In this document: piece after piece, positions 1-64,000 of the stretch
Layout of the letters: every line of letters starts with the position of its first letter
How positions within the stretch are numbered: the first letter of the stretch is position 1
Source: Patescibacteria group bacterium
Lineage (GTDB): Bacteria; Patescibacteriota; Minisyncoccia; UBA6257; 2-01-FULL-56-20
Direction: 5' to 3'
DNA length: 64,000 bases
NCBI GenBank assembly: GCA_028865305.1
Contig: JAGWKM010000001.1
Span: 58,762-122,761 of the forward strand
The notes under the pieces: generated by a model
What the model saw: the letters and a program-made list of their open reading frames with translations, nothing else
Database searches by the model: none
What the model was told of the DNA's origin: nothing
Made by a program: the position numbers and the translations under genes

Positions 1-3
1 GGC

Positions 4-378
4 TTGCATCTCGCTTCCGATGCCGTCCGTTTTCTCGCTGCCGTTTACCAAGGCAATTCCTGGGCGCTTGCGACTGAACTCCGAAAATTGAGCGCGTGGG
101 GCATGGGGCGGCCTATCAGTAAAAAGGATTTGGACATGCTGGATCTCGAAGCGGCGCCAAACTATTGGATGCTGTTGAATGGCATGAAAGCGCCCGATGT
201 CCGGACGCGTTTGTACGCATTTGAAAAATTGATGGCGTTGAACGATCCGCCGGCGAAATTATTCAACATTCTGGCTTCGCAATGGAATGCAAAACTTGCG
301 CAGTTCGCCGAGTATGATTTTGCGGTTAAATCCGGGAAACTGGAATACGACGATGCATTGCTGGATGCCATTTTGTAA
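4..378 (+). CDS. holA: DNA polymerase III subunit delta, C-terminal part (truncated by window start)
   Basis: Helical HolA C-terminal pattern (RFLAAVYQGNSWALATELRKL...LFNILASQWNAKL); adjacent to rpsT, a common arrangement. Confidence 0.75.
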   Translation: MHLASDAVRFLAAVYQGNSWALATELRKLSAWGMGRPISKKDLDMLDLEAAPNYWMLLNGMKAPDVRTRLYAFEKLMALNDPPAKLFNILASQWNAKLAQFAEYDFAVKSGKLEYDDALLDAIL

Positions 379-456
379 ATGTTAAAATCTGGTTAAAATT
401 TTCGAGGCGCATAACTTGCGGCCGTGAATGGGTTGCGCGCGCGGATCAAAAAGAAC

Positions 457-484
457 AAAACCGGCTGTAAGCCGGTCTTTTCCT
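457..484. terminator. Rho-independent (possibly bidirectional) terminator between convergent holA and rpsT
   Basis: aaaACCGGCTgtaAGCCGGTctttt between convergent genes. Confidence 0.75.
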
Positions 485-503
485 CTTTTCCTGTTTTTTT
501 ATT

Positions 504-761
504 TTATCTTGCCAGTTTTAACGCGAGGCGGGATTTGAGGCGGGCGGCTTTATTTTTGGCGATGACATTCGTTTTTGCCGCTTTGTCGAGCGCCTTAAAG
601 ATCGCCGGAAGTTTGGCCTTGGCATCGTCTGTCTTTTTCCCCGCGATCATTTTGCGGTACGAAACGATGAGCTTCTTATAAGCTTCTTTTTTCAGGATAT
701 TGCGCGACCGGCGGGTGCGGTTTTGTCGGAGCGCTTTTTTAGCGGAAGAAGTGATAGGCAT
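504..761 (-). CDS. rpsT: 30S ribosomal protein S20
   Basis: MPITSSAKKALRQNRTRRSRNILKKEAYKKLI...ARLKSRLALKLAR; start trimmed from ORF 504..908. Confidence 0.9.
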   Translation of the reverse strand: MPITSSAKKALRQNRTRRSRNILKKEAYKKLIVSYRKMIAGKKTDDAKAKLPAIFKALDKAAKTNVIAKNKAARLKSRLALKLAR

Positions 762-902
762 GGAATGAAACAAGGAGTAAGGAACCAAGAACAAGGAACC
801 TGCTCCGAATACGAAGTAAGAATACAGGAAAGCTGGAAGAATGGCAAGTGAGTTGACGGAAGACTGGTAATTATGTAATTTTTTCGGCAGGAGTTTGACC
901 TT

Positions 903-1280
903 ATGCATATTCAGTTTCGGGTGGACAAATCTTTCTTTTTTATTTCACCCCGAATCCCCAAAGCCGATATTTTGGCTTTTGTGAACAGTCTGTTAGGTTC
1001 ACTGCGGCATAGGTTAGCTGAAGGATTCGATGTTGGGTACGACGTTAATTTTGGCGGTGTCGATAATTTCGGCGTTGATATATTGCTTTCCGTTGACGAC
1101 AACCAGAATTTGTCCAACGAGGAAGTCGCCGCAATAATCACCGGATTCGAGAGAAACATTTCGCCACGTTTGGAAGTTGGTAAGCGATACCGTATCAAAA
1201 TCCAGCGCGAGGGGAAGGTTTTTACCGGTATGGCGGGTACTCAAATCGGTCTGCCGGCCGGTCTCCGGCGCGATGCCTGA
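903..1280 (+). CDS. hypothetical protein (competing antisense ORF 1014..1379 -)
   Basis: 125-aa ORF; both strands look plausibly coding, so the call is uncertain. Confidence 0.3.
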   Translation: MHIQFRVDKSFFFISPRIPKADILAFVNSLLGSLRHRLAEGFDVGYDVNFGGVDNFGVDILLSVDDNQNLSNEEVAAIITGFERNISPRLEVGKRYRIKIQREGKVFTGMAGTQIGLPAGLRRDA

Positions 1281-1343
1281 TTTCTTTGTATTCATTTTTA
1301 AGTTGCCGAAAGGCGGCTCTTTTTTGTCCGCGCTCAAATCGGG

Positions 1344-1519
1344 CGATGGCGCAACGGCGGGATGCGCCTTTCGAGACAACCTCGGAGGCAGGTTGGCTTG
1401 GTCCGCGCGTTATCCGCGCGAAGCGCGACGCGCGGCAACCTGCCGAGAGCTTACGCGCGGCACCGCTGGAGTGCCGCGACGCCGTGTCTTGAAAGGCGCA
1501 TCCCGCCGTTGCGCCATTC
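1344..1519. repeat. GC-rich inverted-repeat element, copy A
   Basis: ~34-bp near-perfect terminal inverted repeats (GATGGCGCAACGGCGGGATGCGCCTTTCGAGACA / TGTCTTGAAAGGCGCATCCCGCCGTTGCGCCATTC); interior shared with 10182-10322. Confidence 0.8.
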
Positions 1520-1603
1520 ATTTATGTATGATTTGAGCGCGGAGCGTGGGGAGCGTGGTTCCCGGCCTTCGCTGAGATGACAGAACGGGCGTATAATACA
1601 GGT

Positions 1604-2182
1604 ATGCTCTACGGCGTTTTCGGGAAAATAGCTCTGAAATCCGACAAATTTGCCGTCATCGAAACCGGCGGGCTGGGCCTTAAGCTTTTTATGGCCGCGC
1701 GGACGATTGCCGCGCTTCCGCGCGAAGGAAGCGACGTGAGGGTATTTTCCTATTTGCATATGCGTGAAGACGGTCTGGAACTTTATGGTTTTGGTTCCGA
1801 AAAAGAGCTGACGTATTTTGAAATGCTTATTTCCGTCTCCGGCGTCGGGCCGAAATCCGCGCTTGCCATTCTGGATATCGCAAACCTCGACGAGCTTGCA
1901 GCAGCCATCAAAGAAGGCCGGCCGGACCTTTTGACGCGCGCCTCGGGCATCGGCCGCAAAACGGCGGAGCGCATCATTTTGGAACTGAAGTCGAAAGTGC
2001 AGTCGGCAAAATCCGGTTTGGTCGTCGAAAAAATGGAAGGAGACGCGGATTTGATAGAGGCGCTTTCGAATCTGGGCTATCGGCGCGAGGAAGCGCGGGC
2101 GGCACTCGGGAAGGTGGATGTGAAAGTTGCCGGAATTGAGGAGCGGCTGAAAGAAGCCTTGAAAATCTTAGGAAGGAAATAG
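1604..2182 (+). CDS. ruvA: Holliday junction branch migration protein RuvA
   Basis: MLYGVFGKIALKS...SVSGVGPKSALAIL...ASGIGRKTAERIILELKSKV; TATAAT 6 nt upstream of ATG. Confidence 0.93.
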   Translation: MLYGVFGKIALKSDKFAVIETGGLGLKLFMAARTIAALPREGSDVRVFSYLHMREDGLELYGFGSEKELTYFEMLISVSGVGPKSALAILDIANLDELAAAIKEGRPDLLTRASGIGRKTAERIILELKSKVQSAKSGLVVEKMEGDADLIEALSNLGYRREEARAALGKVDVKVAGIEERLKEALKILGRK

Positions 2183-2184
2183 TT

Positions 2185-2365
2185 TTCAATTTGCAATTTT
2201 CAGTTTTTTTTTCAATCAATAAACCTCCAATATTAAATTTTTATTAAATAAATAGGATTAGATTCGACGATCGTCGAATCTAATCCTGTGCCAAAAGAAT
2301 CAATGTTTCCATTGAAAAATGAACCCTCGAAAATTTATTGAAAACTGAAAATTATAAATTAAAAA
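2185..2365. repeat. Composite palindromic element copy 1 (outer TTTTCAATTTGCAATTTTCAG arms, central 34-nt palindrome)
   Basis: Central AGGATTAGATTCGACGATCGTCGAATCTAATCCT (2254-2287) is a perfect palindrome; same core at 14187 and 33640. Confidence 0.8.
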
Positions 2366-2399
2366 CTAATCAACCCCTGATTCCGGCTCGGAGGCCGGG

Positions 2400-3692
2400 A
2401 TGACAAAAAAACCGATGTCCAGACTAAAAAAAATTTTCTACAACTTTCCCGGTCTCTTTTCGACTTACCATTTCCTCTGGGCGTGGGCGGGCGCAAGGTT
2501 GCACGGTCATCCAAGCGGGAAAATTTTTGTCATCGGTGTTACCGGTACGAAGGGCAAGACGACGACCTTGGAGCTCGTGAATGCGGTACTTGAAGCCGCT
2601 GGCAAAAAGACCGCGCTCCTTTCCTCGCTCCGCGAAAAGATCGGTGATGAAAGCCGCAAAAACACGGCAGGCAATTCCATGCCCGGCCGCGGTTATATCC
2701 AAAAGTTTTTGGATCGCGCCGTCCGGGCCGGCTGCAGCTACGCGCTCGTTGAAGTTACCTCGCAAGGCGTCGTTGCTCATCGGCATCGCTTCGTCGATTG
2801 GAATATGGGAGTTTTCACGAACATCCATCCCGAGCACATTGAATCGCATGGCTCGTTCGAGAATTACCGCAAGGCGAAATTGGATTTTTTAAAATACGTC
2901 CTCAAAAAAGGCGGTATGGTTTTCATCAACCGCGACGATCCGTCTTATGCCTTCATGAAACTGGCGCTCGAAGGCAGGGCGATGGAATTCACAAAAGAAG
3001 ACGATTGGCTCAAAAATTATTTGCCAAAACTGCAAACGCCGGTCCGGTCGGCGGCGGGATCCGCGCGGAAATTCTGGCTGAGCGGTTTCAACGAAGAAAA
3101 CATTGCCGTTGCGGCTGCGATCGCGCACGAATTGGGCATCAATGACCGCATTGTCGAACAGGGGATTATGGGCTTCCAGGGCGTGCCGGGCCGGATGGAA
3201 TTCGTATCGGCGGGCGGTTATACGGCAATCGTCGATTATGCCCACACGCCGGAGTCGCTCGAGGCGGCGTATGGTGCGGCGCGGAGCGTTATGGAAGACA
3301 GGGGGCAGGGCGCATCCTCTAAGCTTATCTGCGTTCTCGGTGCGGCGGGCGGCGGGCGCGACAAATGGAAGCGGCCCGAATTCGGTAAAATCGCGGCGCA
3401 TTATTGCGACCGGATCATTTTGACGGACGAAGATCCGTACGATGAGGATCCGGAAAAGATTTTAGATGAAGTGGAGGAAGGCATCAAATCGGTGCCTTAC
3501 CCGCGCCCCGAGGTGCTGCGGATCCTGGACCGCCGGAAAGCGATCGAGCGAGCGGTGTGGTTTATGAATGAAGGCGATCTCGTGATCGGCACGGGCAAAG
3601 GCAGTGAAGATTGGATTCATGTGGCGAAAGGGAGGAAAATCCCGTGGAGCGAGCGGCGCGCGTTCGAAGACGCGCTCTTGGGTAAAAAATGA
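2400..3692 (+). CDS. Mur ligase family protein, MurE-like
   Basis: VTGTKGKTTT P-loop; NIHPEHIESHGSFENYRKAK; VDYAHTPESLE; GAAGGGRDKWKRPEFG. Start may be ATG 2415. Confidence 0.85.
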   Translation: MTKKPMSRLKKIFYNFPGLFSTYHFLWAWAGARLHGHPSGKIFVIGVTGTKGKTTTLELVNAVLEAAGKKTALLSSLREKIGDESRKNTAGNSMPGRGYIQKFLDRAVRAGCSYALVEVTSQGVVAHRHRFVDWNMGVFTNIHPEHIESHGSFENYRKAKLDFLKYVLKKGGMVFINRDDPSYAFMKLALEGRAMEFTKEDDWLKNYLPKLQTPVRSAAGSARKFWLSGFNEENIAVAAAIAHELGINDRIVEQGIMGFQGVPGRMEFVSAGGYTAIVDYAHTPESLEAAYGAARSVMEDRGQGASSKLICVLGAAGGGRDKWKRPEFGKIAAHYCDRIILTDEDPYDEDPEKILDEVEEGIKSVPYPRPEVLRILDRRKAIERAVWFMNEGDLVIGTGKGSEDWIHVAKGRKIPWSERRAFEDALLGKK

Positions 3693-3853
3693 AGATACTT
3701 TTTTCGCCGCTCCGCGGAGCGGCGTCCCATTGGCACGGGCGTCGATGGGATTAAGCTCCATTCTCTTCCTCGTGGAGTGGAGTTTTAGTCCGGAGAGAGA
3801 TAAAAAAAGCGCACCCGGAGGCGCGCGCGAAACGTTTTTTGAAAAATGGTTGT

Positions 3854-4060
3854 TCAATTCACCCTCCTTTGCGGAGGCGTGAATCCCGGCGGGCAGAGCG
3901 GTTCCCGCCGCGGGTAATTGGGGCACCGCAGGATTGCCTGGGGATTTTTAGCTGCCGTTTGTTTGGGTGAGGCGGATGGGGAGGGGGGCGTGGTCGGGTT
4001 CGGTTTTTTGATCCCCCATTCGCGAGCGAGTCGGGCTACTTCTTGGTTCATATCGCTCAT
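3854..4060 (-). CDS. small hypothetical protein
   Basis: 68 aa; GAGGTGGTG just upstream of the ATG. Confidence 0.35.
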   Translation of the reverse strand: MSDMNQEVARLAREWGIKKPNPTTPPSPSASPKQTAAKNPQAILRCPNYPRREPLCPPGFTPPQRRVN

Positions 4061-4072
4061 TCACCACCTCGG

Positions 4073-4270
4073 TCATCGTCCGAAGGCGAACCGGTAATTC
4101 ACATACTGGCCGCGGTGATTCCCGCGCCGCGGGCAGAGCCGCCGCGCGAGAAAAGCCATCATCGGCCGGATCCTTCTCGGCGTTGCCACCTCCCTGAATT
4201 GACAGCGGAGGAATCTCCGCATGGCGTTTATTCGCACCCTCAGATACCTCGCGTTTCGAGGTGCTGCCAT
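4073..4270 (-). CDS. small Arg-rich hypothetical protein
   Basis: 65 aa; AAGGAG upstream of the ATG; TATAGGATAAT-like upstream sequence. Confidence 0.35.
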   Translation of the reverse strand: MAAPRNARYLRVRINAMRRFLRCQFREVATPRRIRPMMAFLARRLCPRRGNHRGQYVNYRFAFGR

Positions 4271-4396
4271 TTTCTCTTTCTCCTTGGTTTTTCTCCACCA
4301 AAGTTGGGGCTTTGATTATCCTATAGTGATCCCAACTTCATGTCAAATTCATTCAATTCTTAGGCCGATCCCTAAAATCCATGTTAAAATACATTC

Positions 4397-5764
4397 ATGG
4401 AACTTACTTTTTACGGCGGCGTCGGGGAGGCGACCGGGGCGAATTATCTTTTGGAACAAGGGACAAGGGACAAGGAGCAGGGAAACTCCCGAATCATGAT
4501 CGATTGCGGATTGCACCAGGGCAGCCACTATGCCGAAAAGGAAAATTTCGAACCGTTCCCGTACGATCCCAAAACCGTCGCCGCGGTTTTCATCACGCAC
4601 GCGCACTTGGACCATATCGGCCGTTTGCCGAGCTTAGTGAAGGCGGGATTCACGGGCAAGATTTATTCAACGTCCGCAACGAAGGATTTTGCGGAGCTTA
4701 TGCTCCTGGATTCCGAGCACATCCTGGCAAAGGAGGCCGAGCGCGAACATAAGGCGCCGCTCTATACGACTGAAGATGTCCATCGGGTTATGGCTTTATG
4801 GCACCGGTTGGGCTATCACCAGGCGGTTTCCATCGGCGAATTTTCCGTTGAGGCGTTCGACGCGGGCCATATTCTCGGGTCTGCGAGCTACCGGGTCAAG
4901 GCCGGCGGGAAATCGGTCGTCTTTTCCGGCGACCTCGGCAATTTTCCGGCGCTCATCATCAGACCCACGGAGCCGGTCGATGCCGCTGACTATTGCGTAG
5001 TCGAATCCACCTACGGCGATCGGATGCACGAATTCGTTGACCGGCGCCGCGAAATGCTGGAGCGCGCCGTTGAGGACACGGTGAAATCCGGCGGGACCTT
5101 GATGATTCCCACGTTCGCGCTCGAGCGTACGCAGGAAATGCTTTACCATTTGCACCAGCTGTTTGAAGAAGGCCGCATTCCGCGCGTGCCGGTGTTCATC
5201 GATAGCCCTTTGGCGATCAAATTGACTTCGATTTACAAAAAATACGAAGGATCGTTCAATGCCGAAACGCGGGCAGTCGCGGAATCCGGCGACGATATCC
5301 TGAATTTTCCCGGATTGCGGTTGACGCTCACAACCGAACAATCCAAGGAGATCAACGGCGCACCTTCGCCGAAAATCATCATTGCGGGCTCCGGCATGTC
5401 GAACGGCGGCCGGATTTTACACCATGAAATGCGGTATCTCTCGGATCCAAAGAGCGCGATTATCTTTGTCGGCTATCAGGCGCAGGGCTCGCTCGGCCGG
5501 CTGATTCTTGATGGCGCGAAAGAGGTGCGGATCTTGGGAGAGGCGGTGCCGGTGCGGTGCAAAGTGGTCAATATCCCCGGATATTCCGCGCATGCGGACC
5601 AGTCGCGCTTAATGGATTGGGTCGGGCGCATGAAGGGGTCGCTTAAAAAAGCGTTCGTAGTCCAGGGCGAAGAGCAGTCGAGCTCCGTTTTGGCGGCAAA
5701 GATCCGGGATGAACTCGCAATCGATGCGGAAATGCCGAAGGCGGGAGAAAGCGTGGAGTTGTAG
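4397..5764 (+). CDS. beta-CASP metallo-beta-lactamase RNA hydrolase
   Basis: HAHLDHIGR, SGDLGN, ESTYGDR, SGMSNGGRILHH, NIPGYSAHADQ; TAAAAT 6 nt before the ATG. Confidence 0.9.
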   Translation: MELTFYGGVGEATGANYLLEQGTRDKEQGNSRIMIDCGLHQGSHYAEKENFEPFPYDPKTVAAVFITHAHLDHIGRLPSLVKAGFTGKIYSTSATKDFAELMLLDSEHILAKEAEREHKAPLYTTEDVHRVMALWHRLGYHQAVSIGEFSVEAFDAGHILGSASYRVKAGGKSVVFSGDLGNFPALIIRPTEPVDAADYCVVESTYGDRMHEFVDRRREMLERAVEDTVKSGGTLMIPTFALERTQEMLYHLHQLFEEGRIPRVPVFIDSPLAIKLTSIYKKYEGSFNAETRAVAESGDDILNFPGLRLTLTTEQSKEINGAPSPKIIIAGSGMSNGGRILHHEMRYLSDPKSAIIFVGYQAQGSLGRLILDGAKEVRILGEAVPVRCKVVNIPGYSAHADQSRLMDWVGRMKGSLKKAFVVQGEEQSSSVLAAKIRDELAIDAEMPKAGESVEL

Positions 5765-5919
5765 GATGAGGTGCGACCTGCTGATTTACGCATGGTACGG
5801 ATTTACTAATTACCAATCTCGCCAATGCCGGCTTCCTGCAATTCGTACAGTTCGTATAGTAGCAGGTTATTCCCTGGATTTGTTGATGACAGAAAGAATT
5901 ACTTCAATATAATTACAAT

Positions 5920-6498
5920 ATGGATAACAAATCGCAAACCCTGAAATACAAAATCGCCGTTTCCGGCGCCGCTGAAACTGAATTCATGCCACCGGATGCC
6001 TTGCCACGGGCCGAAATGATCGGCCGGGCTATCGCAAGACACGGATTGGTCACGGTGACGGGAGCGACGACCGGCGCTCCTTACTGGGCCGCCAAGGGCG
6101 CCAAGGCGGAAGGGGGACTCGTCATCGGCATTTCGCCGGCCTCCACCAAGCGCGAGCATGAGAAGACCTATGGTTTGCCGACGGAATATCACGACCTCAT
6201 CATCTACACCGGCTTCGGCTATTCCGGCCGGAACCTGCTCTTTACGCGCGCGGCGGACGCCGTCATCACGGTTGCCGGGCGCATCGGCACCCTGAACGAG
6301 TTCACGGATGCTTTCGAAGATAAGAAGCCGCAGGGCGTTTTATTGCATGCCGGCGGCACGACCAATTTGGCGGAGGAAATTTTGAAGGAGGCGCATCGCG
6401 GGATGGGAAAGGTCGTTTTCGATTCCGATCCGGAATCGCTTGTTAAGAAGGTCCTTGCAATGATAGAAAAAGAGGAGCAGGAAAGGGAAATCGAATGA
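5920..6498 (+). CDS. SLOG/LOG-family (TIGR00725-like) nucleotide-binding protein
   Basis: GLVTVTGATTGAPYWAAKGA, VITVAGRIGTLNEFTDAFEDKKP. Confidence 0.75.
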   Translation: MDNKSQTLKYKIAVSGAAETEFMPPDALPRAEMIGRAIARHGLVTVTGATTGAPYWAAKGAKAEGGLVIGISPASTKREHEKTYGLPTEYHDLIIYTGFGYSGRNLLFTRAADAVITVAGRIGTLNEFTDAFEDKKPQGVLLHAGGTTNLAEEILKEAHRGMGKVVFDSDPESLVKKVLAMIEKEEQEREIE

Positions 6499-6526
6499 CC
6501 AACGGCAAATGAACGGGGCAAATAAC

Positions 6527-6862
6527 ATGAAAAAGAAAACCAAAAAAACAAAAAAGGCTGCGAAGCCAAAAAAGAAAGCAGTGAAGGCGAAAAAAAAGAC
6601 GGTGAGGAAAGTTCCAAAAGTCCCGAAGCCGATCGGAACGGTCACTCATTTTTATAACGAGATCAGCGTGGCAATCGTGAAGTTCAAGGAACCGGTTCTG
6701 CTTGGTGCCAACCTTCATTTCAAAGGCGCCACGACCGATTTCGAGCATTCGGTCAAATCGATGCAGTTGGACCACAAACCCATCTTAAAAGCTCCGAAAG
6801 GGAAGCTCGTCGGCATCAAAGTGAAAAAGCGCGTGAGGGAAGGAGACCTCGTTTTGAAATGA
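6527..6862 (+). CDS. Lys-rich N-tail plus beta-barrel (EF-Tu domain 2-like) small protein
   Basis: MKKKTKKTKKAAKPKKK... then IGTVTHFYNEISVAIVKFKEPVLLGANLHFKG...VKKRVREGDLVLK. Confidence 0.6.
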   Translation: MKKKTKKTKKAAKPKKKAVKAKKKTVRKVPKVPKPIGTVTHFYNEISVAIVKFKEPVLLGANLHFKGATTDFEHSVKSMQLDHKPILKAPKGKLVGIKVKKRVREGDLVLK

Positions 6863-6872
6863 CGGATGCCAA

Positions 6873-7970
6873 ATGGCTAATGTAAAAACAGTATTGATTA
6901 TTGCGGCGGCGACTATCGGGAGCGGGGTTTTTGCTTTGCCTTATCTTTTTGAGACCGCCGGCTGGGCACTCTGTTTGCTCTATTATTTAATCTGGGCCGC
7001 CGTCGTCATCGGCGCGCAGGCGGTATATTTGAAAACGCTGGAAGCCGTCGATGAGCGCGAGCGGCTCTTGGGGCTTGCCCGGAAATATTTCGGGCGCTTC
7101 GGTTTTTGGGTCGGCTTTTTTGCCATCGTGGTCGGGCTGCTTTTGAGCTTCGTCATTTTCCTTCTTCTCGGTTCGCAGTTCGTCCATCTTTTGCTTCCTC
7201 AAGTTGTTGGTTATTGGCCGCTGGCCATTTTCTGGTTCCTCATTTCCGTTCCCGTCCTCCTCCGCGACCGGCGCGCTACGAATTTTGAAATGGTTGGCGT
7301 AGTTTGCGTGGCGGCGCTTATCCTGTTTATTTTTATCGCTTCGCGCTGGTCAGTCGCGCTGCGCCCTGCGCCGCCGCTTATTACGGCAAATTATTTCCTC
7401 CCGCTTGGTATAATCCTCTTCACGCTTGCCGGTTGGACAGGGGTGGAGCCGGTGTTTGAAACAAGGAGCAGGGGACAGGGAACAAGGAATAAGGAAATTG
7501 CATCGCTCGCTATTGGAACGATTCTTGCGGTCATGCTCTATATTCTGTTTACGGTCGGCATACTGAACTCCGCGCCGCAGGTTGTTCCGGATACCATTTC
7601 GGGACTCGTGAGCTGGCCGGTTTGGAAAAAGGATCTTGTTGCGCTGGTCGGCCTGGTTGCCCTCTGGACGGTTTCCATGCCGATTGCGCACGAAATCCGT
7701 AACGCGCTCGAGAAGGATTTGAAGTGGAACCCGGTTTCATCAAAGCTCGTCATCATCGGCTTGCCGCTTGCCGTCGTTCTTTCCGGGCTTAATAATTTTT
7801 TAACCGTGCTTGGATTTGCTGGCGGCGTTTTTATCAGTATTCAGTATCTGCTGATAGTCGCCGTCGGACGCAAGACGCTCCGGCTTTCGCAAGCGCAAAA
7901 GGCGCTGCTTGACGTCGCAGCTCTTGTCTTCCTGGTTGCCGCGGTTTATTCTGTGTATGCGTTTATCTGA
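6873..7970 (+). CDS. aromatic/hydroxy amino-acid permease-like membrane transporter
   Basis: TIGSGVFALPYLFETAGW with multiple TM segments. Confidence 0.75.
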   Translation: MANVKTVLIIAAATIGSGVFALPYLFETAGWALCLLYYLIWAAVVIGAQAVYLKTLEAVDERERLLGLARKYFGRFGFWVGFFAIVVGLLLSFVIFLLLGSQFVHLLLPQVVGYWPLAIFWFLISVPVLLRDRRATNFEMVGVVCVAALILFIFIASRWSVALRPAPPLITANYFLPLGIILFTLAGWTGVEPVFETRSRGQGTRNKEIASLAIGTILAVMLYILFTVGILNSAPQVVPDTISGLVSWPVWKKDLVALVGLVALWTVSMPIAHEIRNALEKDLKWNPVSSKLVIIGLPLAVVLSGLNNFLTVLGFAGGVFISIQYLLIVAVGRKTLRLSQAQKALLDVAALVFLVAAVYSVYAFI

Positions 7971-7976
7971 GAAAAA

Positions 7977-8050
7977 GCAGGCGGCAAGGGACAGGCAATA
8001 AGAATGATTTATTTTTCCACTTTTTTCTTATTGCTTATTTCTTGCTTCCT
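7977..8050. repeat. Intergenic hairpin built from GGCAAGGGACAGGCAATAAGAA-type units
   Basis: Left arm ggcaagggacaggcaataagaa; right arm ttcttattgcttatttcttgcttcc. Confidence 0.6.
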
Positions 8051-8056
8051 TAAAAA

Positions 8057-8128
8057 GCTCTCGTCGTTCAATGGATAGGATGCCTCCCTCCGAAGGAGGC
8101 GATGCAAGTTCGATTCTTGCCGAGAGCA
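8057..8128 (+). tRNA. tRNA-Arg (CCG)
   Basis: GCTCTCG/CGAGAGC acceptor; CCTCC-CTCCGAA-GGAGG anticodon arm; GCAAG-TTCGATT-CTTGC T-arm. Confidence 0.93.
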
Positions 8129-8195
8129 CAGCGTTTTGGAATTCATCTTAAAATATCCCATCCCGAAGCCCGGGCGGGAGATTTTCAGATGGGTT

Positions 8196-8585
8196 TTAAG
8201 CTTCCCCGAACAGGTGGTAGTGGTAGACCACGATGAGATAGATCGCGGCGAGGATGAAAAATCCGGCCAGGCCTGCGCCAATGGCGAGTTTTGAGCCGAT
8301 CCGCGGCGCAAGATAAGCGACCAGCAACATGTAAGGAACCCAAGAAATAATGGTGCCGATGAGTACGAACCATGCATGCTGGCCGACTGCTTTGCCACCC
8401 CTCGATTCACCGATGAAAATATACGCCACGAGCGTGAAGACCGGCATAAGCGTGGCGAAGCCCGAAAGAAGCCGCGAACCGTTTTCTTCGAGCGCGACGA
8501 TGAGTGCCGTGAAAATACCGCCCGTCAGGAAATACACAAAGTAATTTTTCAGCTGGGGCCACATTACCTTCATTATATCGCACAA
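8196..8585 (-). CDS. small integral membrane protein (start probably at MWPQLKN)
   Basis: Four predicted hydrophobic helices; TATAAT 7 nt before the internal ATG. Confidence 0.6.
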   Translation of the reverse strand: MCDIMKVMWPQLKNYFVYFLTGGIFTALIVALEENGSRLLSGFATLMPVFTLVAYIFIGESRGGKAVGQHAWFVLIGTIISWVPYMLLVAYLAPRIGSKLAIGAGLAGFFILAAIYLIVVYHYHLFGEA

Positions 8586-8600
8586 GGTGTGTTATCATAA

Positions 8601-9083
8601 ATGCTCATGGATACCCTTATTGTTTTTGCGGCATCTTATCTTTATATTTTCGTTCTGCTTATCGCGGCCATTTTCTTTTTGACCAGGCCGAAGCAGACCA
8701 TGAAAAGCATGGCAATTTGCGGCATCGTTGTCGCTCCGCTTGCATACCTTATCTCAAGGATTTCGTCGCATTTTTATTACGATCCCCGACCTTTCGTCGT
8801 TGGTCATTTTGCCCCATTGATTGCACACGCTGCGGATAATGGCTTTCCATCGGATCACGTGTTGCTTACCGGCGCCGTTGCGATGATCGTTTGGTTCTAT
8901 AACAAAAAATTAAGCGCTGTCCTTTGGGCTCTGGCGTTCCTCATCGGATGGGCCCGGGTTTCCGCAGGAATCCACCATTCGACGGATATTATCGGCAGCA
9001 TCGTCATAGTTCTTGTTTCTGGCATAATCTATTATTTCGCTGCCCGTCTGATAAAGGGCGTTCCCGGCAAAAGTTTTCAATAA
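8601..9083 (+). CDS. PAP2-family phosphatase
   Basis: RPF...GFPSDHVLLTGAVAM...WARVSAGIHHSTDIIGS signature. Confidence 0.85.
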   Translation: MLMDTLIVFAASYLYIFVLLIAAIFFLTRPKQTMKSMAICGIVVAPLAYLISRISSHFYYDPRPFVVGHFAPLIAHAADNGFPSDHVLLTGAVAMIVWFYNKKLSAVLWALAFLIGWARVSAGIHHSTDIIGSIVIVLVSGIIYYFAARLIKGVPGKSFQ

Positions 9084-9504
9084 AAAACCGGGCGCTGGCG
9101 CCCGATTGGATAAACTCCGGAAGACCGGACCTTTTCGGAATCCGTGGGACGGATTTCATCATCCGGCGCGTCCAGGAGAGCACAATCTTCTGTCGGAACA
9201 TCTCAAGGCGAGGTGTTTCCTGTGCCACGGCGATGATGTGGTTGATCGCCTCACTCCGCGCTTTCAGGAACTCCATCCATCGGATTTCCACAATGCTTTC
9301 GTATCCCGGGTTTGGCTGGGCGCGTTTCCAAATATGAAACCTTTCGCGCGCCGTTTCTGCCTTTTCTTCCGCCTCGACCATCTTTTGCCGGAGGGATTCC
9401 GGCAGCGCATCAACATCACCGGGCCGGGTGAGCAGCCGGGGTGTCGGTGCCGTTTGGGCAACAGCCCAAACTGAACCCAAAGCCAGAATCAAAATGAGCT
9501 TCAT
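9004..9504 (-). CDS. secreted hypothetical protein
   Basis: Signal peptide MKLILILALGSVWAVAQTA; TAGGAGGAGG upstream of the ATG; 3' end overlaps the PAP2 gene. Confidence 0.6.
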   Translation of the reverse strand: MKLILILALGSVWAVAQTAPTPRLLTRPGDVDALPESLRQKMVEAEEKAETARERFHIWKRAQPNPGYESIVEIRWMEFLKARSEAINHIIAVAQETPRLEMFRQKIVLSWTRRMMKSVPRIPKRSGLPEFIQSGASARFFIENFCRERPLSDGQRNNRLCQKQEL

Positions 9505-9544
9505 GAAACCTCCTCCTACCCAGAATATAAGCTATAATGGCGTT

Positions 9545-10174
9545 ATGGACAAGGAGGCGGTACTCGCGGAGCTGGAGGCGGAAATGGCCCGTGCGGCTCT
9601 GCCTTTGCGCGAATCAAACTTGGTCTTCGGCGAAGGGGACATTGATTGCAAGGTGATGTTCATCGGTGAAGCGCCGGGAGAAACGGAGGACCGGTTGAAG
9701 CGGCCGTTCGTCGGGCGCGGCGGCCAGCTGCTCGATAGGATGATTGAGGGCATCGGTTGGAAGCGCGAAGATGTTTATATCACGAATATCGTGAAGCGCC
9801 GGCCGCCGCAGAATCGCGACCCTTTGCCGGAAGAAATTGAGGCTTACCGGCCGTATCTCACGCGCCAGATCGGGATTATCGATCCGCAGGTCATTGTCAC
9901 ACTCGGCCGTTTCTCGATGAATTATTTTTTGCCTGAAGCGAAAATTTCGCGCGACCGGGGGCGCACGTTCAATATCGATGGAAGGATAATTTATCCCGTT
10001 TTCCATCCCGCGGCCGCGCTCCGCTCGCCCGACATGATGAAAGGTCTGCAGGAAGATTTTCAAAAGCTGCCAAGCGTGGTGAATGGCGAACTCGTAACAA
10101 GCATCGTCTTGCCCGACGCGCGGGCAGGAGAAAAACCGAAGCCGAAAAAAACGCAGCAAGGAAGTTTGTTTTAA
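9545..10174 (+). CDS. family 4-type uracil-DNA glycosylase lacking the Fe-S cysteines
   Basis: VMFIGEAPGETEDRLKRPFVGRGGQLLDRMIEGIGWKREDVYITNIVKRRPPQNRDPLPEEIEAYRPYL; TATAAT 6 nt before the ATG. Confidence 0.85.
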   Translation: MDKEAVLAELEAEMARAALPLRESNLVFGEGDIDCKVMFIGEAPGETEDRLKRPFVGRGGQLLDRMIEGIGWKREDVYITNIVKRRPPQNRDPLPEEIEAYRPYLTRQIGIIDPQVIVTLGRFSMNYFLPEAKISRDRGRTFNIDGRIIYPVFHPAAALRSPDMMKGLQEDFQKLPSVVNGELVTSIVLPDARAGEKPKPKKTQQGSLF

Positions 10175-10181
10175 ACGCCCG

Positions 10182-10322
10182 ACGGCATCTTATCTTTGGA
10201 ACCCCGTCGTCCGCGCGAAAATCATGGTTGCTGCGCGAAGCGCGACGGCCGGCAAACGGTTGAGGGACCAGGCGCGCGCTGCCGCAGGAGCAGCGCGACG
10301 CCGTGTCTTGCGAGGGCATCGG
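10182..10322. repeat. GC-rich inverted-repeat element, copy B (degenerate)
   Basis: GCGCGAAGCGCGACG...CGGCAA...GCGACGCCGTGTCTTG...GGCATC shared with 1344-1519. Confidence 0.65.
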
Positions 10323-10374
10323 CTATTTTCCGCCTGCTACATTCCGCGGAGGATTTCTTTGTTATACTGAACCT

Positions 10375-10716
10375 ATGAGCTTTTCCCTCGTCTACCTCTT
10401 CCAGCGCTTTTTCTTCCGCATCTACGATTTCTTTCATCACTGGTATGTCGACGGCTCCCGCGCTTTCGGCCGGGTTTTTATCCGCACGCTTGAGGAAACC
10501 GATAAGGTATTGGCCATCAAAATCACGCTCCGCTATTTTTTCCAGCCGCTCTATGGCGACTATACCGCCATGGGCCGCATCCTTGGCGTGATCTTTCGGA
10601 CTGGCAGGATTTTGGTCGGCGCTGCGGTATATACGTTTTTAATCATATTGTTTGCGGCGGCCTTTGCGGTTTGGATTGCGGCGCCGGCGGCAATTTTAAT
10701 GTTGGCTTTAAAATAA
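10375..10716 (+). CDS. conserved membrane protein upstream of the Clp ATPase
   Basis: 113 aa with C-terminal TM segments; TATACT 6 nt before the ATG. Confidence 0.65.
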   Translation: MSFSLVYLFQRFFFRIYDFFHHWYVDGSRAFGRVFIRTLEETDKVLAIKITLRYFFQPLYGDYTAMGRILGVIFRTGRILVGAAVYTFLIILFAAAFAVWIAAPAAILMLALK

Positions 10717-10804
10717 TGCGAACTATGCGAATGGATATTATCGCGATTCGGATTGGCTGGCATTCGCCGCATGCGCGCATCCCTTCGCTCTATCTGCATC
10801 ATAT

Positions 10805-13336
10805 ATGATGAACGGCATTACCTTTAACGATCCAAGATTGAAGATGACCATCGGTGGCCGGTTTTTGGTCCGCGTCGTGAGCTACGTCGCTTACCTGTTC
10901 CTGTTTGCGGCAACTTTTACCCTGCTCATCTCGACCTCCGCGCGTCTGCAATTTTTAGGCTTATTTTTCCTGCTCGTAATCATTGACCTTGCGGTGCATC
11001 GGAGAGAGGGGGATGTTCCCATTGCGGAATTGCCGATAGCGAACGGCAAATTGCCGGCGATGCCGGTCAATGCCGCAAAGGCGATGCTGCCGACGTCATT
11101 TTCCATTATTGAACGCGCTTTCGATCGGGCTCTCATGGCGCATCATGATTTTTATCCGGAGGTCGCGGGCCGTTTGGCTGACTTGCCGGAAATCGGAGAA
11201 GGTCTGCGGCGCCTGGATGCGGATCCGAAAGAATTCAGGGAGAAAGCGGAGGAAATGATGGAAGAGGGCGGAAAGCTTCCGGCATCCGATGTCCATCGGT
11301 CGCCGGATGCCGTGCGCCGCCAAGCCGAAGCGATTGCGATTGCCGCTTTTGAGGTTGCCGTCCAAGGAGGCCATAATTTCGTGAAGCCGAGCGATCTGTT
11401 TTCGGCGCTGCTCCAGGTTCGCGATGAAACTATCGATCGCCTTTTCAATTTTTTTAATATCGAACAGGGCGATTTGGAGCGTGCTTTGATTTTGAGCTCC
11501 GCGGCGGCGCGCGCCCGCAAGCGTCTGCCGGATGCGCTTGGCGGTTTCCGTTTTGAAACGCATCGTACCGTCCGGCACCGGATCATGAACCGCGCCTGGA
11601 CCTCGCGGCCGACGCCCGTGCTCGACCGCTATGGCGATGATTTGACCGATCTTGCGCGCGGCGCGGAAATCGGTTTTTTGATCGGCCACGAACAGGAATA
11701 TGAAAAGTTGGTTGAAACCCTGGGCCGGCCGGTGAATCCGAACGCGCTCCTCGTCGGCGAACCGGGCATCGGCAAGGAGACGCTGGTGCAGCACTTGGCG
11801 GCGCAGCTCACCAAGGACCGGGTGCCGCGCGCGCTCTTCGATAAACGGTTGGTTTCGCTTCGGCTGCAGGATCTCGTGGCCGGCGCAACGCCCGACGAAT
11901 TGCATTTGCGCCTGAAGCGGATCGTGGACGAGATCCGGATGGCGGGCAATGTCATCATTTATATTCCCGACATCCATAACCTGGTTCGGACCTCCGGCAC
12001 GGCGTTCATGTCGGCAGCGGATGCTTTGATGCCGGTCATCATGGATAATGTTTTTCCGATTGTCGGCACGACCTATCCGCGGGAATTCAAGCAGCTCATG
12101 GAACCGCGGAGCGATTTTCTGGGCGCTTTTGAAGTCATTCCGGTGGACGAGGTAAGCCCGGCGGATGCGGAAAAAATCCTTGCTTATGGCAGTTTGCTTT
12201 TGGAGCATGAGTCGCGCATCGTCGTGAGCTTCGGCGCCATCAAGCGCGCCGTGGTTTTAGCCAAAAAATATTTCCATGACCGGTTTTTGCCTTCGAGCGC
12301 GGAGGAATTATTGAAAGCGGCTCTGATTTCCGCGGAGCAGCGTGGTGAAAAAACGCTCGGGCCGGATCGCGTGACGGCCGTGGCGGAGGCGAAAACGCAT
12401 ATTCCGCTGCACGAGGCGGCCGGAGCTGAGGCGGAGCGGTTGCTCCACATGGAAGACGTAATCCACGAACGGTTAATCGGCCAGGACGAGGCGGTGCGGG
12501 CGGTTTCGCAGGCGCTCCGCGAATACCGGAGCGGGTTGGCGCGCGCCGGCGGACCGATCGCGAGTTTTCTCTTTGTCGGCCCGACCGGCGTCGGGAAAAC
12601 TGAGCTTGCAAAAACCCTGGCAAAGATCCAGTTTGGTTCAGAAAAGATGATGGTCCGGTTCGACATGACGGAATATCAGGACAAGCAAAGCTTCTTCCGG
12701 TTCATTGGTTCTCCCGACGGCCAGACGGACGGCGCGCTCACCGAGGCCGTTCGCGCGAAACCGTACAGCTTGATCCTGCTCGATGAATTTGAAAAAGCGC
12801 ATCCGGATATTTTGAACCTGTTCCTCCAGGTTTTCGACGACGGCCGGTTAACGGACAACCTCAGCCGGACCGTGGATTTTACGAACACCATCATCATTGC
12901 CACTTCGAACGCCCATTCGGACATCATCAATGAAGCGCTCGGGAAAGGCGAGACCATGGAGCAGATCGGGGAATACCTTAAGGCGCGGCTTACGGACGTC
13001 TTCAAGCCGGAATTGCTGAACCGGTTTTCGAAGATCATCGTGTTCCGGAATCTGAAACCGGACGAGCTTGGGAAGATCGTTGTTTTGAATTTGGACGAAT
13101 TGGCGGAAACCGTGAAGGGGCAGGGAATTTATTTGGAATATGATCCGGCGGCCGTGCAGCTTCTCGCGAAACTCGGCTATGACCCGGCGTTCGGCGCGCG
13201 GCCGCTGCGAAGGGTCATTGAAGAGAAAATCCGCGCGCCTTTGGCAGAAGCAATTTTGGCAAGGAAAGTGGAGAAGGGGAGGAAGCTGAAATTGGTCGTT
13301 CGGGAACCTGACGATTTCGATTTCGTATCAGCTTGA
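10805..13336 (+). CDS. membrane-anchored ClpC-like AAA+ ATPase
   Basis: Two N-terminal TM helices; Clp N domain; D1 GEPGIGKET; D2 FVGPTGVGKTELAKTLA, LILLDEFEKAHPDILNLFLQVFDDGRLTD. Confidence 0.9.
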   Translation: MMNGITFNDPRLKMTIGGRFLVRVVSYVAYLFLFAATFTLLISTSARLQFLGLFFLLVIIDLAVHRREGDVPIAELPIANGKLPAMPVNAAKAMLPTSFSIIERAFDRALMAHHDFYPEVAGRLADLPEIGEGLRRLDADPKEFREKAEEMMEEGGKLPASDVHRSPDAVRRQAEAIAIAAFEVAVQGGHNFVKPSDLFSALLQVRDETIDRLFNFFNIEQGDLERALILSSAAARARKRLPDALGGFRFETHRTVRHRIMNRAWTSRPTPVLDRYGDDLTDLARGAEIGFLIGHEQEYEKLVETLGRPVNPNALLVGEPGIGKETLVQHLAAQLTKDRVPRALFDKRLVSLRLQDLVAGATPDELHLRLKRIVDEIRMAGNVIIYIPDIHNLVRTSGTAFMSAADALMPVIMDNVFPIVGTTYPREFKQLMEPRSDFLGAFEVIPVDEVSPADAEKILAYGSLLLEHESRIVVSFGAIKRAVVLAKKYFHDRFLPSSAEELLKAALISAEQRGEKTLGPDRVTAVAEAKTHIPLHEAAGAEAERLLHMEDVIHERLIGQDEAVRAVSQALREYRSGLARAGGPIASFLFVGPTGVGKTELAKTLAKIQFGSEKMMVRFDMTEYQDKQSFFRFIGSPDGQTDGALTEAVRAKPYSLILLDEFEKAHPDILNLFLQVFDDGRLTDNLSRTVDFTNTIIIATSNAHSDIINEALGKGETMEQIGEYLKARLTDVFKPELLNRFSKIIVFRNLKPDELGKIVVLNLDELAETVKGQGIYLEYDPAAVQLLAKLGYDPAFGARPLRRVIEEKIRAPLAEAILARKVEKGRKLKLVVREPDDFDFVSA

Positions 13337-13499
13337 TAGAGCGCTTTGCAATGGCCTGATTTCACGGACAAAAATTTGGCTGCTTTTTTGTTGATTTCCC
13401 CAATCCGGCAAAATCTCACGATCGAGAGATTTTATCGTTAAACCCGGCTGGAATCCGGTCCGGAGGCCGGGGTGGCGGGAAAACTGCTATACTTAAATT

Positions 13500-14153
13500 G
13501 TGAAAATTAAGATTAACATCGACATCAAAGTCGGGCGGATCGTGAAATATTTCGTGCTTTCCGACCTGTTTTTACTGGCTGGCTGGGGCTTCATTGATCC
13601 CATTTTTTCGGTTTTCATCGTGGAAAAAGTGGTCGGGGCGACGCTTGCGACCGTGGGTATGGTTGCGGGGATTTATTGGATCCTGAAATCGATCCTCCAG
13701 ATTCCAATCGCAAATGCGCTTGACCAACGATCGGGAGAAAAGGACGATTTCATCGCGCTTATTGCCGGGTTGGTCCTCGCCGGCATTTCCGCGATTGCGT
13801 TTGCCTGGGTGAGGCAGGTTTGGCAGCTTTATTTTGTCCAAGCGGTCCATGCCATCGGATTCGCGCTTTATGTCCCTTCGTGGTCGGCGATTTTTTCACG
13901 GCATCTCGACAAAGATCGCGTGTCATTCGATTGGTCGCTCGATAGTACAGTTTCCGGGTTTTCCGCCGGCTTCATGGGGTTGCTCGGCGGCATCGCGGCG
14001 GCCGTGCTTGGATTCCCGGCGGTATTCATTATGGCGGGAATGTTGTCTCTCGCGGCCGCGGTGATCATTATGGCAGTGCCGGACGTGGCGTTGCCGAAGC
14101 CGGTCGCGAGGACTGTTGAGGAGGAAAAGACGCCGGCGAATCTTGGAGTATAG
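13500..14153 (+). CDS. half-size MFS-like transporter (GTG start)
   Basis: About six TM helices, 217 aa; TATACT 6 nt before GTG. Confidence 0.6.
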   Translation: MKIKINIDIKVGRIVKYFVLSDLFLLAGWGFIDPIFSVFIVEKVVGATLATVGMVAGIYWILKSILQIPIANALDQRSGEKDDFIALIAGLVLAGISAIAFAWVRQVWQLYFVQAVHAIGFALYVPSWSAIFSRHLDKDRVSFDWSLDSTVSGFSAGFMGLLGGIAAAVLGFPAVFIMAGMLSLAAAVIIMAVPDVALPKPVARTVEEEKTPANLGV

Positions 14154-14159
14154 CGCAGC

Positions 14160-14300
14160 TGCATTAAATTTTTATTAAATCAACGAGATTAGATTCGACG
14201 ATCGTCGGATCTAATCCTGCATCAATGAACCGATAATTTGATTTAAAAAAAATTTCTTGAAAACTGATCGAAAATTGCAAATTGAAAAAACTGAAGCCTG
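14160..14300. repeat. Composite palindromic element copy 2
   Basis: gattagattcgacgatcgtcggatctaatc (14187-14216) preceded by attaaatttttattaaat. Confidence 0.75.
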
Positions 14301-14305
14301 AAAAT

Positions 14306-16072
14306 ATGCAAACCATTTCGAACCAACAAATTGCAGAAATGCTCCGCGAGATCGGAGAATACCTTGCCATGCAAAACATTCCCTTCAAGCCGCGCGCTTT
14401 CGAGAAGGCGGCTTTGACCATTGAAGGGTTGGAGGAGGAGGTCTCGGAAATTTATAAAAAGGGCGGCGGCGGGAAGGACGGGCTGAAGGCGCTGAAAGAA
14501 ATTCCCGGCGTTGGCGCTTCCATCGCCGCTTCTATCGAGGAAGCTATCAACACCGGCAAGATGAAGGATTTGGAGCGGCTGCGCAAAAGTACGCCAGTCC
14601 GGCTCGATGAGCTTTCGCGTATCGAAGGGCTGGGGCCGAAGTCGGTGCAGAAGTTATACAAGGCATTGAGTATTAGGAATTTGAAGGATCTGGAGAAAGC
14701 GGCGAGGGCGGGAAAAATCGCGGCGCTTCCCGGTTTCGGCAAAAAGACCGAAGAAAACATCTTGAAGAGTATCGGCTTCGCGGCGACGAGCGGCCAGCGG
14801 TTTTTCATCGGGCACATCATGCCGCAGATCCGCCGGATCGAGGAGCGATTGAGATTATTGCCGGAATCAAAAATGGTCACGATTGCCGGTTCAGCGCGGC
14901 GTTGGAAGGAAACGGTCGGCGATGCGGATATCCTGGTGGTTTCCCAAAAACCGGCGCCGATCATGCGGCAATTCGTCAGCATGCCGGAAGTGGTCCGGGT
15001 TATCGCGCATGGCGATACGAAATCTTCCGTCAAGGTGCGCGGCGGATTGAATGTTGACCTGCGCGTGGTTCCGGAGGAATCTTACGGCGCGGCCTTGGCT
15101 TATTTCACCGGTTCAAAAGATCATAATGTGGCGATGCGGCAAACCGCGATCAAACGGGGATGGAAACTGAACGAATACGGATTATTCAAAGCGACGAGCG
15201 AAAAGGGGAGGGCGATCGGCAAAGAGAAGATGATCGCCGGGCGAACCGAGGCGGAATTGTACGAGACGTTCGGTATGGATTACATCGAGCCGGAACTGCG
15301 CGAGAATACGGGCGAACTGGAAGCGGCGCGCAGGCATGCCCTGCCGAAACTCGTCGGTTATGGCGATTTGCAGGGCGATTTGCAGGTGCAGACCGATTGG
15401 ACCGACGGTTCCGATTCCATCGAGAGCATGGCGAGGGTGGCCATGGCGCGCGGACTGAAATATATCGCGATCACCGATCATACGAAGCGGCTTGCGATGG
15501 CGAATGGTTTGGATGAGAAGCGGATCCTGAAACAGATGGCCGAGATCGATAAGCTCAATAAAAAATTCGCCGGCAAGATAAAAATCCTGAAAGGGAGCGA
15601 GTGCGATATTTTAAAGGACGGCACGCTCGACCTGCCGGATTCCGTTCTGTCAAAACTTGACGTCGTTGGCGCGTCGGTGCATTCGTTTTTCAACCTGCCG
15701 CGGACGGAACAGACCAAGCGGATTGCGCGCGCGATGGAAAACCCGAACGTGGATATTCTTTTCCATCCGACGGGGCGCATCGTGAATAAGCGGGCGCCGT
15801 ACGATGTTGATGTTGAGGAATTGATTAGGGCAGCGAAACGGACCGGCACCATTATGGAAATCGATGCCCTTGAGCGATTGGATTTGAAGGATGAATATAT
15901 CCGCAAATGCGTCGAAGCCGGCGTGCGGATGTCCATCGATTCCGACGCGCATTCGCCGAGCCATTACAGTTCGATTGAATATGGCATAGCGCAAGCGAGA
16001 AGAGGATGGGCGGAGAAAAAAGATATCATCAATTCCTGGCCGGTAGAGAAAATGCTGAAGAGTTTGAAATAA
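14306..16072 (+). CDS. polX: DNA polymerase X with C-terminal PHP domain
   Basis: HhH segments, GSARRWKETVGDADILV, GDLQGDLQVQTDWTDGSDSIESM, ITDHTKRLAMANGL, SIDSDAHSPSH. Confidence 0.93.
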   Translation: MQTISNQQIAEMLREIGEYLAMQNIPFKPRAFEKAALTIEGLEEEVSEIYKKGGGGKDGLKALKEIPGVGASIAASIEEAINTGKMKDLERLRKSTPVRLDELSRIEGLGPKSVQKLYKALSIRNLKDLEKAARAGKIAALPGFGKKTEENILKSIGFAATSGQRFFIGHIMPQIRRIEERLRLLPESKMVTIAGSARRWKETVGDADILVVSQKPAPIMRQFVSMPEVVRVIAHGDTKSSVKVRGGLNVDLRVVPEESYGAALAYFTGSKDHNVAMRQTAIKRGWKLNEYGLFKATSEKGRAIGKEKMIAGRTEAELYETFGMDYIEPELRENTGELEAARRHALPKLVGYGDLQGDLQVQTDWTDGSDSIESMARVAMARGLKYIAITDHTKRLAMANGLDEKRILKQMAEIDKLNKKFAGKIKILKGSECDILKDGTLDLPDSVLSKLDVVGASVHSFFNLPRTEQTKRIARAMENPNVDILFHPTGRIVNKRAPYDVDVEELIRAAKRTGTIMEIDALERLDLKDEYIRKCVEAGVRMSIDSDAHSPSHYSSIEYGIAQARRGWAEKKDIINSWPVEKMLKSLK

Positions 16073-16304
16073 ATTTTTGTTATCCTGGGCACTGGCCCGG
16101 AGCCGCGCTTGGAAGATTTAATCAAATTTTAATAATTTGAAAATTGCGCCCCCGTTTAAATTGTATCGCATAAGAGTTAAATTTTTTATAAATAATTTCT
16201 AAACAAAAGTTCATTAAATTATGTTAAACGCTCGGTTTCTGATTGGCAGTGTTCCGGTTTTAAAACGCCGGCTTATTTCAACTGCTACATGATATAATTT
16301 TCTT

Positions 16305-16673
16305 ATGCACTGGATTTTAAAAGCTCTTTTGACCGTCCTTGGCAATGCTTTTGCGCTCTGGCTCGCCAATCTTTTCATTCCGGGCTTCGTGGTGCAGGCG
16401 ACTGTACTGCAGCTTTTGCTGGTTGCCCTTGTTCTCGCGCTTTTGAACTGGGTTTTGAAACCGATTTTGACGCTTCTCTTCGGGCCGCTTATCATCTTGA
16501 CGCTCGGCATCGGCGTCCTCATCGTGAATGCGGTTATTTTGCTTTTGCTGCCGTGGTTGACGAATCACATTGACTTTTTGAGGGAAAGCGTTAATATTCA
16601 GAACATTCCGGCACTGATATTAGCTACGGTGCTGGTCAGCATCGTAAATCTGATGGTGCATGTGATCGAGTGA
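16305..16673 (+). CDS. phage holin family 4 (PF04020-type) membrane protein
   Basis: NAFALWLANLFIPGFVV...LNWVLKPILTLLFGPLIILTLG; TATAAT 6 nt before the ATG. Confidence 0.8.
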   Translation: MHWILKALLTVLGNAFALWLANLFIPGFVVQATVLQLLLVALVLALLNWVLKPILTLLFGPLIILTLGIGVLIVNAVILLLLPWLTNHIDFLRESVNIQNIPALILATVLVSIVNLMVHVIE

Positions 16674-16752
16674 TGGAATTCGGGGGGTGGTGGAAGCTGA
16701 AAAATCCATTCCATTCTCCATTCTCCAGTTTCCAGCTTCCTTTATTACAACA

Positions 16753-16962
16753 ATGGCCATAATCCAAATTATCCTTGCGGTTATCATCGTCGCGCTCATC
16801 CTGCTCCAGGAGCGTTCTTCCGGCATGTCCGGGCTTTTCGGCGGTTCGGGCGAGGGTTTTTACCAGGCGCGGCGCGGGATGGAAAAAATCATCTTTTATG
16901 CGACGATCGGGTTGTCGGTTTTGTTCGTGGTGCTCGCGGTGTGGCAGCTTGTGGCACATTAG
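16753..16962 (+). CDS. secG: preprotein translocase subunit SecG
   Basis: IIQIILAVIIVALILLQERSSGMSGLFGGSGEGFYQARRGMEKIIFYATIG. Confidence 0.85.
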   Translation: MAIIQIILAVIIVALILLQERSSGMSGLFGGSGEGFYQARRGMEKIIFYATIGLSVLFVVLAVWQLVAH

Positions 16963-17067
16963 GAATTTTCAATTTCGATTTCCGATCTCCGGAACCATTT
17001 CCAATATTTCGTCTTCGCCGTTCGCAATGGCTTGAAAATGATGATTGAAAATCGGAATTGAAAACTG
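16963..17067. repeat. Intergenic inverted repeat (GAATTTTCAATTTCGATTTCCGAT type)
   Basis: Left gaattttcaatttcgatttccgat; right atgattgaaaatcggaattgaaaactg. Confidence 0.65.
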
Positions 17068-17073
17068 CTCCCC

Positions 17074-18735
17074 ATGTCCTTTCTCAAAAAAATTTATCTT
17101 GCCTTCACGAAACCGGAGCGTACCTCTTTCCTGGTTTCTTCCGCGATTGCGCTCGCCAGTTTAATTGTCCTTGCGAGCATTTTTTTTATCCAGACAACCA
17201 AAGCGGTGCCTGCGGCCGGCGGCGAGTTCACGGAGGGCGCGCTCGGACAGCCTGAACAGGTAAATCCGGTGACGGCAACGGCCCGAGTGGATTTAGATTT
17301 GGTGAAACTGATCTACAGCAATGTTTATGACATTGCGGACAGCATTGATGCGACGTCGAGCGGCAGAATTTGGACGGTGCGGCTCAAGGAAAATCTCCAT
17401 TGGCAGGATGGGCAGAAGCTGACGAGCGATGACGTCATTTTTACGGTGCAGTCGATCCAGAACCCCGATGCCCGTTCGCCGCAGCTTGCCGATTGGCAGG
17501 GTGTGGCCGTGAGCCGCGTGAGCGAGCTTGAAGTGCAATTCACGCTGCCCGGGCCGTATGCATTTTTCGGCGATAACCTGAAAAATCTGTATATCTTGCC
17601 GAAGCACCTGTTTGCCGACGCCGCACCCGGCAACTGGCGGCTTTCGGAATACGACCTGAAGCCGGTCGGCAGCGGCCCCTACCAATTTGTTTCTTATGAC
17701 CGTACGTCGGATGGATTTATTTCGGGTTACCACTTGGCGGCGTGGGGCGGATCGTTCGCCGTGCAGCCATTGATCCAGAATTTCGATTTTTCGTTTTTCC
17801 GCAACGAGAACGATTTGGCGCAAGGCTTCAATGCCGGGCAGATTGACGGATTCGCGCCGCAAATGCCCGGCGACCTCGCCGCCATTACCCGGCCGTATAA
17901 TTTGTTTTCCTGGCGTACGCCGGGGTATTATGCCGTTTTTTGGAACCAAGGCAATAATGCCGCATTGCAGGACCCGAGCGTGCGGGAAGCGCTTGCGATG
18001 GCTGTGGACCGGGACGCGTTGATCAGCCAGCTCGGTGCGGGAAACAGGCAGGGGACATGGTATGTGCCTGATGACGGCCCGATTCCGCCCGGCGCGGCAT
18101 TTTATTCCGCTCCCCAAATTTCATCTTCCGGCATCGACCTTGCTTCATCGACGCTCGATTCGGCTGGATGGAAAATGGGATCCGACGGCATCCGTGCGAA
18201 AACAATCCGGAAAACGAGCGTTCCTTTGTCCATCACTTTAGTAGTGCCCCAGATCGATTTCCTGGTCCGGACGGCAAACTATTTGCAAACGGTTTGGCGA
18301 CAGCTTGGGGTTCAGGTGACCATAACGCCGGATTCTCCCGATTCGATTGATGCTGATTATATCGAAAATCGGAGCTATCAGGCGCTCCTTTTCGGGAATA
18401 TCCTGGGGCCGAGCTCTGACCTTTACGCATTTTGGGATTCTTCGCAGCGGTTTTCGCCGGGACTGAACCTTGCGGTCTACGGCAACCCGAAAGCGGATGC
18501 CCTCATTGAATCCGCGCGGCAGACGCTCAATAATGCTTCGCAGACGCAGGAATTGGCGGCGGCCGAACAGGCCATCATAAATGACGCGCCGGCCCTCTTC
18601 CTTTTTTCGCCGAACGACCTTTATGCGGTAAACAAAACCATTCAGGGTATCGCGCCGGCCATCCTTTCCGATCCGTCAGACCGGTTCCGCGAAGTGCCAA
18701 GTTGGTATTTGGAGACGGCGAGAGTGTTGAAATGA
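17074..18735 (+). CDS. peptide ABC transporter substrate-binding protein (SBP_bac_5)
   Basis: N-terminal TM anchor; NPVTATARVDLDLVKLIYSNVYD; LKENLHWQDGQKLTSDDVIFTVQSIQNPDA; VREALAMAVDRDALI. Confidence 0.9.
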   Translation: MSFLKKIYLAFTKPERTSFLVSSAIALASLIVLASIFFIQTTKAVPAAGGEFTEGALGQPEQVNPVTATARVDLDLVKLIYSNVYDIADSIDATSSGRIWTVRLKENLHWQDGQKLTSDDVIFTVQSIQNPDARSPQLADWQGVAVSRVSELEVQFTLPGPYAFFGDNLKNLYILPKHLFADAAPGNWRLSEYDLKPVGSGPYQFVSYDRTSDGFISGYHLAAWGGSFAVQPLIQNFDFSFFRNENDLAQGFNAGQIDGFAPQMPGDLAAITRPYNLFSWRTPGYYAVFWNQGNNAALQDPSVREALAMAVDRDALISQLGAGNRQGTWYVPDDGPIPPGAAFYSAPQISSSGIDLASSTLDSAGWKMGSDGIRAKTIRKTSVPLSITLVVPQIDFLVRTANYLQTVWRQLGVQVTITPDSPDSIDADYIENRSYQALLFGNILGPSSDLYAFWDSSQRFSPGLNLAVYGNPKADALIESARQTLNNASQTQELAAAEQAIINDAPALFLFSPNDLYAVNKTIQGIAPAILSDPSDRFREVPSWYLETARVLK

Positions 18736-18781
18736 CTTCACGGGAATACTATTCGATTTAAGCACGGACAAAAAAGCCGCT

Positions 18782-19150
18782 TCAAGGATGAAGTGGCTGA
18801 CGGCCATCATGGAAGTACTTATACAGGAACCATAGGCAATACCAAGGACTCGAGGCAACGAACCAAGAGCCTACTGCAATAAACATGCCGGGACATATGG
18901 GAACGAAAAGAATTATATTCAAATAGATTAGATACCAAAGCCAGTCAAGCGAAGGCACGTGTATGGCGAGTGGTATCATGATCAGTCCGATCAACCCGAA
19001 ATAGGTCCAAACTCCTTCTCTGCCACGACTTCCCTCTTCGCCTTCGTGGCCGAAAACAAAACGGTGAAGAGGGCGGTGAATGAAAAGATAAACAAAGAGC
19101 GAAAATCCCCCATACCACATAATCATCACGGCCACGCTTTTAGTTTGCAT
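18782..19150 (-). CDS. hypothetical membrane protein
   Basis: 122 aa, hydrophobic segments, GAGGTG upstream. Confidence 0.45.
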   Translation of the reverse strand: MQTKSVAVMIMWYGGFSLFVYLFIHRPLHRFVFGHEGEEGSRGREGVWTYFGLIGLIMIPLAIHVPSLDWLWYLIYLNIILFVPICPGMFIAVGSWFVASSPWYCLWFLYKYFHDGRQPLHP

Positions 19151-19283
19151 GCGGCACCTCTGATCAGATATTAGATCTTCTACCGGGTAGCCGTCAACAG
19201 GATTTGACTTTATTGCTCAATCCATGCTATGCTGTAATTTCTTTGAATATTGATTGATTTCGAATTAAAAAAGTTCCATATGC

Positions 19284-19367
19284 GCCGAGGTGGCGGAATT
19301 GGCAGACGCACTGGCTTCAGGTGCCAGCGATCGCAAGATCATAAGGGTTCAAATCCCTTCCTCGGCA
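19284..19367 (+). tRNA. tRNA-Leu (CAG)
   Basis: GCCGAGG/CCTCGGC; CTGGC-TTCAGGT-GCCAG anticodon arm; long variable arm. Confidence 0.93.
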
Positions 19368-19388
19368 CTAAAATAAAATAAAAAATGA

Positions 19389-19513
19389 GCCGAGGAAGGG
19401 GTTCGAAGCGCGGAGGGGGCCGGGGAACCGCGGACGGTTCCCTGCCTGCCGGCAGGCAGGTTTCCAAAAAATTTCGTAAAACGAAATTTTGTTCAAATCC
19501 TTTCCTCGGCACT
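19389..19513 (+). mobile_element. tRNA-3'-end-bounded palindromic element (Leu copy)
   Basis: Inverted copy of tRNA-Leu 3' end (GCCGAGGAAGGGGTTCGAA), internal palindromes, direct copy GTTCAAATCCTTTCCTCGGCACT. Confidence 0.65.
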
Positions 19514-19536
19514 CATTAAATAAAAATTAAATAATT

Positions 19537-21462
19537 ATGATTAAAAAATCAGAATCGAAAGAGCTGATGGAAAATTCAGCGCATGGCCTGCACAGCTTCA
19601 GCGGAACAGGCAAAACTACCGCTCCTTCCCGGCCGCGGATACAACCGCCGGCCATTCGGCCGCGCCCCGCGCGCCCCGCGGTTTCTCCGATAAAAACCGG
19701 CGGCCGCCGGCCGGCGCGATCGACGGCTCCCCGCTCGCCGCGGACGGCATCCTTGCCCCGCTTGGTCCGCGAAATGCATCCGGCCCAGGGGAGCGGCGCC
19801 GAGTCGCTTCGTTTCGTACCGCTCGGCGGATTGGAGGAGGTCGGCCGGAACTGCATGTTTCTTGAATACAAAAATGAGATTGTCCTCATCGACGTCGGTT
19901 TGCAGTTTCCTGAAGATGAAACGCCGGGCATTGATTACATCATCCCGAACGTCCAATATCTCGAAAAGAAAAAAGAACATATCGTCGGCATCGTTTTGAC
20001 GCACGGCCACTATGACCACATTGGCGCCTTGCCGCACCTGCTCGACAAGCTCGGCAATCCGCCGATCTACACGACTTCGATCACGAAGGCCATCATTGAA
20101 AAACGGCAGGAGGACTTCCCGAATTCGCCGAAAATGAAAGTGCAGGTCGTGAAAAACGGCGACGAACTCAAGCTGTCGAATTATTTCGACGCGGTTTTCT
20201 TCGGGGTGCCGCATACCATTCCGGAGACGACCGGTGTTCTCATGAAAACACCGATCGGCAACGTGGTGCACTTCGCCGATTTCCGCATCGATTACAACGA
20301 CGAAGGCGAGCCGCAGGGGCTCGAGGAATTTGAACGCATCGGCCGCATGGGCGTGCACAGTTTCATGATTGATAGCACGAATGCCGAGAAGCCGGGGCAC
20401 TCGCTCTCGGAAAAAACCGTCGAAAAGAATCTGGAGGAGATTTTCAAAAAAGCGGAAGGCCGCATCATCGTGGCGACGTTCGCTTCGCTTCTCACCCGCA
20501 TCGCGGAGATCATCAAAATTTGCGAGCGCATCGGGCGGAAAGTCGCGCTTTCCGGCTATTCGATGAAAACGAATATCCAAATCGCGCAGTCGCTCGGATT
20601 CGTTAAGGCCAAAGAAGGCACGATTATCCCGATCGAGGAAGCCGGCAAGATCCGTGACGAAAAACTGCTGATTCTTTCGACGGGAGCGCAGGGAGAGTCG
20701 AATGCGAGCTTGATGAAAATCATCACGGGCGAGCACCGGCATTTGAAGGTGAAGCCCGGCGACACGTTCGTACTTTCATCTTCAGTCATTCCGGGGAACG
20801 AAAAGAGCGTGCAGACGGTGAAAGACAATCTTGCGCGGCAGGGGGCCATCGTCTACCATTCTTCGTTCGTCGACATCCACTCATCCGGCCACGCGCCGAA
20901 GGAGGACCTGAAGCTTGTGATGAAGCTCATCAACCCGAAGTTTTTGGTGCCGGTGCATGGCTATTATTTCATGCGCGCGGCGAACGGCTTGTCGGCACGG
21001 GAAATCGGCATTCCGAAAGAGAACATCATTTTGATGGATAACGGCGAGGTGGCGGAGCTTACGAAAGATTCGTTCAGGGTGACGGGCGAGACGGTGCCGG
21101 CGTTTTACGTGATGGTCGACGGGCTCGGCGTCGGCGACGTTGAGGAGGTAGTGCTCCGCGACCGCCGGACGCTCGCGCAGGAGGGAATGATTGTGATTAT
21201 TCTGACGATTGACCGGAATAAGGGCGGGAAGCTGCTCAAAAATCCGGACATCATTTCGCGCGGATTCATTTACCTGAAAGAGAACCAGCAGATCATTGAT
21301 GAGATGCGGAAGCGGCTGCGCGGCCTGACGGAGCGGCTGCCGAACTACCGCGAGATCGAGCCGGATTACCTGAAGACGCTGATTCGCGACCAGGTTGGGC
21401 AGTTCCTGTACAATAAGACGCGCCGCCGGCCGATGATTTTGCCGGTGATCATCGAGATATAG
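19537..21462 (+). CDS. rnj: ribonuclease J-family protein with Pro/Arg-rich N-terminal extension
   Basis: GGLEEVGRNCMFLEY, LTHGHYDHIGALPHLL, STGAQGESNASLMKI, VPVHGYYFMRAANGLSAREIGIPKENIILMDNG. Confidence 0.92.
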   Translation: MIKKSESKELMENSAHGLHSFSGTGKTTAPSRPRIQPPAIRPRPARPAVSPIKTGGRRPARSTAPRSPRTASLPRLVREMHPAQGSGAESLRFVPLGGLEEVGRNCMFLEYKNEIVLIDVGLQFPEDETPGIDYIIPNVQYLEKKKEHIVGIVLTHGHYDHIGALPHLLDKLGNPPIYTTSITKAIIEKRQEDFPNSPKMKVQVVKNGDELKLSNYFDAVFFGVPHTIPETTGVLMKTPIGNVVHFADFRIDYNDEGEPQGLEEFERIGRMGVHSFMIDSTNAEKPGHSLSEKTVEKNLEEIFKKAEGRIIVATFASLLTRIAEIIKICERIGRKVALSGYSMKTNIQIAQSLGFVKAKEGTIIPIEEAGKIRDEKLLILSTGAQGESNASLMKIITGEHRHLKVKPGDTFVLSSSVIPGNEKSVQTVKDNLARQGAIVYHSSFVDIHSSGHAPKEDLKLVMKLINPKFLVPVHGYYFMRAANGLSAREIGIPKENIILMDNGEVAELTKDSFRVTGETVPAFYVMVDGLGVGDVEEVVLRDRRTLAQEGMIVIILTIDRNKGGKLLKNPDIISRGFIYLKENQQIIDEMRKRLRGLTERLPNYREIEPDYLKTLIRDQVGQFLYNKTRRRPMILPVIIEI

Positions 21463-21479
21463 AAAGAAGGATGCAAAAT

Positions 21480-21857
21480 TTAAGGATTTCCGAGCCGACG
21501 GACTTCTTCTTGTTTCTCGTTCAACAGCTTTTCCAGTTTTTCCGATAGTTGGTTCAGGGGCGTTGAACCGTCGAAGCCGGAAGTTAACAGGTATTCAATG
21601 CCGCTTTGCAGGTGTTCGAGCGTTTCGATTTCCATGTTGAGCAATTCGCGTTTTGGATCGGCCTCTTCAACGGCTTCTTCATGTTTCTCTAATTTGGGTA
21701 TGTAGGGTGCATTATAAACTCCGCGTCCCGCGCCTCGCGTGGCTGGTTTTTGAGAATTAGCCCCCAATTCCTGGATTTCTTTGCGGAGCCGTTCTTTTTC
21801 CTCTTCGGAAAGCTCGGCCTCCGGGGATTTATCGAAATCGCCTTCTTTTTCCGCCAT
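21480..21857 (-). CDS. coiled-coil hypothetical protein
   Basis: 125 aa charged helical ORF; TATAAT 6 nt before the ATG. Confidence 0.6.
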   Translation of the reverse strand: MAEKEGDFDKSPEAELSEEEKERLRKEIQELGANSQKPATRGAGRGVYNAPYIPKLEKHEEAVEEADPKRELLNMEIETLEHLQSGIEYLLTSGFDGSTPLNQLSEKLEKLLNEKQEEVRRLGNP

Positions 21858-21920
21858 ACCCGCATTATAGGACTTCGCCCGCGGATGGCAAATGGGGCAT
21901 GGCCGTGATATCATTTCGAT

Positions 21921-23006
21921 ATGAAACCCGTCCTTGTCTCCGGCATCCAGCCCTCCGGCCGGCTGCACATCGGGAATTATCTGGGCGCGCTGAAAAACTT
22001 CGTTGATCTGCAAAATTCCGGGAAATACGAGTGTCATTTTTTTATCGCTGACCTGCATTCGCTCACGGAGTCCTTCGAACCGGAAGAAAAGCGCGGGCAG
22101 ATTCTGAATCTCGCGGCGGATTTTTTGGCGGCCGGGATCGATCCGGAAAAATCGGTCATCTTTCAGCAATCCCGGATTCCGGCGCACAGCGAGCTCGCTT
22201 GGATTCTGAATACGATAACGCCGATGGGGGAGCTGGCGCGTATGACTCAATTTAAAGAAAAATCAGAAAAATTTAACGAAAAATATATAGAAGATTTAAA
22301 TTTACGTATTAAATCTGGGCAACCTCTTTCAACAGAAGAAGCTTTGAATAGTGTTTTTGTGAGATTGTCCGTCGCGAATGTCGGTCTGTTTGACTATCCA
22401 GTCCTGATGGCTGCGGATATTTTACTTTATGATGCGGCGGTTGTGCCGGTGGGAGATGATCAACTTCAGCATCTTGAGCTCACGCGCACGCTCGCGCGGA
22501 AATTCAATAAGAAATTCGGCAAAACGTTCATCGAGCCGAAGGATTTGCTTACGAAAACGCCGCGCGTGATGTCGCTCAAAGATCCGGCAAAGAAAATGTC
22601 CAAATCCCAGCCGGAGAGCTGCCTTTTCATCGATGATTCGCCGGAAGAAATCAGGCAGAAAATAGCCCGTGCGACCACCGATTCCGGTTCGGGAGTAAAA
22701 TATGATCCGGAAGAAAAACCCGGGCTTTCGAATTTGCTGGAAATTTATGCGGCATTGGGCGGCAAAGAACCGAAGGCGGTTGCGAAAGAATTCGCCGGCA
22801 AAAATTATTCCGCATTCAAGGCTGCACTTTCGGAACTCGTCGCGGATTATTTCGCCGATTTCCGGAAAAAGAAAAAAGAACTGCTGGCCTCCGGTTCGGA
22901 ATTGGCCACGGTTCTGAAAGCCGGTTCCGAACGTGCTAATATGGCAGCCGAGAAAAAAATCGCGGAAATACGGATGAAAATCGGAATTTCATTAAATAAT
23001 CATTAA
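21921..23006 (+). CDS. trpS: tryptophanyl-tRNA synthetase
   Basis: SGIQPSGRLHIGNYLGAL, HFFIADLHSLTE, DPAKKMSKSQPE. Confidence 0.95.
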   Translation: MKPVLVSGIQPSGRLHIGNYLGALKNFVDLQNSGKYECHFFIADLHSLTESFEPEEKRGQILNLAADFLAAGIDPEKSVIFQQSRIPAHSELAWILNTITPMGELARMTQFKEKSEKFNEKYIEDLNLRIKSGQPLSTEEALNSVFVRLSVANVGLFDYPVLMAADILLYDAAVVPVGDDQLQHLELTRTLARKFNKKFGKTFIEPKDLLTKTPRVMSLKDPAKKMSKSQPESCLFIDDSPEEIRQKIARATTDSGSGVKYDPEEKPGLSNLLEIYAALGGKEPKAVAKEFAGKNYSAFKAALSELVADYFADFRKKKKELLASGSELATVLKAGSERANMAAEKKIAEIRMKIGISLNNH

Positions 23007-23067
23007 AAAACTTTTGACAATTGATTTTGCGTCTTTATTCTGAAAATAAAGGCCGCGAAACCAATTT

Positions 23068-23256
23068 ATGATTAGTATGACACTTGATAAGCTTGCGAGA
23101 TTGATGTCAGATGGTTTTGACGAAATGAAAAGAAGATTTGATCGGCTCGAGATGAGAGTATGCCGGATTGATAACGAGCTTGAGAATTATCGTTTGGAAT
23201 TGAGGGATCACGAAAACCGGATCCAGGGCTTGGAAAGAAAAACGGGGATCGCCTGA
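23068..23256 (+). CDS. small coiled-coil protein
   Basis: LDKLARLMSDGFDEMKRRFDRLEMRVCRIDNELENYRLELRDHENRIQGLE. Confidence 0.5.
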   Translation: MISMTLDKLARLMSDGFDEMKRRFDRLEMRVCRIDNELENYRLELRDHENRIQGLERKTGIA

Positions 23257-23257
23257 A

Positions 23258-23977
23258 ATGAAGCAGCAGACAGAATTGCTTGAGCGGTATAATGACAAGC
23301 TTGCGGAGGTTTACGACGAAGCTTCCCAAAAGCCGGAGTTCGACTGGCGGTCGGCGCGGGAGGTAAGTTCGTTTGTTTTGCCGTACGCGAAGCCTCGTGG
23401 CAAGGTTTTAGATGTCGGCGTGGGTACCGGACAATCATCAGAAGCACTTTACCGGGCGGGGTGTAAGATCACCGGCGTAGACATTTCGCAGAAGATGCTT
23501 GATGCTGCTCGGAAAAAATTTTCTGATTGGGATTTGCGCAAAGCCGACATTGAAAAAGACGTCTTGAAATTTAAAAAAGCATCATTCGATATCATTGTCG
23601 CGTCAGGCATTTTCGAATTTCTGGATGATTTGGAAGGCGTTTTGAAAAAATTGGCAGAACTTCTTGCGCCATCGGGCGTGATTTGTTTCACATTCGAAGA
23701 ATACTTGCCGGAGCACGAACTTCAGCAGTTCAAAGTGGCAGAACTGGGCAGGGGGATAGCAGATCCCGTTCCCGAACAGATTTCTTTCCGGGTGTACCGG
23801 CGCACCCTCGGGGAAATTGGGTTAGTTCTTAAAAAAATTGGAATGGATATCTCAGGACAAAAACAGTTCGTTTCATATTTCAAGACCAACCGAAAGATTC
23901 CAATAATATATCGAGTAATCTTAGCTCGAATGGGAAGGGAACGAAGGATTTCTACTCTACGAAGAAATCCAATCTAG
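23258..23977 (+). CDS. class I SAM-dependent methyltransferase
   Basis: VLDVGVGTGQSSEALYRAGCKITGVDISQKMLDAARKK. Confidence 0.85.
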   Translation: MKQQTELLERYNDKLAEVYDEASQKPEFDWRSAREVSSFVLPYAKPRGKVLDVGVGTGQSSEALYRAGCKITGVDISQKMLDAARKKFSDWDLRKADIEKDVLKFKKASFDIIVASGIFEFLDDLEGVLKKLAELLAPSGVICFTFEEYLPEHELQQFKVAELGRGIADPVPEQISFRVYRRTLGEIGLVLKKIGMDISGQKQFVSYFKTNRKIPIIYRVILARMGRERRISTLRRNPI

Positions 23978-24099
23978 CCTCATCGTCGCAAATTTCAAGT
24001 TTGTGAATTGAGAAAATTTTCCCAGTCCATTGTCCGCCGCCAGCGAAAAGCATGCGGCGGTTTTTTTATTTCCCAATCTTATCGCTCCTGCGGACGCCT

Positions 24100-27000
24100 C
24101 TAAATTTTCCTTATCCCAACCCAAACAGGATCGTTTTCCAGCTTTGTTTCCTCCTCGGCGTCGAATTTTTCGGTACGCTTGTATTCAACGAGTCCTGCGC
24201 CGACATCGGATTTCAACGGCAGTTCGTTCTTTTGGACGGTAGCGCGGATCCCGGCTGGCAATTCGAGATAGAGCGCGATTTTGTCTTTCGGCTCGAGGCC
24301 GGCTTTCTGGCGCAACTCTTGGACCATGCGCGCGAGTTCGCGGAGCAATCCTTCTTCATGCAGCTCCGGTGTGATGGTTATATTCAACTTCGAATCGACT
24401 TCCAAAGTTTTATCAAAAGAAACTTTTTTGACATTGATCTCATCGCGGAGGATCACAAGAAATTCTTCCTTGCCTTCCAGCTCCATATTTTTCACCGTGA
24501 ACTCCGAAAGCGGTTGGCGGACCTTAATTTTTGCATCTGCACGCGCCGCCAATCCCAATGCCGCCAGATCTCGCGCTGTTTGCATGTTTTCAAGAATTTC
24601 ATTCCATGCTCCATGCTCCATGCTCCATTCTCCATTCGCAGGCCATTCCTCCAAATGCACCGATTCCTTTGGCCCGCCGAGCGCCGCGTACAATCCTTCT
24701 GCAAAAAACGGCGTGAACGGCGCAAGGAGTTTGGTCAATGAAAGCAAAACAAAATGGAGCGTCGCTGAAGCGTTTTCGTAATCCGTTCTCCGTTCTCCGT
24801 TCTCCATTCTCCATTCTTTTCCCTGCAGCCGTTTCCGCGAACGGCGGATGTACCAGCGGGATAAATCATCGACGAACGAATCGATTTCGATTGCCGCTTC
24901 GCGGATTTCATAGCGGTCCAATTTTTCGGTCATTGAAGCGGTCAATTCAGCCAATCGCGCGGCGATCCATCGGTCGAGGATATTACGAGAGGAGGATGGA
25001 TCGTGGAGGATGGAGGATGGGGCCGCGTAGGTTTTCCAAAAGACGAATGAATTGTAGATGATCAAATGCGTCCGCCGGAGCGCCTTCGCCACTTCCTGCT
25101 CGTCGAAATTTTTCGGTTCGCCGAACGGCGTGCCGGTGTAGAAATACCAGCGCACCGCGTCGGCGCCGAATTTGTCGATGACCGAAAACGGTTCGACGAT
25201 ATTGCCCTTCGATTTCGACATCTTCTGGCCGAACTTATCATTGATCAGGCCGAACGTGATGACGTTCTTATAGGGCGCTTCAAAACCGAGCGCGGTTGCG
25301 ATGGCAAGCAGGGTGTAAAACCAGCCGCGGGTCTGGTCCATTCCTTCGGCGATGTAGTCGGCGGGGTAAGCGTGCGGCGGTTTTGTTCCATCCCATTCTC
25401 TATTCTCCATTCTCCGTTCTCCGCTTCCTCCAAACGGCCAGTGCACTTCCGCAAACGGCATGGCGCCCGAATCATACCAGACATCCGCCACTTCTTTTAC
25501 GCGCCCCATCCGGTTTCCGCATCGCGGGCACGGAAGCGCGATTTCGTCCGCATAAGGCCGGTGCAGGTCCGCCGCTCCGGTTTCGTTCCGTGGGATGATT
25601 TTGAGCGGCAGTTCCCTGATTTCGGCAAAGCCGATGAATTCGCCCGGTTTCGCCCGTTTTTCATCGATGGCCCGTTTTTCACTCCATCCTTCGGCGACCT
25701 GGAAGAACATCCAGATCGGATACTCGTGCGAAACGATCAGAATATTCTTGCCTTCATATTTCGATTCGCAATCCCGGAGGAATTCCCAAATCCGCGACCT
25801 GAGGTCGCGCACCGACTCGCCGCCCTCGGGCCGCTTTTCAAACCGCGATTCGTAGGTCGGATAAAATTCGGCATATTTCTTGTCGGGCAGGCCGGTGAGC
25901 GTCGGGCCGAGATGGATTTCTTCGATGCGTTTGTCGAATGATACTTCCGGCTTGCCGAGCACGGCGTAGTCGATGGTCTCGGTTTCCTTGGTGCGCGTGA
26001 CGTCGGAGGAAATGATGATGTCGATTTTCTCCCCCTTTTTATCGAGTTGGCGCTTGAATTGGGTAATTGATTTCAAAACTTCTTCCTGGCCGCGCGGCGT
26101 GAGATGCAGGTATTTCCGCTGGCCGGAGTCGATGACGTTGAAGATGTTGCTTTCCGCTTCGCCGTGGCGCATGACCCAATAATGGTTTTTGGGCCCGCCG
26201 GCGAGTTCGTTCAATTCGTCCATGCTGCCGACGATCTCATGCCGGCCGCATTTGCCGCACTCCCAGATCGGCAGCGGCGCGCCCCAATACCGTTCGCGCG
26301 ACAGGTTCCAGTCCTTCACTTCGCGCAGCCATTCGCCGAAGCGGCCTTCTTTCACGTGCTGCGGCATCCAGTTGATCGTTTCATTGCGTTTCAATAATTC
26401 GTTCCGCAGCCTGCTCATCGCGATGAACCAGGATGTGCGGGCATAATAAAGGATGGGCGTGCCGCAGCGCCAGCAATACGGATATTCGTGCGCGTATGGT
26501 TCGATGCGGAGCAGGGCGCCGCGTTGCTTCAGGTGTTCGAAAATGCGTTCTTCGGTTTCTTTCGATTTTGCGTATTCGCCGGCGAGCGCCGGAACGTCTT
26601 TCGTGAACTTTCCTTCCTCATCCACGGTGTGGTGCTGCGGCAGGCCGATTTCCTGCCCGAGCCGGTAATCGTCTTCGCCGTACATCACGGCGGTGTGCAC
26701 GACGCCGGTGCCGTCGGTCGTCGTTACGAAATCCGCCGGATAGATTTTGTAAGAAACCGGCGATTTCAATTTTTCTACATCGAAGAGCGGTTCGTATTCG
26801 AGGCCGACCAAATCCGCGCCGGCGAGCTCGTGTGATTTTCCCGCGTTTTCCAGTCCGATGTCTTTCAATCGGCCTGCGGCAGCGATCACATATTCGCCAT
26901 CTTTTTCTATGGCGCGATATTTGACATTCGGGCCGACTGCGAGCGCCACATTGCCGGGTAAAGTCCATGGGGTCGTGGTCCAAGAAAGAATGTAGATGTG

Positions 27001-27711
27001 ATCTTCGGGTTTGATGAGCTGCGGGCCGATTTTTTGCCCCGGTTTCAATTTGAACTTCAGATAAACCGACTGGTCGGTCGCTTCCTTGTATCCTTGCGCC
27101 AGTTCATGCGACGAGAGCGCGGTGCCGCAGCGCGTACACCAAGGGACTACCTTGTGCCCCTTATAAAGGAGGCCGTTCTTGTGGATTTGCGCCAGGGTAA
27201 ACCAAACCGTTTCGACGTATTCCGGCGAGTAGGTGATGTACGCGTTTTTGAGATCGAGCCAGTAGCCGATCCGTTCCGTGAGCCGCTCCCATTCGTCTTT
27301 ATGGATCCAAACCTGCTCCTGTGCGGCCTTGTTGAATTTCTCGACGCCGAAGGCTTCGATTTCTTTTTTCGTTTTGAACCCGAGCGCTTTTTCGGCTGCC
27401 ATTTCGACCGGCAGCCCGTGCGTGTCCCAGCCGGCGCGCCGCGGCACGTAATAGCCGCGCATGGTCTTGTAGCGCAGCATGACGTCCTTTACGACGCGCG
27501 CGAGCACGTGGTGGATACCCGGCTTCCCGTTCGCGTACGGCGGCCCTTCGTAGAAAACGAATTCTTTTTTGTCCGCTTTTCGGTCTTCGTCTTCCCGTAA
27601 AGATTTCTCGAAAATTTTATTTGATCCCCAAAACGCCAGGACTTCTTCTTCAAGCTTCGGCAGGTTGAATTCACCTTTCAGAAAATCCGGTTTTTCGGAT
27701 GATTTTGGCAT
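24100..27711 (-). CDS. ileS: isoleucyl-tRNA synthetase with embedded histidine-phosphatase domain and repeat-derived inserts
   Basis: PYANGKPGIHHVLARVVKD (HIGH), GQKMSKSKGNIV (KMSKS), DQTRGWFYTLL; insert NHYWVMRHGEAESN...SHEYPIWMFF. Confidence 0.95.
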   Translation of the reverse strand: MPKSSEKPDFLKGEFNLPKLEEEVLAFWGSNKIFEKSLREDEDRKADKKEFVFYEGPPYANGKPGIHHVLARVVKDVMLRYKTMRGYYVPRRAGWDTHGLPVEMAAEKALGFKTKKEIEAFGVEKFNKAAQEQVWIHKDEWERLTERIGYWLDLKNAYITYSPEYVETVWFTLAQIHKNGLLYKGHKVVPWCTRCGTALSSHELAQGYKEATDQSVYLKFKLKPGQKIGPQLIKPEDHIYILSWTTTPWTLPGNVALAVGPNVKYRAIEKDGEYVIAAAGRLKDIGLENAGKSHELAGADLVGLEYEPLFDVEKLKSPVSYKIYPADFVTTTDGTGVVHTAVMYGEDDYRLGQEIGLPQHHTVDEEGKFTKDVPALAGEYAKSKETEERIFEHLKQRGALLRIEPYAHEYPYCWRCGTPILYYARTSWFIAMSRLRNELLKRNETINWMPQHVKEGRFGEWLREVKDWNLSRERYWGAPLPIWECGKCGRHEIVGSMDELNELAGGPKNHYWVMRHGEAESNIFNVIDSGQRKYLHLTPRGQEEVLKSITQFKRQLDKKGEKIDIIISSDVTRTKETETIDYAVLGKPEVSFDKRIEEIHLGPTLTGLPDKKYAEFYPTYESRFEKRPEGGESVRDLRSRIWEFLRDCESKYEGKNILIVSHEYPIWMFFQVAEGWSEKRAIDEKRAKPGEFIGFAEIRELPLKIIPRNETGAADLHRPYADEIALPCPRCGNRMGRVKEVADVWYDSGAMPFAEVHWPFGGSGERRMENREWDGTKPPHAYPADYIAEGMDQTRGWFYTLLAIATALGFEAPYKNVITFGLINDKFGQKMSKSKGNIVEPFSVIDKFGADAVRWYFYTGTPFGEPKNFDEQEVAKALRRTHLIIYNSFVFWKTYAAPSSILHDPSSSRNILDRWIAARLAELTASMTEKLDRYEIREAAIEIDSFVDDLSRWYIRRSRKRLQGKEWRMENGERRTDYENASATLHFVLLSLTKLLAPFTPFFAEGLYAALGGPKESVHLEEWPANGEWSMEHGAWNEILENMQTARDLAALGLAARADAKIKVRQPLSEFTVKNMELEGKEEFLVILRDEINVKKVSFDKTLEVDSKLNITITPELHEEGLLRELARMVQELRQKAGLEPKDKIALYLELPAGIRATVQKNELPLKSDVGAGLVEYKRTEKFDAEEETKLENDPVWVGIRKI

Positions 27712-27823
27712 TTTGTTTACCTTTGCAAACCTTTATTCCCAAACTCTTGAGAACATTGGAATAGCAACTTTAGTCCGCTTAATTCATTCAAAATACCAGA
27801 TATTCCCATAATTTTCCAATAAA

Positions 27824-27853
27824 AAAGCGGGGCCGAAGCTCCGCGCATTTTTT
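27824..27853. terminator. Terminator downstream of the small HTH gene
   Basis: AAAAAAGCGGGGCCGAAGCTCCGCGCATTTTTT hairpin. Confidence 0.6.
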
Positions 27854-28037
27854 ATTTTGTCCTTCGGGAAAGGAGGAGATTGAGGTCGTCCTCGCGGACG
27901 CGGCATTCGATGCCTTTAAAAACCGGCCTTAACGAACCCCTGCCCATCAACCGCCGGACGGATTCTTTGCTGTCGTTCAGGGCTTCCGCTGCCTGAGCGA
28001 TGGTCAGGGAGGGGATATCCGATTTCTTTTCTACCAT
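27852..28037 (-). CDS. small helix-turn-helix (excisionase/MerR-like) protein
   Basis: SLTIAQAAEALNDSKESVRRLMGRGSLRPVFKGIECRVREDDLNLLL. Confidence 0.65.
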   Translation of the reverse strand: MVEKKSDIPSLTIAQAAEALNDSKESVRRLMGRGSLRPVFKGIECRVREDDLNLLLSRRTK

Positions 28038-28070
28038 ATGTACCCCGCTTATTAAAAGGTAGCAAACCAA

Positions 28071-29870
28071 TCAGATCTTTTCCAGCGTTTTGATGCCGAG
28101 GAGGTGCAGGCCGGTTCGGATGGTTTGGGCAGCGGTTTCGGCAAGCTGGAGCCGCGCTGTCCTCCGTTCTCCATTCTCATCTTTTAAGATTGGCGTTGTT
28201 TCGTAGAATTTGTTTGCAATCGAAGCAAGTTTATGGAGGTAGGTCGCCAATGTGCTTGGCGTGAAATTGACGCCGGCGCGCTGGACAATATCCGGAAATT
28301 CCAAAATTTTCCGCATGAGCGAAAGCTCAAGCTGAGAAGTGAGAAATGAGAAGTGAGAAGTGGGAGATTTCCCATTTCCCACCTCCCATTTCCCACCTCC
28401 CATTTCCCACTTTCGCAAAATACTGCGCAATCTTGCGAAAGCGTACTGCAGATACGGGCCGGAATCGCCTTCGAATGAAAGTGATTTTTCGAAATCAAAG
28501 ACGATGTCTTGGCCGGGATTTTGCCGCAGGATGGAATATTTGATGGCACCGATCGCGATGGCCTCGGTTGCCGCCGCGCGCTCTGCCGCATCCAGTTCGC
28601 TTCGTTCGCTTACGAACGCCTGCAATTTTTCTTTTGCCTGTCCGATGAGCGCTTCCGCCGCGATTATGTTTCCTTTGCGCGAAGACATTTTGCCGGATTC
28701 GAACCGCAGCATACCGTGGCCGATGTGCTTGGTCTTGCCGGCGGCTTCGGGCATCAGGAGATCCATCGCCTTCAAAAGCACGCGGAAATAGTCGTTCTGT
28801 TCGTTGCCGGTGATCACGATCGACTGGTCGAAATGGAAATCCTGATATTTTCGGGCAGTGAGGCCGAGCTCTTTCGCCTCATAGGTCGGCACGCCTTTCG
28901 AGTTTACGAATACGCGCGTGTGCAGGCCGTGCGCTTCACCCTTGAAGACGACCGCCCCGTCGCTTTTTTCAAGGATGTTTTCCTTCAGTCCCTTTTCGAC
29001 CGCTTTTAGCCCTTCTTCCGCCACCTCGCTTTCCCAATAGTTCCGGACGAATTTCGTATCGAGCCGCGCAAAAATTTCCTGGAAATGCCTGATGCTGATT
29101 TCGCGGCCCCAGGCATAGAGTTCATTGACTGCCGGGTCGGATTTTTCAAAAACCGTTTTGTTCAGCCCGTCGATTTCCTTTTTTGCTGATTCGTCTTCTT
29201 CATATTTCGTTGAGCCGAAAACGTAAGCATCCGCCCAAAATGCCAATTGCGTCTTAGCATCGGATGTCCGGAGGGCATCTGCCGTCAAGCCCTCCTGCCG
29301 CATTCGTTCGCGCACGCCGAAGATCGCTTTTGCCACATGCAGGCCGACATCGCCGCCGTAGGAAAGCCGCTTTACGTCCGCGCCCTGGGCCTCGATGAGC
29401 CGTGCGATTGATTCGCCGATGGCGTTCGACATCAGATGCCCGATGTGGAACAGCTTGAACGGGTTCGGGTCGGTGAATTCGATGATGACTTTTGAGTCGG
29501 AGAATGGAGAATGGAGATTGGAGAATGAAATTGATTCGGCCATCGGCCATCGGCCATCGGCCATTTTCCAAAATTCCTCGGAAATGGTTTCCTTTCCCAG
29601 CCAAAAGTTAATGAACCCCGGACCGACTGCTTCCACTTTTTCAAAAAATCCAACGGGTGCCGCCTTGGCGATTTCTTCCGCCAGTTTTTTAGCGCGTTCA
29701 ATTGTTTTTTCATTCCATTCTCCATTCTCCATTCTCCATTCTCCTTCTTTCATCCGCATCGCCACATTTGTCGAATAGTGCCCAAAAGTGCTTTCTTCGG
29801 GAACAAAAAGCTCGATGGCGGCATCTGCGCCCAAAACCTTTTTTATGATTTCCAGTATTTTTTCTTTCAT
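28071..29870 (-). CDS. argS: arginyl-tRNA synthetase with several repeat-derived inserts
   Basis: FTDPNPFKLFHIGHLMSNAIGESIARLIEAQG; MLRFESGKMSSRKGN; EGDSGPYLQYAFARLRSIL. Start trimmed to MKEKILEI. Confidence 0.93.
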   Translation of the reverse strand: MKEKILEIIKKVLGADAAIELFVPEESTFGHYSTNVAMRMKEGEWRMENGEWNEKTIERAKKLAEEIAKAAPVGFFEKVEAVGPGFINFWLGKETISEEFWKMADGRWPMAESISFSNLHSPFSDSKVIIEFTDPNPFKLFHIGHLMSNAIGESIARLIEAQGADVKRLSYGGDVGLHVAKAIFGVRERMRQEGLTADALRTSDAKTQLAFWADAYVFGSTKYEEDESAKKEIDGLNKTVFEKSDPAVNELYAWGREISIRHFQEIFARLDTKFVRNYWESEVAEEGLKAVEKGLKENILEKSDGAVVFKGEAHGLHTRVFVNSKGVPTYEAKELGLTARKYQDFHFDQSIVITGNEQNDYFRVLLKAMDLLMPEAAGKTKHIGHGMLRFESGKMSSRKGNIIAAEALIGQAKEKLQAFVSERSELDAAERAAATEAIAIGAIKYSILRQNPGQDIVFDFEKSLSFEGDSGPYLQYAFARLRSILRKWEMGGGKWEVGNGKSPTSHFSFLTSQLELSLMRKILEFPDIVQRAGVNFTPSTLATYLHKLASIANKFYETTPILKDENGERRTARLQLAETAAQTIRTGLHLLGIKTLEKI

Positions 29871-30085
29871 TTTGACAAGTCCAGCAGTTCGGACTAACTT
29901 TATAACAGGTGCGATTGAGGCATGCTGCTGGCTGATAATCCGCCGGATGATTCGAAGGCGCTCGCACAATCCTCAGGGCCTAACTTGCCCCGTCGCACCG
30001 TTCCTGCTCTTTATATATATATCGTATTTTTCTTCATTCTTGAAGCCCCCGCCCAAAAAGCGGGGCATTTTTGTAACCTTTTTGC

Positions 30086-30114
30086 TTGACACCCGTTAAC
30101 TTTAATGTTAACAT
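30086..30114 (+). promoter_or_regulatory. Sigma70-type promoter with overlapping palindrome upstream of ABC transporter
   Basis: TTGACA-17-TAACAT with GTTAACTTTAATGTTAAC (30095-30112). Confidence 0.6.
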
Positions 30115-30151
30115 TTCAAAGCATTTTAAAAACTGAAGAAGGGAAGCGGTT

Positions 30152-31948
30152 ATGGAAACGAAGAAGTTTACCCGGAAGGCTTGGGAGATATTCTCTCCTT
30201 TTAAAAAGGATATGGCTGCGGTTTTCGCATTCCTTATCCTCCAGCAAGGGTTGGCATTGGTCTCGCCCTATATTCAAGGGAAGGTAATTGATTGCGTTTT
30301 TTCGCACAGACCGATCCAGCAGACGCTCCGGTTTGCATGGATTGCGCTTTTCCTGTATCTGGCGCAAACCGCCGTGAACCGGTTGCGCGATCTTTTTGAA
30401 ATCCAACATTTGGATTTCAAGCTGGGGCGCCGTAGCGCGCATGTCGCCATGAAGAAAGTGTTGAGCTTTTCCATAAGCCAACACACAAATCAGCATTCCG
30501 GCATTAAGGAGGCGATTATGAACCGTGGCGAGCAATCATTGTCGTCCCTGGTTTACTCTTTCCTGTACGATCTCGCGCCGCTCGTGATTGAGGTTATCAT
30601 TATGGTCACGGCGCTCCTTTGGCTCAGCGCGTTGCTTGGTTTTATCGTGTCCTTGGGCATCTCCATTTTTTGCTTCGGGACATTTCGTCTCAATACCAGG
30701 TTTAGGCCTCAACTGAAAACGCTCGAGGATATGCAGACCGAGTCGAGCCGTGTCCAGCGGGAAGTCATCAATAACGCGACGCTCGTCATATCAAACGCCC
30801 AGGAGCATCGGGCAGCACAGGAATGCGACGAGTCGATCGGCAAGAACTCTTCCTTTGCGGAAAAACTCTGGACTGCGATGATGCATATTGCCTTCGGCAA
30901 TGATATCCTGCTCGGACTGACCCGTGCAGCAGTCATGTTTGCCGGAATCATCTGCGTCTACGCCAAATGGTACACTCCCGGTTCACTCATTATTTTTTGG
31001 TCTTGGTCGGGCAACGCACTCGGAAGGGTTGCGAATGTTAGGCCAATCCACCGGAGGATGATGGGTCTTTTTGCTTCGGTGCGGAAATATTTCGATATGC
31101 TTGACGTGGAACCGGATGTGAAAACCGTCCAGAATCCCGTCAGGCCGGAACGGTTTTTGGGAGAAATTGAATTCCGGAATGTGGTACTGAAGTATCGCAC
31201 CCGGTCTTACTTTAAGGGCGGCGAGATTGTTGAATCTTCGCACGCTTCGGTTCGGCCGGCGCTTGCGGGGATCAGTTTTACGGTCAGGGCAGGAGAAACG
31301 GTTGCCATCGTCGGAGAATCCGGCGCGGGCAAATCAACGCTGGTGCATGCTCTGCTTCGGGGGCAGGACCTGGATGAAGGCCAGATCCTGATCGACGGTC
31401 ATGATCTTCGCCTCCTAGATCTTAAACAATTCCGCGAATCGGTCGGATTGGTGGAGCAGCACGTTCCGCTATTTGACCATACGCTCCGTTACAACATCAC
31501 GTATGGCCTGAATGGACATGCTGTTGACTTCACGGATGAACAGCTTGCTGCAGTTTCCGAAGCGGCATGCCTGAATCGATTTTTCCACAAATTGGAAAAG
31601 GGATTCGATACCGTTATCGGCGAGCGCGGCGTAAAATTGTCCGGCGGTGAGCGCCAACGGGTCGGAATAGCGCGCGCGTTGGCGAAAGAGCCGGCAATCC
31701 TGGTCTTTGATGAAGCAACTAGCAATCTCGATGCAAAAAATGAGGCTTTGATCAGGGAATCCTTCCGGCGGGCATCGCAAGGCAGGACAACGCTTATTAT
31801 CGCCCATCGCCTCAGCACCATCCAACAGGCAAACCGTATCATTGTCCTCGACGAGGGGAAAGTTGTCGGCCAAGGATCGCATCAGGATCTTATTTCTAAC
31901 TGCGCACCCTACCGGGAGCTTCTCCAATACCAAGTTTCATCGTTTTAA
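30152..31948 (+). CDS. ABC transporter ATP-binding protein/permease
   Basis: VAIVGESGAGKSTLVHAL, VKLSGGERQRVGIARALAKEPAILVFDEATSNLD, N-terminal TM domain. Confidence 0.92.
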   Translation: METKKFTRKAWEIFSPFKKDMAAVFAFLILQQGLALVSPYIQGKVIDCVFSHRPIQQTLRFAWIALFLYLAQTAVNRLRDLFEIQHLDFKLGRRSAHVAMKKVLSFSISQHTNQHSGIKEAIMNRGEQSLSSLVYSFLYDLAPLVIEVIIMVTALLWLSALLGFIVSLGISIFCFGTFRLNTRFRPQLKTLEDMQTESSRVQREVINNATLVISNAQEHRAAQECDESIGKNSSFAEKLWTAMMHIAFGNDILLGLTRAAVMFAGIICVYAKWYTPGSLIIFWSWSGNALGRVANVRPIHRRMMGLFASVRKYFDMLDVEPDVKTVQNPVRPERFLGEIEFRNVVLKYRTRSYFKGGEIVESSHASVRPALAGISFTVRAGETVAIVGESGAGKSTLVHALLRGQDLDEGQILIDGHDLRLLDLKQFRESVGLVEQHVPLFDHTLRYNITYGLNGHAVDFTDEQLAAVSEAACLNRFFHKLEKGFDTVIGERGVKLSGGERQRVGIARALAKEPAILVFDEATSNLDAKNEALIRESFRRASQGRTTLIIAHRLSTIQQANRIIVLDEGKVVGQGSHQDLISNCAPYRELLQYQVSSF

Positions 31949-32039
31949 AGTTTGACGACTGGCGGGACTCTTCGGAGCCCCGCTTTTTATTTGACATTCC
32001 TGGGTTCGGGGCGGAAGATGGAATCAGGACTTTGGATAT

Positions 32040-32420
32040 ATGACTGCGGAAAATAGGGTTGTGGCGCTTCTTGTCTGCATCCTGAGCTGTCTTCCGGAAA
32101 GGATGAAAGACCAGATTACGGTTTATGTCGATTATCGGCAGCTTGATCGCGCGCTTCACCGGATGATCATGGCGGATATCTTTCCAGATTGGTTTTCGCG
32201 CGGGTTTTCTTACGATTCGCTGCACTGTTTTTTGGGAGGTCTTCGGGATGCGCTTTCGCTTGCGGTTTCGAGTGATTTCATCCAATACGATGGGACGTAT
32301 TTTGACTATCATATTATGGTGGATGCCCGGGTCCGCAGGTTCCTTCTGAGGCGGATTTCCGTTTCGGAAGAAAGCGTTATGCAGTGGGCGGATGATTTGG
32401 GGAATCGCTTGCGCTTGTGA
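32040..32420 (+). CDS. hypothetical protein
   Basis: 126-aa ORF in ABC gene orientation, terminator hairpin downstream (32447-32465). Confidence 0.5.
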   Translation: MTAENRVVALLVCILSCLPERMKDQITVYVDYRQLDRALHRMIMADIFPDWFSRGFSYDSLHCFLGGLRDALSLAVSSDFIQYDGTYFDYHIMVDARVRRFLLRRISVSEESVMQWADDLGNRLRL

Positions 32421-32514
32421 GAGCGGAATATGGGCGCCGCATGTCTTTGATATGCGGTTTTTTTAATCCACAGATTATTTGACTTCAAAAAAAAGCATTT
32501 GCTAAAATGATGGC

Positions 32515-33324
32515 ATGGAACATAAACACAGCGAGGAGCAGGCGGTTGGACAGGAGGAAGTAGTGGTCGTGAGCCAATCGGGCGGCACGAGGTCGGATCG
32601 GTTCCTGCCGATCAGCATCTTGGTCGCGGCAATCGTGATCGGGGGTTCGATCCTATTTTCCTCTTTGTATAAAGGCGGCGCGGCTGGCGGGCAAGCAGCG
32701 GGCGCCGGCGCGGCGGCGCAGGGCCAGCAAGGGGCCGCGGGGCAGCCGGCGGTGAATGCGGCGGCGGTCATGCAGCTTGGGCCGCGTGACGCTATCCTCG
32801 GCAATCCGAACGCGAAAGTGACGCTCGTTGAATACGGCGATTACCAGTGCCCGTTCTGCGGCATCGAATTCTTCGCGAAAACCGAACCGCAGATCATCCA
32901 GAATTACGTGAACACGGGCAAGGTGCGCTATGTATTCCGCGATTTTGCCTTCCTCGGGGCCGAATCGACGGCGGCGGCGAACGCTGCGCAGTGCGCGGAA
33001 GACCAGAACAAGCTCTGGCCGTACCATGACGCGCTCTATACCGCGAAGGTTGCGAATGATAAGAATGGCGGCGGTGAAAACGACGGTTTTTTCTCGACGG
33101 CGGAACTTTTGAAGGTTGGGCAGCAATTAGGGCTTGATATGTCTAAATTTACGCCCTGCGTCCAGAATCAAAGCGATTTGAATATCGTGAACCAGGAGAA
33201 ATCGGCGGCTACTGCGGCAGGCATCAATTCAACGCCGACTTTCTTCGTCAATGGAACACAGATTTTGGGAGCGCAGCCTTATTCGCAATTCCAGAGCGTT
33301 ATTGATGCGGCGTTGAAAGCGTAA
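32515..33324 (+). CDS. DsbA-like thioredoxin-fold oxidoreductase, membrane anchored
   Basis: VTLVEYGDYQCPFCGIEFFAKTEPQI (CPFC), N-terminal TM, NSTPTFFVNGTQILGAQPY; TAAAAT 6 nt before the ATG. Confidence 0.9.
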   Translation: MEHKHSEEQAVGQEEVVVVSQSGGTRSDRFLPISILVAAIVIGGSILFSSLYKGGAAGGQAAGAGAAAQGQQGAAGQPAVNAAAVMQLGPRDAILGNPNAKVTLVEYGDYQCPFCGIEFFAKTEPQIIQNYVNTGKVRYVFRDFAFLGAESTAAANAAQCAEDQNKLWPYHDALYTAKVANDKNGGGENDGFFSTAELLKVGQQLGLDMSKFTPCVQNQSDLNIVNQEKSAATAAGINSTPTFFVNGTQILGAQPYSQFQSVIDAALKA

Positions 33325-33328
33325 AAAT

Positions 33329-33397
33329 AGTAGAATGTAGAAAGTAGAACGTAGAAAGGGATTACCCATTCTACATTCTACATTTTGCATTCTACAT
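33329..33397. repeat. Intergenic hairpin of GTAGAATGTAGAAAGTAGAACGTAG units
   Basis: gtagaatgtagaaagtagaacgtagaaaggg / cccattctacattctacattttgcattctac. Confidence 0.7.
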
Positions 33398-33401
33398 CAG
33401 C

Positions 33402-33569
33402 ATGAAACCCTGGCTCTCCATCGCGCTTGGTGCTTGGCTCATCATTTCTCCATGGGTTTTCGGCTATGCTGATTTTACGTTTGCAAAGTGGAGCAATGTG
33501 ATTGTTGGGTTGGTCTTGGTTATTGCGAACGCTTGGAGAGTTTCGGAACCGGAGGCGAAAGGTCGTTAA
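33402..33569 (+). CDS. SPW-repeat-like small membrane protein (below ORF-track cutoff)
   Basis: MKPWLSIALGAWLIISPWVFGYADFTFAKWSNVIVGLVLVIANAWRVSEPEAKGR. Confidence 0.65.
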   Translation: MKPWLSIALGAWLIISPWVFGYADFTFAKWSNVIVGLVLVIANAWRVSEPEAKGR

Positions 33570-33574
33570 ATAGA

Positions 33575-33735
33575 GAAGTTTTCAGTTTTCAGTTTTCAGT
33601 CAATGATCCTTCCATATTAAATTTTCATTAAGTAAAAAAGATTATATTCGACGATCGTCGGATATAATCCGCGTCAGTCAAATAGTGTCTCAATTAAAAA
33701 CTGTAAATTGAAAATTGAAACTTAAAAACTATTCC
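33575..33735. repeat. Composite palindromic element copy 3
   Basis: gattatattcgacgatcgtcggatataatc (33640-33669) between ttttcagttttcag and aaactgtaaattgaaaattgaaa arms. Confidence 0.75.
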
Positions 33736-33736
33736 C

Positions 33737-33970
33737 ATGGTAAAAATTTATACAACTCCTACTTGCGTATTCTGTCGGATGGCGAAGGAATACTTCAACA
33801 AAAATGGCGTGCAGTATGAGGAGGCCAATGTATTGACCGACCTCGCGGCGCGCAAGGAGATGTTCGATAAATCGCATCAGATGGGCGTGCCGGTGATTGA
33901 CGTGAACGGCAAAATCATCGTCGGTTTCGACCAGGATACGGTTGATGGAGCGCTTAATTTGAAGAAATAA
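33737..33970 (+). CDS. glutaredoxin-like protein
   Basis: VKIYTTPTCVFCRMAKEYFNKNGVQYEE...GVPVIDVNGKIIVGFDQ. Confidence 0.9.
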   Translation: MVKIYTTPTCVFCRMAKEYFNKNGVQYEEANVLTDLAARKEMFDKSHQMGVPVIDVNGKIIVGFDQDTVDGALNLKK

Positions 33971-34040
33971 ACCAAAAACGGGCTTTTAAAAACGGTTAGT
34001 TGTATTGGCCGTTTTCAAAAGCCCGTTTTTGGTTTATTTC
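33964..34040. terminator. Very long hairpin (32-nt arms) overlapping the glutaredoxin stop
   Basis: GAAATAAACCAAAAACGGGCTTTTAAAAACGG / CCGTTTTCAAAAGCCCGTTTTTGGTTTATTTC, one G-T position. Confidence 0.85.
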
Positions 34041-34152
34041 TATCATCCTCGCACTGTGGCCGCCATAGATCAGCAACGGCAGGAAGGCCGGCATGCATAC
34101 TTTCAAACAAAAAGCCATTCCGAAGAATGGCGGTAAGAATCAGGAAGCGGCG

Positions 34153-34578
34153 TTAATGGTTGAAATTTCGAATTTCTTCTTCGGTCATGCCGAGGTGCAG
34201 CCCTATGCCGGCGAGAACTTCCTTGATTTCGTTGATGCTTTTTCTCCCCAAAACTCTCGGTTTCATGAGATCTGCTTCAGTTTTCCGTACTAGTTCGCCG
34301 ATTAAAGTCACGCCAGCATTTTTTATCGCGTTGTAAGATGGGCAACTCAGTTCAAGCATGTCCGTTGACTGGCCGAACATTGGATGCTGTTGGGATTTGA
34401 GCGGTAGATCAGATTTCAACTCCAATTTTTGGAGCGTCTCATTGATGGAATGAATCGCTATGACGTACCGGCTGAGTTCGGCAATTTTGATTTGGAGCAG
34501 TTTATTTTCTTTGACCAGATTCTCGTGCTCTTCGATGAATTTTTTGAATCCCTCCAGTGTTGGTTCGGGAATACTCAT
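34153..34578 (-). CDS. stand-alone RNA polymerase alpha C-terminal-domain-like protein with coiled-coil N-terminus
   Basis: LELSCPSYNAIKNAGVTLIGELVRKTEADLMKPRVLGRKSINEIKEVLAGIGLHLGM. Confidence 0.85.
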   Translation of the reverse strand: MSIPEPTLEGFKKFIEEHENLVKENKLLQIKIAELSRYVIAIHSINETLQKLELKSDLPLKSQQHPMFGQSTDMLELSCPSYNAIKNAGVTLIGELVRKTEADLMKPRVLGRKSINEIKEVLAGIGLHLGMTEEEIRNFNH

Positions 34579-34710
34579 GATTCAATTCTCCTTCGTGAAC
34601 TGCCGATAAATTAACACAATTAGAGAATTCTTGCAATATCGACGATGAGCATGTCGGTTGATATTATTAGATTATTAAATTAATTTGTGCGTGCAGGAAT
34701 TTATAAACTT

Positions 34711-35640
34711 ATGTATGACTTAATCATTATCGGCGGTGGGCCGGGCGGTGTGGCTGCTGGGATATATGCCGCGCGGAAGAAAATGAAAACGTTGCTCATC
34801 ACCGACACCTTCGGCGGACAGTCGGTGGTTTCAGCCGACGTGCAGAATTGGATTGGCACGAAGTCGATCTCTGGTTTCGATCTGGCAAAATCGTTAGAGG
34901 AGCACCTGCGCGCCCAACAGGGAATTGAAATCGATGAAAACGATTTGGTAACCGAAATCCAAAAAAAGATTATATCCGACGATCGTCAAATACCATCCTT
35001 TTTGATAAAAACAAAAAAAGGAAAGGAGTTCGAGACAAAGCATGTCCTGCTTGCCTCCGGCAGCCGGCACAAAAAACTTGACGTGCCCGGTGAAAAAGAA
35101 CTGGACGGCAAGGGCGTGGTTTATTGCTCCATTTGCGATGCGCCGCTTTTTGAAGGGAAGACCGTGGCGGTTGTCGGCGGCGGGAACTCGGCGCTCGAAG
35201 CCGTTTTGGATGCGATTCCTTATGCTTCAAAAATTTATGTGTTGGTCCGTTCGGCGCTGAAGGGCGATCCGGTGACGCAGGACAAGGTGAAGGCGCATCC
35301 GAACGTGGAAATAATCCTGGGAGCGACGCCCGAAGAAATCATCGGGAAAGATACGGTTACTGGGATCCGTTATCTTGCGAACGGCGAGTCGAAAACATTG
35401 AATGTGGATGGCGTATTCGTGGAGATCGGCCAGGCGCCGAATTCGGATTTTGTGAAAGATTTGGTCAAACTGGATGATTACGGCCACGTTGCGGTCGACC
35501 ATAAAACCCAGCAAACTTCCTGTCCGGGCATTTGGGCGGCCGGCGACATAACCGACCAGCCGTATCGGCAGAACAATATTTCGGTGGGCGATGCCGTGAA
35601 GGCAACGCTCAATATTTACGATCGGGTGAAGATGCAATAA
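34711..35640 (+). CDS. thioredoxin reductase-like flavoprotein
   Basis: IIIGGGPGGVAAGIYAARK, YCSICDAPLFEGKTVAVVGGGNSALEA, GIWAAGDITDQPYRQ. Confidence 0.88.
   Translation: MYDLIIIGGGPGGVAAGIYAARKKMKTLLITDTFGGQSVVSADVQNWIGTKSISGFDLAKSLEEHLRAQQGIEIDENDLVTEIQKKIISDDRQIPSFLIKTKKGKEFETKHVLLASGSRHKKLDVPGEKELDGKGVVYCSICDAPLFEGKTVAVVGGGNSALEAVLDAIPYASKIYVLVRSALKGDPVTQDKVKAHPNVEIILGATPEEIIGKDTVTGIRYLANGESKTLNVDGVFVEIGQAPNSDFVKDLVKLDDYGHVAVDHKTQQTSCPGIWAAGDITDQPYRQNNISVGDAVKATLNIYDRVKMQ
34968..34987 (+). repeat. Half-copy of the palindromic element inside trxR coding sequence
   Basis: gattatatccgacgatcgtc vs gattatattcgacgatcgtc at 33640 (one mismatch), both preceded by an A-run. Confidence 0.65.
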
Positions 35641-35673
35641 AAAGAGCGCGGCATTGAAGCGGCGCCCATGGTA

Positions 35674-36297
35674 TCACAAAGAGCTTGAAGGAGCGGTTAA
35701 TCCCGGATATCCATGGTCCAACTCGTATTGGAGGTTTTGGATAACCTCGAGAATTATTTTGCGTGTTTCGAGCGGGATTGGCGTCTTCTGATTTTGGAGT
35801 ATCCGTTCCAGCCGTCGCAGGATGATCCCTTTTCCACCGGGAGATATCACTGCCCCGTCGATGATTTTAAGGTAAGCTTGGATTTGGCCTCCCAGGTAAA
35901 CGAACTTATGCCGGCACTTTGGTTCAAACTTCTCCATGGTCGACTCCAGCAGCCGCATGGTCAATTCCAAAGGCAGCTTCTTATCGCCATTAACCATTGG
36001 GTGATCTAATTCGGCGCGGAGGTTCTGGGCAACATTTTGGATGGTCTCTGCAACTTGGTACGGCAAATTATCCGATCTCGCCTCAAGGATTTCGAGCTTT
36101 TTGAGCGCAAGCTGCTTGTGTGCGGGAGCGGCAATCGATTCCCCGATGATGCGCAAGTAACCGTGCATGGCTCCGGTCAGGTAGGGGAGCTTGTTTCCGA
36201 TCGCCAGTTTGCGGTCTTCGGCTGCGAGCTCCAGCAATTGCAGCGCTAGCTCCACCGGCATCTTTTTTTTAAATTGGTTCACCGTGAGTCCCTCCAC
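35674..36297 (-). CDS. hypothetical protein with internal ~90-aa tandem duplication
   Basis: KKMPVELALQLLELA...NVAQNLRAELDH vs KKLPLELTMRLLEST...VIQNLQYELDH. Confidence 0.65.
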   Translation of the reverse strand: MEGLTVNQFKKKMPVELALQLLELAAEDRKLAIGNKLPYLTGAMHGYLRIIGESIAAPAHKQLALKKLEILEARSDNLPYQVAETIQNVAQNLRAELDHPMVNGDKKLPLELTMRLLESTMEKFEPKCRHKFVYLGGQIQAYLKIIDGAVISPGGKGIILRRLERILQNQKTPIPLETRKIILEVIQNLQYELDHGYPGLTAPSSSL

Positions 36298-36477
36298 GGG
36301 ATAATTTAAATTGTTTTTGAATGACTGTCAATATTGACGCACGGGGATTCATGAATAAAATGGTGAATTGGCACTCAAAGGTCGGAAGTGCTAATAACGG
36401 TGACATGGCTCATGCGACATGGATAAAGGGTTACCCCTGTCCCATTGGCCATGAGACCTGCCACAAAAAAAATAAAT

Positions 36478-36768
36478 ATGAACTTAAAACCAATATCAAA
36501 CCATTTGATCCTCCAGCCGCTTGAGGAAGAGAAGACGACGAAGAGCGGCATCGTGCTGCCGGAGACGGCGGAGAAAGAAAAGCCCATCAAGGGCAAGGTG
36601 CTTGCGGTTGGGCCGGGAAAAACCATGGAGAACGGTTTGGTGAAACCCATGTCGGTCAAGGTCGGCGACATGGTCCTTTTTAAGAAATACGGGCCGGACG
36701 AGATCGAAATCGAAGGAGAGAAATATCTCGTCGGCGATGAGGAGGATATTTTGGCGGTAATTGAATAA
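36478..36768 (+). CDS. groES: co-chaperonin GroES
   Basis: MNLKPISNHLILQPLEEEKTTKSGIVLPETAEKEKPIKGKVLAVGPG. Confidence 0.93.
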   Translation: MNLKPISNHLILQPLEEEKTTKSGIVLPETAEKEKPIKGKVLAVGPGKTMENGLVKPMSVKVGDMVLFKKYGPDEIEIEGEKYLVGDEEDILAVIE

Positions 36769-36782
36769 TAAGAAGAATGTAG

Positions 36783-38507
<1,725 letters not shown>

Positions 38508-38515
38508 ATAAAGAG

Positions 38516-38596
38516 GAAAACGGGACCGGTGCGCGCTTTTGAAAACAGGAAGATTTGAGTTGGCTGTTTTTAAAAGCGCGCGGCGGTCCCGTTTTC
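38516..38596. terminator. Very long hairpin (33-nt arms) after groEL
   Basis: GAAAACGGGACCGGTGCGCGCTTTTGAAAACAG / CTGTTTTTAAAAGCGCGCGGCGGTCCCGTTTTC. Confidence 0.8.
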
Positions 38597-38757
38597 GTTT
38601 CTATTATTTGCGCGAGGTTGCATGCATTTTCGATGTGCGACCACTAATTCACGGCCGTGAATTACGGGACTTTCGTATAAAAAAGGGGCGGCGGGCATTG
38701 TTCTTTCTGTCATCGCCGAAAGCAGGAATCCAGATTTGATTATGTTATAATGAAAAT

Positions 38758-39150
38758 ATGATAAATTTTCTCCGCGGAGAAACATCGAGAAGCACAGGAT
38801 TGTTTATCCTCCGATTTGCGTTTGGCTACCAATTTTTGTCGTACGTTTATGCGCTTATTATGAATATTCCATTAAACGAAGGATTTATGACGACTTATTT
38901 CGCCATTGGCTTGGCACTGTTTTCCATTGTTGGCATTCTCATGTTATTGGGATTGGGAACGCGTATTATTGCTTTGATTTCATTCCTATATTTTCAGGCA
39001 TTCCAGTTTTTTGGATACGGAGTGACGATTTGGAGTTTTCCACTGACGTTGCTTTTCCTTATCCCCGTTTTCCTCGGTTCAGGGAAATATTCCTTGGATT
39101 ATTTGATAGTTCGCAAAAGGCAGGCAAAGATACCGGCGGCGGCAATTTGA
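38758..39150 (+). CDS. DoxX-like small membrane protein
   Basis: Four TM helices; TATAAT 6 nt before the ATG. Confidence 0.55.
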   Translation: MINFLRGETSRSTGLFILRFAFGYQFLSYVYALIMNIPLNEGFMTTYFAIGLALFSIVGILMLLGLGTRIIALISFLYFQAFQFFGYGVTIWSFPLTLLFLIPVFLGSGKYSLDYLIVRKRQAKIPAAAI

Positions 39151-39243
39151 AAATTTGAAAAAATTGTTTGATTTTCATTTGCGCGAAGCTATATGCATTT
39201 GGATACGCAAAACGCCGTTTGGAATGCGGCGTTTTGCTGCCCG

Positions 39244-39318
39244 TGGATCCGGCGGGAGTTGCACCCGCTTTCTCTGTTTACCAAAGACAGGATCTTACTC
39301 CGTATAAACGACGGACCC
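39244..39318 (-). tRNA. atypical tRNA-like gene, apparent UGG anticodon (Pro?), isotype uncertain
   Basis: GGGTCCG/CGGATCC acceptor; D-loop with GG; CTGT[CTTTGGTAA]ACAG anticodon arm with C31-A39 mismatch; GCGGG-TGCAACT-CCCGC T-arm. Confidence 0.6.
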
Positions 39319-39569
39319 GAATACCACGAACGAGGTCATTTTAAGGTTTCGAATATGAACAAAAAATAACAAATTTCTGAACAAAATTTAATGAAATTTG
39401 AAAAAAATGTAAGAAAATAAACACAAATGGCCATTTTATGGCCATTTGTGCGGTAAACAGAGATTTGTGGTCCGCGTTTATGCAGACCCCTGCCTTGATT
39501 GTCATAATAGTCCTCCTCAGGGGTTTGTCAATTTTGACCAATTTCCTCCATAAGTCGTATAATAATGGC

Positions 39570-40124
39570 ATGATCATCGGTTATATCATTTTGGCGGTGG
39601 TCGTGGTTCTGATCCTTTGGCTCATTGCGGCCTTTAATGGGCTCGTAACTTTGCGCACCCGCGCGCAGGAGGCCTATTCGGATATCGACGTGCAGCTCAA
39701 GCGGCGCTATGACCTGATCCCGAATTTAGTGGAAACGGTGAAGGGCTACGCGGCGCATGAAAAAACCGTGTTTGAGGACGTGACGAAAGCCCGCGCAGCG
39801 GCTATGCAGGCGACTGGTGCGGCAAAGGCGGCCGCGGAGAACCAGCTTTCGCAAACCTTGAAATCGCTTTTCGCCGTGGCGGAAAATTATCCGCAGTTGA
39901 AGGCGAACGAGAATTTCCTTTCGCTCCAGGGTGAACTTACGGACACTGAAGACAAGATCCAGGCTGCGCGCCGATTTTACAACGGCATGGTGCGCGACCT
40001 CAATACGCGGATCCAGCATTTCCCGACGAATATTATTGCGAATTCGTTCGGGTTTACGAAAATGGATTTCTTTGGCGGCGATTTGACGGATACAGAGCGG
40101 CAGCCGGTGCAGGTAAAGTTTTAA
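39570..40124 (+). CDS. lemA: LemA family protein
   Basis: AFNGLVTLRTRAQEAYSDIDVQLKRRYDLIPNLVETVKGYAAHE; TATAAT 6 nt before the ATG. Confidence 0.92.
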   Translation: MIIGYIILAVVVVLILWLIAAFNGLVTLRTRAQEAYSDIDVQLKRRYDLIPNLVETVKGYAAHEKTVFEDVTKARAAAMQATGAAKAAAENQLSQTLKSLFAVAENYPQLKANENFLSLQGELTDTEDKIQAARRFYNGMVRDLNTRIQHFPTNIIANSFGFTKMDFFGGDLTDTERQPVQVKF

Positions 40125-40195
40125 TTAGGAACAGGGGATAAGAAACAAGGAGCAGGGAAGGATTCTCCTTGTTTCCTGCTTCTCATCGCAAATTC

Positions 40196-41098
40196 ATGGC
40201 TAATCTTTATCAATATCAATCCTCAAACGTCCGCCGGACTTGGGTGCTCTTCATTGTATTTTTCGCCGTTATCCTGCTTATTGGTTACGTTTTTGCGCAG
40301 GCGTACGGTGATCCCAGCTTTATTATTTTTGCGGGGATTTTCAGCATTGTCTATTCGCTGATCAGTTATTTCGCCTCGGCGAAGATCGCGCTTTCGCTTG
40401 CGCGGGCCCGCGAGATCCAAAAGCAGGATAATCCGGCGCTTTGGAATCTGGTCGAGAACCTTTGCATTGAATCAGGCCTGCCGATGCCGAAGCTCTGTAT
40501 CACTCCCGAATTGCAGATCAACGCGTTTGCGACCGGGCGTGATCCGCGGCATGCGGCGGTTGCGGTGACGCAGGGCGCGTTACAGCGGCTCGATAAGTCC
40601 GAACTGCAGGGCGTCTTGGCGCACGAGCTTTCACATGTCCGGAACCGCGATATTTTAGTTTCGACCGTCGCGGCAATTTTGGCCGGTATCATTTCGCTGA
40701 TTGCCGACGTTTTTTTGCGGTCGCTTTTTTGGAGCGGCGGCATGGGCGGGGGCCGCGGGCGGAACAATGAAGGGGAAATTTTTTTCATTTTCGCCATCAT
40801 CCTTTCGATCCTCGCGCCAATCGGTACGATGTTGATCCAATTAGCCATCTCCCGCCGGCGCGAGGCGCTCGCCGACGCGTCGGGTGTTTTGCTTACCCGC
40901 TATCCCGAGGGCCTGATTTCGGCACTCCGGAAAATCGAGCAGGATAACGTCCCGATGGCATCAGCCAAAGATTCCACGGCGCACCTGTGGATCGATACGC
41001 CCTTCAAAGGCAAGCAGGTTTCCTGGTGGCATAAGTTGTTCATGACCCATCCGCCGATCGAGGAGAGGATAGCGGCGCTTGAAGCAATGGCGGGATAA
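40196..41098 (+). CDS. htpX: HtpX-like zinc metalloprotease
   Basis: LQGVLAHELSHVRNRDILVSTVAAILAGI; REALADASG; FMTHPPIEERIAALEAM. Confidence 0.93.
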   Translation: MANLYQYQSSNVRRTWVLFIVFFAVILLIGYVFAQAYGDPSFIIFAGIFSIVYSLISYFASAKIALSLARAREIQKQDNPALWNLVENLCIESGLPMPKLCITPELQINAFATGRDPRHAAVAVTQGALQRLDKSELQGVLAHELSHVRNRDILVSTVAAILAGIISLIADVFLRSLFWSGGMGGGRGRNNEGEIFFIFAIILSILAPIGTMLIQLAISRRREALADASGVLLTRYPEGLISALRKIEQDNVPMASAKDSTAHLWIDTPFKGKQVSWWHKLFMTHPPIEERIAALEAMAG

Positions 41099-41384
41099 GG
41101 ACGGCGGCGCAATTGCCATAAAACTGGTATCCGATGCCGGCAGAAAGGTATTGGATGTCTTTTTTTGCATGTTTCGTGGCATACTGTGTGCCGCGGCCAG
41201 TCACGCTAAATTTGCGCAGGCATTTGTTTTGCGCCGTGCTCTTGACAGGAAAACTCATATATCCTATGATGTTTTTGTATTGAGCAGCGCTGGAAACAGG
41301 TTTCCATGCCCGTTTTTGGCAACACTTGCATTAATTTTGGATATTGTGTATAATCTAAATAATCAAATAAATTCATAAAACCCC

Positions 41385-42413
41385 ATGACGATCATCAAAA
41401 TCATCAGCTCGGCATTGGCAAACCTTAATCCTCGCCAACAGGAGGTCTTGAACGCGCGGTTCGGCCTTGAAGGCGAGAATGAAGGGGAGACGCTGGCCGC
41501 GATCGGCGATCGTCTGCATGTCACCCGCGAGCGCATCCGCCAGATCGAAAACAGCGGTATGGCTCTCGCAAAAGCAAACCTGGCTAAGAACGAGGAGGCG
41601 AATGCCCTTCTTGCGAAGGTCCAAAAGTTTATCGTTGGCAAGGGCGGCATCGCCGGCAAGCCGGAAACGGTTGAATTCGCGAACGCGATCGCAAAGGGAA
41701 CCCGCGAAACCCACCTGGACTTTTTGGCTGAGGCGACCGGTGCGTTTTATTCCCGCCGCGAGGACGATGAGTTTGTGCCGTTGTATTACAGCGGTGAAAA
41801 AGAATTCAAAACTGCGAAGGCGTTCGTGGATGGCTGGGTTGGCATGCTCCATTCGAACCGCGACAACGTCTTTTCCGGCAATTACCGGACGGAACTCGCG
41901 AACTATTCGAAAATGAAGGGCATGGTTGGCCCGAACGTGGAGAATTTCCTTGGGCTTTCAAAGCAAATCGGCATGAATCCGTATGGCGACACCGGTTTGC
42001 AGGAATGGCCGGAAATCAACCCGAAGACCATCCGCGACAAAATCTATCTGGTATTGAAGAAAAAGAGCGAGCCACTCCACTTCGTGGATATTGCGGAACA
42101 TATCAATAAAGTCGGTTTCGACAGCCAGAAGGCGCTTGGTCCGACCGTGCACAATGAATTGATCAAAGACGGCCGTTTCGTGCTCGTCGGCCGGGGCATG
42201 TACGGCCTGCGCGAAGATGGCTACGAACCGGGCATCGCGCGCGAAGTCATCGCGAAAGTGCTGAAGGAAAAAGGGCCGCTCGCGCCGCGCGAAGTGGTTT
42301 CGCAGGTCACGAAGCAGCGCATGTTCAAACCGAATACGATCGTGATCAATCTCCAGAATAAGAATCTGTTTGAGCGCTTGCCGGATGGCCGGTATCGCGT
42401 GCGGGAAGCGTAG
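41385..42413 (+). CDS. sigma-70 region 4-like HTH fused to HARE-HTH (RNAP delta-like) domains
   Basis: LNPRQQEVLNARFGLEGENEGETLAAIGDRLHVTRERIRQIEN; EPLHFVDIAEHINKVGFDSQKALGPTVHNELIKDGRFVLVGRGMYGL. Confidence 0.85.
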   Translation: MTIIKIISSALANLNPRQQEVLNARFGLEGENEGETLAAIGDRLHVTRERIRQIENSGMALAKANLAKNEEANALLAKVQKFIVGKGGIAGKPETVEFANAIAKGTRETHLDFLAEATGAFYSRREDDEFVPLYYSGEKEFKTAKAFVDGWVGMLHSNRDNVFSGNYRTELANYSKMKGMVGPNVENFLGLSKQIGMNPYGDTGLQEWPEINPKTIRDKIYLVLKKKSEPLHFVDIAEHINKVGFDSQKALGPTVHNELIKDGRFVLVGRGMYGLREDGYEPGIAREVIAKVLKEKGPLAPREVVSQVTKQRMFKPNTIVINLQNKNLFERLPDGRYRVREA

Positions 42414-42541
42414 GGGTGGGCAAGTGCCCAATGACAAATGTCTGATGGTAAACGAATGTAAGGAATGTCCCAGTGCCAAACGTTGGACACTCCTCCCATT
42501 GGACATTCGTTAGGCATTAGCCGTTTGTCATTTGTCATTTT

Positions 42542-43825
42542 ATGGATTTCGTATCTTCCCAACTTCAAATTTTTCTCCAATCCGTCGGCGCGGCCTGGAA
42601 CGCTGTCTGGTGGATTGTCGTCCCGGCGATTGCCCTGGTCGTTTTTTTGGATTTTTGGCTTATCTATGTCCGGTCGAAATTCTTGAAGGCGGTCACCTGG
42701 CAGCTTCTTGAGATCAAGATCCCGAAAAATGTCCTGAAGACCCCGAAGGCGATGGAGCAGATCTTTGCGGCCGCGCATACGCCGTATTCTTTTGGTATTA
42801 AAAAGTTCAACAAGTGGTTCAAGGGGCAGGTCGAGCTTTGGATGTCGTTTGAAATCATGGGCCGCGCGGGCGAGAGCCATTTTTACTTGCGCCTGCCGTC
42901 GCAATTCCGCAACATGATGGAGGCGGCGATTTATTCGCAATATCCGGAAGTGGAGATCACAGAAGCGGAGGATTATGTCGCCGAGATGCCGCAGACGTTG
43001 CCGAACAAGGACATCCAGATTTTCGGTTACGACCAGATTTTGGGCAAAGAAAATTATTATCCGATCCTGACCTATCCGGCATTCGAGGCAAACGTGGAGG
43101 AGCAGCGTTTGGATTCGATTGCGCTTTTAATGGAAGGCATGGCGAAACTGAAAGATGAGGAGCAGATGTGGATGCAGATTCTGGTCACGCCGACTGGCAC
43201 CGACTGGGGCAAGGAAGGCGAGAAGGCGGTGAACAAGATTTTGGGCATCGAGGAAAAGAAAACCACCGGCGGCGGCCTCAATTTCAGCCTGGGCGTGACG
43301 CTCGGGGAAGCGCTTACGGCACCCTTTCAGCATCCGAGCATGGAGCCGGCCAAGCCGCAGAAATCCGAAAGCCAGAACCTCAACCTGAAGGCGCTCGCGG
43401 CGACGCCGATCATGAAAGAAGTGACCGAGGGAATCCAGCGGAAAATTTCCAAATTGGCATTCGAAACCACGGTCCGTTTTTTGTACCTTGACCGGCGGGA
43501 ATCATTTAAAGGTGATAACATTAACTCGGTAACCGGTTTCTTCCGGCAGTTCTATACGCAGCACATGAATTTTTTCCGCGTGAACCTGCCGACACTGCCG
43601 ATTGCGAAAGGTTTTTTCAAGAAAACTAAAATCGAACTCAAGCGGCACGCGCTCTATACGGCCTATCGCATCATGCGGCGGTTGCCGAAGCAATCCATTT
43701 TGAATATCGAAGAACTCGCGACGATCTACCACTTCCCGATTGCGGCGGTGACGACGACCGAGCTTGAAAAAATCGCGTCGAGGAAGGGAAGCCCGCCGGC
43801 GAGCGTGCCGACGATCGAGGACTGA
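42542..43825 (+). CDS. membrane protein upstream of the TraG/VirB4-like ATPase
   Basis: N-terminal TM VWWIVVPAIALVVFLDFWLIYVRSKFLKA; operon with the ATPase gene. Confidence 0.7.
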   Translation: MDFVSSQLQIFLQSVGAAWNAVWWIVVPAIALVVFLDFWLIYVRSKFLKAVTWQLLEIKIPKNVLKTPKAMEQIFAAAHTPYSFGIKKFNKWFKGQVELWMSFEIMGRAGESHFYLRLPSQFRNMMEAAIYSQYPEVEITEAEDYVAEMPQTLPNKDIQIFGYDQILGKENYYPILTYPAFEANVEEQRLDSIALLMEGMAKLKDEEQMWMQILVTPTGTDWGKEGEKAVNKILGIEEKKTTGGGLNFSLGVTLGEALTAPFQHPSMEPAKPQKSESQNLNLKALAATPIMKEVTEGIQRKISKLAFETTVRFLYLDRRESFKGDNINSVTGFFRQFYTQHMNFFRVNLPTLPIAKGFFKKTKIELKRHALYTAYRIMRRLPKQSILNIEELATIYHFPIAAVTTTELEKIASRKGSPPASVPTIED

Positions 43826-43905
43826 TTTTAGAGAACGGAGAATGGAAGCCGGAGAGTGGAACGATTCCAGCTTCGGGCTTCAATTCTCCTCGTTCCATTG
43901 CGTCT

Positions 43906-45675
43906 ATGTCTAACGAACTCACCAACAACGACATAACCCCCATCGGCGTCTATAACTTCCGCAACCAGCGGAAGAAATTCGGCATCAAAGTCGATGATCG
44001 GCGCCGGCACGTATACGTGATCGGAAAGACCGGCGTCGGCAAGACGACATTGCTTGAAAATATGGTGATCTCCGATATCCAGTCGGGAAAAGGGGTCGCT
44101 GTCATCGATCCGCATGGCGAGTTTGCCGAAAAAATGCTCGATTTCGTCCCCGAAGAGCGGCTGGAGGACGTTATCTATTTTGATCCGGCCGACATGGAGA
44201 ATCCGATTGCATTCAATCCCATGGAACAGGTTGGCGTCGAGGCCCGGCATCTTTTGGCATCGAGCCTCATGGGCGTCTTTAAGAAGATTTGGGCGGATGC
44301 GTGGTCGGCGCGCATGCAGTACATTTTGAACAATACGCTGCTTGCGCTCCTCGAATATCCGGGTGCGACGCTTTTGGGCATCATGCAGATGTTTTCGAAC
44401 AAGGCCTACCGAAAAAAGATCGTGGACAATCTCCAGGACGTAGTGGTCAGGTCGTTTTGGCAGGATGAATTCGCGGCTTATAGCCAAAAATTCGAAACTG
44501 AAGCGCTCGCGGCCATCCAGAACAAAGTCGGTCAGTTCGTTTCAAACCCGCTGGTCCGCAATATTTTAGGTCAGCCGCGTTCAACTTTGAATATGCGCGA
44601 GATCATGGACAAGGGCAAGATTTTTATTGCCAACCTTTCGAAGGGCAAGGTGGGGGAGGATAATTCCGCGCTGCTCGGCGCCATGATCATCACGCGGTTG
44701 CAGCTTGCGGCCATGTCGCGCGTAGATATTCCGGAGGACCAGCGGCGCGATTTCTTCCTATATGTCGATGAGTTCCAGAATTTTGCGACGGATTCGTTCG
44801 CGAATATCCTGTCCGAAGCCCGCAAATACCGTTTGAGCCTGATCCTGGCGCACCAATATATCGGCCAGCTGGTTGCGGCCGACAATAATACGAAGGTACG
44901 CGATGCGGTCTTCGGCAACGTTGGCACGATTGTTTCGTTCCGCGTCGGCGCGGCGGATGCGGAATTTTTGGAAAAGGAATTCATGCCGGAATTCCTGCAA
45001 AACGATCTCGTGAATCTCGCGAAGGCGAATATTTATATCAAGCTTATGATCGATGGCGTAGCGTCGCGGCCGTTTTCGGCGGAAACTTTGCCGCCGCAAA
45101 AGCTGCCGCTTGTAACCTATCGCGATGTCATCGTCAAAAATTCGCGTGACCGCTACGGGACTCCGAAGGCCATCGTAGAGGAGCGGATCAATGCCGAGAT
45201 TCATTCGGAGGGCGCGGTGGATGGCGTAGAGGAGAAAATGGGCCGGCGCGGCGAGCGGCCGTTGGCTGAGGTGTTGGGGGGAGGAGCAGGGAACAGGGGA
45301 CAAGGGACGGGGAACCGGCCTGCCGGCCGAAGCTTTAACGAAGGCCGGGGTCCGCGGACCATGGCGGGCTTCAGCCCGAGGAATGAGCGGCGCGACCTGA
45401 ATTTCGGCACGACAAATTCCGGGCAGGATGTGCGGCGCCAGGCCGAGGCCGGGGATATGATGCAAAAGCCGGATGTCATGAAAGAGTTCGCGCCGAGCCC
45501 GCGTGCTCCGGAAGCCGATAAGCCCAAACCGCTTACGCCGCTTGAAGCCGCCGCCGGCGTGCAGAACCCGCCGCAGCCGAAGAAATTTCCCAAGGCAAAT
45601 GTAGATATCGAAGCGCTCCGGAAGGCCATCCATGATTCGCTGAAGAAAAAAGGAGATGACGATAATGGAAATTAG
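43906..45675 (+). CDS. TraG/VirB4/HerA-like DNA-translocase-type ATPase
   Basis: VIGKTGVGKTTLLENMVISDIQSGKGVAVIDPHGEFAEKML; FLYVDEFQNFATDSFANILSEARKYRLSLILAHQYIGQL. Confidence 0.88.
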   Translation: MSNELTNNDITPIGVYNFRNQRKKFGIKVDDRRRHVYVIGKTGVGKTTLLENMVISDIQSGKGVAVIDPHGEFAEKMLDFVPEERLEDVIYFDPADMENPIAFNPMEQVGVEARHLLASSLMGVFKKIWADAWSARMQYILNNTLLALLEYPGATLLGIMQMFSNKAYRKKIVDNLQDVVVRSFWQDEFAAYSQKFETEALAAIQNKVGQFVSNPLVRNILGQPRSTLNMREIMDKGKIFIANLSKGKVGEDNSALLGAMIITRLQLAAMSRVDIPEDQRRDFFLYVDEFQNFATDSFANILSEARKYRLSLILAHQYIGQLVAADNNTKVRDAVFGNVGTIVSFRVGAADAEFLEKEFMPEFLQNDLVNLAKANIYIKLMIDGVASRPFSAETLPPQKLPLVTYRDVIVKNSRDRYGTPKAIVEERINAEIHSEGAVDGVEEKMGRRGERPLAEVLGGGAGNRGQGTGNRPAGRSFNEGRGPRTMAGFSPRNERRDLNFGTTNSGQDVRRQAEAGDMMQKPDVMKEFAPSPRAPEADKPKPLTPLEAAAGVQNPPQPKKFPKANVDIEALRKAIHDSLKKKGDDDNGN

Positions 45676-45681
45676 CTCTTG

Positions 45682-46335
45682 ATGCGATTCCATCTCATAA
45701 CGATTTTCCCCGAAATATTCGATTCTTATTTGAATGAGTCGCTTTTTAAGCGTGCCCAAAAAGAAAAGATTATTTCCGCAAAAATATATAACCTCCGCGA
45801 TTTTACGGCGGACAAACACCGCAAAGTGGACGACCGGCCGTTCGGCGGCGGGCCGGGGATGGTGATGCAAATCGAACCGATATACAAGGCAGTTCGATTT
45901 GCGGAAACGAGGAATAAGAAACAGGGGTCAAAAAAGCGGAAAATCCGGACAATCCTTTTTTCGACGCGCGGAAAAAAACTGGATGCGAGAACGGCAAAGC
46001 GGTTTTCGAAATACGACGATCTGATCCTGATCTGCGGCCGGTATGAAGGCGTGGATGAGCGCGTGGCGAAGTACGTCGCCGACGAGGAAATTTCGATCGG
46101 CGACTATATTCTCTCCGGCGGCGAACTGCCGGCGCTCGTGCTGATGGAGGCCGTCAGCCGGTTTATCCCCGGTTTTCTTGGCAAACAGGAATCGCTTGAA
46201 GAGATTAACGGCTCTTTCCCAACCTATTCCCGCCCCGAAATTTTCAATCCCAAGAAGGGCAAAAAATGGGTCGTACCTAAGGTTTTGCTCTCCGGCGACC
46301 ATAAAAAAATCCGGCAATGGCGGGCTGGGCATTAG
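45682..46335 (+). CDS. trmD: tRNA (guanine-N1)-methyltransferase
   Basis: MRFHLITIFPEIFDSYLNESLFKRAQ...CGRYEGVDERVAKYVADEEISIGDYILSGGELPALVLMEAVSRFIPG. Confidence 0.95.
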   Translation: MRFHLITIFPEIFDSYLNESLFKRAQKEKIISAKIYNLRDFTADKHRKVDDRPFGGGPGMVMQIEPIYKAVRFAETRNKKQGSKKRKIRTILFSTRGKKLDARTAKRFSKYDDLILICGRYEGVDERVAKYVADEEISIGDYILSGGELPALVLMEAVSRFIPGFLGKQESLEEINGSFPTYSRPEIFNPKKGKKWVVPKVLLSGDHKKIRQWRAGH

Positions 46336-46507
46336 AACCCATCTCGAAAGTAGATTGATAATGCGGAGCTGCGGGCTTGGCGGTCTTTTTCGGCTGCGGC
46401 CCACAATTTCCTTCGCGGCATAGCACCGCTATTCCTTGCCGGAAGATCGCGTACCTCGCTCGAAAAATCCTCACCAATTCCGCTGGCCTGCTTTTGAGAT
46501 GGGTTCT
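46334..46507. mobile_element. MITE-like element with 17-bp terminal inverted repeats
   Basis: AGAACCCATCTCGAAAG ... CTTTTGAGATGGGTTCT, 174 bp, no ORF. Confidence 0.55.
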
Positions 46508-46613
46508 CGTCCGATCGATTGAGTTTTGTAAAAATGGCCGCTTAAAGTCCGATCGGATATTAAGCTGCCGTTTTTTAATATTGTTTTAATAACAGGCTTT
46601 TATACTGGGAGCT

Positions 46614-48053
46614 ATGGCTATCGGTGACATTGCTTTCGGGCTCGCGGCTGGTTTTTTGAATGGCATTTTGTCGGCGGCTTTAGGATGGAATTTGGCCTTA
46701 GACGTCGGCATTTTGTCGGTCGGCTGTCTTGCGGCGCTTATCATAAGCCGGAGGCTTCGATTCTCGCAATTTTTCCTGGTTTTCCTGGTTTCTGTCCCGA
46801 TGGGAGCTTTTTATTATCATGCATACCTGCATTGGAAAGCTGCGGCAGACCGGTTTCCGGATCCCTCTGCGGTTTTTACGGCCGTCATTTCAGACGAACC
46901 GAAGATAAGTGGCAACTCCGTTTATTTTTCGGCAAACTTACGGCCGCCGTTTTCGGGAATGTTGGCCGTTTTCGCTTCTGCTTCGGACACTTTTCATTAC
47001 GGCGATTTGATTGAAGCGAAAGGCCCGATCCAGCCGGGGCGAATGCCAGGCGGCCGTCCTGCTGTTTTTTCGAAGGCGGTAGTCGTGTTTGGCGCGCATC
47101 AGGGATTTTGGCTGCGTGAAAAAATGATCGCTTTCAAGGAAGCGATTGAAGCCGAATTCCGGGAATTCCTTTCGGTGGATGCGGCGGCGCTGTTGGGCGG
47201 GATGACTTTCGGCGGTACGAGCGGCATGAGCAAAGGTTTCAAAGACGAAATGGCGGCATCGGGCACGTCATATGTGGCTTCGATGTACGGCGCGAAAATT
47301 TTTTACTTGGCATGGGCAATTGAACAGTCCTTGAAGCGTCGTCTTATGCGCCGGACGCGGTTTTTCGTGGCGGCAGCCGCCGTTATCCTTTTTGTCGCCA
47401 TGGCTGGTGCGTCATTGGTCGTGGTCCGCGCGGCTCTCATTGCGTTTTTGGGATTGCTGGCGAAAGAAATCGGCCGCCGGCTTTCGAAACGGAATGCCCT
47501 TGCGGTGATCGGGGCCGGCATGGCGATTTTTGATCCGACCATCATCATCCAGCCGGTTTTCACGCTTTCGTTTTTGAGTGTTGCGGGAATTTTGTATTTG
47601 GATCAGCCGCTCCGGATATTTTTGGGATGGAGAGGAAAAGGCGGCGGATTTCTGAAATGGCGCGAGAGCGTGATCATTGCGGCGGCGGTTTTGCTCGCGA
47701 TCATACCAGTGCTCGTTGCCGGCTCCGGGCAGGAGTTCTCACTGGCTATTTTCCCTTCGAATGCGCTTATCGGCATTTCCCTGCCATTCGCGATCGGCTT
47801 CGGATATTCGCTTGCATTCGCCGGATTCGTTTTGCGTTATCTCGGCGCCGCGGTCGCCGCGGTCGGTTCGGTGATTTTGTGGTACGATTTCGCCATCATA
47901 AAAATTTTTGCCGCATTCACCTTACCGCTGCCGATCGGTTTCAATTCAATAATTCCATTCGTAATTTATTACGCCGCTCTCGCTGGGTTTGCCTATTTTT
48001 ATCGCGAGCGAGTCCTTTCCGCTCGACTTCCCGATTATAAAAAAGCGCCATAG
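46614..48053 (+). CDS. comEC: ComEC/Rec2-type competence protein
   Basis: LLGGMTFGGTSGMSKGFKDEMAASGTSYVASMYGAKI; multi-TM; no MBL domain at the C-terminus. Confidence 0.8.
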   Translation: MAIGDIAFGLAAGFLNGILSAALGWNLALDVGILSVGCLAALIISRRLRFSQFFLVFLVSVPMGAFYYHAYLHWKAAADRFPDPSAVFTAVISDEPKISGNSVYFSANLRPPFSGMLAVFASASDTFHYGDLIEAKGPIQPGRMPGGRPAVFSKAVVVFGAHQGFWLREKMIAFKEAIEAEFREFLSVDAAALLGGMTFGGTSGMSKGFKDEMAASGTSYVASMYGAKIFYLAWAIEQSLKRRLMRRTRFFVAAAAVILFVAMAGASLVVVRAALIAFLGLLAKEIGRRLSKRNALAVIGAGMAIFDPTIIIQPVFTLSFLSVAGILYLDQPLRIFLGWRGKGGGFLKWRESVIIAAAVLLAIIPVLVAGSGQEFSLAIFPSNALIGISLPFAIGFGYSLAFAGFVLRYLGAAVAAVGSVILWYDFAIIKIFAAFTLPLPIGFNSIIPFVIYYAALAGFAYFYRERVLSARLPDYKKAP

Positions 48054-48099
48054 GGACGGCGCATTCGAAAACTACTTGCCATCAACAGGATTGCAAAGT

Positions 48100-51000
48100 T
48101 TAATCAAGCCGCTTCGCGTTCTCGCAGATCATTTTGACCTGCCCGTCGCGGCGCGACATTTTTCCGTCCACGATCACCACGGCATTATCGATCCATACCG
48201 GCTGCGTTTTCGTGTAGGTACTGTTGAAAACCACGACTTCAATGTTCTGCTGTGCCGCGTCTTCGATCGTCACGAAGGCCATCGGCTGGCCGGTTTTCGT
48301 CACGATCTTATGGATGCGCGAGATGAGCCCCGCCGTGCGCACGATCTGATTCTCGTTTTTCACCGCCATCAAATCTGCGATCGGTTTCGCGCCGTATTTC
48401 TTGAGCGTTTCGAGGTGCGAATTTACCGGGTGCTCGGAAAGGTAAAAACCGATCAGCTCTTTTTCCCAGGCGAGCTTTTCATTATTCGAGGCCGGCGCTG
48501 CCGGTTTTAATTTCAGGGTTGCGGCCGGCAGTGAATCGCCGAAAAGCGAATGGCCGTTGTTGCCGGTTGCGCCGCGCTTCATCGCGTTCGCGAATTTCAG
48601 GATATCATCCATGTTTTCGAGGATTTGGTTGCGTTCGACGCCGAGCGAATCCAGCGCGCCGCTCTTTGCCAGGCTTTCGAGCGATTTTTTGTTCAGGTCC
48701 TTGTGCTGGATGCGCGTGAGGAACTGTTCGAAGCCGGCGAACGGGCCGCCGCGCGCGCGCTCCTCGATGATTGCCTTCGCGATCTCCGAGCCGACATTTT
48801 TGATGGCCAAAAGGCCGAAGCGGAGCCGGTCGCCCTCCGGCGTGAAATTGATGTAGCTTTTGTTCGCGTCCGGTCCGAGGACTTCAATGCCCGACTGCTT
48901 GGCTTCCTGCACCAAGACCGAAATCCGTTCGACGTCGTTTAGCTCCGCGTTCAGCGTCGCCGCCGCGAACTCTTCCGGGTAATGCGCTTTGAGGTACGCC
49001 GTTTGGTACCCGATCATGGCATAGCACGCGGCATGGCTCTTGTTAAACCCATAGCGCGCGAATGGCGGGAAGAGCTCCCAGATTTCCTTCGCGATTTTCG
49101 GCGGGATGCCGTTCTTGATCATACCGCTCGTCAGTTTTTCCTTTTGTTCATCAAGCAACGATTTGATCTTTTTGCCGATGGCCTTGCGGAGCGTGTCGGC
49201 CTCGGCGAGCGAATAGCCCGCGAGGTCGCGCGCGATGCGCATCATCTGTTCCTGGTAAACGCCGATGCCGTAGGTATTTTTCAGGATTGGTTCGAGCTTT
49301 GGATGGAGGTAGGTGATCCTCTCTTCGCCGTGTTTGCGCTTGATAAAGGACGGGATCAGCTCCATCGGCCCCGGGCGGAAGAGCGCCACGAGCGCGATCA
49401 GGTCTTCGATGCCGGTCGGTTTGATCTCTTTCATATAGCGGCGCATCCCCGAGCTTTCGAATTGGAACACGGAAGTCGTATCGCCTTGCTGGAGCAGTTG
49501 GAACGTCTTTTGGTCGTCGAGCGGGAGGCGCGAAACGTCCACGGTTTCGCCGCGCAATTCCTTGACGAGCCGCACCGCTTCTTCGATGATGGACAGGTTC
49601 CTCAATCCGAGGAAGTCGATCTTCAGCAAGCCGAGGTCTTCGACGGCGTGCATCTCGAATTGCGTGATGAGGATTTCCTTGTCTTGCGGCGCGAATTGCA
49701 GCGGCACCCGTTCGTCGAGCGGATCTTTCGCGATCACGGTGCCGCAGGCGTGTACCGATGCGTGCCGCGCGACGCCCTCAAGGTGCCGCGCCGTGTCGAT
49801 CAATTTTTTCGCTTCCTCGTTCGAGCTGTAGATTGCCTTCAGATCCTCGACGCGCTTCAGGCATTCGTCGAGCCATCCTTCCTTCATGCCCTGGGTCGGG
49901 TTGAAGGGAATCAGCTTGGCGATCTGGTCGCAAAACTGGTAGGAATAGCCCATCGCGCGGCCGGCATCGCGGATTGCCGCGCGTGCCGCCATTGTCCCGA
50001 ACGTGATGATGCGTGCCACGCGGTCCTCGCCGTATTTCTCGCGGGCATAGGCCAGGACTTCGTCCCGCCGCAGGTCGGAAAAATCGATGTCGATATCCGG
50101 CATTTGGATGCGTTCCGGATTTAGGAAGCGTTCAAAAAGCAGATCGTAGGTAAGGGGATTGATATCGGTGATGCCGAGTACGTAAGAAACGATGCTGCCC
50201 GCGGCCGAACCCCGGCCCGGGCCGACGGCGATGCCGTGCGTCCGCGCCCAGCTGATCAAGTCCTGCACGATAAGGAAGTAATCCGCGAAGCCGGTTTTTT
50301 CGATGACGCCGATTTCGTATTCCAGCCGGTTTTTCACCGCTTCGGTTTGCGCTTCCGGCGGAAATCGCCGCGGCAGCCGTTCTTCGACGAGCTCCCGGAG
50401 ATATCGGTTTGCCGTTTTTCCTTCCGGCTTCGGGAAATCCGGCAGCAGGGTTTTGCCGAGTTCCAATTCGACTTTGCAGCGGGCGGCAATTTCCGCGGTC
50501 CGCGCGACGGCATCGGGACCGCCGGGAATCGATTTGAATTTTTCCGCCATGGCTTCCGGCGATAAAACCGAAAAGTCGTCTTCTTTCATGGTCATCCGGT
50601 CGTCATCCGAAAGCTGGTTGCCGGTTTGGACGGCGAGCAGGACGTCATGATAGGAAGCATCCTCGGAACGGAGATAGTGGCTATCCTGGGTCGCGACGAG
50701 CGGGATTTTCGTTTCTTCGGAAAGTTTGACGAGCAGCGGTTCCAGTTTTTCCGATTCCGGCACGTGCGGATGCTTCTGTATTTCGAGAAAATAATTTCCA
50801 ACGCCGAAGAGCTCCTGGTAGGCGAGCGCGCACTGTTTTGCCTCTTCGAATTTTCCGGCAAGGAGTATCTGCGCAATTTCTCCGCCGAGGCAAGCGGAAA
50901 GCGCGATCAGCCCTTCGTGGTGTTCGCGGAGCAGGTCTCGGTCAACGCGTGGTTTGTAATAAAACCCTTCGAGGTGCGCTTTGGTGACTAATTTGATCAG

Positions 51001-51294
51001 ATTTTTCCAGCCGGTTTCGTTTTCGCAAAGCAGGATGAGGTGATTGTACCGTTCGTTCGAATCCCGCGAAAACCGGTCGCGCGGCGCGACGTACGTTTCG
51101 ACGCCGAGGATCGGTTTTATGCCTGCCTTCTTCGCCGCTTTATAAAATTCCACCGCGCCGTAGAGCACGCCATGATCCGTGAGCGCGATCGAATCCATGC
51201 CCTGCTCTTTAACGCGCGCCACAAGGTCCGGGATTTTTGAAAGCCCGTCGAGGAGGGAGTAGTGGGAGTGGACGTGGAGGTGAGTGAATTTCAT
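48100..51294 (-). CDS. dnaE: DNA polymerase III subunit alpha
   Basis: FTHLHVHSHYSLLDGLSKI; VGPGRGSAAGSIVSYVLGITDINPL; PDIDIDFSDLRRDEV; RFNKSHAACYAMIGYQTAYLKAHYPEEF-type motif. Confidence 0.97.
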   Translation of the reverse strand: MKFTHLHVHSHYSLLDGLSKIPDLVARVKEQGMDSIALTDHGVLYGAVEFYKAAKKAGIKPILGVETYVAPRDRFSRDSNERYNHLILLCENETGWKNLIKLVTKAHLEGFYYKPRVDRDLLREHHEGLIALSACLGGEIAQILLAGKFEEAKQCALAYQELFGVGNYFLEIQKHPHVPESEKLEPLLVKLSEETKIPLVATQDSHYLRSEDASYHDVLLAVQTGNQLSDDDRMTMKEDDFSVLSPEAMAEKFKSIPGGPDAVARTAEIAARCKVELELGKTLLPDFPKPEGKTANRYLRELVEERLPRRFPPEAQTEAVKNRLEYEIGVIEKTGFADYFLIVQDLISWARTHGIAVGPGRGSAAGSIVSYVLGITDINPLTYDLLFERFLNPERIQMPDIDIDFSDLRRDEVLAYAREKYGEDRVARIITFGTMAARAAIRDAGRAMGYSYQFCDQIAKLIPFNPTQGMKEGWLDECLKRVEDLKAIYSSNEEAKKLIDTARHLEGVARHASVHACGTVIAKDPLDERVPLQFAPQDKEILITQFEMHAVEDLGLLKIDFLGLRNLSIIEEAVRLVKELRGETVDVSRLPLDDQKTFQLLQQGDTTSVFQFESSGMRRYMKEIKPTGIEDLIALVALFRPGPMELIPSFIKRKHGEERITYLHPKLEPILKNTYGIGVYQEQMMRIARDLAGYSLAEADTLRKAIGKKIKSLLDEQKEKLTSGMIKNGIPPKIAKEIWELFPPFARYGFNKSHAACYAMIGYQTAYLKAHYPEEFAAATLNAELNDVERISVLVQEAKQSGIEVLGPDANKSYINFTPEGDRLRFGLLAIKNVGSEIAKAIIEERARGGPFAGFEQFLTRIQHKDLNKKSLESLAKSGALDSLGVERNQILENMDDILKFANAMKRGATGNNGHSLFGDSLPAATLKLKPAAPASNNEKLAWEKELIGFYLSEHPVNSHLETLKKYGAKPIADLMAVKNENQIVRTAGLISRIHKIVTKTGQPMAFVTIEDAAQQNIEVVVFNSTYTKTQPVWIDNAVVIVDGKMSRRDGQVKMICENAKRLD

Positions 51295-51425
51295 AATGGT
51301 TATACCTCCATTTTAATGGAAATTTAAGAAAATTTAAATGAAATTTTAATACGGTTCAGCGCCGCGAAATTGTAAGTTTAGCATTTGCTTTTGCGCCATT
51401 TTTCAATAAAATAGTAAAGCAATTC

Positions 51426-51497
51426 GCCACCTTAGCTCAGCGGTAGAGCAACTCTTTTGTAAAGAGAAGGTCCCCGGTTCAAATCCGGGAGGTGGCT
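51426..51497 (+). tRNA. tRNA-Thr (TGT)
   Basis: GCCACCT/AGGTGGC; ACTCT-TTTGTAA-AGAG anticodon arm. Confidence 0.92.
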
Positions 51498-51543
51498 CAG
51501 CGGCATTGAAAAAAACGCTATTTCAAGTTACCCTATCAGTGTT

Positions 51544-51616
51544 GCCGATGTAGCTCAGTTGGTAGAGCAACTCCATGGTAAGGAGTAGGTCGGCGGTTCA
51601 AGTCCGCCCATCGGCT
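51544..51616 (+). tRNA. tRNA-Thr (GGT)
   Basis: GCCGATG/CATCGGC; CTCC-ATGGTAA-GGAG anticodon arm. Confidence 0.92.
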
Positions 51617-51639
51617 CGGGGTTAGATTTATAAATAACA

Positions 51640-52626
51640 ATGAATTTTGAATCCCTAAGGAGTGAAAGGATCAGAGAAGAGGCGGAGGCTTATGTTAAAG
51701 AACGGAACCCGGCGAGGCAGTTAATGCAGTTTATTGAACGAAACCGCGGTAAAATCGGTTTAGTCATGGTCCTTTCTGCGTGCGCGGCCATTTTTCCGGA
51801 CAGAACCAAAGAAAAAATTGAAATTACGCCTCAAGTTCGAGAAGAACTGGAAGAGGAGGATAAAATAGCTGATGAGGTTGGTTTATTGCCCATTCTTGCC
51901 ATTGAAGCATGCCAAAGTGTCGCAAATGATAATGAGCGTGGTGCTTATATGGAAAAGTCCGGGAATGCCGGTCGTGTTGTTTCAGGGTTTGAAAAAATGG
52001 AGGGCGGGTTATCTAATAAAGAAGTGGATGGAATCATACGGGCTTTACCTGCGGCGCTGAATGCCGATATTCCCATGGTGGAGTATCGCAATGAGCATAA
52101 AACTCTTGATTCTAAATATGGTAAAAACCTTCAGGAAAAGAGTGAGATAGCCGCCCAGTACGATCGAATCCGTAATAAAATTACGGTTTTGGCCGGAATG
52201 GAAAATGAATCAGCTTCCACGGTTGTTAAAGATATTATCCATGAAGTAGCTCATAGCAAAGATTGGGAATCAAACCGATTATTGACAAAAAAAGAGCGGA
52301 TAGACTTGCTGCGTGATGTTGTTGGCCGTGTAAAATCAGCGGATCGGTATCAGTCATCGTACGTAGAGTCCATTGAAAATGGTGATAGGCGGGAGGAATT
52401 ATATCTAAAAGCCAGCGAATATTTTGCGGAAATAAATGCAGAATATTTCACCCATAATACCCTGCTCCCAGAAGGCGACCGCAGGATTGTAGAGCGTGTT
52501 ATTATCGAATCGAAAGTTGATAAGGAATTTACGCGCCGAACGGTTGCGGCATTTAATAAAACCATCAAGCAGATCGTAGCGCGCCATCAAGGCCGGCAGA
52601 GCCCAATGTTAGCATGGAGTCGTTGA
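51640..52626 (+). CDS. membrane-anchored putative zincin metallopeptidase
   Basis: IIHEVAHSKDWE (HExxH) and downstream SEYFAEINAEYF; hydrophobic segment GLVMVLSACAAIF. Confidence 0.6.
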   Translation: MNFESLRSERIREEAEAYVKERNPARQLMQFIERNRGKIGLVMVLSACAAIFPDRTKEKIEITPQVREELEEEDKIADEVGLLPILAIEACQSVANDNERGAYMEKSGNAGRVVSGFEKMEGGLSNKEVDGIIRALPAALNADIPMVEYRNEHKTLDSKYGKNLQEKSEIAAQYDRIRNKITVLAGMENESASTVVKDIIHEVAHSKDWESNRLLTKKERIDLLRDVVGRVKSADRYQSSYVESIENGDRREELYLKASEYFAEINAEYFTHNTLLPEGDRRIVERVIIESKVDKEFTRRTVAAFNKTIKQIVARHQGRQSPMLAWSR

Positions 52627-53051
52627 ATTACATAGTTATATTTGACGCAGAGTATCGTGCCCGGGCATTTCTTCGAAGAGAAGGCAATGGATTTTTTATA
52701 CTTGAGGCGGTAAACGGTTTTGCAAATGAAGATGTAGCTACTTTTTTGAAGTCCATGGCGGAACGCGAACTATTACTTCGAATCGGCGGGCCAGAGGGCG
52801 AAATTGAAAAAATCAAACCATTAGACCGAAGGTATTTCTTGGCGATGCTTCAGGGATTAGAGAGAGGGGGATTTGTCGCGAGGCCGATCGAGGAATATCA
52901 GAAACAATTTTTATTGCAATTGAATGATAGTGCGTTCGACGTGGCGCGTAATGCAGCCATGGGAGATCTTTTGAACGTGAAAGAAGGGAAAACAGACGAA
53001 TTTTTAAAAGATTTGCGCGAAGGATTGGCACTAATCAATCTTCGGGAATGA
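52614..53051 (+). CDS. hypothetical protein, overlapping the putative peptidase gene
   Basis: 145 aa, 13-nt overlap, same frame orientation. Confidence 0.55.
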   Translation: MESLNYIVIFDAEYRARAFLRREGNGFFILEAVNGFANEDVATFLKSMAERELLLRIGGPEGEIEKIKPLDRRYFLAMLQGLERGGFVARPIEEYQKQFLLQLNDSAFDVARNAAMGDLLNVKEGKTDEFLKDLREGLALINLRE

Positions 53052-53102
53052 ATCCTGTTCTTTTACTTGCTTTTATGAAGGGTTCATGATATCATCTTAC
53101 CC

Positions 53103-53282
53103 ATGGCTAAAGTAAAACGTTCCGATAATTTGATCACCCTTCGCTGCTCCGTTTGCAAGCGGCGGAATTATTATGTCCACAAGAACAAGAAATCCGTCGA
53201 GCGGAAAGTTGAATTGAAAAAATTCTGTCCGTGGTGCCGCAAACAGACCGTGCATAAGGAAGGAAGATTGACGGGGAAGTAG
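53103..53282 (+). CDS. rpmG: 50S ribosomal protein L33
   Basis: MAKVKRSDNLITLRCSVCKRRNYYVHKNKKSVERKVELKKFCPWCRKQTVHKEGRLTGK (59 aa; not in ORF track). Confidence 0.9.
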   Translation: MAKVKRSDNLITLRCSVCKRRNYYVHKNKKSVERKVELKKFCPWCRKQTVHKEGRLTGK

Positions 53283-53346
53283 AATGGAGAATGGAGAATG
53301 GGTTCACCCTTCCTGCTTTCTACGTTATACTTTCTACTGTCATACA

Positions 53347-53417
53347 GGGGGTATCGTTCAATGGTAGGACAGCGGTCTCCAAAACCGCCAATCTGGGTTC
53401 AATTCCTAGTGCCCCCG
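53347..53417 (+). tRNA. tRNA-Trp (CCA)
   Basis: GGGGGTA/TGCCCCC; GCGGT-CTCCAAA-ACCGC; CTGGG-TTCAATT-CCTAG. Confidence 0.92.
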
Positions 53418-53690
53418 CTCGATTGGCCTTTTGATTTTACCCGGATTTGCTCGCGGTAGGCCGCTATTTTGCATGGATATTGGATTCATCGCTCAAATTG
53501 AGCTTGCTTAACTTCCGCACGGGTTGTGCGCGCTTGTGCCCGCTTTTCATTTCTCCGTTTGGTATTCCGGGGTAATATCCTTGATATTTGTCTTTATTTG
53601 GTCCGTTCGGCAAAAAATACATTAAATTTTAATGTGGATTTTTTTGGTCGAGAACTTCTTTAATATTTTTTTAATATTTTTGTGCTATGG

Positions 53691-54350
53691 ATGAGGAAAG
53701 TCGAAATATTCAATCAAAAAATGAAAAGCTATTTAACTTACGTCATTTGGATTGCATTGGGGCTCATTGTCTGCATTTCTTTTCTCCGCAAAAGCCAAGC
53801 ACCGACGGAGAAGCCTTTGGCGGCATTGAACGGCAAGGTAAAAAATCTAGTGGCGGCAGTGGCGGCAAAATCGTTGGAGCTTGATACGCCGAAGAAAGCG
53901 GCGATTTGCCGGACGGACGGTTCTTTGCCGGACCACGGCTGCACGCCGGGAGCGGTCTTCGCCTCGGCTGCGCTCGCGGATATCTGCACCGCGGGATATT
54001 CGAAATCGGTCCGGAGCGTGACAACCGCGGCCAAGAAGAAGATTTATGCTGCTTACGGGCTTGCCTACCCGCAGGCGCGTGGCGCCTTCGAGGCTGACCA
54101 TTTGGTTCCGTTGGAACTTGGCGGCAGCAATGACTTCGCAAACCTTTGGCCGGAAGCTGCGGATCCGCCGCCGGGCTTCAAAGAAAAGGATATCGTCGAA
54201 AATTATCTGCACGAAGAGGCGTGTGCGGGCAACATCGATCTCAAAACGGCGCAGGTGCTCGTGGCTGATAATTGGCTTGCGGTGTACGGCAGTTTGAGCC
54301 CGGAAGAGATCGCGGCTTTGAAGGCGCGATTCGTGAATTGGGGCAATTAG
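53691..54350 (+). CDS. membrane-anchored/exported HNH-nuclease-like protein
   Basis: TM YLTYVIWIALGLIVCISF; FEADHLVPLELGGSNDFANLWPEAADPPPGFKEKDIVENYLHEEACAG. Confidence 0.7.
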   Translation: MRKVEIFNQKMKSYLTYVIWIALGLIVCISFLRKSQAPTEKPLAALNGKVKNLVAAVAAKSLELDTPKKAAICRTDGSLPDHGCTPGAVFASAALADICTAGYSKSVRSVTTAAKKKIYAAYGLAYPQARGAFEADHLVPLELGGSNDFANLWPEAADPPPGFKEKDIVENYLHEEACAGNIDLKTAQVLVADNWLAVYGSLSPEEIAALKARFVNWGN

Positions 54351-54413
54351 TCCGTGATCAGCAAAGAAATGCAAAAAAACACAAACCAACCAAACAAATT
54401 ATCAAACAAAATT

Positions 54414-54722
54414 ATGGATTTCAAACCGACTTTGTTGACCCGTTTCCTTCTCCGCTTTACCCCCGCTTGGGGGCTGAATCGGCTGGCCATGGAAATGGGC
54501 TTTCCGCCGGTGGATTTTTTGAGGCATTTGCACCGAATTTTCTCATCGGCGGAGCGGGTGGATATTTTGCCGGTAGAAAGCGGACTTCGGGGATTCCAAT
54601 TGGTGCTTGATGGTTTATTTTCCCTGTATTTTTATCAGGACGGGGATCATTTTGCCTACGACGGATTTGAAATAGGGGAGTATGAGAAAGGGAATGTGGC
54701 CATTTTTGACAGATTTCGCTGA
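54414..54722 (+). CDS. hypothetical protein
   Basis: MDFKPTLLTRFLLRFTPAWGLNRLAMEMGFPPVDFL... ORF. Confidence 0.4.
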   Translation: MDFKPTLLTRFLLRFTPAWGLNRLAMEMGFPPVDFLRHLHRIFSSAERVDILPVESGLRGFQLVLDGLFSLYFYQDGDHFAYDGFEIGEYEKGNVAIFDRFR

Positions 54723-54785
54723 AGGATATGAAATTTCCGTGAATTAACAGTTTGACTTTTTTCGCGGCGTGCTAAAATGGAATTA

Positions 54786-54940
54786 GATTCCGCCCTAGAT
54801 CTGGATCAAACAATTCATTTCGGGAGGATAACATTGCTGTCGCCCGTGGGCTTCAGTTGAGTCCACCCACCTGGCGCAAAGCCAGAGATCTTAGCGGAAT
54901 CAGACTAAAAAATCGACATTGCCTGTCGATTTTTTAGTCG
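54786..54940 (+). ncRNA. structured small RNA, 6S-like topology, unassigned family
   Basis: TTGACT/TGCTAAAAT promoter; closing stem GATTCCGC...AGATCTGG / CCAGAGATCTTAGCGGAATC; hairpin GTGGGCT/AGTCCAC; terminator GACTAAAAAATCGACAttgccTGTCGATTTTTTAGTC. Confidence 0.6.
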
Positions 54941-54971
54941 CAATTCGCAGGGATAAGGACCCTGATATTGA

Positions 54972-55325
54972 TCAAAGAGCAGTTCCCTCATCGCTTATTT
55001 CTTTCTCCGTGTTGCTGATCTTTGCTGCCAGAATGAAATCATTTTCCGACAGTCCGCCAATCGCGTGCGTCCAAAGTTCGAATCGTACCAGATTGTAGAA
55101 GATATAGATGTCCGGATGGTGCTGTTCCGCTTCGGCTATTTCCGCGACCTTATTCACAAATGCCATTGCGGCCTTGAAATCTTTGAATTTGAACTCGCGG
55201 GAGATCTTTTTTCCGTCTATTACCTTCCATGCGGGTGCCTGTGCGGTAAATTCCGCAAGCAGGTCGCCTTCCAGGGGCAGCGTGCCGCCCTCGCAGGGGA
55301 CGCAGTGTTTTTTAGATAGGTCCAT
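54972..55325 (-). CDS. 4a-hydroxytetrahydrobiopterin dehydratase (pterin-4a-carbinolamine dehydratase)
   Basis: WKVIDGKKISREFKFKDFKAAMAFVNKVAEIAEAEQHHPDIYIFYNLVRFELWTHAIGGLSENDFILAAKI. Confidence 0.9.
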   Translation of the reverse strand: MDLSKKHCVPCEGGTLPLEGDLLAEFTAQAPAWKVIDGKKISREFKFKDFKAAMAFVNKVAEIAEAEQHHPDIYIFYNLVRFELWTHAIGGLSENDFILAAKISNTEKEISDEGTAL

Positions 55326-55410
55326 GAGTGTAATTATACAATAGGGAAAATAAAAATCCGCGCTTAAAAAAGGTCGGTCCAATAAAATCGTTTTCAAATG
55401 CGGTTTTTTC

Positions 55411-55549
55411 TTTTCGTCGGGCCGCCGGGAATGGAACAAAAATTTCCTTCGGAAATTTTTCTGGAAACCCACGGTTTCCAGTGCCTTCCTACACGGAAGG
55501 GGCAACCTGCCCCTTCCGACCTATCCCCTCGTTCGATTCCCGTCGATCC
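55411..55549 (-). mobile_element. tRNA-3'-end-bounded palindromic element (Pro copy)
   Basis: Inverted GGATCGACGGGAATCGAAC, internal palindromes, direct copy GTTCCATTCCCGGCGGCCCGACGAAAA of tRNA-Pro 3' end plus flank. Confidence 0.65.
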
Positions 55550-55564
55550 TCCTTAAATGAAAAA

Positions 55565-55590
55565 CGACCGAACGGTCGTTTTTCATTTTC
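55565..55590. terminator. Terminator hairpin after tRNA-Pro
   Basis: aaaacgaccgaacggtcgtttttc. Confidence 0.75.
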
Positions 55591-55591
55591 G

Positions 55592-55662
55592 TCGGGCCGC
55601 CGGGAATCGAACCCGGGCCTTACGCACCCCATGCGCAAATACTGCCATTATACGACGGCCCG
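55592..55662 (-). tRNA. tRNA-Pro (GGG)
   Basis: CGGGCCG/CGGCCCG; TGCGC-ATGGGGT-GCGTA; CCGGG-TTCGATT-CCCGG. Confidence 0.92.
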
Positions 55663-55740
55663 TTTTATGCGAGTTTATGATACCTTATTTGCCGCAAAAG
55701 CAAAACTTGCCTATTTGGGCTGATTTTATATCATAAAGAC

Positions 55741-56103
55741 ATGAACAACATAGAACAAATGCCGGGGGCAGAGGGAGTTTCGGTCGAAGCTTTTAAAAAT
55801 ATGTCGCCGAATCAGCGTCATGAGTTCGTAAAGGTCAGTTTGAGTCCAGAGCAGGCGGGGGCGTATTCCGAGGCCGATATTGATGCTATTGTTAATCTCA
55901 CTGCGCGGCTTTTAAATAGCGAATTGCCTGATACGGTTCAGAGTGCCTTGGGCCTTGCAAAAGAATTGCGTATGGATGCGATTAAGGAGATAGGCCCGTC
56001 TGCCGGCCGCGTTTATGCAAAAGATGCCGAGGGGAATGTGGTAGCTTCAGGATCGAATAAGATCGAAGCAATGAAAAAAGCTCAAGAAGAAAGAGCTATT
56101 TAA
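55741..56103 (+). CDS. hypothetical protein
   Basis: 120 aa; TATCAT 6 nt before the ATG; terminator downstream. Confidence 0.6.
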   Translation: MNNIEQMPGAEGVSVEAFKNMSPNQRHEFVKVSLSPEQAGAYSEADIDAIVNLTARLLNSELPDTVQSALGLAKELRMDAIKEIGPSAGRVYAKDAEGNVVASGSNKIEAMKKAQEERAI

Positions 56104-56111
56104 AAAAATGG

Positions 56112-56142
56112 GAGGCCTCGCACGTTTCCGTGCGAGGCCTTT
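56112..56142. terminator. Terminator between convergent genes
   Basis: GGCCTCGCACGtttcCGTGCGAGGCCTTTTTT. Confidence 0.85.
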
Positions 56143-56143
56143 T

Positions 56144-56410
56144 TTAGTTGATGCCGCTACTATTGCGGAGGAGCGCCGCGAGCTTCGCGGCCTGCCGTTC
56201 TATTTCCGAACGTTTTTCGGGTTGCATTTCCTCCAATTGGAGGTTTAGCAACCTTTCGTTCAAATCATGGCAAGCGGGGAGGGGGCAGCTTTGCAAGTGT
56301 CCCCGGACTTGCTTGCCAATCGTCTCGTTTTGCACGAGCTCCGAGACCTGCTCGACCGTGAGGTCGGCAAGTATGGCGCATAGACCTTCTTCCAAGCGGA
56401 TCACCTCCAA
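56144..56410 (-). CDS. hypothetical protein (zf-HC2-like region?)
   Basis: 88 aa; VRGHLQSCPLPACHDLNERLLNL. Confidence 0.5.
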   Translation of the reverse strand: MEVIRLEEGLCAILADLTVEQVSELVQNETIGKQVRGHLQSCPLPACHDLNERLLNLQLEEMQPEKRSEIERQAAKLAALLRNSSGIN

Positions 56411-56473
56411 TTAATAAAAAATCCCAGCAAAATATCTGGAATAATAATATAATACTTTTAAATTAGGGTCAAA

Positions 56474-56710
56474 TTATGCGGAATCGGTGACGGCGGCCGT
56501 TTTGGAAGCCGCAATGGAAGTTTTCCGGTTCGCTTTTTTGGCGATCGTCCGCATGCAGGCGGTGCAGATCAAGACGCGTTTGCCCTGAACACGCGCCCAC
56601 TGGAGATTGGGGTATTTGCGGGACCAGTTTACCGGATTGTAGTGGCCGCGGAGGAGTTTCCGTTCGCCTTGCATTTGGGATCCTTTTCCGCAGAGTGCGC
56701 ACTTTCTCAT
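56474..56710 (-). CDS. rpmB: 50S ribosomal protein L28
   Basis: MRKCALCGKGSQMQGERKLLRGHYNPVNWSRKYPNLQWARVQGKRVLICTACMRTI. Confidence 0.88.
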   Translation of the reverse strand: MRKCALCGKGSQMQGERKLLRGHYNPVNWSRKYPNLQWARVQGKRVLICTACMRTIAKKANRKTSIAASKTAAVTDSA

Positions 56711-56948
56711 GGGAGAGATTATAGGTTAAATTTGATGGAAAAGCAAGCCTTCCGTTATCTGGATTTGATTTAAAATCCAGAGCTTGGGAAATGACTGATT
56801 AATAATATCTAATTAATAATGACTGATTAATAATGAATACCTAATGTCCGAACGTCCCCATGAATTTTTAATTTGGCATTCGTTATTCATTATTAATGAG
56901 ACATTATTAATTTTTTAAACTGGGCGCTCGGGATAGTATCGCAAATCC

Positions 56949-57497
56949 TTAATCCAACCTAACCTTCAAATTCTTCACCTTTCTTTTGTTCGCCTTCGGC
57001 AGCCGTATGGTCAAAATGCCGTTTTTGAATCCGACGCTTGCGCCGTCGGGATTGACCTCTTCGGGGAAAATGATCGTCCGGGCGAACTTGCCCCAGTAGC
57101 ATTCCTGGCAAAGGTAATTTTCATCATCGACTTCCCGCGTGCGATGGCGTAGGCCCTTGATGGCGATGGATTCGTGCGTGACTTGGATGTCAATATCTTC
57201 CGGTTTGACGCCGGCAATAGCTGATTCGATGACTATTTCGCCGGGCGTTTGGAAAACATCCACGGTGAGTTCGCCGGCCGGTTCGGTATCGTCCCAGGTT
57301 TTTTCATCATCGGTTTCTACGAGTTTCGGCCTGGAGCTTTTGGCCCGCGTCTGAAGGGTGCTTGCCTTCGCAAGTTCTGTTTCGTATTCCGGTTCTGCCG
57401 CCGTTTCCTGTATTTCTTCGTCCGGCTCCGCCGTTTCCTCTGTATTCTTGGCGGTTGATCCGCCTGCAAGATTTTCAAAAAATTGTTCGTCGTTCAT
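56949..57497 (-). CDS. Hsp20/alpha-crystallin family protein with acidic N-terminal extension
   Basis: GELTVDVFQTPGEIVIESAIAGVKPEDIDIQVTHESIAIKGLRHRTR...GKFARTIIFPEEVNPDGASVGFKNGILTIRLPKA. Confidence 0.9.
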   Translation of the reverse strand: MNDEQFFENLAGGSTAKNTEETAEPDEEIQETAAEPEYETELAKASTLQTRAKSSRPKLVETDDEKTWDDTEPAGELTVDVFQTPGEIVIESAIAGVKPEDIDIQVTHESIAIKGLRHRTREVDDENYLCQECYWGKFARTIIFPEEVNPDGASVGFKNGILTIRLPKANKRKVKNLKVRLD

Positions 57498-57603
57498 TTG
57501 ATAAACCTGCTAATTTACTAATTTTACGAAATTACGAACGTATGGATCGCGTGCGGGGATGATGAGTGCGTCAGCAATTTCGTATTATTCGCGAATTGGC
57601 ACG

Positions 57604-58284
57604 TTACACCGCTTCCGCAGCTTTCAGTTTCTCGAAATCATTCAATACGAAAAATCCTACGATTACCAAAAACACAACCGTATATGCCACATTCCCATAG
57701 CTCAGTATAAGGTAGTTGAAAAACGCGTGCAAGACGGCGGCCATGGCAAAACCGGTGGCCAAGTAGCGTTTTACCTTTTTCCGCGCGATGCCGAGCGCCC
57801 AATGGTAGCCCACGATGCCGGAAGTCAACGAGTGGAGGAGAGTGGCGCCGACGAAACGGAGCGAGACGGTTTGGAAGGCGCTCGCGAGGAGGGTTGAAGG
57901 GGCGCTCGCGGTACTCGTGAGGGCGCCGATGTTCTCGAGCGTGGCAAAACCGAGGGCGGCGACGATCAGGTAGATCATGATATCGACGGGGTCGCGCATT
58001 TCGGGGGTTTTCGCGATGGCAAAATCGGCTGCGGCGAATTTCATGATTTCCTCAATGAGGGCGAGGCCGAGGAGAGAGAGGATCGAAAATTCGGAAATGC
58101 CGACGGAGCTCGCGGCGCCGTTGAACCACCGTTCGATGATGACGGTGAAGAAGGCGAAAGCGATGCCGGCGAGAAAAGTGAAGAGGATGAGGCGTTTCGG
58201 TTCGGCATGCGTTTCTTCCTCTAAATAAAAAGTGAGCCAGGCGAAGCCGGGCAGGAGGCCGAGGAGCAGCAGAAGGAAAACCAT
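57604..58284 (-). CDS. prsW: PrsW-family intramembrane protease
   Basis: LIEEIMKFAA, GFATLENIGAL, FVGATLLHSLTSGIVGYHWALGIAR, AAVLHAFFNYLI. Confidence 0.88.
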   Translation of the reverse strand: MVFLLLLLGLLPGFAWLTFYLEEETHAEPKRLILFTFLAGIAFAFFTVIIERWFNGAASSVGISEFSILSLLGLALIEEIMKFAAADFAIAKTPEMRDPVDIMIYLIVAALGFATLENIGALTSTASAPSTLLASAFQTVSLRFVGATLLHSLTSGIVGYHWALGIARKKVKRYLATGFAMAAVLHAFFNYLILSYGNVAYTVVFLVIVGFFVLNDFEKLKAAEAV

Positions 58285-58320
58285 ATAAGATTATTTTAAC
58301 AAATCGGTAAAACGGCGTCC

Positions 58321-58737
58321 TTATTTCCGGTTTTTGGTCAATTCGAACGTATTGTGGTTTTTCTCGAAACTTATTCTGAAATTTTCAAAGAAAACTTCCT
58401 GTCCGAGCAATATGCCTACATTTTCGCTATCAATATACCAAGCTGGCACATCAATTTCGATATCGGTATGTTTAATTTTAAAAGGCAAATTGCCGATCTT
58501 CGTCGGAACTTTCCCTTTGCCAATCCCCAAAATTTCTTTAGCATCGTTCAATTTTATTCCTAACGGTTCTGCGTATTCCATATTGACTGCGGTCGTGTCG
58601 GCTCCCGAATCGATGACTGCCGGAACTTCAAGCACACTTCCATCTTGGGTTTTTAATTCAATCATGAGGACGGGTCGTTTAACCGACTTTCCCCTGGTAT
58701 CTTTCGGTCCGACAACTTCGAGGTATGAAAATTTCAT
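58321..58737 (-). CDS. retropepsin-like aspartic protease
   Basis: VPAVIDSGADTTAVNMEYAEPLGIKL. Confidence 0.75.
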   Translation of the reverse strand: MKFSYLEVVGPKDTRGKSVKRPVLMIELKTQDGSVLEVPAVIDSGADTTAVNMEYAEPLGIKLNDAKEILGIGKGKVPTKIGNLPFKIKHTDIEIDVPAWYIDSENVGILLGQEVFFENFRISFEKNHNTFELTKNRK

Positions 58738-58746
58738 TGCTGGATA

Positions 58747-58962
58747 TCAATCGAGGAAAACAGCTCCAGGAGCAAAGCCGAGTTTTGGCAAAACTCTGAA
58801 TACCACCTTTCTCTTTTCATTGGTGGTTTTCCTTAATACTTCAGAGAGAGTGTTACCGCTCGCGATGACCTTTTTATAATCTTGCGACAACGCAGCCCAT
58901 TTATTCAGATATTTTTGGGTAAGTGAAGATGTATCAGGTACCTTGATGATTTTATCGTTCAT
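58747..58962 (-). CDS. small DUF5678-like protein upstream of retropepsin
   Basis: YLNKWAALSQDYKKVIASGNTLSEVLRKT...VFRVLPKLGFAPGAVF. Confidence 0.6.
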   Translation of the reverse strand: MNDKIIKVPDTSSLTQKYLNKWAALSQDYKKVIASGNTLSEVLRKTTNEKRKVVFRVLPKLGFAPGAVFLD

Positions 58963-59049
58963 AGACTATAAATATACCCCTCTTGACGAAGAATAGCAAG
59001 TTTCGTTTAATGAATTTTTAATGAAATTCGCAAATCTTCTTGATTTTCT

Positions 59050-61251
59050 CTACCACTTCTCTACCATCAACATCTTGCTGGGCTTGAAGATGCCGTAAAT
59101 TTCCTCGGTCACGAATGGCATGAACGGATGGAGCATCTTCAGGGATTCGAGCAGAAGGTGTTCCAAAATCGCAAAGCTCGCTTGTTTTTCTTCCTCGGTG
59201 CCGTTGCGGAGCTTCTCTTTTTCCGCTTCGATGATTTTGTCCGCCAGCGTGTGCCAGATATAGTGATATAGTTTTTCCGCTGCGAGGTGGAATTCGAAAT
59301 TTTCGATATGTTCCGTAATTTTGGTTTTCAAACTATTCAGTTCGTCCAGGTAGGTTTGGAAGTCAGAAGTTGGAAGTTGGAAGTTGGGATTATTCCATTC
59401 TCCATTCTCCATTCTCCATTCTCCTTTGTTCATTTCGATAAACCTTGCGATATTCCAAATCTTCGTCGAAAAATTCCGGTAGCCGCGGATGCGGTCTTCG
59501 GATAATTTGATGTCGTTTCCCGCCGAAGCGCCGATCACGAGCGACAGCCGTGTCGCGTCTGCGCCGTATTTGTCGGCCATTTCAAGCGGGTCGATGCCGT
59601 TGCCGAGCGATTTCGACATTTTGCGCCCTATTTCATCGCGCACGAGACCGTGGAGATATACTTTGCGAAAGGGGACTTCGTCCATTAAAACCGCGGACAT
59701 CAGGATCATCCGCGCGACCCAGAAGAACAGGATGTCGTAGCCGGTTTCGAGCACCGAGTTCGGGAAATACGTTTTTAAGTCGGGCGTTTCATCGGGCCAG
59801 CCGAGCGTCGAAAACGGCCACAGCCCCGAAGAGAACCAGGTATCGAGCGTGTCCGGATCCTGCTCCCATCCGTCTCCTTCCGGCGGTTCAATGCCAACGT
59901 AAAGTTCTTCTCCATTCTCCATTCTCCCTTCTCCGTCCTTCTTTTTCTTATACCAGACGGGAATCCGGTGTCCGAACCAGATCTGCCGCGAGATGCACCA
60001 GTCGCGGAGGTTGTCGATCCAATGGAAATAAATTTTTTCGAACCGCTCCGGAAGGATTTTGATCCGGCCGCTTTCGACCGCCTCGCGCATCAATTCTTTG
60101 AGCGTCCTTGCCTCTTGTCCCTTGCCCCATGTTCCATTAAATTTCTTCTCCACCGCCACGAACCATTGCTTCAAAATCTGCGGTTCGATAACGCCTCCGC
60201 CGCGGCTGTCGGTCGCGATGCGGTGCGTATATTTTTCATCAATTTTTTCAATCAGGCCTTTTGATTGTAGTTTTTCTACGATGAGCGGCCGCGCTTTTTT
60301 GATGTGCTGTCCGGCAAATTCGCCGGCGATTGGCAGCAGCTTGCCTTGCAGATCGATGACCTGTTCCATGTCGAGTTTGTGCCGCAGGGCGATATCGAAG
60401 TCAACCATGTCGTGCCAGGGCGTTATTGTCATCACGCCGGTGCCGAAGGCCATGTCGATGGCCGAATCTTTCAAGATCGTCGCCGTGACCGGGCCGTTGA
60501 TCCATTCGAGTTCTATTTTTTCGCCGTGTTTATATTTTCCATACCGCTTGTCGTCCGGATGCATCACGACGTATTTGTCGCCGAATTTCGTTTCCGGGCG
60601 TGCGGTCGCGATCACGAAGGGGCCGTATTTCAGGTAATAGAGCGGCACGGTTTCTTCGATCCATTCGATTTCGTCGTCCGAAACCGTGGTGCCGAGTTCA
60701 GGATCCCAGTTTACGATGCGGTTGCCGCGGTAGATCAGGCCGCGATCGTACATTTTTTTGAACGCGGTGCGGACGGCGACTTCGCGCGCGGCGTCCAGCG
60801 TGTAGGTCTCGCGGCTCCAGTCGAGCGAAGAGCCCATCCGCTTCACCTGTTTCACGATGGTGTCATGGCTCTTTGCGGCGAATTCATTCACGCGGCGCAA
60901 AAATTCCTCGCGGCCGAGGTCGTGGCGGCGTTTTTTCTCCTCTTTGTAAATCAGTTTTTCCACTTTTGACTGCGTTGCGATCGCGGCGTGGTCCGTGCCG
61001 GGTATCCACAGGGTTTTTTTGCCACGCATCCGTTCGTAGCGCACCATAATGTCTTCAATGACGAGCATCGCCGCGTGGCCCATGTGCAGTTCGCCCGTCA
61101 CGTTCGGCGGGGGAAGCACGATTGAAAACGGTTCCGCATCTTTCGCCGTCACACCTTTTTCGACGCAAACATCAGGGTTGAAAAATCCCGAATCTTCCCA
61201 CTTCTTATAAATCCGCGCCTCAACCTCTTTAATATCATATCTCGGTTCCAT
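59050..61251 (-). CDS. valS: valyl-tRNA synthetase with repeat-derived inserts
   Basis: PPPNVTGELHMGHAAMLVIEDIMVRYERMRG; GRKMSKSLGNGIDPLEM; GTDHAAIATQSKVEK. Confidence 0.95.
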   Translation of the reverse strand: MEPRYDIKEVEARIYKKWEDSGFFNPDVCVEKGVTAKDAEPFSIVLPPPNVTGELHMGHAAMLVIEDIMVRYERMRGKKTLWIPGTDHAAIATQSKVEKLIYKEEKKRRHDLGREEFLRRVNEFAAKSHDTIVKQVKRMGSSLDWSRETYTLDAAREVAVRTAFKKMYDRGLIYRGNRIVNWDPELGTTVSDDEIEWIEETVPLYYLKYGPFVIATARPETKFGDKYVVMHPDDKRYGKYKHGEKIELEWINGPVTATILKDSAIDMAFGTGVMTITPWHDMVDFDIALRHKLDMEQVIDLQGKLLPIAGEFAGQHIKKARPLIVEKLQSKGLIEKIDEKYTHRIATDSRGGGVIEPQILKQWFVAVEKKFNGTWGKGQEARTLKELMREAVESGRIKILPERFEKIYFHWIDNLRDWCISRQIWFGHRIPVWYKKKKDGEGRMENGEELYVGIEPPEGDGWEQDPDTLDTWFSSGLWPFSTLGWPDETPDLKTYFPNSVLETGYDILFFWVARMILMSAVLMDEVPFRKVYLHGLVRDEIGRKMSKSLGNGIDPLEMADKYGADATRLSLVIGASAGNDIKLSEDRIRGYRNFSTKIWNIARFIEMNKGEWRMENGEWNNPNFQLPTSDFQTYLDELNSLKTKITEHIENFEFHLAAEKLYHYIWHTLADKIIEAEKEKLRNGTEEEKQASFAILEHLLLESLKMLHPFMPFVTEEIYGIFKPSKMLMVEKW

Positions 61252-61291
61252 GCCCCTGATTATATTGTAAATTCAGTCATTTCTACAGATA

Positions 61292-61321
61292 TTGACAAAA
61301 TGATATAAGATGGTGTATAAC
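61292..61321 (+). promoter_or_regulatory. Promoter of the DGR target gene
   Basis: TTGACA-18-TATAAC. Confidence 0.65.
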
Positions 61322-61341
61322 TGATAACAGAAATTTAAGGA

Positions 61342-61392
61342 GGGTCATAGCTTTCAGGACGCAGACAACCTGTGTTTTGAAAGCTATAACCC
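61342..61392 (+). promoter_or_regulatory. 5'-leader hairpin of the DGR target gene
   Basis: GGGTCATAGCTTTCAGGACGCAG / CCTGTGTTTTGAAAGCTATAACCC with G-U pairs. Confidence 0.6.
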
Positions 61393-61434
61393 GCTGCAAA
61401 ATGTTCAAAAGTGGAATAGCAGAAAGGAGTTGCC

Positions 61435-62085
61435 ATGAGCAACCCATCATTCGATCAAGCGTACCAACTTCTCTCCGTGACCCGCGAGGCGGGCATCTCG
61501 CTCGAGGGCCTGCAAGCCCTCTATAAAACAGGACTTCTCTCGGATCTTTTGAAAGCCGAAACTCCGGCAAAGGTTGACCGCGAGGCATTCCGCAAGATCC
61601 TCGGCTACGATCGGTCCAGCTTCCTTGTGAAGATGAATGGCACCGAAGATACCGACGCGATCATCGCGGCGCTGAAGGCCGAGGGCGGCTGGAACTACTT
61701 CAATGAGTGGATCAACCAAGAGAACTTTCCGCTCGAAGTCGGCGGGTCCGATGAGACTGACGAGATCGTGATCCACGATCCCGGCACGAGCTTCACTGAA
61801 GAAGGAGGTCTTGCAATTCTGAAGGGCGAAGGCCTGCTTCGCCCGACGTACAAGCACGCGCTCCGGTTCGTCCGCCAGCACGGGAAGGCGACGACTTCTA
61901 CTAAGAAGCCGTTCGTGATTTTCCTTCACAAGCCCTGGCGGGATCCGCGCCGCTTCCCGCGCGTGCTGTGCGTGGTCCGCCGCCCCGGGGACCGCGAGCT
62001 CTACCTGCTTTGCTCCGAGGGCAGGTTCTACGACTATTGCGTGCTGGCCGGCGTCCGGCCGCGCAAGCAGCCCTCGGTCGCTTAG
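61435..62085 (+). CDS. DGR target (variable) protein
   Basis: C-terminal RFPRVLCVVRRPGDRELYLLCSEGRFYDYCVLAGVRPR encoded by the VR; AGGAG SD. Confidence 0.88.
   Translation: MSNPSFDQAYQLLSVTREAGISLEGLQALYKTGLLSDLLKAETPAKVDREAFRKILGYDRSSFLVKMNGTEDTDAIIAALKAEGGWNYFNEWINQENFPLEVGGSDETDEIVIHDPGTSFTEEGGLAILKGEGLLRPTYKHALRFVRQHGKATTSTKKPFVIFLHKPWRDPRRFPRVLCVVRRPGDRELYLLCSEGRFYDYCVLAGVRPRKQPSVA
61936..62066 (+). repeat. DGR variable repeat (VR)
   Basis: 131 nt; differs from TR only where TR has A. Confidence 0.93.
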
Positions 62086-62117
62086 GCCATCAGCTCTTTC
62101 GGACGCTTTGTCCCTTT

Positions 62118-62145
62118 GCCCCGTTCGGTCTTAACCGAACGGGGT
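62118..62145 (+). terminator. Terminator after the target gene
   Basis: CCCCGTTCGGtcttaaCCGAACGGGGTTTCT. Confidence 0.8.
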
Positions 62146-62401
62146 TTCTGTTTGGTAGAATGAAAGTGGTAGTAGACTGCATCATGCTTGTGACTACGGT
62201 TACAAGCGGTCGAAACCGGCATCGCGAAAGTCCGGCCATGGAACCGGGTACGCCTTGTTCCAGAGTGACTTTCGATGTTTTCTTGAAATCGAGGATGCTT
62301 GGTGCGGAAAACTGGAGGATTAGAATTTTCGAGATCCCAAATACGATACAGCCCCAAGAAAAAAATCAAAGGGCAGTGGTGCAGATGGTTTTCCGCACGA
62401 T

Positions 62402-62532
62402 TGGCAGGATCCGAACCGCAACCCGCGCGTGCTGTACGTGAACCGCAACCCCGAGAACCGCAAGCTCAACCTGAATTACTCCGAGAACAGGTTCAACGAC
62501 AATTGCGTGCTGGCCGGCGTCCGGCCGCGCAA
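62402..62532 (+). repeat. DGR template repeat (TR)
   Basis: 131 nt; Asn-codon rich (AAC/AAT); ends with GTGCTGGCCGGCGTCCGGCCGCGCAA identical to VR. Confidence 0.93.
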
Positions 62533-62538
62533 CCCTCT

Positions 62539-62939
62539 TCATTTCTTTTTCGCCGCCCGGAGATCCTCGGGCGGCGAAACCTGTTTGATCCAGCCGCCGA
62601 GCATCCTGCCGATGTCGAACAGTTTTTCTGAAAGTATTATATATTTTCCGTTATCCAAATCCCTAAATTCCCAGAGGATTTGCAGGAAGAATTTCAGAAG
62701 ATCCAATCTCGTTGCGGCTTTTTGGAGGTAGGGTAATTTCTGTTCTTTGGGAAAATAGCTTGCGACGAAAAGAAGTTCGATAAGCTCAATAAACAAACGA
62801 TCAATTTTTTCACCAAGCGTTCGACGGGAACGCTTCGGAATAACCTGCGAAAATTCATGCCAAACCTTGTACGCGGCCACGAGGTGCTGGATGATCGGAA
62901 GCGTGAGGTTGCGGGGGGGGGGGATTCCATGGAATTCAT
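62539..62939 (-). CDS. avd: DGR accessory variability determinant (Avd) four-helix-bundle protein; start frameshifted by an 11-G tract
   Basis: LTLPIIQHLVAAYKVWHEFSQVIPKRSRRTLGEKIDRLFIELIELLFVASYFPKEQKLPYLQKAATRLDLLKFFLQILWEFRDLDNGKYIILSEKLFDIGRMLGGWIKQ. Confidence 0.85.
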
Positions 62940-62944
62940 TTTTT

Positions 62945-63928
62945 ATGAAAAGCCAATTTGCTGGAAATTTTGAATCAGTCGCAAGCGTCGAAAACCTGCT
63001 TGGAGCTTGGCAAGAATTTTTGCCTGGAAAACGGAAAAAGGTGGACGTGCAAGAATTCCAGCTGCACCTGATGGATAATATTTTAGCATTGCATGCGGAT
63101 TTGGTGAACGGCACGTACCGCCATGGCAGTTACCAGCATTTCAAAATATCGGACCCGAAGCCGCGCGATATCCATAAGGCGAGCGTCCGCGACCGACTAT
63201 TGCATCACGCCATTTACCGCCAGCTTTATCCGTTCTTCGACAAAACCTTTATCGCCGATTCCTTTTCCTGCCGGCTTGGCAAGGGCACACATGCGGCGAT
63301 GGATCGGTTCTGCAGGTTCGGATATCAAGTTGGTAAAAACAATACGCGCACCTGCTGGATCCTGAAATGCGACATCCGCAAATTCTTCGCAAGCATCGAC
63401 CATCAAATTCTTTTGGGAATCCTTCGATCATATATTCCCAATGTGAAAATCATGCGCTTACTTCGGGAGATCATTGAAAGTTTCCCTGTCGGTTTGCCGC
63501 TCGGTAATCTTACTTCGCAATTATTCGTGAATATCTATATGAACGAATTCGACCAATTTGCGAAGCACCAATTGAAAGCGAAACAATATGTCCGCTACGC
63601 CGATGACTTTGCTATCCCCTCGAGCAACCGGCAATGGCTCGAGATAATCCTGCCCGAAATCGATGCCTTTCTCCGGAATTCGCTGAAATTGCACCTGCAC
63701 CCCGATAAGGTATCCATCAAAACATTCGCCTCCGGCGAGGATTTCCTCGGCTGGGTCCATTTCCCGGACCACCGCGTTCTGCGGACCAAGACCAAGCGCC
63801 GGATGATGAAAAGGATTATGACGAATCCTAAAGAAGGGACGTTCCAATCGTACCGAGGCCTTTTGAGTCATGGGAGCGCTAAAAAATTGGGAGCATGGAT
63901 TTCTGCATTCGCTGGAATGACGGAATAA
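62945..63928 (+). CDS. DGR-type reverse transcriptase
   Basis: KPRDIHKASVRDRLLHHAIYRQLYP; LKCDIRKFFASIDHQIL; GLPLGNLTSQLFVNIYMNEFDQFAKH; QYVRYADDFAI. Confidence 0.95.
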   Translation: MKSQFAGNFESVASVENLLGAWQEFLPGKRKKVDVQEFQLHLMDNILALHADLVNGTYRHGSYQHFKISDPKPRDIHKASVRDRLLHHAIYRQLYPFFDKTFIADSFSCRLGKGTHAAMDRFCRFGYQVGKNNTRTCWILKCDIRKFFASIDHQILLGILRSYIPNVKIMRLLREIIESFPVGLPLGNLTSQLFVNIYMNEFDQFAKHQLKAKQYVRYADDFAIPSSNRQWLEIILPEIDAFLRNSLKLHLHPDKVSIKTFASGEDFLGWVHFPDHRVLRTKTKRRMMKRIMTNPKEGTFQSYRGLLSHGSAKKLGAWISAFAGMTE

Positions 63929-64000
63929 AATGTCGTGCGCAAATCAAAAATCGACGGCCGCGGCGGGCAAAACTGGCTTTTGAAGAATGTGCAGGCGGTT

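Follow-up and report, generated by a model that had tools for sequence, protein, structure and literature searches.

A family of gene-less hairpin units flanked by copies of the adjacent gene end at tRNA genes in Patescibacteria

Two tRNA-linked units in the window

The window is a stretch of 64,000 nt from a Patescibacteria genome. In it, tRNA-Leu(CAG) and tRNA-Pro(GGG) are each followed by a unit with the same order of parts: the tRNA 3′ end (R), a trailer or terminator hairpin (P), the gene end again in inverted orientation (r), a hairpin core without genes and a direct copy of the gene end (R′). The features of the two units were as follows.

19284..19368, + strand: host gene tRNA-Leu(CAG), from ARAGORN; its last ~22 nt are R
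19347..19369, + strand: R, first copy, from the T-loop to the tRNA 3′ end, GTTCAAATCCCTTCCTCGGCACT (direct reading; direct repeat family D12)
19370..19388, + strand: P, A/T-rich trailer between tRNA-Leu and the element (direct reading)
19389..19407, + strand: r, inverted copy of the tRNA-Leu 3′ end, GCCGAGGAAGGGGTTCGAA, pairing with R′ in the single-stranded DNA fold
19408..19490 (about), + strand: ORF-free hairpin core, the conserved core of the family (covariance model R1 and fold)
19421..19443, + strand: H1 of the core, GGGGAACC gcggac GGTTCCC (direct reading and fold)
19442..19459, + strand: nested secondary palindrome CTGCCTGCCGGCAGGCAG, in place of the conserved linker and the 5′ arm of H2 (own-genome comparison)
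19468..19490, + strand: H3 hairpin, AAAATTTCGTAAAACGAAATTTT (direct reading and fold)
19491..19513, + strand: R′, direct copy of the tRNA-Leu 3′ end, starting at the T-loop (direct repeat family D12)
55591..55662, − strand: host gene tRNA-Pro(GGG), from ARAGORN
55555..55590, − strand: P, terminator-like hairpin after tRNA-Pro (reading and fold)
55531..55549, − strand: r of the tRNA-Pro element, GGATCGACGGGAATCGAAC on the minus strand (reading and fold)
55456..55528, − strand: core of the tRNA-Pro element, comprising G-rich segment, H1, linker and H2 (model R1, 59 bits)
55438..55460, − strand: H3 hairpin of the tRNA-Pro element (reading and fold)
55415..55437, − strand: R′ of the tRNA-Pro element, GTTCCATTCCCGGCGGCCCGACG (reading and flank comparison)

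A previous reading of the letters alone (the sequence-only reading) had described tRNA-Leu as followed by an inverted copy, palindromes and a direct copy of its own 3′ end, and direct reading bore this out. The r of the Leu unit matched the tRNA at 17 of 19 positions, and R′ differed from R by one mismatch in 23. Model R1 matched positions 19411–19472 of the core with 40.6 bits, and the segment 19386–19513 folded as single-stranded DNA with a z of −6.2, none of 200 shuffles being equally stable. In most other copies P is a terminator-like hairpin, whereas in the Leu copy it is the A/T-rich trailer. The palindromes had been taken as parts of the element; this stood for the hairpin core but not for CTGCCTGCCGGCAGGCAG, a separate small repeat found elsewhere in the genome, which is inserted into, or replaces parts of, some units. 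Since it has displaced the conserved linker and one hairpin arm, the Leu copy in the window is a damaged member of the family. Recurrence of the architecture at tRNA-Pro was confirmed, with the element running from the tRNA (55662–55591, − strand) to ~55415.

The gene directly downstream of the Leu unit encodes ribonuclease J (19537–21462; Pfam RNase_J_b_CASP and RNase_J_C). Other repeats were also seen in the window. The palindrome GATTAGATTCGACGATCGTCGAATCTAATCC is present in four copies (2250–2286, 14181–14217, 33634–33670 and 34962–34998), three with common flanks (families D3, D6 and D9), and heptamer arrays of TCTCCAT or TTCTCCA (D1 and D2) are scattered in the manner of a dispersed minisatellite (16708–16749, 24601–24835, 29712–29767 and 59392–59433).

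Copies in the rest of the genome

Complete units follow at least nine of the ~50 distinct tRNA genes of the genome, both window units included. When the Leu unit was compared with its own genome by blastn, relatives were found at tRNA-Leu(CAA), Arg(CCT), Glu(CTC), Gln(TTG) and Asp(GTC), and a survey of all tRNA genes added units at Thr(CGT) and Gly(GCC). In the Gly(GCC) copy, which we read as circularly permuted, H1 closes the structure. Solo or decayed copies are also present (L004, L006, L009, L036 and L080). The common fold consists of an outer stem r:R′, a G-rich segment, H1, the linker GTGTAGGAAGGC, H2 and H3. The sequence-only reading had proposed looking for the same architecture at other tRNA genes and for a shared profile of the interiors. 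Seven further tRNA genes of the genome do carry a complete unit, with many more in relatives, rather than the absence that would have told against it, and the elements share a conserved, covarying core. Its descriptions of the direct copy as att-like and of the interior as free of ORFs likewise hold in the window and recur across the genome and the phylum.

Some loci depart from this plan. The palindrome CCTGCCTGCCGGCAGGCAGG is a nested insert in hairpin loops of units (window 19442–19459; L006, L057, L137 and L336); in L336 a decayed tRNA-Arg pseudogene has it in its anticodon loop and a hairpin in its T-loop as well. After each of tRNA-Lys(TTT), tRNA-Lys(CTT) and tRNA-Val(CAC) (L029, L033 and L034) there is a loose direct fragment of the tRNA 3′ end with neither core nor inverted copy. 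Contigs C18 and C158 share one flank and carry different units beside it (L080 and L009). The genome assembly (G000) is 1.99 Mb with 8% contamination, most relatives being 0.5–1.2 Mb, and the bin may mix strains or species.

Distribution across Patescibacteria

The covariance model R1 of the core was built on four well-aligned copies. At E <= 1e-4 it matched 66 of 151 related genomes, with up to 12 matches per genome, and its matches were sparse (26 of 380) in genomes drawn across the phylum, other classes included. At least 118 stretches were matched when one genome of each species was scanned by pattern; among the 80 matches listed, nearly all were from Patescibacteria/Parcubacteria or from MAG bacteria, and the single Angelobacter match (L237) is taken for chance. 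The core pattern was not found in IMG/VR apart from one chance match in a coding-like stretch (L194). In an Rfam scan of the family loci, tRNA alone was above threshold. No paper on the Patescibacteria family was found in the literature searched, whose reach left out most subscription journals. The hairpin family that copies tRNA tails in Patescibacteria is large and apparently undescribed.

At a few tRNA genes with an r but without the standard core, a second core type was found, GAGAGTACTTAG...ACTTAGTAACTC and also GAGAGTACTTAG...ACTTAGTAACTCGTG (L199, L209, L236 and L248), which extends the architecture beyond the standard core. These loci follow the same plan of tRNA, inverted copy and direct copy, mostly at Gly, Gln and Phe-like tRNAs, and L287 and L297 do so in part.

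Structure of the core

The elements are gene-less and about 110–150 nt in size, and their conserved part is the G-rich segment with H1, H2 and H3. In the core alignment 95.1% of cells were paired, compared with 75.4% in shuffles, and 18 of 19 pairs had changed on both sides, all slid controls being far lower. The covariation score was 0.50 vs 0.17 and double-change cells numbered 359 vs 100 expected; because the structure guided the alignment, the covariation figures lean its way, but the double-change count is still large. The core is under structural constraint and its hairpins strongly covary. Low wobble (1.3%, vs 4.0% in tRNA stems) was rejected as proof of pairing at the DNA level, the share of one-sided changes being the same as in tRNA.

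On the tRNA strand, GNRA loops made up 26 of 68 tetraloops in H1 and 12 of 55 in H2, a total of 38 vs 1 on the other strand. This bias suggests that the tRNA strand is the likelier functional single strand, whether RNA or single-stranded DNA. The loops and the compensatory changes would also suit a cis-acting structured RNA of the tRNA precursor, in which r would pair with R and so prevent the tRNA from folding, or with R′ and so release it, and the core would be a sensor or processing signal; the E. coli counterpart of the units, RtT, is moreover listed in Rfam as an RNA. We nevertheless regard such a role as improbable, because P, lying between the tRNA and r, is usually terminator-like, units also occur in antisense at the 5′ ends of lepA, typA and rplK, and the cores do not cluster by target.

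Targets and copied gene ends

Nearly all amino acids are represented among the tRNA targets, 72 of 101 copies lying directly downstream of an ARAGORN tRNA on the same strand. For 65 of these 72, R′ matched its own tRNA best or equally well (55 unique, 10 tied), with mean matches of 15.2/17 to its own tRNA vs 9.9/17 to other tRNAs. R′ starts at the T-loop (G53 or 57–61) and ends 0–55 nt beyond the tRNA, with a variable tail; it was found within 260 nt of the core for 48 of 60 tRNA-linked cores. In some copies the whole direct repeat R-P-r is kept on both sides (73 nt in L103, 62 nt in L109 and 87 nt in L131, at lepA).

The identified targets other than tRNA genes are edges of conserved genes, named from the ends of the encoded peptides rather than by family search. 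They comprise the 3′ end of rpsI (five genomes), both the 3′ and 5′ ends of rplK and the 3′ end of pgk; at lepA and typA the units lie at the 5′ ends and face outward. In G137 (L146) there is one unit at each end of rplK, the two in opposite orientations and both facing outward. One solo unit (L121) lies away from any tRNA and has a short CGGAGC repeat at its secondary site.

An r with a match score >=10 was found at 74% of tRNAs with a core, 13% of those without and 1.4% of the null. It is an inverted copy of the resident R rather than of R′, by 231 vs 19 informative positions, a count that includes bases in the core-derived left extension of R′. A tRNA-primed PBS reading of r was dropped, as r is without the CCA complement. 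Where the target is a coding sequence, codon differences between R and R′ were almost wholly synonymous (synonymous to non-synonymous 13:0 at pgk, 9:0 at typA and 5:1 at rplK). A freely decaying local copy would not diverge at synonymous sites only, so at these three genes either one copy comes from another lineage or both are constrained. For pgk, the relatives compared were too distant to show which of the two copies is the native one, and the tRNA ends barely differ between copies, leaving too few differences for a native/foreign comparison on tRNA stems.

This divergence is the main support for a site-specific integrative unit, in which a small circle (R-P-r-core) with its own copy of the gene end would recombine with the chromosomal gene end. 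On this view R would have arrived with the circle and R′ would be the original gene end pushed aside, as happens with classical tRNA-integrating islands; r and R′ might together fold into a single-stranded attachment site of the kind used by integrons or CTX phage. The match of r to R over R′, the conserved-gene targets typical of integrases and the CGGAGC repeat at the secondary site of L121 point the same way. Against it, identical cores at different tRNAs with local R′, described below, would call for retargeting, copy number is not tracked by any dedicated tyrosine recombinase, and no version with cargo was found; integration of this kind is judged unlikely.

Spread within genomes

The nearest neighbour of a core was in the same genome for 34 of 80 cores, vs 4.7 expected (maximum 13 in 1000 permutations), and at the same target for one of 53, vs 1.1 expected. 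In G193 a 90-nt core was identical (90/90) at tRNA-Arg(CCT) and tRNA-Glu(TTC) and matched at 88/90 at tRNA-His, and behind each of the three cores the end of the local tRNA is repeated exactly. The same core has thus gained new target-specific flanks. Units of 163 and 193 nt stand in tandem at the Arg and Glu genes of this genome. Near-identical cores move among the tRNA genes of one genome and gain a local r and R′, as shown for G193 and supported statistically elsewhere. An exception is rpsI, where the cores of G001 and G137, which belong to different families, are nearly identical over ~50 nt, indicating some target-specific inheritance. Some of the clustering within genomes could also arise by gene conversion among copies already present. 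A clean empty site with flanks to match was not obtained, and the comparison of the tRNA-Gln locus between G003 and G024 is no more than suggestive.

The G193 cores also bear on whether the units are mobile at all. Hairpin-driven template switching at terminators might repeatedly make copies of gene ends in direct-inverted-direct order as a by-product. That order is typical of the process, and nested palindromes and perfected arms are common in these units. A specific, conserved and covarying core across the phylum would be unexpected for a mutational by-product, though, and G193 indicates that the same core was newly inserted at several loci in one lineage, which leaves template switching a very improbable source.

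Associated enzymes and cargo

None of the enzymes considered as a partner (tyrosine recombinase, Y1 transposase, reverse transcriptase, serine recombinase or Cas1) tracks the element. Almost every genome has one tyrosine recombinase whatever its number of elements, presumably the chromosomal Xer, and no dedicated one tracking copy number was found among the genomes surveyed. A Y1 (RAYT-type) transposase was present in 35 of 151 genomes; G001 and G002, with 12 and 11 cores, were among those without one. Reverse transcriptase was found in 10 of 14 carrier genomes (absent in G001, G007, G104 and G137) and serine recombinase in 8 of 14; Cas1 was found in 0 of 16, with control genomes positive. In G104, with four copies, no tyrosine or serine recombinase and no reverse transcriptase was detected. 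A gene-carrying version, with R′ far from the core, was not found in the 20-kb stretches or 8-kb loci.

Interpretation of the units

The unit is probably one copy of a non-autonomous mobile hairpin element that copies the end of its target on insertion. The resident gene is left intact; on its right the element passes, at the T-loop, into a new copy of the gene's own 3′ end, and its left end, behind the resident terminator, bears that gene end in inverted form. Such an element would insert just outside the end of a tRNA gene or, occasionally, of another highly conserved gene. Its mobile form may be a folded single strand, either DNA or RNA copied to DNA, that a host function or trans-acting enzyme would recognize by shape. 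One strand end would anneal to a T-loop-like target, and synthesis into the gene end would make R′. The other end would be joined downstream, and fold-back copying at the terminator hairpin would generate or maintain r.

Support for a mobile hairpin element comes from the covariation of the core, the target-specific R′ with its T-loop start and variable tail, the closeness of R′ to the core, the association of r with the core, the clustering within genomes, the G193 copies, the lack of a gene-carrying version and the solo unit L121. It is weakened by the almost wholly synonymous differences that separate R from R′ at pgk, typA and rplK, by the lack of an enzyme and of a clean empty site, and by possible gene conversion. 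The observations describe a phylum-wide repeat family that grows beside tRNA genes in streamlined genomes without breaking them and with no obvious transposase. If mobility by a host function is true, selfish DNA would have a new means of living safely in an essential gene, by copying that gene's own end.

Comparison with known systems

MITEs are short non-autonomous inserts with target duplication and constant terminal inverted repeats. The Patescibacteria units are likewise short, non-autonomous and associated with target duplication, but their end repeats are copied from the target and site-specific beyond T-loop-like bases, with no constant terminal inverted repeats; the duplication is variable (about 15–90 nt), and no parent transposon was found. 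With integrating islands in tRNA genes and integron attC cassettes the units share the direct copy of the tRNA 3′ end and a folded site bounded by inverted copies. As in an island, a direct repeat restores or duplicates the gene end, but no integrase and cargo lie between the repeats, the units have no dedicated integrase, and their core is not target-specific. Reverse transcriptase, expected in all carriers of a retron or other RT-borne element, was found in 10 of 14.

Casposons duplicate their target and insert beside conserved genes and the 3′ ends of tRNA genes (PMC4046053). The units share these sites and the duplication but have no genes, and their 16 carriers no Cas1. REP sequences and REPINs with RAYT transposases are short, gene-less, palindromic and intergenic, and show spread within genomes, compensatory changes and a presumed folded single strand (PMC3116915, PMC2817692). 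All of these properties are found in the Patescibacteria units, which differ in having target-derived flanks; the Y1/RAYT-type transposase is also missing from several genomes with high copy numbers (G001 and G002).

The RtT repeats of E. coli tyrT are the closest known thing to the Patescibacteria units. The sequence-only reading knew of no described element with exactly this structure, which holds for Rfam and the literature searched, although RtT is an architectural precedent. In MG1655, tyrV is followed by a trailer, an inverted copy GCGGGGAAGGAT (10–12 nt), hairpins and lastly 19 nt that repeat the tRNA-Tyr 3′ end exactly, in direct orientation and starting near the T-loop. The RtT unit occurs three times in tandem, and its 178-nt spacing resembles the 163-nt arrays of G193. 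As in the Patescibacteria units, the tRNA is followed by a direct copy of its own 3′ end. The sequences are unrelated in either direction: RF00391 gave four matches at the MG1655 tyrT locus (L409) and none at the Patescibacteria loci, and R1 scored only 4.7 bits on the RtT locus. In the MG1655 stretch read, RtT is at tyrosine tRNAs only, whereas the Patescibacteria units are at nearly every tRNA type and some protein genes. More tentatively, the units may belong to a general, unrecognized class of gene-less mobile DNA in which both flanks would be rebuilt from the target at each insertion; a host function that acts on folded single strands would spread it, and RtT would be a second, independent branch. 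The family ties the so far unexplained RtT repeats of tyrT to a broader pattern and makes the nature of such repeats, as RNAs, mobile DNA or both, testable.

Follow-up and report, generated by a model that had tools for sequence, protein, structure and literature searches.

The window that we analysed, a stretch of 64,000 nucleotides of Patescibacteria DNA that extends to the last base of its contig (C379; 122,761 bases), carries a retroelement cassette close to this end. On its forward strand, an open reading frame for a target (variable) protein of 216 amino acids (positions 61435-62085) contains a variable repeat (VR; 61936-62066; 131 nt) in its C-terminal part, and a template repeat (TR; 62402-62532; 131 nt) follows on the same strand at an offset of 466 from the VR. 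The gene for the accessory variability determinant (avd; 62539-62939) is located on the reverse strand, and that for the reverse transcriptase (RT; 62945-63928) is oriented divergently from it on the forward strand. VR and TR differ at 21 of their 131 aligned positions (11 A to G, seven A to T, and three A to C exchanges), and every one of these mismatches falls onto one of the 32 adenines among the 131 bases of the TR. The GC-rich, IMH-like 3' end, a stretch of 27 nt (CGTGCTGGCCGGCGTCCGGCCGCGCAA), is identical in VR and TR.

The RT possesses the motifs GNLTSQ and YADD and was assigned through its match to the Pfam family RVT_1, an RT alignment, and its best solved relative, the entry group of 8ub7, which we take to be the RT of the BPP-1 diversity-generating retroelement (DGR). 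This group scored 160 bits and the nearest group II intron RT (GsI-IIC) 75 bits; the best phage family was PHROG 1423 (351 bits). An earlier note on this DNA had proposed the placement of the RT in a phylogeny as a check, and in an RT tree that included BPP-1, which forms a long branch, the window RT grouped with DGR RTs and not outside of them. The Avd reading frame, whose conserved domain spans about 62576-62902, matches the Pfam family bAvd (PF22296; 43 bits, above the cutoff of 40), the PHROG family "Avd protein of DGR" (phrog_3206), and the NCBIfam family DivGenRetAVD (NF033474; 1.8e-19, 70 bits, below the curated cutoff of 80). Since all 21 TR/VR differences are located at TR adenines, the closest solved relative of the RT is the BPP-1 DGR RT, and Avd matches DGR models, the retroelement of the window is a genuine DGR. 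Both the parts that the earlier note had listed (target gene, VR, TR, Avd-like gene, and RT), all of which are present at coordinates that we confirmed, and its call of the DGR class, which the adenine-only mismatches and the DGR-type RT and Avd matches bear out, were correct.

The target protein had no match in Pfam. Its structural model is of low confidence (pLDDT 66), and the top Foldseek matches were nearly all C-type lectin domains, with E-values of 0.35 or worse and none of them significant; this fits, but does not prove, a C-type lectin fold, the usual fold of DGR targets. By inspection, a hairpin resembling an intrinsic terminator is found 3' of the target gene on the forward strand (62119-62153; CCCCGTTCGGT-CTTA-ACCGAACGGGG-TTTCTGTTT). 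A strong hairpin with 23-nt arms (83% complementary) and a 5-nt loop occupies positions 61342-61392, presumably within the 5' leader of the target gene. Elsewhere in the window, the reverse strand carries small genes at 58321-58962, including one for a protein with a VIDSGADTTAVN motif that appears retropepsin-like by inspection; the gene for a DUF5678 protein precedes it on that strand.

Relatives of this DGR were gathered from 84,980 species genomes, through whole-genome searches at the level of the family, the order, and the class, and from IMG/VR. The window-type DGR occurs in organisms in which DGRs are common, with its type of RT present in 93 of the 383 sampled genomes of the class. Its clade probably corresponds to clade 2 of Roux et al. 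(2021; PMC8144416), which comprises cellular DGRs found only in Patescibacteria/CPR; both clades are cellular and restricted to Patescibacteria. Neither avd and its orientation nor antisense arrangements or homopolymers are mentioned in the searched portion of that text (PMC8144416). As the earlier note had stated, avd is inverted, its stop codon (62539-62541) lies 6 nt from the TR end, and it converges on the TR. The note had regarded this layout as unusual, and this assessment did not survive the comparison of avd orientation in relatives that it had itself suggested: an antisense avd that is divergent from RT is the rule within the RT clade, as it was found in all 171 genome loci and all 12 viral-contig loci in which avd adjoins the RT gene, while avd of other DGRs is situated upstream of RT on the same strand. 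Avd orientation changed once on the RT tree, and an oddity of one genome is rejected by the clade-wide orientation. The BPP-1 DGR (mtd-avd-TR-brt; AY029185) shares with the window the adenine-only TR/VR differences, a DGR-type RT, Avd, and a VR in the 3'-terminal part of its target gene. In BPP-1, however, a single strand carries the four components mtd, avd, TR, and brt, with avd before the TR, whereas avd of the window is placed antisense between TR and RT; a mutable repeat at the avd start and a structured leader upstream of the TR further distinguish the window DGR from that of BPP-1.

The Avd frame of the window is open but, as sequenced, devoid of an in-frame start codon. Two ATG codons on the reverse strand (62939 and 62930) are set out of frame through a run of 11 bases (62913-62923; G on the forward strand, C on the avd strand), and translation from them would yield nonsense products of 81 and 78 amino acids, respectively. 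With 12 bases in this run the same ATGs would give an Avd protein of 130-133 amino acids, and with nine bases one of 129-132 amino acids. Read in this way, the window avd as sequenced is OFF (C11) and a single base away from ON (C12). The earlier note had called the cassette complete, which is true for its parts, but it had overlooked the surprising part, namely that a mutable repeat sets avd out of frame; its interpretation was thus right on the DGR, the inverted avd, and the convergence, and wrong on the unusual layout and the completeness.

This tract is the only G/C run of at least eight bases in the 64-kb window. Within the 2-Mb genome of the window, G runs of at least nine bases occur in three places, two of which are the starts of both tract-bearing avd genes. 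The third, a run of 13 G (C242:33538-33550; locus L380), is found beside a tRNA-like TTCGAACCCC stretch and not at avd. More than one strain or species may be represented in the MAG in question (G000; 2.0 Mb, 388 contigs, 8% contamination). This MAG holds three DGRs, on C379, C90 (L252), and C320 (L253), with RTs 51-72% identical to that of the window, and those on C379 and C90 carry poly-C tracts that are both OFF. No strain variant of the window locus was found in its own genome, which contains only the 75%-identical second copy on C90 and the distant third one on C320.

Across the clade, 191 of the 229 distinct loci possess a simple repeat in the 90-nt zone at the avd start. Poly-C predominates (174 loci with 8-14 bases, as read from MAG consensus sequences that may be off by one base); one poly-G, 12 CT/TC, two GA, one CA, and one CAAC tract make up the remainder, so that units of one, two, or four bases, but never of three, are represented in these 191 loci. 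The remaining 1.22 Mb of clade loci contain two G/C runs of at least eight bases, and none of 56 DGR loci with a same-strand avd carries a repeat at the avd start. The avd tract resembles the poly-G/C contingency loci of Campylobacter jejuni, Neisseria, and Haemophilus (e.g. PMC4965091), in which an in-frame simple repeat of 8-14 likewise lies close to the start of the gene, has a unit size not divisible by three, and switches the frame between ON and OFF. Most of these contingency loci concern surface structures and modification enzymes, whereas avd is part of a hypermutation machine.

The presence of the repeat goes along with the loss of the avd frame: avd is in frame in only 42 of 182 repeat-bearing loci (140 out of frame), compared to 33 of 36 repeat-less ones (three out of frame; p = 5e-15). 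Nine additional repeat-bearing loci lack a usable ATG, and L208, one of the three out-of-frame repeat-less loci, has a broken C-run. Between ATG and tract, the frame of the ATG itself stays open in 222 of 279 cases and the shifted frames do so in 201 of 558 (p = 6e-34), and the product of OFF loci has a median length of 27 amino acids. Rescue of Avd by a non-ATG start was considered and rejected, as 131 of the 140 OFF loci have no in-frame ATG, GTG, or TTG within 75 nt. These data also bear on the proposal that the tract serves as the spacer of a promoter or leader within the 40 nt that separate avd from RT, with its length tuning the transcription of one or both genes and not the frame. The tract does lie between two divergent starts, and phase variation through spacer length is known from other bacteria (nadA; PMC2791445). 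We nevertheless judge this proposal to be very unlikely, since the openness of the ATG frame up to the tract and the 33 in-frame loci among the 36 repeat-less ones place the tract within the coding part of avd, 179 of 218 loci have their avd ATG inside the coding sequence of RT (a head-to-head overlap that is not found in the window), and a second clade, described below, has its repeat inside RT. A side effect of the tract on transcription may still exist.

Among the 16 non-homopolymer tracts, four are ON, 11 are OFF, and one has no ATG; because these tracts show the mix of ON and OFF states as well, homopolymer sequencing error cannot explain it. The contrast between repeat-bearing and repeat-less loci, in conjunction with the non-homopolymer repeats, led us to reject chance or assembly-only frameshifts. 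The ON share amounts to 19-23% and is below the neutral expectation of one third. Since OFF exceeds two thirds (p = 4e-5, first ATG), these counts suggest that the ON state is usually selected against or short-lived. A purely neutral switch does not predict such a rarity of ON (19-23% versus one third), which counts against the explanation that we favor.

We assessed the same loci for signs of decay. Values of dN/dS for avd ranged from 0.02 to 0.10 overall and from 0.08 to 0.10 between pairs of OFF loci; L224/L230 and three saturated pairs were left out of this calculation (ungapped offset or saturated dS). Stop codons are missing from 135 of 137 tract-bearing avd domains. Mismatches of the VR affect 1411 of 2576 TR adenines and 34 of 7520 other positions in OFF loci, and the same picture emerges for ON loci (418 of 765 and 9 of 2163, respectively); the TR/VR finder favors adenine-only pairs, and the share of adenine mismatches is therefore partly conditioned on the search. 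Judged from these sequences, OFF loci have lost neither the purifying selection on avd nor the diversity of the VR. That avd is a decaying pseudogene, or that the frameshifts are homopolymer assembly errors, is hardly credible in view of the low dN/dS values, the stop-free domains, the same mix of ON and OFF in dinucleotide tracts, and an in-frame share that lies below one third, where mostly in-frame loci would be expected. Poly-G runs are difficult to sequence, and assembly N gaps or contig ends fall exactly onto the repeat in L318, L324, and L342, with the contig of L385 starting inside its GA tract; such breaks speak for assembly errors, but they are also expected if reads disagree on tract length.

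On the phylogenetic tree, neither the length nor the frame of the tract carries a signal (69 changes versus 69.8 when shuffled, and 57 versus 55.4, respectively), whereas the type of tract does (18 versus 41 changes). The closest pair of avd loci that differ in their tract, L354 and L355, is about 92% identical, and its sole indel in 720 nt consists of two CT units, which convert ON to OFF. A scan of IMG/VR with the RT of L129 found no strain variant of this locus. As far as the sequences compared here can tell, tract length turns over fast.

The near-identical pair of loci in our dataset comes from a second Patescibacteria DGR clade (L020, L022, L023, L024, L025, L391-L394, L396, L397, L399, L405, and L414), in which it is the RT that is seemingly split into two frames; avd, where found, lies upstream on the same strand. 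What appears as a split is a (GA)n or poly-G tract that immediately precedes motif A. RT is out of frame in 12 of 14 loci with this repeat and in none of six loci without it (p = 0.0007). Over 3,585 bp, L391 and L392 share 99.92% identity and are set apart by one substitution and a G11 (OFF) versus a G9 (ON) tract. The latter difference is a natural length variation in near-identical sequence. Such variation is pertinent to another explanation, constitutive recoding, by which slippage of RNA polymerase at the homopolymer or ribosomal frameshifting would provide some in-frame Avd irrespective of tract length, and the tract would tune the Avd level instead of acting as a genetic switch. Purifying selection on avd and adenine-mutated VRs in OFF loci imply that Avd is made at some time, and homopolymers can promote slippage. 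However, poly-C gives way to di- or tetranucleotide repeats at the avd start of some loci, the RT of the second clade contains (GA)n or poly-G, and near-identical sequences differ in length, so that a length-mutable repeat is the only property common to all; we thus consider constitutive recoding improbable.

The region between the target gene and the TR contains further conserved elements. An extended -10-like element (TGgTAGAAT; 62153-62161, forward strand) precedes the TR RNA, and TANNNT is found at this position in 20 of 20 aligned relatives. It is followed by a structured RNA leader (62168-62398, forward strand); these roughly 230 nt in front of the TR are conserved across relatives, and their structure is supported by covariation. 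A stem of 12 bp (62302-62313/62387-62398) abuts the TR. The leader consensus comprises 48 pairs, 41 of which show compensatory changes, and 95.9% of the leader cells are paired, versus about 40-45% for a slid control. Searches with a covariance model (R1) of the leader's 3' portion retrieved the element from 43 of 51 additional loci of the clade, but neither from any of 47 other DGR loci nor from the searched stretch of the BPP-1 record. Rfam gave no family above threshold in the window and one sub-threshold match (E-value 0.11). Directly 3' of the TR, within the 3' codons of avd, a hairpin is present on the forward strand (62550-62577), whose T-run is missing in the window; a terminator-like hairpin with a T-run follows the TR in 96 of 129 relatives, compared to one for a control region and 1.4 after shuffling. 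An alignment of the TR end plus about 190 nt yielded no consensus pairs that would indicate a BPP-1-like spacer RNA structure 3' of the TR. With a -10 element of its own and, usually, a terminator, the TR RNA appears to be transcribed independently. In L232, the VR-TR region is present as a tandem duplicate (618-nt repeat; about 1316-2414 in RT-forward orientation) with two copies of the RNA leader; the copies differ by 12 adenine mismatches and no others, and avd of L232 is in frame, while L231, which is 89% identical to L232, is OFF.

Taken together, we consider it very likely that the locus represents a working-type DGR whose clade is restricted to Patescibacteria and whose accessory gene contains an on/off switch driven by slippage. 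The structured TR RNA would be copied by RT and Avd into adenine-mutated cDNA, as in BPP-1, and this cDNA would rewrite the VR of the target gene (mutagenic homing). The mutable repeat sits between the avd start codon and the four-helix domain, and replication slippage by a non-multiple of three would lead either to full-length Avd (ON) or to a short nonsense peptide (OFF). OFF cells would presumably make no Avd, and by analogy with BPP-1 this protein should be needed in the window clade; the path that leads from tract length to DGR activity is our inference. Switching of Avd, or of RT in the second clade, would in this way turn mutagenic homing on and off, heritably and reversibly, and may have been selected to limit mutagenesis in time.

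Slippage-driven phase variation and DGRs, the fastest known targeted mutators, are each well known on their own. The literature that we searched contained no paper joining DGRs with slippage phase variation, and a 2025 review on phase variation does not mention DGRs; the antisense avd has possibly been noted earlier in DGR surveys.

On balance, it is likely that Patescibacteria DGRs are under a genetic on/off control for which simple-repeat switches have arisen at least twice (in avd of one clade and, in another, within RT directly before motif A), that hypermutation is confined to a switching minority of cells, and that the main clade also uses a new type of DGR RNA, equipped with a covarying leader 5' of the TR and its own promoter-like element and usually with a terminator located within the antisense avd. 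Together with the inverted avd gene, the structured leader would then represent a second, biochemically tractable type of DGR. If true, a heritable and reversible slippery-repeat switch has been kept across broad candidate bacterial lineages and has apparently evolved twice in different DGR genes; mutation of the mutator itself would be programmed, so that few cells diversify while most keep a working variant.

Follow-up and report, generated by a model that had tools for sequence, protein, structure and literature searches.

A diversity-generating retroelement of Patescibacteria that appears to be gated by phase variation of its avd gene

The window, as we call the whole 64,000-nucleotide stretch analysed here, covers the final 64 kb of a contig of 122,761 nt from a member of the Patescibacteria. 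It carries, in this order, a target gene with a VR at its 3' end, a TR, an avd gene and a reverse transcriptase (RT) gene, all on the + strand except avd, which lies on the − strand. The target (variable protein) gene is an open reading frame of 216 aa at 61435-62085 (+), and upstream of it lies a 23-nt inverted repeat (83%; 61342-61392), possibly a regulatory stem. The RT gene (62945-63928, +), recognised from its open reading frame, motifs and profile match, is intact from its ATG at 62945; its product matches RVT_1 with 74 bits and carries the motifs LPLGNLTSQ and YADDF, the former containing the RT signature [ILV]GxxxSQ of diversity-generating retroelements (DGRs). The solved structure closest to this RT by sequence is the entry series 8ub7 (8e-46), which we take to be the RT complex of the Bordetella phage BPP-1 DGR. 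The avd gene (62539-62939, −; conserved core 62584-62895) was located by profile matches: NF033474 scores 68 bits, below its curated cut-off of 80 bits, and the bAvd family PF22296 scores 41.6, just above its cut-off of 40. The avd and RT genes start back to back, with their start codons 5 nt apart.

The TR (62402-62532, +) and VR (61936-62066, +) give an ungapped alignment of 131 nt, at exactly the coordinates given by an earlier, sequence-only reading of this DNA, and the homology ends abruptly on both flanks. The count made in that reading, 21 differences all at TR adenines, was reproduced on re-alignment: the mismatches (A>G 11, A>T 7, A>C 3) fall among the 32 TR adenines, 0 of the 99 non-A template positions are changed, and the probability that 21 randomly placed mismatches would all strike adenines is 1.2e-16. 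Because these adenine-only substitutions are found together with an adjoining RT that has a DGR motif and an avd gene, the locus is, as judged from its sequence, a genuine DGR that has been active; the same three features support the adenine-directed mutagenic retrohoming that had been proposed for it. The proposal that the diversified residues correspond to TR Asn codons describes 10 of the 15 target codons altered by the 21 substitutions; the other five are Gln, Tyr (2), Glu and Lys in the TR. A genome-wide search for further VRs had also been suggested, and with the window TR it returned none. Remote VRs in the target relatives of G015 and G003 gave no match to the TR of their own DGR.

Both repeats are followed by sequences that can fold. 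A perfect 11-bp stem-loop (62119-62144, +; arms 62119-62129 and 62134-62144) lies 52 nt past the VR, and similar stem-loops follow most VRs of the clade. It is possibly the counterpart of the post-VR stem-loop of BPP-1, or a terminator. A 13-bp hairpin (62548-62579, +) lies 15 nt past the TR, in DNA that is also the antisense strand of the avd 3' end. Hairpins in this position, 10-20 nt beyond the TR, are conserved: 44 of 49 divergent loci exceed shuffled controls (z>2). The hairpin is probably a structured spacer of the template RNA. If so, the stretch 62548-62579 may serve as template-RNA spacer and avd coding sequence at once. No Rfam family was found within 61200-64000.

No Pfam family was found for the 216-aa target, and its relatives are the targets of other DGRs in the same bacterial group. 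A search of genome_contigs with the target protein alone as query gave no matches; with the RT alignment as query, the search of genome_contigs succeeded. Structure prediction, which the sequence-only reading had put forward as a way of placing the variable residues on a binding face, was suggestive: the AlphaFold model (mean pLDDT 75) retrieves mostly C-type lectins at the top of a PDB search, at non-significant E-values of 0.23 or worse, and the fold may thus weakly resemble that of C-type lectins. A PDB search with the target alignment returned just helical and designed proteins at weak E-values that are not meaningful. Relatives of the target with no RT or Avd within the fetched stretch occur at L034, L035, L036, L037, L038 and L039, and are possible remote targets or stranded copies. 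At two other loci, a (GA)n tract (L148, 4509-4538; L149, 4473-4490) lies just before the start of a DGR target gene whose product combines an FGE-sulfatase domain with a pilin-like methylation motif at its N-terminus. This target may itself also be phase-variable.

The feature of the locus on which our interpretation centres is a C11 homopolymer on the − strand (62913-62923; G11 on the + strand) directly after the avd start codons. Two ATG codons, at 62939 and 62930, share one frame; from the ATG the gene reads T, then C11, and then continues in a frame other than that of the Avd core. A tract of C9 or C12 would bring avd into frame, and C11 does not. The assembled avd is therefore not translatable from ATG 62939 or 62930, and what is read from the avd ATG in the present state is an out-of-frame peptide of 81 aa (62694-62939, −). 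The tract is the sole G or C run of at least 8 nt in the 64-kb window. Since it follows the start codon immediately and puts avd out of frame, the window DGR looks switched OFF now, although recently active. The earlier reading was right about the repeats, but it missed both the avd gene on the opposite strand and the tract that shifts its frame. A GTG at 63114, 219 nt upstream, is in frame with the window avd, and an N-terminally extended Avd may be made from it.

Two further DGRs with the same order, each with adenine-only TR/VR differences, are found in the same assembly. The one on contig C90 (L023) has C10 at the same avd site and is out of frame too; the one on contig C320 (L024) has avd in frame and an RT broken by (GA)14. 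The whole 2-Mb assembly contains three C tracts of ten or more and one GA tract of eight or more units, and three of these four (two of the three C tracts and the GA tract) lie in its three DGRs, which may come from more than one organism or cell because contamination of the assembly is 8%. Where mismatch repair is lost, simple-sequence tracts slip more. As judged by the MutS_V domain, MutS is present in 11 of 14 control genomes, and none was found in 120 other genomes of the order; the lone MutS_V match in the window's assembly (C22:7-570), at the end of a different contig, may be contamination.

The arrangement is not peculiar to this assembly. Our comparison set consisted of the 80 closest RT relatives in genome_contigs, which span many Patescibacteria lineages, and as these are closest relatives the tract frequency describes the clade, not all DGRs. 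In 75 of the 80, avd and RT are on opposite strands, and a repeat tract is present at the avd start in 72 of the 75, poly-C in 64 and CT, TC, GA, CAGC or ACGA in the rest. Different repeats are thus swapped at one and the same avd site, namely C8-C14, (CT)10-12, (GA)10-19, (CAGC)6 and (ACGA)9. Repeat units of 3 or 6 nt, which are unable to shift the frame, were not seen at these DGRs. Of 246 genomes of the order, 105 have Avd matches. The tract matches listed for these 246 genomes include 77 of C10 or longer, of which 31 are located 6-66 nt 5' of an avd core, without exception on the avd sense strand. By comparison, a tract was present in 0 of 68 control loci, which are phage-type DGRs from viral contigs with avd on the same strand as RT and whose gene order, host and RT lineage are not those of the test set; internal RT tracts were also absent from the viral-contig RTs. 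Three IMG/VR 'viral' contigs (L250, L253 and L260) carry a tract-bearing avd, and are probably Patescibacteria chromosomal DNA or phages of these bacteria.

Other DGRs of the order carry their tract within RT. Where avd is on the same strand as RT, a (GA)n or poly-G tract lies inside the RT gene in a variable loop (profile position ~125), and one divergent group has an RT tract in another loop (profile position ~175). These internal tracts reach 17-35 GA units. An avd tract and an RT tract were never found together in one DGR. On an RT tree (FastTree, with many weak forks) the repeat classes need 28 changes, and the pattern is one of a large poly-C clade, several replacements by other repeats, and separate RT-gated groups. 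At one locus (L163, ~3717), a one-base shift in RT before the GLPLGN motif accompanies an in-frame avd, possibly through decay or an assembly error.

In each of the 96 non-redundant poly-C avds, an ATG lies within 60 nt of the tract and is open into it (37% expected from shuffles). Of these 96 genes, 20 are in frame, 49 are in +1 and 27 in +2, so that roughly 80% of the avd genes with a tract are out of frame; as the lengths are taken from assemblies, in which a tract may be miscounted by one, each single ON or OFF call is uncertain. Both in-frame and out-of-frame lengths occur among relatives whose genes are otherwise intact. Among 38 avds scored as lacking a tract, 36 have an ATG in frame; the other two carry a short (C7) or an interrupted tract. 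An in-frame ATG or GTG upstream of the core is lacking in 74 of 79 OFF avds, the window being among the five exceptions. The excess of +1 over +2 frames (p=0.015, uncorrected for kinship) is not what plain equal slippage predicts, and neither is the OFF state of all 13 (GA)n RT tracts (chance 0.005 if one third were ON); selection for OFF, frameshift leakage or kinship among the loci may contribute to both.

It could be argued that a majority of out-of-frame genes marks dead, decaying DGRs. The evidence points firmly the other way, and this is the least probable of the alternatives we consider. Decay should have brought more stops and drift at non-A positions. The cores of the OFF avds are stop-free over 100 codons in 79 of 79 cases, and dN/dS is low, about 0.06-0.08 in the closest pairs (synonymous sites being near saturation in wider pairs). 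Stop-free cores under purifying selection suggest that the out-of-frame avds are silenced, not dead, and on these grounds we rejected a pseudogene reading of the OFF genes. Moreover, their TR/VR pairs are almost without non-A change. Adenine-only TR/VR substitutions are seen in about 80 related loci, and OFF elements overall have 53-54% of adenines changed against 0.4% of other positions: 456 of 853 adenines and 10 of 2439 non-A positions at avd-gated loci, 188 of 350 and 4 of 1050 at RT-gated loci. Many changes at A with few elsewhere indicate that OFF loci were active not long ago.

The closest view of a change of state is given by two near-identical loci from two assemblies (L080 and L081), which share 3412 identical positions (99.97% over 3.4 kb) and are set apart by a single substitution and a single indel. 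This indel lies inside RT, where one locus has G11 (OFF) and the other G9 (ON); this is the sole such pair, and its tract lies in a sister-clade RT, not in the window avd.

Taken together, we consider it highly probable (about 85%) that the locus is a chromosomal Patescibacteria-type (CPR) DGR in which Avd is gated by phase variation, and which is OFF in the present assembly. An RT-Avd complex would copy the TR RNA with errors at adenines, and the mutated cDNA would replace the VR at the 3' end of the target gene. Translation of avd would have to pass the simple-sequence repeat right after its start codon, where replication slippage would alter tract length and bring avd in or out of frame. 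If Avd is needed for retrohoming, tract slippage would flip the mutator ON and OFF reversibly, at random and in single cells. In the reconstituted BPP-1 system, inactivation of Avd or RT lowers editing to about 1e-9 (PMC12875486), and by analogy the window DGR presumably depends on its Avd. Slippage would presumably also occur within living populations. Sister DGRs would obtain the same gate from other repeats at the avd site, or from repeats inside the RT gene. A good target variant would be protected for as long as the mutator stays OFF, and this protection would be the benefit of keeping the mutator silent most of the time.

Several other accounts of the tract have to be weighed against phase variation. 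Assembly errors in homopolymers, with genes that are truly in frame, come to mind since homopolymer length is a weak point of assemblies and most of the loci derive from metagenome bins. However, whatever their exact length, the tracts are present at one site in assemblies from many independent projects, with different repeat types and few tracts elsewhere, and tract-less avds are in frame in all but two cases; we regard this as very improbable. A role for the G/C tract as a structural or promoter element between back-to-back avd and RT, for example a G-quadruplex or an operator spacing whose effect on the frame is incidental, has in its favour that the near-adjacent start codons also place the tract upstream of RT. 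Against this, CT and tetranucleotide repeats can take its place, an ATG always reads into the tract, and in other clades the gate lies inside the RT coding region, all of which make such a role improbable, if slightly less so than assembly error.

The most serious competitor is that a constant low level of Avd is made from any tract length, through ribosomal frameshifting (e.g. +1 at CCC-C) or RNA polymerase slippage, with no genetic switch at all. Long runs are slippery for polymerases, and the excess of +1 over +2 among poly-C avds is in line with such leakage. Frameshifting at CCC is nevertheless unworkable at ten loci with CT, GA or tetranucleotide repeats at the same site, and an interpretation of the tract as a poly-proline +1 frameshift site was set back by these non-C repeats. 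All three frames occur, RT genes hold as many as 17-35 GA units, and a difference in tract length is the sole indel separating L080 from L081. As a replacement for a genetic switch we therefore find leakage unlikely, though more credible than the other alternatives; in addition to phase variation, it may act by leaking some Avd.

Several of these features have parallels in known systems. The BPP-1 DGR (mtd-avd-TR-brt) shares with the window an adenine-directed TR/VR pair, the 3'-terminal position of the VR in the target gene, a hairpin past each of the two repeats, and a homologous RT; the window Avd weakly matches that of BPP-1 (Bbp7, 4dwl). Unlike in BPP-1, the window avd sits between TR and RT in the reverse orientation, which makes the region after the TR antisense to avd; its start has a repeat tract, the host is a cell and not a phage, and the target is unrelated to Mtd. 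The Patescibacteria/CPR DGR clade 2 (Roux et al., 2021; PMC8144416), of which the window element may be a member, resembles it in host group, the absence of a recognisable target domain and lower-than-average activity. The text of that study does not mention homopolymers, frameshifts, slippage, avd or antisense. Contingency loci of Neisseria, Haemophilus and Campylobacter share mono-, di- and tetranucleotide tracts, their location at the 5' end or in the interior of genes, and frame switching (PMC5084427; PMC11868660). These known loci control mainly surface structures and DNA modification, whereas the switched gene here would be part of a targeted mutator.

Switchable mutators do have a precedent in the 6-bp repeats of mutL, whose number sets the mutation rate. 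Mutation changes genome-wide in mutL repeat mutators, whereas that of the window DGR would be aimed at one protein surface.

We consider it probable, with slightly less confidence than for the locus itself, that in a large part of the Patescibacteria a second random switch gates DGR hypermutation. Slippage of avd or RT repeats in cells without MutS would leave the DGR OFF in most cells, while a minority would sample new target variants before lock-in, resulting in a two-level evolvability system that would have arisen or been rebuilt several times. A reversible repeat switch in the accessory or RT gene would be a simple answer to the question of how fresh variants are protected from a programmed mutator. 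A class of DGRs under the control of simple-sequence phase variation seems to be new, and comparative sequence evidence supports it well; no published report of a phase-variable or tract-gated DGR was found in the open-access literature (subscription papers and preprints being outside the scope). Published surveys describe DGR activity as widespread and seemingly constant, with CPR clade 2 DGRs below average (PMC8144416), and a repeat switch that is mostly OFF would explain the lower activity reported for CPR DGRs. Tract and frame together also provide a sequence mark by which the ON or OFF state of thousands of DGRs could be scored.

Repeats of the same kind were also noticed at further genes. 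In a related genome, (GA)11 interrupts a glycosyltransferase family 10 gene (L150, 2015-2036), which is likely a phase-variable surface gene, and another (GA)11 lies at the 5' end of a gene for a pilin-like glycine-rich protein (L157, 2008-2029).
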